Position numbers and translations under genes: made by a program
Shown: one piece after another, positions 1 to 37,245 of the stretch
Numbering within the stretch: position 1 is the stretch's first letter
Layout: each line of letters begins with the position of its first letter
The notes under the pieces: generated by a model
What the model was told of the DNA's origin: nothing
The model's input: only the letters and a program-made list of their open reading frames with translations
Databases searched by the model: none
NCBI GenBank assembly: GCA_016189025.1
Contig: JACPGS010000030.1
Location: 1 to 37,245, forward strand
From: Candidatus Magasanikiibacteriota bacterium
GTDB lineage: Bacteria; Patescibacteriota; Patescibacteriia; Magasanikbacterales; GWA2-37-8
DNA length: 37,245 nucleotides
Reading direction: 5' to 3'

Positions 1-129
1 ACAAAGATAAATTCTTTGCAGTTGCCACTGCAGCAGGTTTGTAATCTTTCAAAGAACAAGAAACAATTAAATATCGGCGTATCCGACCGGATAATTGTGT
101 GTAGTTTAGTGATTTATTTGACAGGTTTT

Positions 130-147
130 ATGGGTATTAATACCCAT
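130..147. terminator. 18-bp perfect palindrome ATGGGTATTAATACCCAT just beyond the ahcY stop; terminator or operator-like
   Basis: Perfect dyad, followed on the minus strand by AAAA; lies 3' of the minus-strand ahcY gene. Confidence 0.4.
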
Positions 148-178
148 CAATTTTCACCAAAATAATTGGCACAACCTA

Positions 179-1480
179 TTAATACCGATAATGCTCCGGT
201 TTAAACGGTCCTTTTTGTGCTACCCCCAAATAATTCGCCTGCTTCTTTGTCAGCTTAGTCAACTTGATGCCGAGTTTGGGTAAATGCAGGCGCGCCACTT
301 CTTCGTCTAGCGCCTTGGGCAGCACATATACTTGGCCGCGCTGGTACTTCTTCGCTTCGGTCCAGAGCGACAATTGCGCCAGCACCTGGTTGGTGAAGCT
401 GGTGCTCATCACAAAACTTGGGTGACCGTGGGCATTGCCCAGGTTCACCAGGCGGCCGCGGGAGAGCAGGACGATTGACTTCCCGTCGGCAAAAGTGAAT
501 TTGTCCACCTGGGGCTTGATGTTTTCTTCTTTAATATCTGTTTGGCTCGTGAGCCAGGCCACGTCAATCTCGCTGTCAAAATGGCCGATGTTGCAGACAA
601 TCGCGCCGTCTTTCATCTTTTTCAGATGCGCTCCGGTAATGACATCACAGCAGCCGGTGGCAGTGACGAAAATATCTCCCACCGGAACTATTTCGTCCAT
701 CGTCGTTACTTCGTATCCTTCCATGGCGGCTTGAAGCGCGTTGATGGGGTCAATCTCGGTAACCACTACGCGGGCGCCAAAGCCGCGCATACTTTGGGCG
801 CAGCCTTTGCCCACGTCGCCGTAGCCGGCAATCACTACAACCTTGCCGGCAATCATAATATCGGTCGCGCGCTTAAGGCCGTCGGCCAGCGATTCGCGGC
901 AGCCGTACTTGTTGTCGAATTTGGATTTAGTTACCGAATCGTTGACGTTGATGGCAACGGTGCCGAGGGTGCCTTTTTTCATCATCTCATACAGCCGGTG
1001 TACGCCGGTAGTAGTTTCTTCGGAAATGCCCTTGATGCCTTTCATCATTTCCGGATGTTTGTCGTGCACCACGAGCGTGAGGTCGCCGCCATCGTCCAGC
1101 AAAAGATTCGGCCCGCGGCCTCCCGAAAATTTCAGGGTTTGCTCCACACACCACCAATACTCTGTTTCGGTTTCCCCTTTCCAGGCGAAAACAGGCACTC
1201 CAGTTTTGGCAATCGCCGCCGCCGCGTGGTCTTGGGTGGAAAAGATATTACAACTGCTCCAGCGCACTTCGGCGCCGAGCATTTTCAAGGTTTCAATCAG
1301 CACCGCTGTTTGAATAGTCATATGCAAACAGCCGGCAATCCGCGCCCCGGCGAGCGGCTTTTTGTCAGCGTATTTTTTGCGCAAAGACATCAGCCCGGGC
1401 ATTTCTTTTTCCGCCAAAATAATTTCTTTCCGTCCCCAGCCGGCGAGCTTAAGATCCGCCACCCGATAGTCGGTAGTCAT
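179..1480 (-). CDS. ahcY: Adenosylhomocysteinase (S-adenosyl-L-homocysteine hydrolase)
   Basis: 433 aa; NAD-binding motif [13 protein letters not shown]-terminal KPEHYRY. Confidence 0.97.
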
Positions 1481-1485
1481 AAAAT

Positions 1486-2430
1486 CTATAGGTTAACTTC
1501 TTCCGAATAGGTTTTTTGGTATCGTTCCTTAAATTCTCGTAGGCTGAATTGGTGCGCCTGGGTGCCGTAGGTTTCTATGGCATAGCTCGCGGCTACCGAG
1601 CCGATTTGGGCGCAGGTTTTAAAGGGGAACCCCCGCGCATAGCCAGTAAAGAATCCGGCACGGTAGGCGTCGCCGGCGCCGGTGGGGTCGTCCGCCGAGC
1701 GCGGCGGGCAGGCGGAGACCCGGACTGCTTGGCCATCGCTCGTGGTAACCACTGACCCCTGGTCGCCGAGCGTAGTAATAAGCATATCGGTAACCGACAA
1801 TATTTTTTTCGTGTCCCAGCCCGTGCGCTCCTGCAGCAGCCGCATTTCATAATCATTGCCGATAATAACATCAGCTTGGTCAATCATGCTCTGGAGTTCT
1901 TCGGGTTTGAACACCGGAATTTGCTGGCCCGGGTCAAATACCGTTAACCACCCCGCTTCTTTGGCGCGCCGCAGATGCGTTTGCATCACGTCTTTTTGGG
2001 TGGGGCTGATGAGGGCGATGCGGATTTTATCTTTGAGAGGGGTAAAATCAGCTTCTTGCGCCTGGGCAAGGGGGCCATTAAAAAAGGCGGTAATCTGGTT
2101 ATCGTCAATGTCGGTGGTAATGTAAGCCGCGGCCGTGGGCCGGCGCTTACCCACCCTGATATATTCCGTGTTAACGCCAACCCGCCGCAGATATTCCAGA
2201 TATTCCTGGCCATCCGATCCCACCACCGAGACAATGGTCGGCTCCCCGCCGAGGAGTTTAACAGTATAAGCAATGTTGCCGGCGGTGCCGCCAAAACTGC
2301 GCTCCAGTTTATCTACCGTAAAGCAGACATTCAAAAGATGAATCTGGTCGGGTAGGATGTGATTGCGAAAACTGTCCGGGAAGTCCATGATATGGTCGTA
2401 CACCAGGGAGCCGGAGATAAGGAGGGACAT
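1486..2430 (-). CDS. PfkB-family carbohydrate kinase, probably adenosine kinase-like
   Basis: [14 protein letters not shown] PfkB signature; [17 protein letters not shown]-terminal motif; directly upstream of ahcY in the same orientation. Confidence 0.9.
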
Positions 2431-2598
2431 AGGAGAAGTTTATCGGCAGAGCCAGCAACCAGCAGATTCAGTCCGGAACCATAACAACGCTGTAGTAGAG
2501 GATTTAGGGCCGAAAGCCGCTTGCTGAAGACTGGCATTACCTTACCAAAAACATCGCCGCTTGTCTACCGGCGTATTTTCCGTTACCATGACTGTTAT

Positions 2599-2976
2599 AT
2601 GGCAAGGCAACCGACAATAAAAGGCGTGGTCCGCCCCGGCCAGGGGCAGGGGAAAAAATTAGGCATGCAGACCGCTAATTTGGAGGTGGCTTTGGCCGGC
2701 GATTTAGCGCCCGGAGTATATGATTGTTTAGTGACAGTAGAGGGTAAAAAATACCGCGGGTTGTTGTATTATGGCATCAATTCGCTGACCCGGCGAGACT
2801 GTCTGGAGGTTCATCTGCGGAGTTTTTCCGGCGATTTAGTAGGCAAAGAGATTACGGTTATTCCGGGCGCTTTCTTGCGCCCCCCCGAACATTTTTCCGA
2901 TACCACCGCCCTGTTTACCGCCCTGCAGGCAGATTTGCAGCAGGCGAGCGACAGCCTGCCGCCGCTGGCGGTATAG
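2599..2976 (+). CDS. Stand-alone riboflavin kinase domain (RibF C-terminal-like)
   Basis: IKGVVRPGQGQGKKLGMQTANL...GVYDCLVTVEGKKYRGLLYYG, typical flavokinase motifs; no FAD synthetase domain. Start refined to ATG 2599. Confidence 0.85.
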   Translation: MARQPTIKGVVRPGQGQGKKLGMQTANLEVALAGDLAPGVYDCLVTVEGKKYRGLLYYGINSLTRRDCLEVHLRSFSGDLVGKEITVIPGAFLRPPEHFSDTTALFTALQADLQQASDSLPPLAV

Positions 2977-3003
2977 GGTAGTTACTTCCGGTAGGCCATG
3001 GCA

Positions 3004-3037
3004 AAAACAAAATCCCCGTGAACGGGGATTTTGTTTT
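3004..3037 (+). terminator. Intrinsic terminator
   Basis: AAAACAAAATCCCCGT/ACGGGGATTTTGTTTT perfect stem after the riboflavin kinase. Confidence 0.85.
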
Positions 3038-3247
3038 CTATCTGTGCTGCAGCGCACAAGGGAACGGCGCGCGGGTGACTAGGATGATCGATTAAGGCGA
3101 AGACCCCCGTCCGTCGAAGGGAGGCGGGAGAGCTTAACCAAAAATAAAGTTTTAGATATACTTAAAATATGCACAGAAACTTAGCAAATTTTAAGTATAT
3201 TTAAAACCCAAATCTCATATCCTACCTACTTAGTTAGAATGAAGTCT

Positions 3248-4801
3248 TTATTTAATGGGAAGCATTCTTTTGAGTACCGACGCAAAGGAGCCGTTGGTAG
3301 TAGTGGCGACAAAGCGCAGACCAAGGTTGCGGGCCAGCAATCGGTCGCTGTACCGGTCGCCGCAGACCAAAGAATAACCTCGGTCGATGGCTGATTGTCG
3401 CTGCCTTAAAAATTGTTGCAGCAGTCCGGTTTGTGGTTTGCGACAGGAGCAGCGTTTCTTTGGCAGGTGGGGGCAAACAAAGATGCGAGTAAAGCCGATA
3501 CCTTCTTGGTTCAGCTGGGCAAGTAATTTTTTTTGTACTGCCGTAAAATTTTTCCGCGGGAATATCTTAGTTCCTAAACCATCCTGGTTAGTAATCATTA
3601 TCAGCCGGTAGCCAGCAGCGGATAATTTTTTTAGGCCAGTAATGACACTCGGCAAAATTTGTAGCTGTCGGGAGGAGTCGACCTGCCGGGTATCGGGTGG
3701 TTCAAAGATTAACGTACCGTCGCGATCCAGGAAAGCATATTTTTGGAGGTTAGTCGCGCGATAGGTACGAATAAATTGTTTCATTTGCGACTGCGTGCCA
3801 ATGGTAACGCGTAACCAGACGCCTAGTTTAGGATAATTTAACAGGCGGACTAGGCAGCCGGCCGCTTTGAGCAACCGCCAGGCCATGGCGGCGTTGGGTG
3901 GGCGGAATAACAAAAAATTTCCCCCGGACGGTAAATAAGGAATTTGTTGTTTGGTAAAAAATTGTTCCACTAGCGGTTTAGCGTACCGCATCACTGCGGC
4001 GACATATTTTTTCGTGGCCGGCAGATTGTTGAGCGCGGCGCGGGCTGCTACTACCGCCGCCATATTTACATCATAAGGGCCGCGCACTTTAGTAAATTCA
4101 GTGATATAGCGTGGTGCGGCGATCAAGTAACCCAGCCGCAGCGCCGCCAGACCAAAGGCTTTAGAAAAAGTGCGGGAGACGATAATATTGGGATATTTTT
4201 GAATCAGCGGCACCGCCGTAATACCGCAAAATTCAAAATAGGCCTCATCCACATAGATGATGGCGCGCGGGGCGGCGCGTGCGAGCCGAACAATATCTTT
4301 CGTCTGGATTGCCGTGCCGGTAGGATTATTGGGGTTGCAAACAACAATTAAGCGAGTGCGCCGGGTAAGGCGTCTTAATATTTCTGCCAGCGGAAAGGCG
4401 CCGTCAGTATAGTAGCGGGGCGCCATCACTCGGTTGCCGTTTAACCGGGCAAATTGCTCAAACAAACGGTAGGTAGGCACAGGGATAATCACTTCATCAC
4501 CCGGTTGAGTGAAAGTGCGGAAAACCAAGTCTATCCCCTGCTCTGATCCGTTGGTAAGCAGGATATTTTTCACCGGCACTTTAGCATAACGGGCGATGGA
4601 AATGGTCAGGTTTCCATATTCCGGGTAGCACTGCCACTGGTTATCGGCCACTGATTTCTGTAACGCCCGTTTAATCTTTGGGACAGGCGGAATGGTGCGT
4701 TCGTTGAAATCTAAAAGCAGGCCGGCATAAGAGCGGCGATTATTAAGGGGCGGTGCGTAAGGCCGCATTTTTTGGATGTGGGAGAGGGCTAAATTAGTCA
4801 T
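3248..4801 (-). CDS. Fusion of histidinol-phosphate aminotransferase (HisC) and HAD histidinol-phosphatase (HisB N-terminal type)
   Basis: N-terminal PLP aminotransferase (NPNNPTGT, SRTFSKAFGLAALRLGY); C-terminal FLDRDGTLIFEPPDTRQVD...ITNQDGLGT...CPHLPKKRCSCRKP as in the HisB phosphatase domain. Confidence 0.93.
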   Translation of the reverse strand: MTNLALSHIQKMRPYAPPLNNRRSYAGLLLDFNERTIPPVPKIKRALQKSVADNQWQCYPEYGNLTISIARYAKVPVKNILLTNGSEQGIDLVFRTFTQPGDEVIIPVPTYRLFEQFARLNGNRVMAPRYYTDGAFPLAEILRRLTRRTRLIVVCNPNNPTGTAIQTKDIVRLARAAPRAIIYVDEAYFEFCGITAVPLIQKYPNIIVSRTFSKAFGLAALRLGYLIAAPRYITEFTKVRGPYDVNMAAVVAARAALNNLPATKKYVAAVMRYAKPLVEQFFTKQQIPYLPSGGNFLLFRPPNAAMAWRLLKAAGCLVRLLNYPKLGVWLRVTIGTQSQMKQFIRTYRATNLQKYAFLDRDGTLIFEPPDTRQVDSSRQLQILPSVITGLKKLSAAGYRLIMITNQDGLGTKIFPRKNFTAVQKKLLAQLNQEGIGFTRIFVCPHLPKKRCSCRKPQTGLLQQFLRQRQSAIDRGYSLVCGDRYSDRLLARNLGLRFVATTTNGSFASVLKRMLPIK

Positions 4802-6090
4802 AATCCGGACAATCTTATTTGAATGGCGCGTTGGTGGCCCGCGAGCTCTTCGGCGGCAGTGAGCGGCTCAATAATTTTATTTAAGGCGCGCAAACCGGGC
4901 CGGGTAATTTCTTGGCAGGTAATGAATTTTAAGAAATTTTCCAACGACACGCCGCCCCAGGCCTTGGCTGCCCCGGCTGTCGGCAGGGTGTGATTGGCGC
5001 CGCTAGCGTAGTCGCCGGCGGTTACGGGAGAAAAAACGCCCAGAAAAACCGCACCAGCATTTTTGACTAAAGCGCGCCAGCGCCGGGGATTTTTTATATT
5101 CAGCGCCAGGTGTTCCGGAGCATAGAAGTTAGCAAAAGCAATGGCCTTTTCCACATTGGACGTAATTAGAACGAAGCTTTGCTTGAGTGCTGCTGCGGCA
5201 ATTTGGCGGCGGGGGAGGATGGCCAGTTGTCGGTTTAACTCAACCATGACTTTTTTAACTTTTTGTTTATCCGGGCATACCAAAATTGCCCGGGCATCCG
5301 CGCTGTGTTCGGCTTGCGCCAGGAGGTCAGCCGCCACCCAGGCGGCATTGGCTTTGCCGTCGGCAATTACCAATACTTCACTGGGGCCAGCCGGTAAATC
5401 TATTGCCGCGCCTGTTGGATCCGCTGCCACCAAAAGTTTGGCCATCGTAACATAGCGGTTACCCGGGCCGAAAATTTTATCTACTTTGGGGATAGTTTGC
5501 GTACCATAAGCTAGCGCCGCAATTGCCTGCGCTCCGCCTACCGCGAATATTTGGTTAATGCCGCAGCAGCGAGCAGCATAGAGAATGGCGGAAGGAACCC
5601 CGCCATTCTTTTGGGGCGGAGTACAGAGGATAATCTGGCGACAGCCGGCCAGCCGGGCCGGAATACCGAGCATCAGTACGGTGGAAACGAGCGGGGCGGA
5701 GCCGCCGGGGATATAAATACCAACCCGTTCAATTGGTCGCGCTTCGCGTCGGCAGACCACACCGGGAGCCGTAGCAACAGTTATCGTGTCCGGTCGCTGC
5801 GCGCGGTGGAAAGTTCTGATATTATTGGCGGCTAGGCGGATTGCCTGTTTTAGAGCCGGAGGAACAGCACGCATCGCCTGGCGGATTTCTTCAGGGGGAA
5901 CCGCGAAGCTTGAACGTTGGACACCATCAAACTGTAGACTAAAACGACGCACGGCCCGGTCGCCTTCGCGTTTGACCGCCGCAATAATGCGCCGCGCTGT
6001 CCGTTGCGTCGCCTGATCATCAACAGTTGATCGGGCACAAAGCGCCTGTAATTTTTGTTCAGTTAGTTGCGATTGATAATATAGCCTCAT
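4798..6090 (-). CDS. hisD: Histidinol dehydrogenase
   Basis: GIYIPGGSAPLVSTVLMLGIPARLAG; AAIDLPAGPSEVLVIAD; 4-nt overlap with the downstream hisC-hisB fusion. Confidence 0.96.
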   Translation of the reverse strand: MRLYYQSQLTEQKLQALCARSTVDDQATQRTARRIIAAVKREGDRAVRRFSLQFDGVQRSSFAVPPEEIRQAMRAVPPALKQAIRLAANNIRTFHRAQRPDTITVATAPGVVCRREARPIERVGIYIPGGSAPLVSTVLMLGIPARLAGCRQIILCTPPQKNGGVPSAILYAARCCGINQIFAVGGAQAIAALAYGTQTIPKVDKIFGPGNRYVTMAKLLVAADPTGAAIDLPAGPSEVLVIADGKANAAWVAADLLAQAEHSADARAILVCPDKQKVKKVMVELNRQLAILPRRQIAAAALKQSFVLITSNVEKAIAFANFYAPEHLALNIKNPRRWRALVKNAGAVFLGVFSPVTAGDYASGANHTLPTAGAAKAWGGVSLENFLKFITCQEITRPGLRALNKIIEPLTAAEELAGHQRAIQIRLSGL

Positions 6091-6191
6091 ACTTATTAAT
6101 TTATTTAAAATACGCTCGGCTGATTACGATCTGCTCTTAATCACCAGAGCGGTGGAGAGGCGGCGTCTCTCGGCACCGACTCTCCAAATAT

Positions 6192-6458
6192 CTACCACCC
6201 CACACTATTCCCTCTCCAGAGCATCCGGTAACACGCCACGCCACCCCCTTCGCACGGCTCGGCAGTTAGTTGTCCGCCGCGCTCGAGCCCGGCAATAAAT
6301 TCATCAAATTCTTTAGGGGCGATGAGGGCATCGGCGATTACGATTTCGCTGCCATCCGGTCGGCGTAGTATCACCCGGCCTCCTGATTGATACTGCAGCC
6401 GGTCGCCGCCGCCAAGGGAGATGCGGGAGAGTTTGAGCAGCTCGGCCAACAGGTTCAT
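6192..6458 (-). CDS. Small hypothetical protein (88 aa)
   Basis: ATG preceded by GGAGGAG; strong hairpin 6486-6519 just upstream. Confidence 0.55.
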   Translation of the reverse strand: MNLLAELLKLSRISLGGGDRLQYQSGGRVILRRPDGSEIVIADALIAPKEFDEFIAGLERGGQLTAEPCEGGGVACYRMLWRGNSVGW

Positions 6459-6485
6459 TTACTCCTCCGGTGTGCAGTTAGTGCT

Positions 6486-6519
6486 CCCCACCGAGTCTGT
6501 GCACTAGAGCTCGGTGGGG
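6486..6519 (-). other. 5' leader hairpin of the 88-aa ORF
   Basis: CCCCACCGAG/CTCGGTGGGG 10-bp perfect stem. Confidence 0.7.
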
Positions 6520-6712
6520 TAGCGGCGGCGTTCGTTGTGGGAGGGGTATGACGCCTTTCACTTACTCATCGGCCGGACACACAATCCGGCCGATTTTCGG
6601 TGCCCGCAGCTCCCGCATCCATATCTGCCGGCCGGCTAACAGAGCCGCCCACGGTGGCGGTTATTAGCTAGAACGGGGATGGGGGAGCCCGAACGGCTGA
6701 CCTAGTCAGCGC

Positions 6713-6785
6713 GGTACTTGCTGGTTTTGCACCAGCAACACTCGCTTCACGTGCGAGGGTGATAATCTGCTTTCACTAAAGTACC
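6713..6785 (-). tRNA. tRNA-like cloverleaf, anticodon GTG (His), with degenerate loops; possible divergent tRNA-His, pseudo-tRNA or tRNA mimic
   Basis: Perfect stems GGTACTT/AAGTACC, GTGA/TCAC, CTCGC/GCGAG, GCTGG/CCAGC with arm sizes 7, 4-10-4, 5-7-5, 5-7-5; T8 A9 and G-1 present; C33, no D-loop GG, T-loop TGCAAAA, no CCA. Confidence 0.5.
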
Positions 6786-6787
6786 CT

Positions 6788-6818
6788 AAAAAACAAAAAA
6801 TCGCCTGGGAGAGCGATT
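6788..6818 (-). terminator. Intrinsic terminator directly upstream of the tRNA-like element
   Basis: Minus strand AATCGC-TCTCCCAG-GCGATT followed by TTTTGTTTTTT. Confidence 0.75.
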
Positions 6819-6854
6819 GGTGGCCTAAGGGTAGCAAAAACTGCCGGGTTTCGG

Positions 6855-6905
6855 TTACCCCAGGCCGGGCTGATGATGCGTAGTAGAGAGTAAGCTGGAT
6901 GGCAT
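6855..6905 (-). CDS. Putative 16-aa leader peptide MPSSLLSTTHHQPGLG
   Basis: Short ORF with CAT CAT codons between a predicted promoter and the terminator; no clear SD. Confidence 0.25.
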   Translation of the reverse strand: MPSSLLSTTHHQPGLG

Positions 6906-6924
6906 AGTGTTTTAATGTGTTAAT

Positions 6925-6953
6925 ACATTAATACAAAGGCATAAAATTGTCAA
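6925..6953 (-). promoter_or_regulatory. Predicted sigma70-like promoter
   Basis: TTGACA, 17 nt, TAATGT on the minus strand. Confidence 0.4.
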
Positions 6954-6999
6954 GGGCCGGGCTGTGGATAAGTATCGGGCTTCGTGCTATTATATTCTT

Positions 7000-7461
7000 A
7001 TGCGCCGCCTTACCTTTATCGTGGTTCACCATACCGCCACCCCCGGGCGGGCCACCAGTCTAGCAGCCGTAGACGGGGCGCACCGGCGCCGCAATTGGGG
7101 CACTACGGCGCAGCCGGCTTACGCTAAACCAAGCGCCCTCGGTTATTTCGTTCAGTATCATTACTTTATTAACTGGCAGGGCATTTTGACGCAGACGCGC
7201 CTGGAGCGGGAAATCGGCTGGCACGCTAACCGCGCCAATCCTTACAGCCTGGGGGTGGCGCTCTCCGGTTGGTTTGACCCGGGGTACGACCGGGCGCCGG
7301 CGCCGGCGCAAGTTGCCACCCTGCGCCTGCTCCTGCGCAAATTGGCAGATCAGTTTCAGATTCCTCTTGCCCAGATTGTCCCCCACCGCCATTTTGCGCC
7401 TTACAAAAGTTGCTATGGGGCAAATCTGGCTAATGACTGGGCACGGAGATTGATAAGTTAG
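7000..7461 (+). CDS. N-acetylmuramoyl-L-alanine amidase (amidase_2/PGRP fold)
   Basis: FIVVHHTAT; GWHA; PHRHFAPYKSCYG metal-ligand motifs; start refined to ATG 7000. Confidence 0.85.
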   Translation: MRRLTFIVVHHTATPGRATSLAAVDGAHRRRNWGTTAQPAYAKPSALGYFVQYHYFINWQGILTQTRLEREIGWHANRANPYSLGVALSGWFDPGYDRAPAPAQVATLRLLLRKLADQFQIPLAQIVPHRHFAPYKSCYGANLANDWARRLIS

Positions 7462-7485
7462 CTCACTCTTAAGTTAGCAAACTAT

Positions 7486-7737
7486 ATGGAGTTTCTTCTC
7501 GGGGTAGTGTCATCACTGCTGATTGAGATATTCAAATGGCTAGGCAAGCGTTGGGGCAAACCAGTGACCAAGCGCGCCATTTACCTGGCGCTCTTTGCGC
7601 TCTCGCTGGGGTGGACGATTTTTATTCACTCCGGCGTAATCAATCAAGAAGCGCTGCGTCTTTTTGTCAGCATGCTCTTCTACACCGTCGGCATCTACGA
7701 GATTTTGATCAAGCAGATGAAAACAGCGCTCAAATGA
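7486..7737 (+). CDS. Small membrane protein, holin-like
   Basis: 83 aa, about two TM segments, charged C-terminus, directly after the amidase. Confidence 0.5.
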   Translation: MEFLLGVVSSLLIEIFKWLGKRWGKPVTKRAIYLALFALSLGWTIFIHSGVINQEALRLFVSMLFYTVGIYEILIKQMKTALK

Positions 7738-7750
7738 GCGCGCCCGCCAA

Positions 7751-7776
7751 AGAGCCCAACCGGACTCTTTTTTATT
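7751..7776 (+). terminator. Probable intrinsic terminator after the amidase/membrane-protein pair
   Basis: AGAGCCC-AACC-GGACTCT followed by a T-run. Confidence 0.55.
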
Positions 7777-7780
7777 TTTA

Positions 7781-7900
7781 GGACTTACGCGTTTGGCGCA
7801 TTTCTGCGTTGTCGCTCAAGCCCTTCGCTCGCCGTAGTCTTGGCTACGTCTCGCTCCAGTGCTCGCTGCCGCCTGGAACTGCATCCAAACGCGTAAGTCC
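7781..7900. mobile_element. 120-bp MITE-like element
   Basis: Terminal inverted repeats GGACTTACGCGTTTGG/CCAAACGCGTAAGTCC (16 bp, perfect); flanked on both sides by TTTTA; internal CGTAG...CTACG dyad; no ORF. Confidence 0.85.
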
Positions 7901-7962
7901 TTTTATTATTGATTTCTGGCGCCGGATGGGTTAGAGTAAGGGAGATTAAGTGTTATCGTTAT

Positions 7963-10900
7963 ATGCGTTCCAGAGCGGAAAATACCTTTGAACCAAGGCG
8001 CGCTCCAGAATTTTTGCTTGATAGAGAGGCGGATGCCGGTGAGATTGATAGAGAATCTGGCAAAGAAGCAGGCAAGAAAGAGCTGGTGGGGGCGGCGATG
8101 GTTAGAAGCTTGGGTCAAGAACTGCAGAATAAAACCGCCAGCCATTACGGCCCGGTTGGCTTGCAGGTATTTCGCGATGTAATGCAGGGCAAAAAGAGTT
8201 GGGACGACTTTGCCGCCACAGTTGAAACTCTGCCTGATTTTAGAGAATTTCAAAACCGCGCCTGGGAATACTTGCGTGATTTAGGCATTGTGGAGCATCA
8301 AAAAGGCCATACCATTGTTGATTTGGAAGAGTTGCAAAATTTAACCCCGGGCTATGTTTCGTTCGATACGCAGCATTTCGGAGAGATAGCCAAAAGAATC
8401 ACAGGCAAACGCCAAGCTGGCGAGCGGGTGGCAGCGGTTAGCCGCGCTCAATTTAAAAATGCCGCCGCGAGGCTTATCCCCTTTAAGATATACTTTGATA
8501 ACAACTTGAGCCATTTTTTGCAGAACGCGTTCCACGGCAAAAGCGTTATCAGCCGCGACGACTGGCAAGCGCGCCCGCGCGGCAAAAGAAGCGCCGCACC
8601 AAAACCAAAGCCGTTATTTTATTCCCCGGCTAACGCCAGCGAAGCTTTTTCAGCGGAAAAAATAAAGCAGGCGGATTTTTATTTGGGAGCCTGGGAGGTT
8701 GCCGGAGGAGCCGGGGCGTCCTACACGCAATTCCAGCCGGAACTTCCGCATGACGAAACCTCATTAGCCTGTCTCATCTATCATCCGCGTTATGGCAACG
8801 GAGAGCGCAACAACGCCGGGAATCTGGTGGTTACCTATAAAAATGGGTCAAGCAGGCAAATGACCAATGAGTGGTTGAATAATTGCGGCTATTATAAAGG
8901 CAATACCAAGCTGTTGCAGAAGGGCGAATTTTTTGCCAGTGCCGCCACAGCATTGCAGGACGGCAAGATGCCCCAGCTGACAGAGCATGGTTTATTGAGG
9001 CCAGAAGATTTTCACATTTCTGCCACTGTTGAATCAAGCCGCAAGTTTGGCATCAAGCGTCCGCTGACACAATCAGCAGGTATGGTAGTGCTTAATGAAA
9101 GGATACGATATACGCTCGGGCGTGAATATGGCGGCAAGCGCACGCCGGATTGGAAAGTTCGCTACCATGCCTGTCAGATTTCTAATGACCTTGGCGGCAT
9201 TACCGAAGCTGATGATGAGGGGAAAGAAAAATTAGTCGCAATTTTTGATCTCGTTCACGCGGGCGATCCGCGCCTTAAACCGGTAAAGGCAGGGCAGGCG
9301 ACGTACTTTACCATTTCAAAAGACGCAATTAATGTGCGGCCGTACAACGAACAGACGGAAGAGGTCTTTACTATAAAGCAAAGTGATGAAACAGCCGAAG
9401 AACATCAGGTGCGGGCGGAAGCGGTGAATTTTAGCACGCTTATGGAGGTAAAAAAAGAGTTTGCTAAAGAGGCTCATATATCACTTGATGAGTTAGATGG
9501 ACAAGAACAGGCGGCTCTAATAGAATTTTTTCGCTCTAGCAGTTCTGCAGAACGAAAAAAATTGTACCGATTCGCCGAAGTCTATAAACACGAAGGTTTA
9601 CGAACTTTCTTAGCATTTCAATTCGATAAGCGGGCAGGCGACGCGATTTTGTCTTTGCAAGAACAATTGCGTCCTAAACAAATGGAAGAATTGATCAGTG
9701 TATTTAATAAAACAGCCGCGGCTGCCCGCAGCCAAAGCAAAGAAGCGTTGGCGTTACTAAGCCACGATCAAACAGTGCTTAACGCCGAGGCCGAACGTAT
9801 TCTGACTGAAGGTTTGCTGTTTCGCGCCAAAGATATTCTTATTACCGCGCTTAAACAACTTCCTAAAGCTAAAGACAAAGAGAAAACAATAACTCGCCTG
9901 TTGGAAAAACTTGCGGAGGAATCAGCGCTTGAGCAATCTGTTGCCGGACTGTTTACTCGGTTAGTTGATTTATTTAAGCAAAAGCAGGAAGGCGCTATTG
10001 ATATTACCCGCTATGTGCAGCAGCAGGAAGCAGTACTGAAGGCAGTAAAAGAACAGCAAATGGCAGGATTGTTAAATCGAACGCTTCAAGCGCAAGGCGA
10101 ACTCGCGCCGATTCCAGAAATACATTGGCGCGTTGATCGCAGCCTCGCTGAATACCGCGAGCGACTTGGTTTTGATGTTACAAAGCTTTTAAAACATCTG
10201 GCAGAATCGGATCAGCGAAAAGTGTTACTAGAATTCGGGCCGGGAAGCGGCCGTAGCAAACAGGAGCGTTCCCAGCAGGAGATTGATACGTATTACCAGG
10301 ACATTGCCTTGACCGACAGAGTGTATTATCCGCTGGCAGATGTTATTGAGCGGATTGTTGACTGGGCGCGCCTTGAACAGAGCGCCGGAAAGTTAACGGA
10401 CGAGGAGAAAAAGTTGATGGCCGATATGCTGTATAAGTTGGTGCTCATTAAAGACGGGCAAATCGGCGCCAAGAAGTTTGAGTACGCAACTGGCCGGCAA
10501 GAGCGAATCACGGCTGATCCAACAGAACTGCCTGCGGTGCTTGAGGAAATTGCGCCGCAGGTTGATAAGGCGGACTCGATTCCGGATATCATCAGTAGCC
10601 GCGATGAAAATGGACAGGTGTACTATCCCGGCGCCATTGATGTCAGCACAACGGAAAAAAATTCCAAAAATTTTCTTGCGGCCAAAAAATTATTGGGCCG
10701 CCGCATGCAATCATATATCCGCCAGGATGTAGATTTGTATGATGCCATACCAGCTTACCCGCCCGGCGTCATCATCGGAGATTTTGGGGAAATTTCAAAA
10801 CTAAAGAACGGCTCAATTGACGTGGCAATGGGGGTGCGCTCAACCGTGTATAAACGCGATCGAGCCTACATTGCTTTTCTGCAAAACTTAAGCGACAAAT

Positions 10901-11325
10901 TAAAAACCGGCGGCATCTACCTGGATGATAACGTTCGGGATAACGACGGGTGGCGTTCACGCATAGCCGAAGTAGTTCAGTTGCGTGACCAGCTCCAGCG
11001 CCGCGCTGGAGATCGTGCGCTTGATATTGAAATACAATTAATTCTTGGGCCGGGTTTCCGCGGCGAAGACGCCGCAAAAGGAGAGGTGCCACGGACTTTA
11101 GTGATGAGCAAAAAGACTAGCTATGCCAAAACCATTTCTCGTTTACTCGACAAAGGTTTTCGTCTCGTATCGCTAGACGACTATCTTATAGAGTTGAAGG
11201 CCGCGCCTCCCGATCGTTTACACGAACTTGATCCAACTAATCAGCTTTTAAAAACTGTCGCGCCGGAAGTGCGCGGAGGGACATCCGCTGGCAAGCCAGC
11301 GGCCGCTTCGCGCCGGACGGCGTGA
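7963..11325 (+). CDS. Large multidomain protein with a C-terminal class I SAM-methyltransferase-like domain
   Basis: KVLLEFGPGSGRS (motif I-like); NGSIDVAMGVRSTVYKRDRAYIAFLQNLSDKLKTGGIYLDDNVRD; uninterrupted ORF of more than 1100 aa. ATG 7963 is preferred over 7909. Confidence 0.65.
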   Translation: MRSRAENTFEPRRAPEFLLDREADAGEIDRESGKEAGKKELVGAAMVRSLGQELQNKTASHYGPVGLQVFRDVMQGKKSWDDFAATVETLPDFREFQNRAWEYLRDLGIVEHQKGHTIVDLEELQNLTPGYVSFDTQHFGEIAKRITGKRQAGERVAAVSRAQFKNAAARLIPFKIYFDNNLSHFLQNAFHGKSVISRDDWQARPRGKRSAAPKPKPLFYSPANASEAFSAEKIKQADFYLGAWEVAGGAGASYTQFQPELPHDETSLACLIYHPRYGNGERNNAGNLVVTYKNGSSRQMTNEWLNNCGYYKGNTKLLQKGEFFASAATALQDGKMPQLTEHGLLRPEDFHISATVESSRKFGIKRPLTQSAGMVVLNERIRYTLGREYGGKRTPDWKVRYHACQISNDLGGITEADDEGKEKLVAIFDLVHAGDPRLKPVKAGQATYFTISKDAINVRPYNEQTEEVFTIKQSDETAEEHQVRAEAVNFSTLMEVKKEFAKEAHISLDELDGQEQAALIEFFRSSSSAERKKLYRFAEVYKHEGLRTFLAFQFDKRAGDAILSLQEQLRPKQMEELISVFNKTAAAARSQSKEALALLSHDQTVLNAEAERILTEGLLFRAKDILITALKQLPKAKDKEKTITRLLEKLAEESALEQSVAGLFTRLVDLFKQKQEGAIDITRYVQQQEAVLKAVKEQQMAGLLNRTLQAQGELAPIPEIHWRVDRSLAEYRERLGFDVTKLLKHLAESDQRKVLLEFGPGSGRSKQERSQQEIDTYYQDIALTDRVYYPLADVIERIVDWARLEQSAGKLTDEEKKLMADMLYKLVLIKDGQIGAKKFEYATGRQERITADPTELPAVLEEIAPQVDKADSIPDIISSRDENGQVYYPGAIDVSTTEKNSKNFLAAKKLLGRRMQSYIRQDVDLYDAIPAYPPGVIIGDFGEISKLKNGSIDVAMGVRSTVYKRDRAYIAFLQNLSDKLKTGGIYLDDNVRDNDGWRSRIAEVVQLRDQLQRRAGDRALDIEIQLILGPGFRGEDAAKGEVPRTLVMSKKTSYAKTISRLLDKGFRLVSLDDYLIELKAAPPDRLHELDPTNQLLKTVAPEVRGGTSAGKPAAASRRTA

Positions 11326-12077
11326 TGCCAAAAAAAATTAAAGATAAGTTTATAATTTTCAGCAATCAGCGGATGAACGATGCGCACCGCCATCGCCTGT
11401 CCTTCTTTTAACGTCGTGAGCAATACAGCCGAACCAGAGATTTTAATATCCATACTAAAAGGGAAATCTTCCACAGGAATGGTGCGCGTTTCTCGCAGTT
11501 CGGGCGCGCTGGTTGTGTTAATTTGATTAGTAGTCGGCACAACCACGCGGTTGAAAATTTTTCGTTCAACCCGTTTTTTTATAAATGTAGGGTAATAATC
11601 GGGAATAAACTGTGCCATCTCCCCCTTGTCTTCAATACTTTCAATTGGCTCATTAAGTTCAAGCAACTCCTCGTAGGCCTGAATTACGCCATCCTTGCCT
11701 TCATAGAATTTTACCCCGGGCTTGTTGTGCGCCAGGTTATACGCCGAGCGCAGGTCGCCGATGATAGTTTTGAGCTGTTCCCTTTGGCGGCGGAGCGACT
11801 TTTCCTGGTCGGTAATAAACTCCTCCAGCCGCTCGGGTTGGGCGGCGTTGTATACCGTCTTTTTCCCGACCTGCTTCGCCTCCACCAGTTCGTATTGCTC
11901 CAGGCTCTGTAAGATATAGTAGAGCATGGGGCGGGAAAATGGGCTGGTCTTTTGGAGCAGAGGGATGGTAGCGTCCGGCGTGGCAACCAAAATTTCGTAG
12001 AGTTTTGCCTCATTTTGGCCTAAACCGAGGTCAGTTAGGGTGGTAATTATGGTATCTTTTGGGGCGGGTATTGACAT
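11241..12077 (-). CDS. TrmB-family transcriptional regulator
   Basis: N-terminal HTH LTDLGLGQNEAKLYEILVA...SRPMLYYILQSLEQYELVE; start refined to ATG 12077, just after a consensus promoter. Confidence 0.85.
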   Translation of the reverse strand: MSIPAPKDTIITTLTDLGLGQNEAKLYEILVATPDATIPLLQKTSPFSRPMLYYILQSLEQYELVEAKQVGKKTVYNAAQPERLEEFITDQEKSLRRQREQLKTIIGDLRSAYNLAHNKPGVKFYEGKDGVIQAYEELLELNEPIESIEDKGEMAQFIPDYYPTFIKKRVERKIFNRVVVPTTNQINTTSAPELRETRTIPVEDFPFSMDIKISGSAVLLTTLKEGQAMAVRIVHPLIAENYKLIFNFFWHHAVRREAAAGLPADVPPRTSGATVFKS

Positions 12078-12099
12078 AGATTTTGGCTTTGATAAGGGT

Positions 12100-12128
12100 A
12101 GTATAACACGCCATTCAATATTTGTCAA
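12100..12128 (-). promoter_or_regulatory. Consensus sigma70 promoter of the trmB-like gene
   Basis: TTGACA, 17 nt, TATACT on the minus strand. Confidence 0.85.
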
Positions 12129-12155
12129 GAGGTAATTGACAGATATTGAGTATAG
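12111..12155. promoter_or_regulatory. Imperfect inverted repeat overlapping the trmB promoter, candidate operator
   Basis: TTCAATATTTGTCAA-gaggtaa-TTGACAGATATTGAG, arms match 13/15. Confidence 0.45.
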
Positions 12156-12165
12156 ATTAAGAAAA

Positions 12166-12192
12166 TAAAATGGCTAAATTAAGCCATTTTTT
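12166..12192. terminator. Terminator-like hairpin
   Basis: AAATGGCT...AGCCATTT with flanking A/T runs. Confidence 0.6.
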
Positions 12193-12223
12193 TGTTTCTT
12201 CGTCCAAAATTATAAGCCGAGTA

Positions 12224-12252
12224 TTGACATAATTGATGAGATATGGTATACT
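12224..12252 (+). promoter_or_regulatory. Consensus sigma70 promoter for a non-coding transcript
   Basis: TTGACA, 17 nt, TATACT on the plus strand; no convincing ORF downstream for about 800 bp. Confidence 0.8.
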
Positions 12253-12258
12253 GGTTTG

Positions 12259-12840
12259 TTACGATGAAAAACCGGCAAGAACCCGTAACCAGCCCTTTAC
12301 AATATAAACGACCTGTCAGCCCTTGGAGAGAGGGGCGGATAGTAAAGCGATAAGCAGAATAAGCAACAAGTAAATTGAGCCTCTCTCCACCATAAGAGAG
12401 GTTTATTGTTTCTACCGACGAGGGAGAGAACGCCGTAGCTACCAAAGTAATCCAAAGTAGCTCCCAAACGTTAACCCCTCATCGGTTGAAGCAATCGCTT
12501 CGGCCCTGTTCTTTAACAGTTAGTGTCCGTCAGGAGCTTGCGCAAGCGGGCGCCTGCGACACATAGAGAATGATATCTGGTTGCCAGTGAAAAAATGGGA
12601 GAGATTGATACTGGTGAAGAGAGAATCATGCTCTTCTAGAAATTTTGTTCGCCGAAGAGGCGAAAGAGGCGGAGAAAGTGTTCCTTGCCCCGACGTAACG
12701 TCGGGGCGGAAGCCGCTCGCGGTCTCCTCCTAGATTAACTAGAGTCTAGGTAGTATCGAGTGCGCCTTTCCTTGATTGTCATTCCCGCGAAAGCGGGAAT
12801 CCAGCAATCGAGGAAAAGGCAGTCGCTACTACTAATGGAG
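12259..12840 (+). ncRNA. Candidate long structured non-coding RNA or orphan leader; 3' end undefined
   Basis: Downstream of the consensus promoter; boxA-like TGTTCTTTAACA at 12507-12518; hairpins include GTGTC...GACAC and GCCCCGACG-TAA-CGTCGGGGC. Confidence 0.45.
12779..12803. repeat. REP-like palindrome TCATTCCCGCGAAAGCGGGAATCCA
   Basis: Same core recurs at 28489-28513 and 29154-29179. Confidence 0.8.
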
Positions 12841-13051
12841 AGAGTTGGTAATTAGCGATGCCCTTTGACAATTCAATTCGCCATAGTGTGGGATATAAAA
12901 TTCCATTTGTATCAGGATTTGGTTGTTCACATCGCACCCTATGGCGGCGCCATGACGCTCGGAACCCGGGCTTTTGTTTTCCGAAATTGTTCGGAGGCAA
13001 AGGCAGGGAAGAGCTAGTCGTGGCGTAAAAGAAAGGAGGTCGCAGCACCAT

Positions 13052-13108
13052 TTACTTTCCAATTAAAATCCGCCGGCTGGCGGATTGGCGAGTGAGTCGA
13101 GGAGCAAT
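13052..13108 (+). repeat. Direct repeat copy 1
   Basis: TTACTTTCCAATTAAAATCCGCCGGCTGGCGGATTGGCGAGTGAGTCGAGGAGCAAT, near-identical to 14358-14415. Confidence 0.9.
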
Positions 13109-13113
13109 GCCAG

Positions 13114-14247
13114 CTACCTCAACAATTGCCTGACGCTTTCAAAATCATCCCAGGCAATCAGTTTGCTTGCCGTGTCGGGATAAGCCTTATTAAAAGACGG
13201 AGGCAAGGCAAAGCGAGCCGAGGCAGAAAGTTTGAATTCAAACGCTGAAATTTTTCCGTCTTGCTCCTTAATCAGATCGATTTCACCATCCGTATGCGTG
13301 CGCCAGAAGTATAGGTTGGCGCGGGGCGAGGCCAGAGAATTCTTTTTGACCATTTCCGCGATGGCATAATTTTCAAAAAGAACGCCGGAGTCGCTTCGTA
13401 TTTCTAACGAATTGAAGTTATTGATTAAAGCATTGCGGATGCCGCAGTCGTAAAAATATATTTTTACTTTGCGGCTGATTTCATTGCGCAGGTTGCGGCT
13501 AAAGCCATAAAGCCGGAACAGCACGAATGACTTTTCCAGCAGATCCAGATAACGTTCGATGGTTTTATAATTTAATTTAGTCCGTTGTCCCAGCTCGTGG
13601 TAAGAAACCTCCTGTCCGATCTGCAACGCAATAGCAATTAAAAGTTCACGCACCTTATGGCTGTTTTTTACCAAATCAAAAGTCAAAATATCTTTATATA
13701 GATAGTTGTCGGCCAGCAGAGCCAGCTCATTGGTTTTTTCTGCCGCGGTAATTAAATTATAAACCTTGGGATATGAACCATATATTAAACAGTGGCCGAT
13801 GGCATCGGGCAAATCAACCGGCGGAACAGAGGCGGCGATTTCCGAAAAGCTGAACGGATACAGCAGCCACTGCCGATGGCGGCCGGTAAGAGGCTCCGAC
13901 ACTTTGCCGGCCAGCTCAAAAGTGGACGAACCGGTGGCAATAACGCGCAGGCCGGGCAGATGATCATAAATGATTTTCAGAATCAGGCCTGGATTGGCCA
14001 GCGTCTGCATCTCATCAAAAATGACAATGCCGCTTTCGCCTAAAAGCCGTTTAAGGGCAAGCGCGTCAGGAATTAGCTGGTTTTGGATGCGGAGCTGGTC
14101 GCAGGCAAGCAATGCGGCCTGGCCTGAAGAATAGAGGTTGTTGAGGAGAGTGGTTTTTCCAGCCTGCCTGGGACCGTATAAAATGATGATTTTGGCTGAA
14201 TCAAGCGAATTCTTAATTAACGGCTCTATTTGTCTGTGGATGTACAT
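13114..14247 (-). CDS. AAA_14/DUF4143-type ATPase
   Basis: Walker A YGPRQAGKTTLL; VIFDEMQ; VIATGSSTFEL; C-terminal EFKLSASARFALPPSFNKAYP. Confidence 0.9.
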   Translation of the reverse strand: MYIHRQIEPLIKNSLDSAKIIILYGPRQAGKTTLLNNLYSSGQAALLACDQLRIQNQLIPDALALKRLLGESGIVIFDEMQTLANPGLILKIIYDHLPGLRVIATGSSTFELAGKVSEPLTGRHRQWLLYPFSFSEIAASVPPVDLPDAIGHCLIYGSYPKVYNLITAAEKTNELALLADNYLYKDILTFDLVKNSHKVRELLIAIALQIGQEVSYHELGQRTKLNYKTIERYLDLLEKSFVLFRLYGFSRNLRNEISRKVKIYFYDCGIRNALINNFNSLEIRSDSGVLFENYAIAEMVKKNSLASPRANLYFWRTHTDGEIDLIKEQDGKISAFEFKLSASARFALPPSFNKAYPDTASKLIAWDDFESVRQLLR

Positions 14248-14350
14248 AGCGGTAAATGGGTTAAAAAATAGGATTATTATTCCTAATATTATACTAAAAA
14301 ATAGGATTTGTCAAGAAAGTCCGCCATACTCAAGCCCCGCACCGCGGGGT

Positions 14351-14409
14351 CCTCGACTTACTTTCCAAATTAAAATCCGCCGGCTGGCGGATTGGAGAGT
14401 GAGTCGAGG
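14351..14409 (+). other. Leader hairpin; includes most of direct repeat copy 2 (14358-14415)
   Basis: CCTCGACTTACTTTCC/GGAGAGTGAGTCGAGG with two G:U pairs, capped by AATCCGCC-GGCT-GGCGGATT. Confidence 0.75.
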
Positions 14410-14435
14410 AGCAATCCTTGAGAAAGGAGAAAACC

Positions 14436-14633
14436 ATGGCCGGTCTCATAGGCGACCTCGAGGCGTACGACGCCTTCCTAAAAAAGGAGGGCAACCTCAC
14501 GGCGTACGTTCCCGGCATCGGGAGCGGCGCCATGCGGGCTACGCTCGAGGCCATGCGGCGGCTCGGGCACCTCTCGGCCGAAGGGGAGCGGATCCTCTTC
14601 GGCGAGCTGGCCGAGCCCGTCGAAAAAAAGTAG
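14436..14633 (+). CDS. Small hypothetical protein (MAGLIGDLEAYDAFLKK...)
   Basis: AAAGGAG upstream of ATG; high-GC codon usage unlike the flanks. Confidence 0.6.
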   Translation: MAGLIGDLEAYDAFLKKEGNLTAYVPGIGSGAMRATLEAMRRLGHLSAEGERILFGELAEPVEKK

Positions 14634-14768
14634 TTACCTGCTACGCGCAGGTCGCCAGGCCAAGCGAAGGCATGAATCTTGGCTAGTCTGATCCCGGACG
14701 ATAAACGGGTGAACGGCGCCGCTATGGCGTCTGCTTTATTCGAGTGAGGAATCTGGATTGCTCCTCAT

Positions 14769-14809
14769 CTCGATTGACTCTCTAATTTTTTTTTGGAGAG
14801 TGAATCGAG
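14769..14809 (+). other. Leader hairpin of the second cassette
   Basis: CTCGATTGACTCTC/GAGAGTGAATCGAG, one mismatch. Confidence 0.65.
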
Positions 14810-14911
14810 GAGTTTCGCCCGTCATGCGCGCGGTGCGTATGGTGAGTATTTGCGAAACAGCCTCATTCAAAGGAGGCCGGCGTCAAGCCCAACAAGCGGC
14901 CGGCGAAAACA

Positions 14912-15295
14912 ATGGAAGTTTGCCTTTCTCCGATTTTCTCTCCCACTCCCCATCGCCTCGAGGCGGCCTTCGGAATTCTGAAGGCTGCGGTCGAGACCTT
15001 CCCCTTCGGCAGGAGGGGGGAGGTAGAATTCAAGGTCACGGTGGCAATCCACCGCGACCGTCCGGAGGCCTTGGTAGAGGCCTCTGTCGGGCAGAGGGAG
15101 GGGAGGAGGGCGTATCTCTCCCGCCAGTGGCGGGAGAGATTCCTGTCTTATGAGGAGGGGGAGGAGGGGGCGATATTCATAGCCCTCGAGTCCGAGGGAC
15201 ACCTCCCCCCCTCCACCCCCGGGTACCACAGTTGGGCCTCGTGGCAGGAGGCCTTCCTGTGGTTCAGGGGAGAAGTGGAGGCCGATCTGAAGTAA
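14912..15295 (+). CDS. Small hypothetical protein (127 aa)
   Basis: AAAGGAGG upstream, somewhat distant from this ATG; ORF ends in a stop inside hairpin GGCCGATCT-GAAGTAA-AGATCGGCC. Confidence 0.5.
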   Translation: MEVCLSPIFSPTPHRLEAAFGILKAAVETFPFGRRGEVEFKVTVAIHRDRPEALVEASVGQREGRRAYLSRQWRERFLSYEEGEEGAIFIALESEGHLPPSTPGYHSWASWQEAFLWFRGEVEADLK

Positions 15296-15491
15296 AGATC
15301 GGCCGGCGCGGCTCCGACGCAATTCGGGCAACCGCGGCTTCGACGGATTCGAAGCATAGAGAAAGCAGAGGACCGGCCGCCCAAGAAACGGCCGGAAAAA
15401 ACAGCCCGCCGTCTCTTAAGCGAGAAAAGGGGCTGAAAATATAAAGCACTCGAGACCCGGCGCGACGCCTGCAACACGCTCGCGCCGGGAT

Positions 15492-15530
15492 CCTCGATTC
15501 AGCGTATCAATATGGTAAGCTGAATTGAGG
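15492..15530 (+). other. Leader hairpin of the third cassette
   Basis: CCTCGATTCAGC/GCTGAATTGAGG with one G:U pair. Confidence 0.7.
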
Positions 15531-15553
15531 AGGAAAAAGAAAGGAGGAGGACA

Positions 15554-15856
15554 ATGTACCGTCGAGTCCCGCTGGAGCGCGTGCGGCTCTCGGCCGACGT
15601 CGTGCTTCACTATAGCACGGTCGGCGCACGCGAGCTTGCTCTATATATTGCGCAGACAATCAACTCGGCGGAAATCGGCGAAGAGTTTTTCGTCGGTACC
15701 ACCGAGGGACACGGGTGGATGGTCATTCCCGGGCGATCAGCCGACGGCGCCGAGTGGGAGGCTTTGTATCGCGTCCCGCCCGGAACGTGGCGTCTAACCA
15801 AACCGCCGCCCACCGGTACACCGCCGCGCGGCCCGCGCCGCGGTCGCCGCCGCTGA
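15554..15856 (+). CDS. Small hypothetical protein with a basic C-terminus (100 aa)
   Basis: AAAGGAGGAGG then ATG; high-GC ORF. Confidence 0.6.
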   Translation: MYRRVPLERVRLSADVVLHYSTVGARELALYIAQTINSAEIGEEFFVGTTEGHGWMVIPGRSADGAEWEALYRVPPGTWRLTKPPPTGTPPRGPRRGRRR

Positions 15857-15870
15857 AAGGAGAAAATTCA

Positions 15871-15999
15871 GGGGAGCGCCGATGCCTATCGGACGCTCCC
15901 CGCCTGCCACCAGAGAGTGGCCAACGGAGGAGATGCTGACTAGCTCTCCCTGGTCGGATTTCCTTTGTTAATTCCACTCTCTGATGGCAGGATAGGCAT
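15871..15999 (+). ncRNA. Highly structured 3' UTR or small RNA with mutually exclusive stems
   Basis: Stem A 15871-15878/15894-15901; stem B 15903-15920/15974-15991 (18 bp, one G:U); stem C 15882-15890/15991-15999 competes with stem A; terminator follows. Confidence 0.5.
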
Positions 16000-16011
16000 A
16001 AAAAAACAAAA

Positions 16012-16034
16012 AAACGCGAGCCCCGCCCGCGTTT
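16012..16034. terminator. Bidirectional-looking terminator
   Basis: AAACGCG...CGCGTTT flanked by A-run and T-run, between convergent genes. Confidence 0.85.
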
Positions 16035-16046
16035 TTTTAATTATCC

Positions 16047-16325
16047 CTATCCTTTTTTCAGTGCCGCGCGGTAGCCGCCTTCGCCGTGGTGCAGCCAGTG
16101 GCTGATGCGGGTAACGGTGGTGGTGGAGAGGCCGGTTTTAGCAGCTACGCTGCGGTAAGGCAAACCGCGATTAAGGAGTTGCGCCGCCTGCCAGCGAGCC
16201 GAGAGTTCAGCCAGTTCATCCAAGGTGCACAAATCCCGCAAAAAACGCAGCGCCTCGTCGTCGTTTTTGATAGTCCGCAACGTATGAGCTAGTAATTTGA
16301 GTGCCGGTGTGCGCCAGGAGGACAT
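16047..16325 (-). CDS. TrpR/YerC-YecD family DNA-binding protein
   Basis: FLRDLCTLDELAELSARWQAAQLLNRGLPYRSVAAKTGLSTTTVTRISHWL. Confidence 0.9.
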   Translation of the reverse strand: MSSWRTPALKLLAHTLRTIKNDDEALRFLRDLCTLDELAELSARWQAAQLLNRGLPYRSVAAKTGLSTTTVTRISHWLHHGEGGYRAALKKG

Positions 16326-16329
16326 ACAA

Positions 16330-16602
16330 TTAGCGGAGACGGCGGTAAACAGCGCCGCGGTGTTCTACACCATAGAGCACAATTTTTGGTGGCGCATTGA
16401 TCACCCAGAACAATATCCGCCAGTCTCCTACCCGATATTTGCGCAAACCTGATAAGGAGGGAGGAAGATGCTGGAGAGGTTGGCCAGGGGGCATTGCTAG
16501 TTGGGCGAGCCAATCAATTTTTTCCGCCACCAGTCGGCGGATGTCCGGCGATAATTTTTTAAAATCACGTTCAAAAGTAAGCGTCGGGCGTACTTGGTAC
16601 AT
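16330..16602 (-). CDS. RelE/ParE-family toxin
   Basis: FERDFKKLSPDIRRLVAEKI...LRKYRVGDWRILFWV. Confidence 0.85.
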   Translation of the reverse strand: MYQVRPTLTFERDFKKLSPDIRRLVAEKIDWLAQLAMPPGQPLQHLPPSLSGLRKYRVGDWRILFWVINAPPKIVLYGVEHRGAVYRRLR

Positions 16603-16604
16603 AG

Positions 16605-16820
16605 TCAGCGCGCCAGCCGATGCTTGAGGTTTTCCCAGGAATGAAGTTTACCTTGCAGATGTTCTTGGCGAGCCCGGGTCATTCTTTTAAGAAAAGTTTT
16701 ATCAGCAGCCAACAGATAATCTTCTAACTGGTCAGTGAGATCATCCCATTGAGCGGCAATACTGAACAAAGAGCGAAATAACGGGCGCGGCAGGGCAACA
16801 GTTTTGGTGGTTTGAGTCAT
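16605..16820 (-). CDS. Putative antitoxin of the RelE/ParE pair
   Basis: Small ORF immediately upstream of, and co-oriented with, the toxin. Confidence 0.6.
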   Translation of the reverse strand: MTQTTKTVALPRPLFRSLFSIAAQWDDLTDQLEDYLLAADKTFLKRMTRARQEHLQGKLHSWENLKHRLAR

Positions 16821-16895
16821 AGGACGGAAATGATTAACAGGTGTTTAAGAGTAGCCTAAACTAAAACGAGCAATTTGTCAATTAGGTGAATGTAA

Positions 16896-17315
16896 TTAGG
16901 AGGAGGGAGGGGGGGCAAGACTGGAGGAGTTTTTTGTTCGCAATCTAGTTAGCCACTGCCAGGGAAAAGACTCAATAAATAAGGCAGCCATCGCGGCGAG
17001 AAGTCCAATGTCGCGCGTCGTCACCGCGGTGATACCCGAAACTGTCAGGACGATGATCAGATGGAAGCCGCCGACGAGCGCTCCCACCCAAACCCATAGC
17101 CCAGTTAAGAGTAGAAAGCCGATCGCCAGGTCAAGGATTGCCGTGCCGATCATCGCCTCGCGCAGCGGAACCGGCAGGAGTCCCGCGGCCCAGGGCTGCA
17201 GGTGGGTTAGTCCCCACGCCTCCGGCTCTTTAAAGATGAGGATGCCGATCCAGAGGAAAGTGATGGCGAGTCCGACCCGTAAAATATGGAACGCGGTCCG
17301 ATTCATTTGGTTCAT
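16896..17315 (-). CDS. DoxX-like membrane protein
   Basis: Four-TM hydrophobic profile with RVGLAITFLWIG. Confidence 0.65.
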   Translation of the reverse strand: MNQMNRTAFHILRVGLAITFLWIGILIFKEPEAWGLTHLQPWAAGLLPVPLREAMIGTAILDLAIGFLLLTGLWVWVGALVGGFHLIIVLTVSGITAVTTRDIGLLAAMAALFIESFPWQWLTRLRTKNSSSLAPPPSS

Positions 17316-17339
17316 AAGTTAATAGTGATAAGAATGAAG

Positions 17340-17753
17340 TTATATAGTTTTGCTCATCAGAATAATTAAGGTCATCAGCCAGGTGGTAAGCGCCGACATC
17401 AAGCACCAAAAGCACCAGGCGCGAATAACGCGGCCTTGCAGATAAGTAAGGAATACCGAGAATAACGCCCCGCCGGCGATTAATAGCGGCAGGGCGCGGC
17501 CCCAAAACCAGAGCGGCTCCACTCCCACTACCAACAATCCGGCGATACTGGCAGTAATGATGTAGTAGGCCAGGCCCAAAAAGTCATTACGGATACCCAG
17601 CAGGTGGTTATATTTGCTCTCCAGCACTACGGTGCAACTGCCGCCCCCAATGGGGCACACCGGCTGTTCGTGGGCCACCCGCGTGCGGATGAGGTAAACC
17701 GTTTCGCTCACGCCAATGGCGGCCAGAGTAAAAATCAGACTTAAGGCGGTCAT
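17340..17753 (-). CDS. Vitamin K epoxide reductase (VKOR) family protein
   Basis: CPIGGGSCTVVLESKYNHLLGIRNDFLGLAYY and a C-terminal CFWCLMSA redox motif. Confidence 0.85.
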   Translation of the reverse strand: MTALSLIFTLAAIGVSETVYLIRTRVAHEQPVCPIGGGSCTVVLESKYNHLLGIRNDFLGLAYYIITASIAGLLVVGVEPLWFWGRALPLLIAGGALFSVFLTYLQGRVIRAWCFWCLMSALTTWLMTLIILMSKTI

Positions 17754-17769
17754 AGGATAATTTTATCAC

Positions 17770-19020
17770 TTAGCGGCGGATTTGTCCGGTGCCGCGGGCG
17801 ATCCATTTGTAAGTAGTGAGAGCCGAGAGGCCCATGGGCCCGCGGGCGTGGAGTTTTTGGGTGCTGATGCCGACTTCAGCGCCCAGGCCAAACACGCCGC
17901 CGTCCGAGAGCGTGGTAGCGGCATTGCCGTAAACTACCGCTGCGTCCACTTCGGCTAGAAACCGCTCGCAGTTTTGTTTATCGGCAGAAAGAATCGCTTC
18001 GCTGTGCTGGGAGCTGTGGCGATTGATATGGGCGAGCGCCTCGTCTAAATTGTCTACGGATTTAACCGCCAGTTGTAAGGCAAGGAATTCTCTGCCAAAA
18101 TGTTTAGCGGTCGCCGGGCGGAGCAGTTCGGCAGGATAATGAGAAGCCAGGGCGCGGTAACTTTTAGCATCAGCAAAAATAATTACCCTACTCCTGGCCA
18201 GTGGCGCCACCAGGCGAGGCAGATTCTTTAGTTGAGCGCGATGGACCAGGAGAGTGTCCAGCGCATTGCAGGCGGCCGGTCGGTTAGTTTTGGCATTATC
18301 AATTATTCGGGCCGCTTGTGCTACGTTAACGTTAGCATCAACATAGGTGTGTACCACGCCGGCGCCGGTTTCAATCACCGGCACGGTGGCGTGATCGCGG
18401 ACATAGGAAATTAGCCCAGGCCCGCCGCGGGGAATAATTAAATCAACCAGGCCGCGGGCGCGCATTAGCTGTTGCGCTTCGCTCCGCCCCCCGGAAATTA
18501 ACTCCACCACGTAAGGATTGATACCGTGGCGTCGCAATATCTTCTTAATTATCTTAATAATCGCCGCACTAGAGCGCTGAGCTTCCTTACCTCCCTTTAA
18601 CACGCAGGCATTGCCGGATTTGAAAGCGAGCGCAAACACATCGGCAGTTACGTTAGGGCGCGATTCGTAAATTACTCCGATGACGCCGAGCGGCACCGAG
18701 CGGCGCGAGAGTTTAAGGCCGTTCGGCAGCGTCCGTGATTCCAGTATCCGGTTAAGCGGCGAGGGAAGATTGGCAATTTGTTTCAGCCCGGCAGCGATGT
18801 CGGATATTTTTTCTTTAGTTAATTCCAGACGGGCGTAGAGCGGCGAGGCTGGCTCCAGTCGGGAGAGATCCTGCTGATTGACCGCCAGAATTGCCGATTG
18901 CTCGCGCTTTAAGGCAATTGCGCAATCTTTTAGCACCGCCTTAATTTTTGCCTCCGGCAATAGCGCCAATTCGCGACTGCTAGCTCTGACGCGAGTGAGA
19001 ACATGCCCTAATTTGGTCAT
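17770..19020 (-). CDS. proA: Gamma-glutamyl phosphate reductase
   Basis: RRSVPLGVIGVIYESRPNVTADVFALAFKSGNACVLKGGKEA. Confidence 0.96.
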   Translation of the reverse strand: MTKLGHVLTRVRASSRELALLPEAKIKAVLKDCAIALKREQSAILAVNQQDLSRLEPASPLYARLELTKEKISDIAAGLKQIANLPSPLNRILESRTLPNGLKLSRRSVPLGVIGVIYESRPNVTADVFALAFKSGNACVLKGGKEAQRSSAAIIKIIKKILRRHGINPYVVELISGGRSEAQQLMRARGLVDLIIPRGGPGLISYVRDHATVPVIETGAGVVHTYVDANVNVAQAARIIDNAKTNRPAACNALDTLLVHRAQLKNLPRLVAPLARSRVIIFADAKSYRALASHYPAELLRPATAKHFGREFLALQLAVKSVDNLDEALAHINRHSSQHSEAILSADKQNCERFLAEVDAAVVYGNAATTLSDGGVFGLGAEVGISTQKLHARGPMGLSALTTYKWIARGTGQIRR

Positions 19021-19799
19021 AGCAGTTTGCTTAGCTCAACGCCTCGCTGCCTGGCGGTGGCGAGCGCCTGGGAAAAAATCTTGTCGAATTTTTTCTTTTG
19101 CAGTATTCCCATCGCCGCCGCCGTAGTGCCGCCGCGAGAGGTGACGCGGGCGCGCCAAGCTGCCGGCGCATCAGGATATTTTTGCAGTACCGCGGCGCTG
19201 CCGATTAAGGTTTGTCGCGCCACATCAGCCGCTTGGGTTTTGGTAAATCCAAAGCGCCGCGCCTGGGCCTCTATTAGTTCCGTGAGGTAGAAAAAATAGG
19301 CCGGGCCCGAGCCGGCAAGCGCGGTTAGGGCATCGATTAGCGACTCTCTCGGCAGAGCAAATTCATCACCCAGGCCGGCAAAAATGCGCTGGCACAGCGC
19401 GCGGTCAGCGCGCGTGGCGGCGGCGCTCGCGCTCCAGCCGGTAACGCTTTGGCTGACCAGCGCCCCCAGGTTAGGCATGGCGCGGATGACCCGTTTGGCC
19501 TTCAGTTGTTTTTGGATTGTGGTAATCGGCACGCCAGCCATTACGGAAATAATCAGTTTGCCGGCGAGACTCACCGGCCAATGAGCGGCGAATTCCTTAA
19601 ATGACTGGGGTTTGATGACGAGTAAAATTATTTTGGCTAGTCGTAATCCTTGCTCCAGCGAAATAAGGCGCGCTCCGGCCGCCGCCACCTTCTCCGGATG
19701 TTTGTCGTAAAGCCCCACTTGCCCCCTGAGCGATGTTTTCTGGAGGGCGCGATAAATCGCGCTCCCTAAATTCCCCGCGCCGATAATGAGCAATTTCAT
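19017..19799 (-). CDS. proC: Pyrroline-5-carboxylate reductase
   Basis: IIGAGNLGSAI; ALAGSGPAYFFYLTELI; VTSRGGTTAAAM. Confidence 0.95.
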   Translation of the reverse strand: MKLLIIGAGNLGSAIYRALQKTSLRGQVGLYDKHPEKVAAAGARLISLEQGLRLAKIILLVIKPQSFKEFAAHWPVSLAGKLIISVMAGVPITTIQKQLKAKRVIRAMPNLGALVSQSVTGWSASAAATRADRALCQRIFAGLGDEFALPRESLIDALTALAGSGPAYFFYLTELIEAQARRFGFTKTQAADVARQTLIGSAAVLQKYPDAPAAWRARVTSRGGTTAAAMGILQKKKFDKIFSQALATARQRGVELSKLL

Positions 19800-20863
19800 A
19801 GGGAATTGACGAACAGGTAATTATAATGGATAAATGGTTTTTGGTGTTGGCGGCCGATTATTTTTTTCAGCACCGCCGTGCCGTATTCGGCGCGGCCATA
19901 CCCCACCGGTTTGCCGCTCCCATCATTAATTTGCACAATATCGCCGCGGCTAAATTCCCCGGTGATTTTGGTAATGCCGACCGGCAGTAGGCTGGCAGTG
20001 CGAGCCGAATCGCGCAAGACATCAGCGGCGCCCCGGTTTACCGTTGCCACTCCGCGCTCCTGGCCGCGCATCTCGGCGAGCCAGCGTTTAATAGCTGGTT
20101 TACTGGCTTGCGCCGGGAATTTCGTCCCTACCTTGGCTTTAGTGAGCAACAGTTTCGTCAGATTGCCCGGCTGGCGTCCGTCCATAATATGCGTGGTAAT
20201 GCCTAGGCGTGCTAGGCGCCAGGCCACCGCGCCTTTAGTAGCCATTCCCCCGCGGCCAAAGGACGATTTTTCCGCAGTAAGTACCTGGCTCAAATCATTT
20301 ACATCATTGACTTCGTCAATCACTTGCCCAGTGGCATCAAGTATTCCGGGAACACTGGTAAGAATTACTAATCGTTCGGCACCCATCAGGCTAGCCACCA
20401 ATCCCGCCAGCTCATCATTATCAGTAAACATTAATTCTTCCACGGAAACCGCGTCGTTTTCATTAATAATCGGAATCAACCCAACCGCTAACAGCGCCCC
20501 CAGGCAGCGGCGCATATTCAAGTAATGGGCGCGATCGCGGAAGTCTTCGCGCGTGGCGAGCACCTGCGCCGGCTGCAGCCGGTGGGCACGCAACAGCGCC
20601 GCATAGGTGCGCATCAGCTCCACCTGTCCCACGGCCGCGAGCGTTTGGCGCTCCGCTACCGAATCGGTAAATTTTTGTTCTCGTAATAAACCGCGGCCCG
20701 CCCCCATCGCCCCGGAACTCACCACCATTACCGGGAATCCGGCGCGGCGTAAGGCCGCCAAATCACTGACCAAAGATTTTAAGACGCGGCGCTGGAGCCG
20801 GCCGCGCGGGGAGGTAATAACATTGGTGCCGATTTTAATGACCAGCGGTCGGAAGAAAGCCAT
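19796..20863 (-). CDS. proB: Glutamate 5-kinase
   Basis: VIKIGTNVIT; VSSGAMGAG; IPIINENDAVS; FGRGGMATK; C-terminal PUA-like region. Confidence 0.95.
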   Translation of the reverse strand: MAFFRPLVIKIGTNVITSPRGRLQRRVLKSLVSDLAALRRAGFPVMVVSSGAMGAGRGLLREQKFTDSVAERQTLAAVGQVELMRTYAALLRAHRLQPAQVLATREDFRDRAHYLNMRRCLGALLAVGLIPIINENDAVSVEELMFTDNDELAGLVASLMGAERLVILTSVPGILDATGQVIDEVNDVNDLSQVLTAEKSSFGRGGMATKGAVAWRLARLGITTHIMDGRQPGNLTKLLLTKAKVGTKFPAQASKPAIKRWLAEMRGQERGVATVNRGAADVLRDSARTASLLPVGITKITGEFSRGDIVQINDGSGKPVGYGRAEYGTAVLKKIIGRQHQKPFIHYNYLFVNSL

Positions 20864-20913
20864 ATTAAGCAATCAGTTTATCAGCAGATTCAGTAATCAG
20901 CTAATGGTATTGA

Positions 20914-21645
20914 TTATGCCTCAAGAAAGCGCGAGAGCAGGGCAATCAGAAAAATTCCAAAAAGAAACGGCAGGGAATGCGCCCAGCGTTTTTCCCGCCG
21001 GAATTCGGTATGCAGATCGGGAATCAAGTCAGAACAGGAAATGTAGATAAACATGCCGGCGGCAAAGGCCAAAAAGTAGGGCTGCGCGGTTTCTAGCTTG
21101 GCCAGAAAAAAGTAACCGAGCAAAGCGCCGCCGAGCGCGGTCAGGGCCGAGGCAAAATTATAGAATAAGGCGCGGGATTTGGTAAGCCCGGCATGCAAAA
21201 GCACGCCGAGGTCCGCAATTTCTTGGGGAATTTCGTGGGCGGCAATGGCAATGGTGGCGGTTAACCCCAGGCCAGGGCCGGCGAGAAACGCGGCGGCAAT
21301 CGCAATGCCGTCAATAAAATTATGCAGGGCGTCGCCCCATAATACCAGCGCCGCCGACGGCTTAACGCCGTGCCCCTCGTCGTGATGATGGAACCACAGC
21401 AAAAATCTTTCCAAAAAAAAGAACAGCACCACGCCGGCTAGCATCACCAGCGTTGTTTGTCCGTTCTCCCCGGCGGCCAGCGCTTCGGGCAGCAGATCCA
21501 AAAATGCCACCGCGAGCATTACTCCGGCGGCAAAGCTGACTAGCCGGGGCATGCTCGCGAGCGGCCGGCGCAACAATACCAGCCCGCCGATAAAAGATAA
21601 TAAGCTGATTGCCAGGCTGGCAATAATGATGAATAATAACGACAT
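20914..21645 (-). CDS. ZIP-family metal transporter
   Basis: GDALHNFIDGIAIAAAF; AIAAHEIPQEIADLGVLL. Confidence 0.92.
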   Translation of the reverse strand: MSLLFIIIASLAISLLSFIGGLVLLRRPLASMPRLVSFAAGVMLAVAFLDLLPEALAAGENGQTTLVMLAGVVLFFFLERFLLWFHHHDEGHGVKPSAALVLWGDALHNFIDGIAIAAAFLAGPGLGLTATIAIAAHEIPQEIADLGVLLHAGLTKSRALFYNFASALTALGGALLGYFFLAKLETAQPYFLAFAAGMFIYISCSDLIPDLHTEFRREKRWAHSLPFLFGIFLIALLSRFLEA

Positions 21646-21725
21646 AATTAGCGTTCAATGATAAACGCTTTCATCCTATCGTATTTAGCGCCCTGGCGCA
21701 AGGGAAGTTAGGCAGGAGGCCAGAG

Positions 21726-22352
21726 CTATTTGAGCAAATTTATTACTTCTTCATCAGTAGTTTGCGCAAAGTTTTCGTAGAATGCTCCGACGGCGCCAAA
21801 AAACAACGGAGCGTCCAGGTAGATTACCTCGTTAGCTTCAGCACGCAACCGTTCTAGCGTATCGCGGGCAATTACCGGCGTGGCCACGATTACTTTAGCA
21901 GCGCCGAGCGCGCGCGCTTCGCGGATTGCGGCGCGCATGGTGGCGCCGGTGGCCACCCCGTCGTCAATCAAAATAGCAGTTTGGCCGGCCAGCTTCAGGG
22001 GCGGGCGTTGGCCGCGATAAGTAGCGCGGCGCCGGGATGCCTCCCGCCGCTCGGCGGCAATAGTTTTTTCTAGATACTCCGGAGTTACCTCCAGCGCGGC
22101 AATCGCCCCTTCGTCCAAGAGCGGCTCGCCCTGTTCGGTTACCGCGCCGATCGCGTATTCCTCGTTATGCGGCGCGCCGATTTTGCGCGCCACAATAATA
22201 TCCAGCGGCAAATTTAAAGCGCGCGCCACCGCCGCAGCCGTTACCGCCCCGCCGCGCGGCAAGCCCAGCACCACGGCGTCAGATTGTCTTTGGTAGGCAC
22301 CCAGGAGCTTGGCCAGGCGGGTTCCCGCCTCGCGGCGGTCACTAAACAACAT
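21726..22352 (-). CDS. Phosphoribosyltransferase-family protein
   Basis: VVLGLPRGGAVTAAAVARALNLPLDIIVARKIG; AILIDDGVATGATM; start refined to 22352. Confidence 0.9.
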   Translation of the reverse strand: MLFSDRREAGTRLAKLLGAYQRQSDAVVLGLPRGGAVTAAAVARALNLPLDIIVARKIGAPHNEEYAIGAVTEQGEPLLDEGAIAALEVTPEYLEKTIAAERREASRRRATYRGQRPPLKLAGQTAILIDDGVATGATMRAAIREARALGAAKVIVATPVIARDTLERLRAEANEVIYLDAPLFFGAVGAFYENFAQTTDEEVINLLK

Positions 22353-22464
22353 AAACGAATAGATTTGCTCGCCTCGTTCGTTCTGGGAATTAAAACCAGG
22401 AGATTCGCGAAGACGACTAGTTTGGTTATAGGTTAGACAAAATCTGCACAACTTTTTATTAGAA

Positions 22465-22504
22465 GCCCGCGAATACCCTGCGGCAAGCCGCAGGGTAAGC
22501 GGGC
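22465..22504. repeat. Strong nested hairpin
   Basis: GCCCGC-gaat-ACCCTGCGGC-aa-GCCGCAGGGT-aa-GCGGGC. Confidence 0.8.
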
Positions 22505-22547
22505 AAGTAAAAATTAATATGTCGGCGGAGCCGACTCCGCTACTAAA

Positions 22548-22595
22548 AAACCCGCCCAGATACCCTGCTCGCCTTAGGCGAGCAGGGTCGGGTTT
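22548..22595 (-). terminator. Nested hairpin terminator after rhuM/fic
   Basis: AAACCCG...CCCTGCTCGCC-tta-GGCGAGCAGGG...CGGGTTT; T-run on the minus strand. Confidence 0.75.
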
Positions 22596-23604
22596 ATTGC
22601 AATAGGTTAGTAATCAATCTAATCATAACGTCTTTTTCTTTCGGGTCGCTTTCGGCTACCAGGAGGGCTAGCGCTACCAGCGTGGTATCAGAAATTTTGC
22701 GCTCGCCAGTTTTGCGCCGGAGGTAATTAGTGCGCTGAAGGTAATAAATAAACAACAGCGACGCGATGCGCTTATTGCCGTCAGCAAATGGGTGGTCCTT
22801 AATTGTGAGGTACAATAAATGCGCCGTGGTTTCTTCTACGGTGGCGTATAATTTTTTTCCTCCGAAAGTCTGATATAGGCTGCCGATAATGCTTTTGAAT
22901 TTATCGCCGTATTCCTGCCCGAACAAATCACTCGCTTCACGTTTTTTTCGCAATGCCGCCCTGGCTTCTTCGATGAGGGCGTACGCAGTATCGTAACTCA
23001 AAACAAAGCGCGAATGTTTTTCCCGCCGGAGCGCTAGCGCCCCTCGGTCATACTCATAGAGCAGGGTTAAAGAAGCAGCATAGTCTTGAATCACGCTTAA
23101 TAATTCTGGCGCCTGTCCGGCCAGCGGCAGCTGTCTGGCTTTGGATTGCATAAAGGCAATCGCTTTTTGAAGCTCTTTTAGCCGTTCGCCGTGCTCGCGT
23201 AGACGCTGGTCGTTGATGGTATAGCCGCGGACAATATGATCGCGGAGTATTTTGGTTGCCCAGATGCGGAATTGGGTCGCTCGTTGGGAATTGACGCGGT
23301 AGCCGAGTGAAATAGTTACATCTAGGTTATATAATTTGACCGGCTTATCAGACATAGGAATGTGCATTTTTTGCACATTGCTTTTTTCTTCCAGCTCGTG
23401 GCTTGCGAAAATATTATGTAGGTGCTTAGTAATCACACTGCGCTCGGTAGAGAACAATTCTGCCATTTGTTTTTGGGTCAGCCATACGGTTTCATCGCGT
23501 AGACGTACTTCAAGCCGGGCTGTTTTGCCCGGCCCCCGATAGATTATCATTTTGCCGCCATCACGAGCAGCACCCTCCCTAGTTGGCCGTTTCTTTTTTG
23601 CCAT
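22594..23604 (-). CDS. RhuM-family/Fic (Doc-type) protein
   Basis: N-terminal EVRLRDETVWLTQKQMAELFSTERSVITKHLHNIF...SLGYRVNSQRATQFRIWAT; C-terminal HPFADGNKRIAS Fic motif. Confidence 0.92.
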   Translation of the reverse strand: MAKKKRPTREGAARDGGKMIIYRGPGKTARLEVRLRDETVWLTQKQMAELFSTERSVITKHLHNIFASHELEEKSNVQKMHIPMSDKPVKLYNLDVTISLGYRVNSQRATQFRIWATKILRDHIVRGYTINDQRLREHGERLKELQKAIAFMQSKARQLPLAGQAPELLSVIQDYAASLTLLYEYDRGALALRREKHSRFVLSYDTAYALIEEARAALRKKREASDLFGQEYGDKFKSIIGSLYQTFGGKKLYATVEETTAHLLYLTIKDHPFADGNKRIASLLFIYYLQRTNYLRRKTGERKISDTTLVALALLVAESDPKEKDVMIRLITNLLQ

Positions 23605-23704
23605 AATTTGTTAATTTCGTAATCTCACAGCGATCTCCCACTTTCACGCCGTAACGCGCGGCAAAATTACCTAGGTTAATCGCTACCTCCACTATATACG
23701 CCAT
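23579..23704 (-). pseudogene. Possible remnant of the C-terminus of a SAM hydrolase (DUF62-type)
   Basis: 41-aa frame MAYIVEVAINLGNFAARYGVKVGDRCEI resembles the family C-terminal (L)EIAVN.G.AA..LGVKVGD; rest of the gene absent. Confidence 0.35.
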
Positions 23705-23786
23705 TAGCCTACTCCATTTTTGGGTTTTGGACAATACTAAAAATCAAAAAAAGTCCCGTAGCCGGGAGCGGGCGAAGAAGAAAAAT

Positions 23787-24185
23787 TTATTCTTTTTTTA
23801 ACTGTAAAGCTAGCGAGTTGATGCAGTAGCGCTGCCCTATCGGTTTTGGGCCATCGGGGAAAACGTGCCCCAAGTGAGCGCCGCATGCCTGACAGACCAC
23901 TTCGGTGCGCCGCATCCCTTGGCTCTCATCCGGCCGCTCGGCTACCGCCTCGTTATTCAGCGGTTGATAAAAGCTCGGCCAGCCGGTGCCCGAGTCAAAT
24001 TTGGTGGCCGAAGAGAACAGCGGCGCGCTGCAGTTGGAGCAGGCATAAGTGCCTGGGTCGTGGCAATCCCAATAAGCGCCGCTAAAGGCCGGTTCGGTGC
24101 CGCCGGCGCGGGTAATCCGGTAAACCTCCGGCGGCAACTCTTTTTTCCATTCCTCATTAGATTTATTAGGGGAAGACAAGGGCAT
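23787..24185 (-). CDS. msrB: Peptide-methionine (R)-S-oxide reductase
   Basis: [49 protein letters not shown]. Confidence 0.95.
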
Positions 24186-24198
24186 AGACGAAGCCGGG

Positions 24199-24762
24199 TT
24201 ATTGGTTAGGAAAGCGCGCGTGCAGCAGGGCAAAAATTTTTTCGTATTCAATAGGAGAAGGCGCGAAAGTAGGATCGCCAGAGCGAACAATTTTTTCTAA
24301 TTTGGGATAGGGAATCAGCTGCACCTCAGCGACCTCTTCCGAGTTGGGGTGAATTTGATCAAGAGTAAGAGGGCGCTCGTACAGATAGATATCAGCAATA
24401 TGCCGGTAATGAAAAGTTTGTTGGTTGATAATCGCATCTCGATTGCGGTGTAAGGTATCGAAGTAAGCGAGTTCCTGGGGGGTAACACTCAGGCCAAGTT
24501 CTTCTTGGGTTTCTTGGGCAGCGGCCTGTTGGCTAGTTTGCTGGTGGGGAACATGTCCTGCCGCTGAACCCACTCCCCACTCGCCGGGTCTTTCGGGTCG
24601 TTGCGCCGAGCGTCGTTGGATCAGTATTTTTCCGTTAGGAGTAATAATCCAAATATGGACTACCCGGTGCCGCAGCCCCAAACGATGGCACTCGTCGCGC
24701 GAGCGCACTTCGCCGGTGGGCTCGCCTTTTTCATTTAGCACGTCTAACAGCTCAATATCCAT
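24199..24762 (-). CDS. NUDIX hydrolase (IPP isomerase/YfcD-like)
   Basis: [13 protein letters not shown]...[17 protein letters not shown]...GSAAGHV...[11 protein letters not shown]. Confidence 0.9.
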
Positions 24763-24859
24763 AGTAAAATATGCTTTATGGTACTAGAGCCGGCTCCCTT
24801 TGGCAAGGGGCAAGGGAGCAGCGAGCCAAGCGGATTGCCCTTGCGCTACCGGCTAAAAA

Positions 24860-26038
24860 TTGTTACGCTCCCCGCTGGCCGATACCATTTTTTCTATGCC
24901 GCTCCCGCCATCGCCCCGCATTCTTATTCTCCACGATTATTTTTTGTACCGCGGCGGGGGCGAGCGAGTGGTGATTAGCCTGGCTAAGCACTTGCCTGCT
25001 ACGGTCGCCACGGCGTTTATTGCCAAAGATGCTTTTGACCCGCGCGCCGAGGGCATTCCTACCATTGAACTGCTTCGCGAATCAGTATTTTCTCGCTTGC
25101 CGGGGTTCCGCTACACCCAGGTGCAGTGGGCATTTTTGTTTAAGACCGGATTCTTAAAAAATTACGATGTCATTATTTACAGCGGCGACTGCTTAACGGC
25201 GCTGCTCCGGGCGAAAGGCAAAACTAATATCGCCTATCTGCATACCCCGCCGCGGCATCTGTACGACTGCTATCGCGACCGATTGCGCCAGTATCCTTGG
25301 TGGAAGAAAATTCTCTTTGTGCCGTTTGCCGCGTTTAATCGTTGGCGGTTCGGCGCGCTGGCGCGCCGGTTTGATTGTATTGTTACCAATTCGCAGAATG
25401 TCCGGGAGCGGACCAAGCATTATCTCGGCCTGGATTCAGCCGTTGTTTATCCGCCGTGCGACACCCTGCCTTTTCAGAATTTGGGTTCCGGCGATTATTT
25501 TTTTTCCTGGGCGCGCTTGTATGACGTGAAGCGGGCGCACCTGATTGCCGAAGCATTTACCCGGCTGCCGGAGAAAAAATTAATTATCGCCTCCGGCGGG
25601 CCGGAACTGGCGCGGATTAAAAATATCGCGCGCGGGCACGATAATATTACGGTTTTAGGTTGGATTAGCGACGCCGAGTTATTGGAATATCTGGGCCATT
25701 GTCTAGCTACTATATATATCCCCCTCCGGGAAGATTTTGGCATGAGTCCGGTGGAATCAATGGCCGCTGGCAAGCCGGTAATCGGCGTGGCCGAAGGGGG
25801 AATGCGGGAAGTGGTGGAGGGCGGCGTCAACGGTCTGATGTTGCGGCCTGATTTTACGGTGGACGACCTGGTCGCCGCGGTGCGCGCCTTGACCCCGGGC
25901 CGGGCGCAGGCCATGGCCGCGGCCTGCTACGCCACGGCCCGGCGTTTTACCGAAGCGCAATTCATCGCCGGCCTGCGGCGGGTGATAGAAGAAACCCTCG
26001 TCAAAAAATCAGGAGAGGAAACGTCGCGGAGGAGGTGA
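24860..26038 (+). CDS. Group 1 (GT4-like) glycosyltransferase; actual start is probably ATG 24896
   Basis: ILHDYFLYRGGGERVVISLA; ANSQNVRERTKHYLG-type region; DFGMSPVESMAAGKPVIGVAEGGMREVV. Confidence 0.9.
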   Translation: MLRSPLADTIFSMPLPPSPRILILHDYFLYRGGGERVVISLAKHLPATVATAFIAKDAFDPRAEGIPTIELLRESVFSRLPGFRYTQVQWAFLFKTGFLKNYDVIIYSGDCLTALLRAKGKTNIAYLHTPPRHLYDCYRDRLRQYPWWKKILFVPFAAFNRWRFGALARRFDCIVTNSQNVRERTKHYLGLDSAVVYPPCDTLPFQNLGSGDYFFSWARLYDVKRAHLIAEAFTRLPEKKLIIASGGPELARIKNIARGHDNITVLGWISDAELLEYLGHCLATIYIPLREDFGMSPVESMAAGKPVIGVAEGGMREVVEGGVNGLMLRPDFTVDDLVAAVRALTPGRAQAMAAACYATARRFTEAQFIAGLRRVIEETLVKKSGEETSRRR

Positions 26039-26112
26039 GATTCGAACTCACGAGGGTGATTAGCCCTGCGGCTTTTCGAGAGCCGTGCCTTCAACCACTC
26101 GGCCACTCCTCC
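26027..26112 (-). tRNA. tRNA-Ser (CGA)
   Basis: GGAGGAGTGGCCGAGTGGTTGAAGGC...CTCGAAA...GAGTTCGAATCTCACCTCCTCC; no encoded CCA. Confidence 0.95.
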
Positions 26113-26164
26113 CGGAGAGAGTTTTACGTTTCTCACTCTATCAGATAATGACTATTTTAGCAAT

Positions 26165-27244
26165 TTAGGGGAAGCGATAATATTCCAGTATATCGGCGCC
26201 GCAGGGTTCGGCGGTAATAAGCTGAAGGCGATCGGCGAACATCGCCGGATCGCGGACAAAATTCAGGCCGGCGCCGAATTTTTTGCGCGAGCGAATCAGC
26301 AGCCATTCTTGCCCGATACTCTCTTCTAAACATTGGGTAAATACCTCGGCCCCACCCTCCACCATTACGCTGGTGATCTGGCGGACGGCAAGTTGCGTCA
26401 GTACGTCAGCCAAACGGAAACGTCCGGCCGAGGCAGGCAGAGTAATAATTTCGGCAGGTGATGACAAGGCGAGGCGTTTGGCCGCGGGAGCGGCGTCGGC
26501 AGTGATAATTAAACAATGCGGGTCAGCCAGCACCTTGGCTTTAAGAGGTATCTGGAGTTTCCCGTCCAGCACCACGCGCCAGGGATTGCGCGGCACCACT
26601 CCTTCGGGCGGAAAGCGCACCGTCAGCCGGGGATCGTCCGAGAGTACGGTGCCGGCGCCGACCAGCACCGCGTCGTAGCGCTGGCGCAAGGCCTGGACCA
26701 AACGCAGCGCCTCGGAGCCGCTGATTGGCGTTGACCGGCCGGCAGTTTTGGAAATTTTATCATCCGCGCTCACGGCCGCCTTTACTAAAACATAAGGAGT
26801 GCCGGCAGTAATCCAGTGGCAGTAGATTTTGTTTTGCGCGCGCGCGGCCGCTTCCTCTACGCCGGCGATTACCCTAAGGCCGGCTGCCTGGAGTCGTGCG
26901 CCGCCCCCTCCGGCCACCCGGGGGTTAGGATCAGCCATGGCATATACTACCCGCTTAATTCCGGCAGCCATAATTGCTTCGGTACAGGGCGGCGTTTGAC
27001 CCTGGTGATTACAGGGTTCTAGCGTAATATAGAGGGTGGCGCCGCTTGGATCGTGCCGGGCGCCGCGCGCCGCCCTGAGCGCCGCTGCCTCGGCGTGCTC
27101 CTGCCCGTAGCGCGCGTGCCACCCTTCGCCGATAATTTTGTCATCCTTAACTAAAACTGCCCCGGCCAAAGGGTTCGGGGCGACCCAGCCGGCGCCGCGC
27201 TCGGAGAGCGCCAAAGCGCGGCGCATGAAGTTTTGGTCTGACAC
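26165..27244 (-). CDS. ribD: Bifunctional diaminohydroxyphosphoribosylaminopyrimidine deaminase/reductase
   Basis: HAEAAAL; TLYITLEPCNHQGQTPPC; reductase domain VLVGAGTVLSDDPRLTVR. GTG start 27244 inferred from the ribBA stop. Confidence 0.93.
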   Translation of the reverse strand: MSDQNFMRRALALSERGAGWVAPNPLAGAVLVKDDKIIGEGWHARYGQEHAEAAALRAARGARHDPSGATLYITLEPCNHQGQTPPCTEAIMAAGIKRVVYAMADPNPRVAGGGGARLQAAGLRVIAGVEEAAARAQNKIYCHWITAGTPYVLVKAAVSADDKISKTAGRSTPISGSEALRLVQALRQRYDAVLVGAGTVLSDDPRLTVRFPPEGVVPRNPWRVVLDGKLQIPLKAKVLADPHCLIITADAAPAAKRLALSSPAEIITLPASAGRFRLADVLTQLAVRQITSVMVEGGAEVFTQCLEESIGQEWLLIRSRKKFGAGLNFVRDPAMFADRLQLITAEPCGADILEYYRFP

Positions 27245-27248
27245 AGTT

Positions 27249-28460
27249 TTAAGCGCCGAGATAATGTTCCAGATAATGTCCCAGCTTATCGCGTTTGGTT
27301 TTAAGATAGGCAATATTATGTTGATTGGGGGCAATTTCCAGGGGCACGCGTTCTACAATTTCCAGTCCGTACGTTTTAATTCCTTCCCACTTGGTGGGAT
27401 TGTTGGTTAACAGGCGCAGTTGGCTGATGCCAAGGTCGCGTAAAATCTGGCAGCCGATGCCGTAGTCGCGTTCGTCTACCCGGTATCCCAGCGTCAGGTT
27501 GGCTTCGGCGGTATCTAATCCTTCGTCTTGCAGCGCATAGGCGCGCAGCTTGCTCCCGAGCCCGATGCCGCGCCCTTCCTGGCGCATGTAGAGCAGCACG
27601 CCCTGGCCGGCTTCCTCAATCAGATTCAGCGCGCGTTGTAGCTGCGGCCCGCAGTCGCAGCGCAGCGACCCTAAAGTGTCGCCAGTAACGCAAGAGGAAT
27701 GCACGCGCACTAATACCGGATCGTTATTTGCCCAGCTCCCTTTAACCAGGGCCAGATGAATTTCCTGGGTAGGAGTTTCGCGGTAACTCACCAGTTGAAA
27801 ATCGCCATATTGGGTCGGCAGTTTAACGGTGGTAATTTTTTCAATCAGCGTCTCGTGCTGCAGCCGGTACTGAATCAGCTGCTGAATAGAGATTATTTTT
27901 AAGTTAAGTTGCCGGGCGAGGGCGGCTAGTTCCAGCCGGCGCGCCATGCTGCCGTCGGCATTCATAATCTCGCAGATTACCCCCGCGGGCGCTAGGCCGG
28001 CCAGGCGCGCCAAGTCCACCGCTGCTTCGGTGTGCCCGGCGCGGCGCAATACCCCGCCGGCTTTGGCAATCAGGGGAAAAATATGACCGGGCCGGAGTAA
28101 ATCCTCTGGTTTGGTCGCGGGGTTAAGAAGCTGCCGAATTGTTAAGGCGCGGTCGCGGGCTGAAATGCCGGTGGTAACCTCCGAGTGCCGCGCATCTACC
28201 GATACGGTAAAGGCAGTGCGCGCCGGCGCCCCGCCCTCTTCCGCCATCAGTGGCAGTTTTAATTCCCGGCAGCGCGCGGCAGTAAGCGGCGCGCAAATCA
28301 GCCCCCGGCCGTGGGTGGCCATAAAGTTAATGACCTCGGGGGTGGCATGTTCGGCGGCTATCACAAAATCCCCCTCGTTTTCGCGGTCTTCGTCGTCTAC
28401 CACGATTACCACTTGACCGCGTTTAATTTCCGCCAGGGCTTCGGCAACGGTGTTGAACAT
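27249..28460 (-). CDS. ribBA: Bifunctional DHBP synthase/GTP cyclohydrolase II
   Basis: [62 protein letters not shown]. Confidence 0.97.
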
Positions 28461-28472
28461 ACGGTGGTTATG

Positions 28473-28593
28473 TCATTCCCGCCCCCGTGTCATTCCCGCA
28501 TAAGCGGGAATCCACGAGGGTAAACTCCAGCGGGAATCCAGGATTAGAACTAAATTACAATATTCTAGATTCCCAATCAAGTTGGGAATGACA
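28473..28593. repeat. Cluster of REP-like palindromes
   Basis: TCATTCCCGCATAAGCGGGAATCCA plus flanking half-units and ATTCCCAATCAAGTTGGGAAT. Confidence 0.75.
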
Positions 28594-28600
28594 GTTGGTC

Positions 28601-29158
28601 TCACTTTAACAAAGGAGCATACTGTTGCCGCAGTTTGGCGATTTTGGGGTTAATCACGGCACGGCAGTAAGGCGCCTCGGAATTATTGCGGTAGTAATTC
28701 TGATGATAGTCTTCCGCCGGATAAAAAACCTCCAGTGGTTTTACCTCCGTAATCACCGGCTGATCAAAGGTTTTTTCATCAGTGAGTTTTTTGATAAAAG
28801 ATTCTACGGCGGTTTTTTGCGCCTCGGTAGTATAGTAAATTGCCGAACGGTATTGGGTGCCGACATCATTACCCTGGCGGTTAGGCGTGGTCGGATCGTG
28901 GGAAGTGAAAAAGACCGCCAGCAGATTATCCAGGGTAATTATGCTCGGATCAAATTCTACTTTAATTACTTCGGCGTGGCCAGTCGCCTCGCTGCTCACC
29001 TGCTGATACGTCGGATTCGGCATTTTACCTCCGGTATAGCCGGATACTACCGCAGTTACGCCGCGCAGCATTTGGAACACCGCTTCCAGACACCAAAAAC
29101 ACCCGCCGCCGAAGACGATAGTTTGGGAAGAGTTATTTGATGCCACAAGAAATGTCAT
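28601..29158 (-). CDS. msrA: Peptide-methionine (S)-S-oxide reductase
   Basis: GGGCFWCLEAVFQMLRGV; GHAEVIKVEFDP; start refined to 29158 because the longer ORF reads through a REP. Confidence 0.95.
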   Translation of the reverse strand: MTFLVASNNSSQTIVFGGGCFWCLEAVFQMLRGVTAVVSGYTGGKMPNPTYQQVSSEATGHAEVIKVEFDPSIITLDNLLAVFFTSHDPTTPNRQGNDVGTQYRSAIYYTTEAQKTAVESFIKKLTDEKTFDQPVITEVKPLEVFYPAEDYHQNYYRNNSEAPYCRAVINPKIAKLRQQYAPLLK

Positions 29159-29179
29159 TCCCGCGCCAGCGGGAATCCA
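29154..29179. repeat. REP-like palindrome at the msrA 5' end
   Basis: GTCATTCCCGCGCCAGCGGGAATCCA. Confidence 0.75.
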
Positions 29180-29186
29180 GTTATTT

Positions 29187-29810
29187 TTAGGTACGCCAGT
29201 TGGATCGTTTCCACTCAATCAACCGTCCGGCTTTTTTTTCCATTGTATCCGCCGGGCGCAGATAGCGCGCCAGGGGAGAGGGAAAAATCAATTGATGCGG
29301 CGCTTCATCGATTGCTTCGGCGATGTAGTCTAAATTCTCTTCGGCCGTAATCCAGCCGGCGCCGAACCGCGCTAAATTAACCGGGCGGGAGAATGAACGC
29401 AAAACCTTGGCGCCGGTTTGATTAACAAAGTATTCGTGGAAATAGGAAACCGCCAATTCGCGCACCGTTTTATAAACCGGATCGCGCCAGCGCAGGGTGG
29501 CATGGTTGGTTTTGCTGATGGCGCCCCAGCGGTGGTGTCTTTTATACAACGTTACCACATGATCATCGTCGCCGGCGGCTTTGAGGTCAAGCACCAGCGG
29601 CGGCTCATCGTGGAGCCAAAGCGCCACCGCGGCACACAGCGCGCCCTCCAGACAATGCATTTTGCCCGCGCGCAACGCCCGCCGCGGCGACATATAGGTA
29701 TCGCCCCGCTTTTCCCAATTGATCGGGAATTTGTCCAGCCAATTTTGGATTTTTATCGGGGTAGTGAGGGGTTTAAAAATAGCGAGTTCAGATTTGGTCA
29801 GGCCGAACAT
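29187..29810 (-). CDS. Hypothetical protein, transglutaminase-like Cys-His arrangement
   Basis: GKMHCLEGALCAAVALWLH...PLVLDLKAAGDDDHVVTLYK. Confidence 0.55.
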   Translation of the reverse strand: MFGLTKSELAIFKPLTTPIKIQNWLDKFPINWEKRGDTYMSPRRALRAGKMHCLEGALCAAVALWLHDEPPLVLDLKAAGDDDHVVTLYKRHHRWGAISKTNHATLRWRDPVYKTVRELAVSYFHEYFVNQTGAKVLRSFSRPVNLARFGAGWITAEENLDYIAEAIDEAPHQLIFPSPLARYLRPADTMEKKAGRLIEWKRSNWRT

Positions 29811-29831
29811 AGTTGAGTTCTTAAGTCATCG

Positions 29832-30278
29832 TTAGTTTTTTCGCATCAGCCACCAGCGCTTTTTGCTCCCTAGCGCAAAGGGATCGCGGATCGCCCGCAC
29901 TGGTTTGAAGCCAAGTTTTTGGTGAGCGCGGAGCGACGGCCGATTGGTTTCTTTTACTAGAGCAATTATTGGTAATCCCCGGGAGGCGCGCTCTAGCGCC
30001 CGGTAGAGCCGCTCGCCGATCCCCCGGCGCCGGTATTTTGGCTCTACTACCCAATCCACAATTTTTACTTCATCATTCCTGGTTTTAAGCGCAACAATGG
30101 CGCCGATTAATCGTTGGGCATCGCGGGCTATCCAAGCGTAGCCGAAGCGGACGTAAAAGGCGATATCATAGGGGCTGGTGATGTTGGAGGCGCGCCACAC
30201 CCGCTGTTCCAGGCGCCGAATCGCCTGGCTCTCCTTAGGTTTTGCCCGGGCGAGGGTGATCATATACAGCTTAGTCAA
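29832..30278 (-). CDS. GNAT-family N-acetyltransferase
   Basis: VDWVVEPKYRRRGIGERLYRALE; LVKETNRPSLRAHQKLGFKPV. Confidence 0.9.
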   Translation of the reverse strand: MTKLYMITLARAKPKESQAIRRLEQRVWRASNITSPYDIAFYVRFGYAWIARDAQRLIGAIVALKTRNDEVKIVDWVVEPKYRRRGIGERLYRALERASRGLPIIALVKETNRPSLRAHQKLGFKPVRAIRDPFALGSKKRWWLMRKN

Positions 30279-31054
30279 CTAGACATTTTAACCCGAGCAA
30301 CTTCTTTAATTTTTGCTTGGATTTTTTCCTTGAATTTTTTACCGATATTATTAAACAAGGTTAGCAATTCCTCAAAGGTGTTTTCACCGCCAAGAAAATC
30401 CCAGTATTCTTTACCAACCAAAAATTCTTTTCCCTGATCTAAGACACCCTGCTCGGTAAAACGTTTGTAAGGTTGCGGGTGGTATGGGTTATATGGAAAA
30501 GCGAGGAAAACTTTGATCTGGCTTCGGCGGCGCGCTACCCATTCCAGAAGTTTCGTTTTTGATTTGGTAAAAACATCAATGTTTGGCTTTACGGTTTTGA
30601 TTTCAAAATAATGTTCTTGGCCGCTGCGTCGCATATAGAAATCGGCTATTCTCCCCTCTTTTTGTACTTTTCCATCACTTGCTGAAGCCATTAGCACGAG
30701 TCTAACTTCCTGTTCATGGTCAACTTTCTTTTCTCCGCTTCTCAATTTTCGTATAATGTTATCAATTACCGATCTTTGCTCACGCGATATAACACCCCCA
30801 ATATCATACTTCGTAAAACACTCATCGGCGGTTTCTTCGGCGAGGATTTTTGAAACATCCTCATAAATAGACATACCGAGTGTTGTGTTAATAGAATGTA
30901 AAAATGAATATGCTGCAACCTGTTCGCTATTTTGAATAAGCCGAATAAGAAAAGGCATCGAGGAAGTTTCGCGAGCGTAACGACGCAGTTTATCCTCGAT
31001 TTTCTTTTCAAGTAATGCCGCGATTTTCTCTTTTTGTGAATTTGATAAAGCCAT
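30275..31054 (-). CDS. TdeIII-like type II restriction endonuclease
   Basis: Resembles TdeIII-family N-terminus; IADFYMRRSGQEHYFEIKTVKPNIDVF (PD-(D/E)XK-type D...ExK); adjacent methyltransferase. Confidence 0.75.
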   Translation of the reverse strand: MALSNSQKEKIAALLEKKIEDKLRRYARETSSMPFLIRLIQNSEQVAAYSFLHSINTTLGMSIYEDVSKILAEETADECFTKYDIGGVISREQRSVIDNIIRKLRSGEKKVDHEQEVRLVLMASASDGKVQKEGRIADFYMRRSGQEHYFEIKTVKPNIDVFTKSKTKLLEWVARRRSQIKVFLAFPYNPYHPQPYKRFTEQGVLDQGKEFLVGKEYWDFLGGENTFEELLTLFNNIGKKFKEKIQAKIKEVARVKMSS

Positions 31055-31055
31055 A

Positions 31056-32648
31056 TTATTTTGTATTTTTGAAATGAAATATAATTTCCGAATAGGGGGA
31101 CTTATCCCGTTCGGTTCTGTTTAATACCGGCCGCTTGAACTGATTAACGATACTCATACCGGATCGTTCCGCAATAGCAGGATATAAATTATATTTATCA
31201 TTGGCAACAAGAAACACATCAAAATCATCGGCCAGATATTTTCTGCAATTGAGTAAAACTTTGGAAATCCCGTCAACGTAGGATTCGCGCGCTTCCGCGC
31301 CTTGGCCTTTGTAGAGTGGCCCTATTTCGAGTTCGTCTCTTCGTTCAAACCCAAAAAGATCGTAGGCGTAAGCGTGTTGCTCATGATAATCAATTTGGCC
31401 GACATAAGGCGGCGAAGTGAAGATGCCATTAATTTTTTGTTCTCTTAAAATCTCATGGAATTTTTTATTTCTTTTTTCTACTTCCTTAAAAATATCCACG
31501 GTTCTTGAGTCTGCCGGAAGAATGGCATAATGCGAGTTTGTCTTTAGTTTTGCAAAAGTTTTGAGCCGATATACTGTATCAATCGCGTAACGATCAAACC
31601 ATTCTTTTATTGAGAGAAGCGGCTTGCAAATTTTTTTGTGCTTCCAACAGTAGTAAGTCGTAATCTGCGGCTCTTTGAGAGTGGCTAAATCCGAATGTGT
31701 CGTGGCGCGGCACGACCTAATAGTGCGGCTTAAAATCACCGCCAGAATTTTTTTATTTTTAATGTCTTTGATTTTTTTAATCTGGGCAAAGGCGAAATCA
31801 ATTTCTTGACGAACATTTTTGATGTACCATTTATCCAGGAAAGTTTTACCGGAGGAATGATTTAGTTCGATACCATATTTTTTAACCAGAGCATTATAAA
31901 TCTTTAGAAACTCCCCTTCTTTTTCCAGGGCATATTTATTCTCGTTTATTTGTCCTCTTTGAATTTTATATTTGAACGCTGGACTGGGGAAGTATTTATA
32001 ATTAAAATCAGCTAGGCGGGCTAATAGCGCATTCTCAAAGGCCCCAATTTTGCTGTCTGTTTCGTAGTTTGCAATCGCCTGGTTTATTTTTTTTACCTCA
32101 TTTTCAAGTGAGGCAACATCGTGAGTTGATAATTTTGTTTCGGTAATCATGCAATTAAAATTGGATATATCAATGCCAATCGCATGCATACCTATTTCAT
32201 GTGCTTGTACTAAGGTGGTGCCCGAACCGGAAAATGGATCAAGAATTATATCTCCCGGTCGGAAATAAACATCCTTTTTAAAATCATCGGTATGGTCGTC
32301 AATAAAATATTGAACGAGCTGGGGGATAAACTTGCCTTTGTAGGGATGTAGCCGATGAACATGTTTAGTAGTATCTTTTTCGCGAAGATGGTCAAAAGAC
32401 AATGCCCAATTCAAATCGTCGCCCAGCCGTTTTTTCCAGCTTATTTCCCGTTGCCATCGATATGAATCATAGTAATTCTTTAGGTCGCTTAGATTAACAA
32501 ATACTGTGTTACCACCGTTATGCTTTTTCACCTTTCCGTACTGGACAAGGTACGAGATATTTGATTCGCTAACATCACGCTTGAGAAAGTCGCTTGCCCA
32601 TTGGCCAGCTTGTTTAATCGTGAGGAGTTGTTGATTCGTTTGTTGCAT
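31056..32648 (-). CDS. Site-specific DNA methyltransferase with TSPPY motif
   Basis: ILDPFSGSGTTLVQAHEIGMHAIGIDIS and GIFTSPPYVGQIDYHEQHAYAY; N-terminal HTH-like segment. Confidence 0.92.
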   Translation of the reverse strand: MQQTNQQLLTIKQAGQWASDFLKRDVSESNISYLVQYGKVKKHNGGNTVFVNLSDLKNYYDSYRWQREISWKKRLGDDLNWALSFDHLREKDTTKHVHRLHPYKGKFIPQLVQYFIDDHTDDFKKDVYFRPGDIILDPFSGSGTTLVQAHEIGMHAIGIDISNFNCMITETKLSTHDVASLENEVKKINQAIANYETDSKIGAFENALLARLADFNYKYFPSPAFKYKIQRGQINENKYALEKEGEFLKIYNALVKKYGIELNHSSGKTFLDKWYIKNVRQEIDFAFAQIKKIKDIKNKKILAVILSRTIRSCRATTHSDLATLKEPQITTYYCWKHKKICKPLLSIKEWFDRYAIDTVYRLKTFAKLKTNSHYAILPADSRTVDIFKEVEKRNKKFHEILREQKINGIFTSPPYVGQIDYHEQHAYAYDLFGFERRDELEIGPLYKGQGAEARESYVDGISKVLLNCRKYLADDFDVFLVANDKYNLYPAIAERSGMSIVNQFKRPVLNRTERDKSPYSEIIFHFKNTK

Positions 32649-32732
32649 ACTTAACTTACCAATTAATACTTGTGAGTATCGGCTTTGTAATTCTCAACCC
32701 CCCTAGTTTTTCGCAGGTTAAAATTTAAAACT

Positions 32733-32820
32733 TGGCGGTGAGGGTGAGATTCGAACTCACGAGGCCTTGCGGCCTGACGGTTTTCAAGACCGTTGCCTTA
32801 AACCACTCGGCCACCTCACC
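32733..32820 (-). tRNA. tRNA-Ser (TGA)
   Basis: GGTGAGGTGGCCGAGTGGTTTAAGGC...CTTGAAA...GAGTTCGAATCTCACCCTCACCGCCA; CCA encoded. Confidence 0.95.
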
Positions 32821-32855
32821 TGGTCGCTTTACCCTACCACAAAAATACCGGACGC

Positions 32856-35345
32856 TCAAGCGCGGGTTCTCCGCCAGCGCCAGGCCGCGAGCAAAATAAG
32901 GAGGCCGAATACGGTGATGAGAGCGTAAATGGCCGGTGATTTATTTGGTTTTTTCGGCGCCAGCGATAGATTGGCGGTAGACGGTTTTTCTTTGGTAATA
33001 ATTTTAATATCCTGGTCGCCCAGCGGCCAGAGCTCTTGCCCAGACGCGCCTTCTTCAAGAATGCCGGTGATTGCCGCTGACGATCCTTCCGGCAGGCGTT
33101 TTTGGTTTATCCGGGCGCCGCGTTTTAATTGCGCCAGTACTTCGCCGCTGCCGTCATCCAGGTAAAGGCGTCCGCTTTTGATTTCGGTAATTTCCCCGGT
33201 TACTTGTACTAGCGATCCTAAGGGAAAATCAGCCAAATCAGCGATGGTGCTGGTGGCTATTATCAATGCATCTGACACGGACCCCTTGATTTTTTGAATA
33301 TCCTCACGGCGGCGAACATTAATCCGTGGCCGGCCGTTGGCCGTGCTAATTACGCCTTGCACCTGCACCCGGTCGCCGAGAGAGAGCGCCGGGAATAATT
33401 TTTTCGCCGAAAATATTGCGATACCCCCGTCGGCGCCGGTTAAATAAAAGTATTGCGCGCCGAACGTGCCAGGCAGCGCTGCTACCGCGCCGGTGAGTAT
33501 CGCCTTAGTGCCTTTAGTTGCGCTACGAGCCGCCGGAATATTATTGACCAGGGGAGCCGAACCAGCATTGGATTTTTTGGGATTAACGATTGGGCGCGCT
33601 GGTGACTCCTCTTTTTTATCCGTCAGCGGTAATAGTTGGTTAAATTCGCCGGGCGTGGGGCGAGCGCTCCACTGCCAGCCATTTTCCTCTCGCGCGTAGC
33701 TTGCCCCGGCGGGAGCGCGACCATACCGTACGGTGTCCGCCGCTACTCCTTCGGCTGTTTCTAAGGTTACCGCCCCGCCTTCATTGGCGAGAACTAATTT
33801 AGTAATCCGGCGCGGGAAAAGCAGATAATCTTCCGCGGGCGCGACTGTCTCCGCCGGAAGTTCAAAACTGTCTTCGCCGCTATACAACTGCCACCCCGAC
33901 AGGTCAACCGCCGCAGCGCCGCGATTGTAAAGCTCAATAAATTCCTGACTTTCCGCGTCAGCCGGGTTAGGCAGTATTTCGTTGATGACCACCTCGGCCG
34001 GCGGGCGAGCATCAGGCGCCAGAATGTTGATAGTCAGTGGTTTAGCCGAGATGGTGCCGGCCGTGCTGGAGGCGATTATTGCCAGGCGTTGTTCACCGGG
34101 CAAACCAAATCGTCGCTCCACTTGATTGCCGGCAAGCGTCAAGCCGTCGGCAAAATGCCAGGTAAAGTTCAGGCGGCCGCCGCGCGGGTCCAGCGAGCCG
34201 GCAGCGTCCAAGCGCGCTGTTTTGTTTACCTCAATCGTCGGCGGGGCCGAGATGTTCCAGAGCACGTTTACAGTATCGGGCGGTACGATTAAATTAGTCG
34301 TGCCGCGGGTGGGCAGCGCGCTCCAGCGCCATTCTCCTGATTCCGCTAGATTATAGCTCGCACCGGTCGGAGCATCCTGATATGATATGGTCTCGCTGGT
34401 CAGGCCGTTCGGGGCAATGAGGCGTACTGTACTGCTGGTATCACTTAACGTCAGATCACTAAGAGAGCGATTGAGCAGCAAAAATTCGCCTGCTTCCAGG
34501 CGGCCGGCGAGCGCTAGTCTCTGGCGCCCCACGGCCACCTGCCAGCCATCAAGCTGGATTGATTCAGCGGAGCGGTTGAATAATTCAATAAATTCTTCCT
34601 CGCCGCGGCGCGGTTTGGGCAACAGTTCGGAGAGAGCGAGGGTGCTGGTGCTGGCATCTATTGCGGAAGTTGCCGAGGCAACGGGGGTAATGACGATAGC
34701 GGCCGAGTTTTCTTTAGCGGTAGTTTTGTTCAGAAGCGAAGCGGAGGAGGCAGGCGAAACTGCCGAGGCAGTGGTGAGCGCCCCCAGCGAATGTCCGCTG
34801 TCGCGTTCGCGCCAGTTGGCGGCAGTGTAATCAGCGCGCTCCGGCGCCAGGCGCTCGAGCGAGGCGCGGGTGGCAGGCAGGTAAGTAAACTGTTCCACAA
34901 AATTTCCGGCCGTGTCTTTCAGCCCGATTTCCTCGCCTTTTTCCGTCAAACTTCCCCACGACGAATCTAATACTAAACCGGTAAATGCCGGGTAGTCGGC
35001 CCAGAAAGCGGCGGCATTTTGAGCAATGACGGCAAATTGTTGGGGGCCGATAATTGCCGCCGCGGCGCAGGGATTAGCGCGGCAGGCCGGTTTAAGGTTA
35101 TGGCTGGTATTATTTTCCCAAAATTTCCAGCCGGCCAGGTCTATCGGTGCACTCCCGAAATTATATAACTCAATCCATTCCGCCCCGGCCGGCAGGTAAG
35201 CGGCAATTTCGGTGATGGCAATCGTACTCGGCACGGCGGCATAAACTCGTCTGCCCATTACCGCCATTCCGATTAGACCGATAGCCAGGAGCAGCGTCAT
35301 TATCCAGATTTGCCCAGGTAGTTTATCCATAATTTTAATGATCAT
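32856..35345 (-). CDS. Lamin-tail-domain surface protein with PKD-like region, OB-fold-like segment and C-terminal TM anchor
   Basis: Three repeats of the type (I/A)xEIxPxxxxxEWIELYNxxxxxIDLxGW; C-terminal AIYALITVFGLLILLAAWRWRRTRA. Confidence 0.88.
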   Translation of the reverse strand: MIIKIMDKLPGQIWIMTLLLAIGLIGMAVMGRRVYAAVPSTIAITEIAAYLPAGAEWIELYNFGSAPIDLAGWKFWENNTSHNLKPACRANPCAAAAIIGPQQFAVIAQNAAAFWADYPAFTGLVLDSSWGSLTEKGEEIGLKDTAGNFVEQFTYLPATRASLERLAPERADYTAANWRERDSGHSLGALTTASAVSPASSASLLNKTTAKENSAAIVITPVASATSAIDASTSTLALSELLPKPRRGEEEFIELFNRSAESIQLDGWQVAVGRQRLALAGRLEAGEFLLLNRSLSDLTLSDTSSTVRLIAPNGLTSETISYQDAPTGASYNLAESGEWRWSALPTRGTTNLIVPPDTVNVLWNISAPPTIEVNKTARLDAAGSLDPRGGRLNFTWHFADGLTLAGNQVERRFGLPGEQRLAIIASSTAGTISAKPLTINILAPDARPPAEVVINEILPNPADAESQEFIELYNRGAAAVDLSGWQLYSGEDSFELPAETVAPAEDYLLFPRRITKLVLANEGGAVTLETAEGVAADTVRYGRAPAGASYAREENGWQWSARPTPGEFNQLLPLTDKKEESPARPIVNPKKSNAGSAPLVNNIPAARSATKGTKAILTGAVAALPGTFGAQYFYLTGADGGIAIFSAKKLFPALSLGDRVQVQGVISTANGRPRINVRRREDIQKIKGSVSDALIIATSTIADLADFPLGSLVQVTGEITEIKSGRLYLDDGSGEVLAQLKRGARINQKRLPEGSSAAITGILEEGASGQELWPLGDQDIKIITKEKPSTANLSLAPKKPNKSPAIYALITVFGLLILLAAWRWRRTRA

Positions 35346-35404
35346 TTAATTTTATCCACAGTTCAATCTTGACATTTTTTTTAGGTATGATAATTTATTT
35401 ATAG

Positions 35405-35459
35405 AAAAAGGCTTTCGGCCCGTGGTTCATATACCACACTAAGCGGAAAGTCTTTTTTA
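35405..35459. terminator. Bulged bidirectional terminator-like hairpin
   Basis: AAAAAGGCTTTC...GTGGT...ACCAC...GAAAGTCTTTTTT. Confidence 0.7.
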
Positions 35460-35870
35460 TTTTTCCGGGAAAGTAGAGATTAAAAACTTTTGACCAGTAC
35501 GCTTATCTTCCTTAATCTGTACGTAAAATGCGTCTTTCTCCGCAGTACTTCCATAGAAACGATGGAGGATTTCTGATGGATTGTTGGGGTTTTCTTTTGA
35601 CTTCGGAGCAAAGCGTGATTCCTGAATCAGTTCAATAGCACAGCCAAAATACTTCAACCGTCTGAACCTGTCCTGCCATTTTTCTTTGTCAAACAAATGT
35701 TGCCAAAACAGATCAAGAAAGATTTTGTTTTTGTTAAAATAGGCTGACCGCACATAGGTGCGGCGTTTTGATTTACGCTTAATCATAGTGTATAGGTTGT
35801 AAGCCTTTTTCTTTACTTCATGGAAATCTGAACCGGAAAATTTGCGGGTTTTTGTTTGGTAGATTTGCAC
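35457..35870 (-). CDS. Hypothetical protein (basic, 137 aa); nuclease-like C-terminus possible
   Basis: HRFYGSTAEKDAFYVQIKEDKRTGQKFLISTFPEK; no firm family assignment. Confidence 0.5.
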   Translation of the reverse strand: MQIYQTKTRKFSGSDFHEVKKKAYNLYTMIKRKSKRRTYVRSAYFNKNKIFLDLFWQHLFDKEKWQDRFRRLKYFGCAIELIQESRFAPKSKENPNNPSEILHRFYGSTAEKDAFYVQIKEDKRTGQKFLISTFPEK

Positions 35871-36004
35871 AGTTAGTGTATTTTATAATTTAGCATTTCC
35901 CCTAGGATGCTCAGATAAAGTAAAACTAAAAAGTACACCTGTCAAGATGTACTATGGGGATAAAAAAACAGCTCTGTGAGCGGTAGTAGGGGAACCGGGG
36001 CGGT

Positions 36005-36027
36005 CGCTTGAGTAGCGACCGCCCCGA
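36005..36027 (-). terminator. Strong hairpin downstream of the Cys-rich gene
   Basis: Inverted repeat GGGGCGGTCGCT-tgagt-AGCGACCGCCCC. Confidence 0.6.
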
Positions 36028-36036
36028 TTCAGTGGT

Positions 36037-36309
36037 TCACCTCTTCTGCCCGCGCATCGCGAGCCGGAGCGCGCGATCGCGCCCGGCCCGCACGGCCTTG
36101 TGCTGCCGGTGCGCCGCGGCGCCCGGACTGGTGCCGTTGTGACCGGGGCGCGCGTGCTCCTCCAGCCACTTCGCGTCCTGGCAGGCCTTGGCCTGGCAGA
36201 AGCGGAAGCGCACCGGAATCACCTGGCTGCACTCCGGCCCGGCGCACTGGTGGCCGCACCGGCCGCAGTAGTCGGGCCCGTCCGCCGGCAGTGGCGCCGG
36301 GCAGCCCTG
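36037..36309 (-). other. In-frame continuation of the Cys-rich protein after the TAG
   Basis: QGCPAPLPADGPDYCGRCGHQCAGPECSQVIPVRFRFCQAKACQDAKW... stays open to TGA 36037; same frame as 36310-36804. Confidence 0.6.
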
Positions 36310-36804
36310 CTAGCGGCACGTCTTGGTGATCGGAGCGCCTGCCTTCTGGGCCGTCTCCTGGCAGGGCCGGCAGGTGGTGTAGAACGCCGGGATCACCCGG
36401 CCGCAGCCGGCCGTGCACGGGTGCACGCACTCGGCGCACAGCCCCCAGGTGCGGTTGTAGGCCGACACCTGGTTGGTGCACTGTGCACCGGTCTTCGGAT
36501 GCCGGCGGTTGCGGCAGGTCACCAGGGCCGGCTCGGGGCGAGGCGCCGGGGCTGGCGGCGCGCTGGCCGCTGCTGTCGGAACTGGCGCCAGGGGCGCTGC
36601 GGTAGCCGGGGAAGCTACCGGCGGGGTGGGGGTGGGGGAGAGGGGAGGGGACGGGGAGGCTTCGGTCGGCAGGAGATCCCCGATCGGGCTGAGCCGATCG
36701 AGGAGCCGGTCGAAGGCGTACCCGGCGAGCGAGGCGACGAAGCTCTTGGCGTTGGCCGCCGCCTCGGTGAGGCGGCGCTTGAAGTCCTCCTTGGGCTGGA
36801 ACAT
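36310..36804 (-). CDS. Cys-rich zinc-ribbon-like protein, upstream part, ending at TAG
   Basis: AAGGAG then ATG 36804; Pro/Ala linker then CRNRRHPKTGAQC...CAECVHPCTAGCGRVIPAFYTTCRPCQ. Confidence 0.65.
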   Translation of the reverse strand: MFQPKEDFKRRLTEAAANAKSFVASLAGYAFDRLLDRLSPIGDLLPTEASPSPPLSPTPTPPVASPATAAPLAPVPTAAASAPPAPAPRPEPALVTCRNRRHPKTGAQCTNQVSAYNRTWGLCAECVHPCTAGCGRVIPAFYTTCRPCQETAQKAGAPITKTCR

Positions 36805-36831
36805 GACGTTCTCCTTGGTTGTGCGGTTGGT

Positions 36832-36890
36832 GCCCGCACTTCCTTGGAAGAACATCGATGTTCTCATCCTCGATGTACTCCAGTGCGGGC
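36832..36890 (-). other. 5' leader hairpin of the Cys-rich gene
   Basis: GCCCGCACT/AGTGCGGGC closing stem with inner AACATCGATGTT. Confidence 0.7.
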
Positions 36891-36913
36891 TATAGTTTTA
36901 ACCCAATTGCCAA

Positions 36914-36937
36914 TCAAAAACCGCTTATTTTGTCCAT
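36914..36937 (-). CDS. Possible 7-aa upstream leader ORF MDKISGF
   Basis: AGGAG SD-like sequence before ATG; between the promoter and the main ORF. Confidence 0.25.
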   Translation of the reverse strand: MDKISGF

Positions 36938-37063
36938 GGCCTTCTCCTGGTTGTCAACGCGTCCCGAAGGACGCCGCACGCCGAAACTTGCCTTTTGGGC
37001 TTGCTTCGACAGCCAAAGTCGCTATGTTAAGCGAATTTAACCCTCAAAACAAGGAAAAATAAC

Positions 37064-37097
37064 TATATCATAAAATCAACCTCTTGTCAATAACTAC
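37064..37097 (-). promoter_or_regulatory. Consensus promoter for the Cys-rich gene transcript
   Basis: TTGACA, 17 nt, TATAGT on the minus strand (approximate coordinates). Confidence 0.7.
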
Positions 37098-37172
37098 AAT
37101 CAGGAGCAGTAGTCTAATCTAAATGCACCACCTAAATGGTAAAATATGCCTTTATCCATAAAGGTGGTGGGT

Positions 37173-37245
37173 ATGTCAAACGACTTAAAATTGTATGACA
37201 GAGAAAAGTTAGAATATCTGCTCAGAACCAAGCAAAGCTTGCGGG
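37173..37245 (+). mobile_element. 5' end of an IS30-like transposase, truncated by the window edge
   Basis: MSNDLKLYDREKLEYLLRTKQSLR resembles the N-terminal HTH of IS30 transposases; upstream CACCACCT...AGGTGGTG dyad. Confidence 0.55.

Follow-up and report, generated by a model that had tools for sequence, protein, structure and literature searches.

Gene control by tRNA mimicry in bacteria rests largely on the thrS operator of E. coli. In the his attenuators of Proteobacteria and Firmicutes, a hairpin and an intrinsic terminator stand between the his genes and a short leader peptide in which His codons occur in tandem, and T-boxes bind tRNA through the stem I specifier and the T-box bulge. 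The thrS operator mimics the anticodon arms of tRNA and has no acceptor arm (PMC9976931), and the mRNA of yeast HisRS carries a GUG anticodon-like element that imitates tRNA-His in HisRS autoregulation (PMC6542539). For bacterial HisRS itself, the recognition elements are G-1, C73 and the anticodon G34 U35 G36 (PMC9976931). In other phyla, HisR/YerC proteins of the TrpR family act as histidine repressors; their motifs are 20-bp palindromes, among them TGTAnTArnnnnyTnTTACA in Proteobacteria (PMC9413887).

The locus described here lies in a window of 37,245 nucleotides, i.e., the whole stretch of DNA that was analysed (Table 1). In common with thrS, it has a tRNA-like leader domain that carries the cognate anticodon and precedes the start codon of a gene related to that amino acid; the cognate triplet stands in an anticodon-like loop (GTG in seven of nine copies), and all arms covary. 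In contrast to thrS, the element is a complete cloverleaf, in which acceptor, D and T arms are all present, it concerns histidine, it is located behind a His-codon leader and a terminator, and it mostly precedes biosynthetic or other genes and not a synthetase gene. The yeast HisRS mRNA is likewise His-specific and has a GUG loop mimicking tRNA-His within an mRNA; however, it is eukaryotic, the anticodon-like element stands alone within the HisRS mRNA, and there is no attenuator. The tandem-His leader peptide and the intrinsic terminator of the his attenuators are both present here, but with only two or three His codons, no predicted competing antiterminator, no Rfam match, and a tRNA-like domain after the terminator. 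A histidine T-box is also a leader RNA concerned with tRNA-His, whereas here the leader itself is folded as tRNA; the T-box models gave no Rfam match in the region of the element. The HisR (YerC, TrpR family) regulons have in common with the locus a TrpR-family gene upstream (in relatives) and a 20-bp promoter palindrome, whereas Patescibacteria and the combination of an attenuator with a tRNA mimic are not mentioned in the relevant passages of that source (PMC9413887). Among open-licence papers, no bacterial tRNA-His mimic was found, nor anything relevant on a tRNA mimic or attenuator in the his genes of Patescibacteria.

The element is probably, although by no means certainly, a tRNA-His mimic that acts in cis within a his leader and whose binding by HisRS or one of its paralogues controls translation. 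The binding is inferred, while the order of the parts, the conserved fold, the retained GTG, the coexisting tRNA-His and the his context in four genomes are observations. If true, this would be the bacterial His counterpart of the thrS operator and a second case of a tRNA mimic, with a whole cloverleaf, in which near-tRNA forms in relatives would show the evolution of an operator from a tRNA gene. It would also reveal a mechanism of regulation in the little-studied Patescibacteria and serve as a warning that tRNA gene finders will label such mimics as tRNA genes.

Table 1. Features of the leader and of the genes downstream, with positions in the window.
Feature	Position	Strand	Remarks
-35 hexamer TTGACA	6948–6953	-	-10-like TAATGT at 6925–6930, 17-nt spacer
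Palindromic operator TGTATTAATGTATTAACACA over the -10, HisR/TrpR kind	6916–6935		kept in relatives
Leader peptide ORF, MPSSLLSTTHHQPGLG followed by a stop codon	6855–6905	-	tandem His codons at 6873–6878
Attenuator-like hairpin GGCCTGGGGTA...TACCCTTAGGCC over the leader stop codon	6822–6866	-	prediction, compensatory changes
Intrinsic terminator AATCGC..GCGATTTTTTGTTTTTT	6788–6818	-	pattern scan; kept in all homologues
tRNA-His-like domain	6713–6785	-	ARAGORN, fold, homologues, covariation
Acceptor of tRNA-like domain	6785–6779/6719–6713	-	7 bp
D arm of tRNA-like domain	6776–6759	-	4 bp, 10-nt loop
Anticodon-like arm	6757–6741	-	5 bp, 7-nt loop ACGTGAA, GTG at 6750–6748
Variable loop of tRNA-like domain			4 nt
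T arm of tRNA-like domain	6736–6720	-	5 bp, 7-nt loop TGCAAAA
Conserved leader segment, GCTGA/TCAGC hairpin, AACCGCCACCGTGGGCGGCTCTG	6633–6712	-	common to the window and G009 only
88-codon ORF between leader and hisD	6192–6458	-	no Pfam or NCBIfam match
hisD, histidinol dehydrogenase	4798–6090	-	PF00815 527 bits, TIGR00069
hisC fused to HisB-type histidinol-phosphatase	3248–4801	-	TIGR01141, TIGR01261 above cut-off

The cloverleaf had been proposed in a sequence-only reading of this DNA, and its sequence and all of its stems match positions 6785–6713 of the minus strand exactly. The coordinates proposed for the element remain unchanged; the functional unit is larger than was supposed and begins at the promoter near 6953. 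The His anticodon GTG was confirmed by ARAGORN, which called tRNA-His(gtg) at 6711–6785, but the Rfam tRNA covariance model (RF00005) returned nothing there even at E ≤ 10, so that the suggested check by tRNA finders was positive with one program and negative with the other. Elsewhere in this 1.22-Mb genome, 51 tRNAs passed the threshold of the latter model. All departures from tRNA-His that had been claimed are present, namely C33 (not U33), a D loop without GG, G55, G73 (not C73) and the lack of CCA; furthermore, the T loop is TGCAAAA and not of the TTC type. Thus, the element is tRNA-shaped, yet it deviates from tRNA at positions important for translation. The predicted fold of the cloverleaf has an energy of -27 kcal/mol (z = -3.6), and none of 200 shuffles was as stable. 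ARAGORN called 0 tRNAs in 2.23 Mb of random first-order sequence with the dinucleotide make-up of the window, and a chance cloverleaf is therefore unlikely. Of the known RNA families, Rfam revealed two tRNA-Ser genes and nothing else; the tmRNA of the genome sits elsewhere, on contig C14.

Eight homologues of the element were found in Parcubacteria-type genomes, seven of them from the same order as the genome of the window (G000; the other G numbers denote relatives) and one from another order of the class. When 57 relatives were searched at the nucleotide level, three genuine homologues emerged: G009, from the same family as G000, with 76% identity to the window over 159 bp (tRNA-like domain and the following leader segment), and G042 and G027, from other families of the order, whose alignment, at about 70%, spans both the terminator upstream and the cloverleaf. 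Sequence alone thereby connected four of the nine copies, prior to any structural model. Model R1, built from two sequences, found only G009 in the family. The covariance model R2 (terminator tail and cloverleaf), with which 86 genomes of the order were searched, added G061 (Ca. Parcubacteria SI034_bin149), G055 (Ca. Parcubacteria BM521), G071 and G066, and model R3 (leader, terminator and cloverleaf; 383 genomes of the class) added G228 (Candidatus Buchananbacteria bin-902, another order) with 76.5 bits, the remaining new matches scoring no more than 62 bits. A search of the order around G228 gave no additional member. It should be noted that the R2 matches L115, L116 and L118–L121 were ordinary tRNAs where inspected and were excluded from the count, as were most R3 matches (204 genomes, mostly about 45–62 bits).

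An absence of conservation and covariation in relatives would have refuted the sequence-only reading; this check was passed in all four arms. Standard pairs occupied 95.8% of cells in eight cloverleaves, and both sides had changed in 12 of the 21 pairs. The covariation score was 0.544 compared with 0.187 ± 0.032 in shuffles, of which none in 500 was as high, and it did not exceed 0.123 when the partner was slid. Half of the sequences came from a structural model, which is a bias towards structure; however, compensatory changes were already visible in the four copies found by sequence (acceptor pair 3 is T-A, T-G or C-G, and T-arm pair 3 is T-A, C-G or A-T), and the anticodon-like arm had been left unpaired in R1 and R2. 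The cloverleaf at 6713–6785 is real and conserved and is not a functional-looking tRNA.

All nine copies are preceded by the same cassette, in the order promoter/palindrome, leader peptide, hairpin and intrinsic terminator. The pattern TTGACA (TTTACA in one case)-N17-TAnnnT occurs at the same place in G009, G042, G027, G061, G055, G071 and G228, as well as in two further relatives, G012 and G019; in G066, TTGACA was recognised at this place by eye, outside the pattern scan. The palindrome, which is perfect in G055 (TGTATTAATGTATTAATACA), resembles the proteobacterial HisR motif (PMC9413887). A TrpR-family gene (PF01371, Pfam) is located directly before the promoter in G009, G042 and G027, and a hisR-like ORF was read by eye at this position in G061, G055, G066 and G228. 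Another ORF separates the TrpR-family gene from the promoter in G071, and no TrpR-family gene adjoins the element in the window. In ten leaders, the ORF has 14–17 codons and encodes HH or HHH at a constant position (G042 MNYIFLNNLHHTKGLG, G061 MKQITTYNSTHHTQDLE and G228 MYLNSITNNNHHHK, each ending at a stop codon). An attenuator-like hairpin is predicted in all ten, with its base about 12–15 nt past the start of the His codons and its 5' arm overlapping or adjoining the leader stop codon. The terminator has the form AATCGC..GCGATTTTTT across copies, and the gap between it and the cloverleaf ranges from a few to about 30 nt, except for G009, where it is about 145 nt because of an insertion. This insertion (L055 1357–1496, plus strand, about 140 bp) has CTCCCTCTCCCTAGGGAGAGGG-type inverted repeats and the appearance of a small mobile or repeat element. 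In G012, the leader and terminator of the cassette stand directly before hisG-hisD without any cloverleaf, and in G019 the promoter and terminator are followed by a different insert and then by a HisRS-family gene and hisG. Thus, the leader itself serves as a histidine device, to which the cloverleaf has been added as a separable part.

The sequence-only reading had placed hisD and hisC-hisB downstream on the same strand, with which the profile matches agree, an 88-codon ORF intervening. His genes follow the domain in four of the nine genomes: the window, G061 and G066 (hisG, then hisD-like reading frames) and G228, the only one in which hisS is directly downstream (TIGR00442 above cut-off, then a hisG-like frame). 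The genes downstream are non-his in G009, G042, G027, G055 and G071. A radical SAM gene lies downstream of the cassette, after a small ORF or directly, in G042, G009 and G071, confirmed with Pfam only in G042 and identified by eye from the cysteine motif in the other two; in G027, the ORF downstream is unknown. A strict tie to histidine biosynthesis was rejected, as hisD was found in only G000, G012 and G019 of the 57-relative set (G061 and G066 lie outside it) and is absent from G009, G027, G042 and G055. The non-his targets and the carriers without hisD imply that the cassette moved or that its target genes were replaced. At L103 8476–9964 (G009), L104 12702–14151 (G042) and L112 from 1631 on, reverse strand (G071), the cassette stands before putative radical SAM genes, separated from them in G009 and G042 by a small ORF of an unknown family; this arrangement resembles a peptide-modification pair. 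An alanine-racemase-like gene was recognised by eye after the mimic cassette of G055 (L114, plus strand, from 1557 on / L165). In G055, G061, G066 and G071, the start codon follows the end of the domain at a distance of 16–39 nt; in the window, 254 nt separate the domain from the 88-codon ORF and about 620 nt from hisD.

The triplet GTG occupies positions 34–36 in G000, G042, G055, G061, G066, G071 and G228, while the bases flanking it in the loop and stem vary among these seven: the loop is TAGTGAA in G042, ATGTGAA in G055 and G061, TCGTGA in G071, CTGTGAA in G228 and TCGTGGC in G066. GTG is absent from G009 (GCG, loop about GAGCGAA) and G027 (ATA, loop CAATAGA). The best-kept parts of the domain are the acceptor and T arms, as would be expected of an RNA-processing or stability signal in which RNase P, perhaps with RNase Z, would recognise these two arms and sever the leader from the coding mRNA, generating a new, stable end; the triplet would then be incidental. 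Such a signal would also account for the presence of the domain before non-his genes and for the non-GTG loops of G009 and G027. This explanation is nevertheless unlikely, since GTG at exactly 34–36 in seven of nine copies, the conservation of the D and anticodon-like arms and the His-codon leader remain unexplained by it. The loop consensus GNGAA may be read in a GNRA-like manner as well, and this reading fits G009 but not G066 (G027 fits neither). A structured leader module with an unknown ligand, which converged on or descended from a cloverleaf and uses the loop as a GNRA-like docking motif, could be supposed on these grounds; it is quite unlikely, given that the four arm lengths are canonical, the position of the triplet is that in tRNA, the leader peptide contains His codons, and G066 and G228 tie the domain directly to tRNA-His.

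The domains of G228 and G066 are close to true tRNA-His and are called by ARAGORN, and the Rfam tRNA model gives that of G228 a score of 60.9 bits. These two copies alone retain C73; G-1 occurs in three (the window, G071 and G228), so that only G228 combines both. The acceptor stem of G228 forms a lengthened helix of about 22 bp, in which a CCA end would not be free. The loss of G-1:C73 in most lineages indicates that the domain is probably bound and not charged, and the pattern of identity elements fits an RNA held, uncharged, by the anticodon-binding part of a protein, although there are no binding data. The two near-tRNA copies are what speaks for a working or recently working tRNA-His gene in the his operon, diverged in most lineages but still serving in translation, and a very divergent working tRNA had been the other possibility named in the sequence-only reading. 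It is very unlikely and was further disfavoured by the search for a normal tRNA-His elsewhere, which was successful: an ordinary tRNA-His with the loop TTGTGGC adjoins tRNA-Arg on contig C15 of the window's genome, which thus has no need of the element as tRNA-His. A canonical tRNA-His distinct from the element exists in all nine carrier genomes, with loops reading TTGTGG (U33, G37). It was found by pattern and ARAGORN in G000, G009, G042, G055, G061 and G071, on contig C38 in G228 and on contig C17 in G027; in G066, the pattern match looks truncated, and ARAGORN gives a complete tRNA-His about 500 bp off at the same locus. Moreover, C73, the D-loop GG and the TTC T loop are missing from the seven copies other than G066 and G228, and the tRNA model does not detect the window copy. 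The idea of a decaying tRNA-His pseudogene or a chance fold, to which the departures of the window copy from the tRNA consensus might point, can hardly be maintained, since it is contradicted by covariation in all arms, across families and in a second order, and by the absence of chance calls in random sequence.

Complementary sequences flanking the canonical tRNA-His genes of G055 and G061 lengthen the acceptor helix, e.g., TCAAAATAGGGGTGGCTA / TAGCCACCCCTATTTTGA (L171 near 1488–1561 and L172 near 1487–1561, both on the minus strand). Such an extended helix is also seen in the leader copy of G228 (L138 cloverleaf) and is possibly a lineage trait of tRNA-His precursors.

The mimic or decoy in a his leader, as originally suggested, is supported by the covariation, the separate tRNA-His, the His-codon leader and the his genes in four of nine genomes; its limits are the non-his genes in five relatives, the non-GTG loops in two of these, and the fact that HisRS binding and an effect on expression are inferred only. 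An element kept by evolution despite a normal tRNA-His in every carrier is probably a decoy or switch sensed by an enzyme that handles tRNA-His. In the mechanism proposed, HisR would repress initiation when histidine is plentiful; transcription from the HisR-type promoter would proceed through the His-codon ORF, the hairpin and the terminator, with the leader adjusting termination, and the tRNA-like domain would be present only in read-through transcripts. When uncharged tRNA-His is scarce, HisRS or a paralogue such as HisZ would bind the domain via the GUG loop and impede the access of ribosomes to the gene that follows immediately, in the manner of ThrRS on thrS mRNA, until accumulating uncharged tRNA-His displaced the protein by competition and expression rose. 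With the site 16–39 nt before the start codon (G055, G061, G066, G071), a bound protein could block ribosomes; the distances of 254 and about 620 nt in the window are far for direct blocking and count against the mimic, and control there would need the intervening structured segment common to G009. Also counting against the mimic are the absence of hisD from four carriers, the rarity of C73, the GNRA-like reading of the loop, and the occurrence of the his leader or terminator without the domain in G012 and G019. Attenuation is the weakest step of this mechanism. No antiterminator competing with the terminator was predicted in the ten leaders, and the pairing probability of the terminator was 0.89–0.99 at every modelled ribosome position; a ribosome stalled at the His codons would, in the model, extend no further than the base of the upstream hairpin, whereas one at the stop codon would melt this hairpin. 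The chances appear about even that three devices, i.e., a HisR operator, a His-codon attenuator and a HisRS-read full-cloverleaf mimic apparently derived from tRNA-His via intermediates such as G066 and G228, are stacked in this Parcubacteria lineage.

The highly conserved segment at 6633–6712 corresponds in G009 to L055 1578–1660 (plus strand) and also includes CCGTTCGGG, with a possible 9-bp alternative pairing AGCCGTTCG/TGGGCGGCT; the segment could represent a further regulatory domain. A 1138-codon ORF without a Pfam match, which diverges from the his cluster, occupies positions 7909–11325 of the plus strand of the window.

Follow-up and report, generated by a model that had tools for sequence, protein, structure and literature searches.

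The window, the whole stretch of DNA analyzed here, is the entire 37,245-bp contig (C7) of a 1.22-Mb genome in 34 contigs that is 97.5% complete, from a patescibacterium with a Ca. Magasanikbacteria genome in its family. As originally predicted, it contains a Cys-rich frame with one in-frame TAG and about 90 codons running on to a TGA. The frame lies on the minus strand, starts at an ATG at 36804 about 5 nt downstream of an AAGGAG, meets its single internal stop at 36312–36310, and stays open for 90 codons from that TAG to a TGA at 36039–36037. The features of the locus are listed below in the direction of transcription, with the corresponding state of its sole real relative, a gene of Ca. Magasanikbacteria NC_groundwater_168 (G021; JACOYB010000004.1, locus L008, 4794–5474).

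37105–37245, unstranded: multi-copy repeat whose end closes the contig, 100% identical to the ends of C30, C19 and C11
37062–37090, minus strand: promoter TTGACA-17-TATAGT with an extended −10 TG, assigned by pattern; same architecture upstream of the relative
36805–37058, minus strand: long structured 5′ leader (folding z −5.3, and −4.2 for the relative's leader; random stretches sometimes score low too)
36802–36816, minus strand: AAGGAG ribosome-binding site and ATG start, read from the sequence; the relative also has AAGGAG just 5′ of its ATG
36037–36804, minus strand: whole interrupted Cys-rich ORF by translation, 255 codons before the TGA including the internal TAG
36526–36804, minus strand: variable N-terminal and Pro/Ala-rich linker region, 27% identical to the relative
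36361–36516, minus strand: predicted zinc fingers 1 and 2, before the TAG, with the Cys pattern kept in the relative and probable zinc binding
36310–36312, minus strand: in-frame TAG at codon 165, placed by sequence and alignment within the first Cys pair of finger 3
36179–36309, minus strand: predicted zinc fingers 3 and 4, after the TAG, with 7 of 7 counted Cys common to the relative
36037–36178, minus strand: basic, weakly conserved C-terminal tail to the TGA, 28% identical to the relative
35997–36025, minus strand: 12-bp G+C-rich hairpin right after the TGA, read from the sequence

The promoter, a consensus type, begins 286 nt 5′ of the ATG, and the contig-end repeat starts 15 bp upstream of its −35 element. 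The window shares its final 141 bp, letter for letter, with the end of C30; the matches to the ends of C19 and C11 span 140 and 110 bp. This repeat encodes MSNDLKLYDREKLEYLLRTKQSLR..., a product without a Pfam match that we take to be possibly the start of an IS30-like transposase. Within the leader, a short ORF, MDKISGF*, follows an AGGAG, and the relative's leader carries a short MRLSQ* ORF at a similar place; these could be leader peptides or chance occurrences. Rfam searches of the leader and the 3′ region gave no credible match. Elsewhere in the contig, which has 52% GC overall, the stretches 30500–32500 and 35345–36000 have 36–41% GC and include genes at 30275–32648, which suggests acquired DNA.

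The gene product is predicted to be a zinc-finger protein in which paired Cys residues are conserved and would coordinate zinc. The original prediction described similar zinc-ribbon units on either side of the stop; the repeated Cys pattern holds, and the protein is better described as four predicted zinc fingers built from eight Cys pairs. Finger 1 comprises C97/C109/C123/C126 and finger 2 comprises C130/C134/C145/C148. The interrupted protein has no match in Pfam, NCBIfam, PHROG or PDB, and an AlphaFold model built with two sequences as input was poor, at a pLDDT of 41. Finger 3 starts as C-R-TAG-Q-G-C in the window gene versus C-K-G-C in the relative, and alignment places TAG CAG, the stop with its 3′ context, where the window gene exceeds the relative by two codons.

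We searched 84,980 genome species for homologs, together with 25 genomes of the family, 86 of the order, 381 of the class and 380 of the phylum. The gene is present in 2 of the 25 family genomes and has no convincing match in the others searched; weak matches in G011, G013 and G326 were short or full of stops and were discarded. IMG/VR, phage records and plasmid records contained no phage or plasmid relative. In the one relative the ORF has no internal stop and aligns collinearly on either side of the TAG site, where a natural end shared by homologs would have spoken against an interrupted gene. Identity is 44% overall and 54% in the Cys region, reaching 57% in the zinc-finger region before the TAG and 62% after it (50 distal codons), and all counted Cys are common to both proteins (9 before, 7 after). 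The dN against the relative is 0.37 before and 0.38 after the TAG, a comparison of two sequences with weak power to detect relaxed constraint. The genes are alike in promoter architecture, structured leader, GC-rich ORF, Pro-containing linker and Cys pattern, and both are without a neighboring co-transcribed gene. They differ in that the relative lacks the internal stop, begins finger 3 with C-x2-C and ends its ORF at a TAG.

Base composition also sets the frame apart from its surroundings. The interrupted ORF has about 73–77% GC versus 36–42% in the flanks, and GC3 is 0.93–0.96 on either side of the TAG (85 of 90 codons after it). Openness by itself is weak coding evidence because the segment after the TAG is 77% GC and about 31% of its base shuffles also stay open for 90 codons. 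Homology and codon bias together show that the post-TAG half is genuine coding sequence. Since the neighboring non-coding DNA is AT-rich and GC3 has been kept, either the TAG is young or the distal half is still constrained.

To define how UAG is read in this genome, we examined release factors, tRNAs and terminators. The gene for RF1, prfA, is represented by a match above the curated cut-off, with a second, RF2-like match also present, and none of the 51 above-threshold tRNA genes has a CUA anticodon, the suppressor that the original prediction had proposed to look for. Two kinase genes of the window, for a riboflavin kinase and a PfkB-type kinase, stop at TAG near the points where their family profiles end, and each frame meets another stop within 5 codons after it, bearing out the earlier statement that global recoding is not at work. 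RNA structure 3′ of the internal TAG does not exceed chance (z −0.96; 33 of 200 shuffles fold as well). Suppression or reassignment is therefore not supported, since RF1 is present, CUA tRNAs were not found, TAG ends other genes and the downstream RNA is folded no more than shuffles are.

The promoter of the window gene recurs across related genomes. A search with its core found 14 sites in the window's genome versus 1 for a reversed control, and 27–39 sites in each of three sister genomes versus 3–5 for the control; roughly half of the sites inspected are followed by a solitary GC-rich ORF whose GC3 is 0.7 or higher. The resulting gene set, chosen by a promoter pattern drawn from the window gene and its relative (TTGACA-N9-TTTTATGNTA) with ORFs called by simple rules, shows leaders that are mostly long and structured, GC3 of 0.7–0.98 and AT-richer surroundings; low folding z-scores also occur at times in random stretches. 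Members in G000, G020, G021 and G022 are as follows.

L084, L085, L089/L144, L090, L095/L145, L107/L147 and L109
L111, L112, L117 and L124–L163

Set members are mostly unrelated to one another, with a few small families, and none of the nine scanned, whole or in part, contains a Pfam family. The 33 distinct members, including the window gene, stop at TAG in 24 cases, TGA in 6 and TAA in 3, against 42 TAG, 29 TGA and 88 TAA among 159 baseline ORFs (Fisher P about 1e-6). In the TAG members, GC drops to 0.23–0.48 within 90–270 nt after the TAG, with three exceptions: L117 at 0.52, L138 at 0.57 (a doubtful call) and the window gene at 0.75. Coding composition thus ends after TAG in nearly all members and clearly continues in the window gene alone, so that TAG is the usual gene end and the window gene is exceptional. 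On balance we lean toward the view that the window gene belongs to an undescribed Magasanikbacteria set of orphan genes with strong promoters, mostly structured leaders and a preference for TAG; searches of the literature brought up no account of stop-codon use in this clade or of orphan genes of this kind. One member, L117 (G000:C4:62300–65300), is a GC-rich orphan whose C-terminal segment occurs a second time, in diverged form, after the gene (DRWVTNWNWLDNDFNGNYRVLRRQ); its relatives in G020 and G021 are L149, L137 and L102.

Among the options first listed, a recent nonsense mutation fits best, given a relative that is open across the site, the presence of RF1 and the lack of a CUA tRNA among those detected. 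We consider it probable that the window carries a recent truncating nonsense mutation, or a segregating allele, in a lineage-specific four-zinc-finger gene. Such a gene, probably strongly transcribed and encoding four fingers with a Pro-rich linker, would have acquired the in-frame nonsense codon recently in this genome. RF1 would then terminate at the TAG to yield mainly a 164-residue product with fingers 1 and 2 and a dangling TKTCR end, and fingers 3 and 4 would be lost or made only at a background readthrough level. Zinc binding, strong expression, the recency of the change and termination at the internal TAG are inferred, and with one relative the change is unpolarized. A young change, or the persistence of intact alleles in the population, would explain why the distal half shows no visible decay. 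This undecayed half and the intact hairpin after the TGA would also fit a TAG that is read through or that the living population lacks. Like bacterial pseudogenes with a single nonsense codon, the window gene has one in-frame stop, intact downstream homology and no frameshift. It differs from them in its intact promoter and downstream codon bias, and in being compared with one relative only. As promoter and codon bias are still intact, the truncation would have to be very young or polymorphic.

The sequencing error named in the original prediction is possible but less likely. If the resident gene is intact and the TAG stems from faulty assembly or sequencing, or from a minor strain variant taken into the consensus, this would account for a single event without downstream decay, in a segment whose 73–80% GC makes short-read coverage difficult and which sits about 440 bp from where a repeat broke the contig. 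However, the exact 141-bp overlap with C30 looks like a trace of de Bruijn assembly at k=141, which points to short reads, where an isolated random miscall is unlikely to enter the consensus. A strain variant could do so, but would itself be a real nonsense allele. We regard an artefact or minor variant as unlikely.

Leaky or programmed readthrough would produce two isoforms, a short one with two fingers and a long one with four. An in-frame stop followed by a conserved extension is known from readthrough genes such as Q-beta A1 and the TMV replicase with its UAG-CAA, and the CAR context after a stop matters for readthrough in eukaryotes; we know of no demonstration of this context effect in bacteria. 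The UAG CAG of the window gene resembles UAG CAA, its distal half is conserved and undecayed, and the stop follows two complete finger units so that either product would hold complete fingers. The window gene differs from those readthrough genes in its stop-free relative and in the lack of readthrough-type RNA structure at its TAG, and it sits in a genome with RF1 and no suppressor tRNA found. The stop splits a Cys pair in finger 3 instead of falling in a linker, and TAG is the favored terminator of the same gene set. The evidence thus offers no positive support for programmed readthrough, which we consider quite unlikely. Other routes past the stop were rejected: a restart at GTG 36222 would lose finger 3 and half of finger 4, and no start codon 3′ of the TAG restores finger 3; a frameshift is unnecessary as the reading frame is unchanged across the TAG; and a two-codon ribosomal hop over TAG CAG, which would restore C-x2-C, lacks matched take-off and landing codons.

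We judge it very unlikely that selection maintains the truncated two-finger protein as the functional product, with the remainder now a 3′ UTR. Fingers 1 and 2 are complete and promoter, leader and ribosome-binding site are intact, as this reading would have it, but the distal half has 94% GC3 against about 36–42% GC in neighboring non-coding DNA, and the 3′ hairpin comes after the TGA and not after the TAG. Reassignment of UAG, or its suppression by a mobile element's tRNA as originally suggested, is extremely improbable: the open frame is the sole point in its favor and a 97.5% complete genome leaves room for a CUA tRNA on an element missing from the assembly, but the window gene shares only a TAG inside an ORF with the known phages that recode UAG and carry suppressor tRNAs, and differs from them in a genome with RF1, no CUA tRNA found and many genes ending at TAG, including those of the same set, and the gene had no relatives in the IMG/VR, phage and plasmid records searched.

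The case has value as a recoding candidate that fails the main tests, guarding against a further false report of stop reassignment in the candidate phyla radiation. The gene set, apparently strongly driven and compositionally alien, may matter more than the recoding candidate. Published work describes TAG as universally suboptimal in bacteria (PMC3549826) and as poorly responsive to GC pressure, the 'TAG paradox' (PMC9348620), and the TAG preference of this set is therefore worth a separate look. The set allows the question of TAG suboptimality to be tested within a genome, and it may draw attention to lineage-specific proteins in a phylum that is poorly understood.
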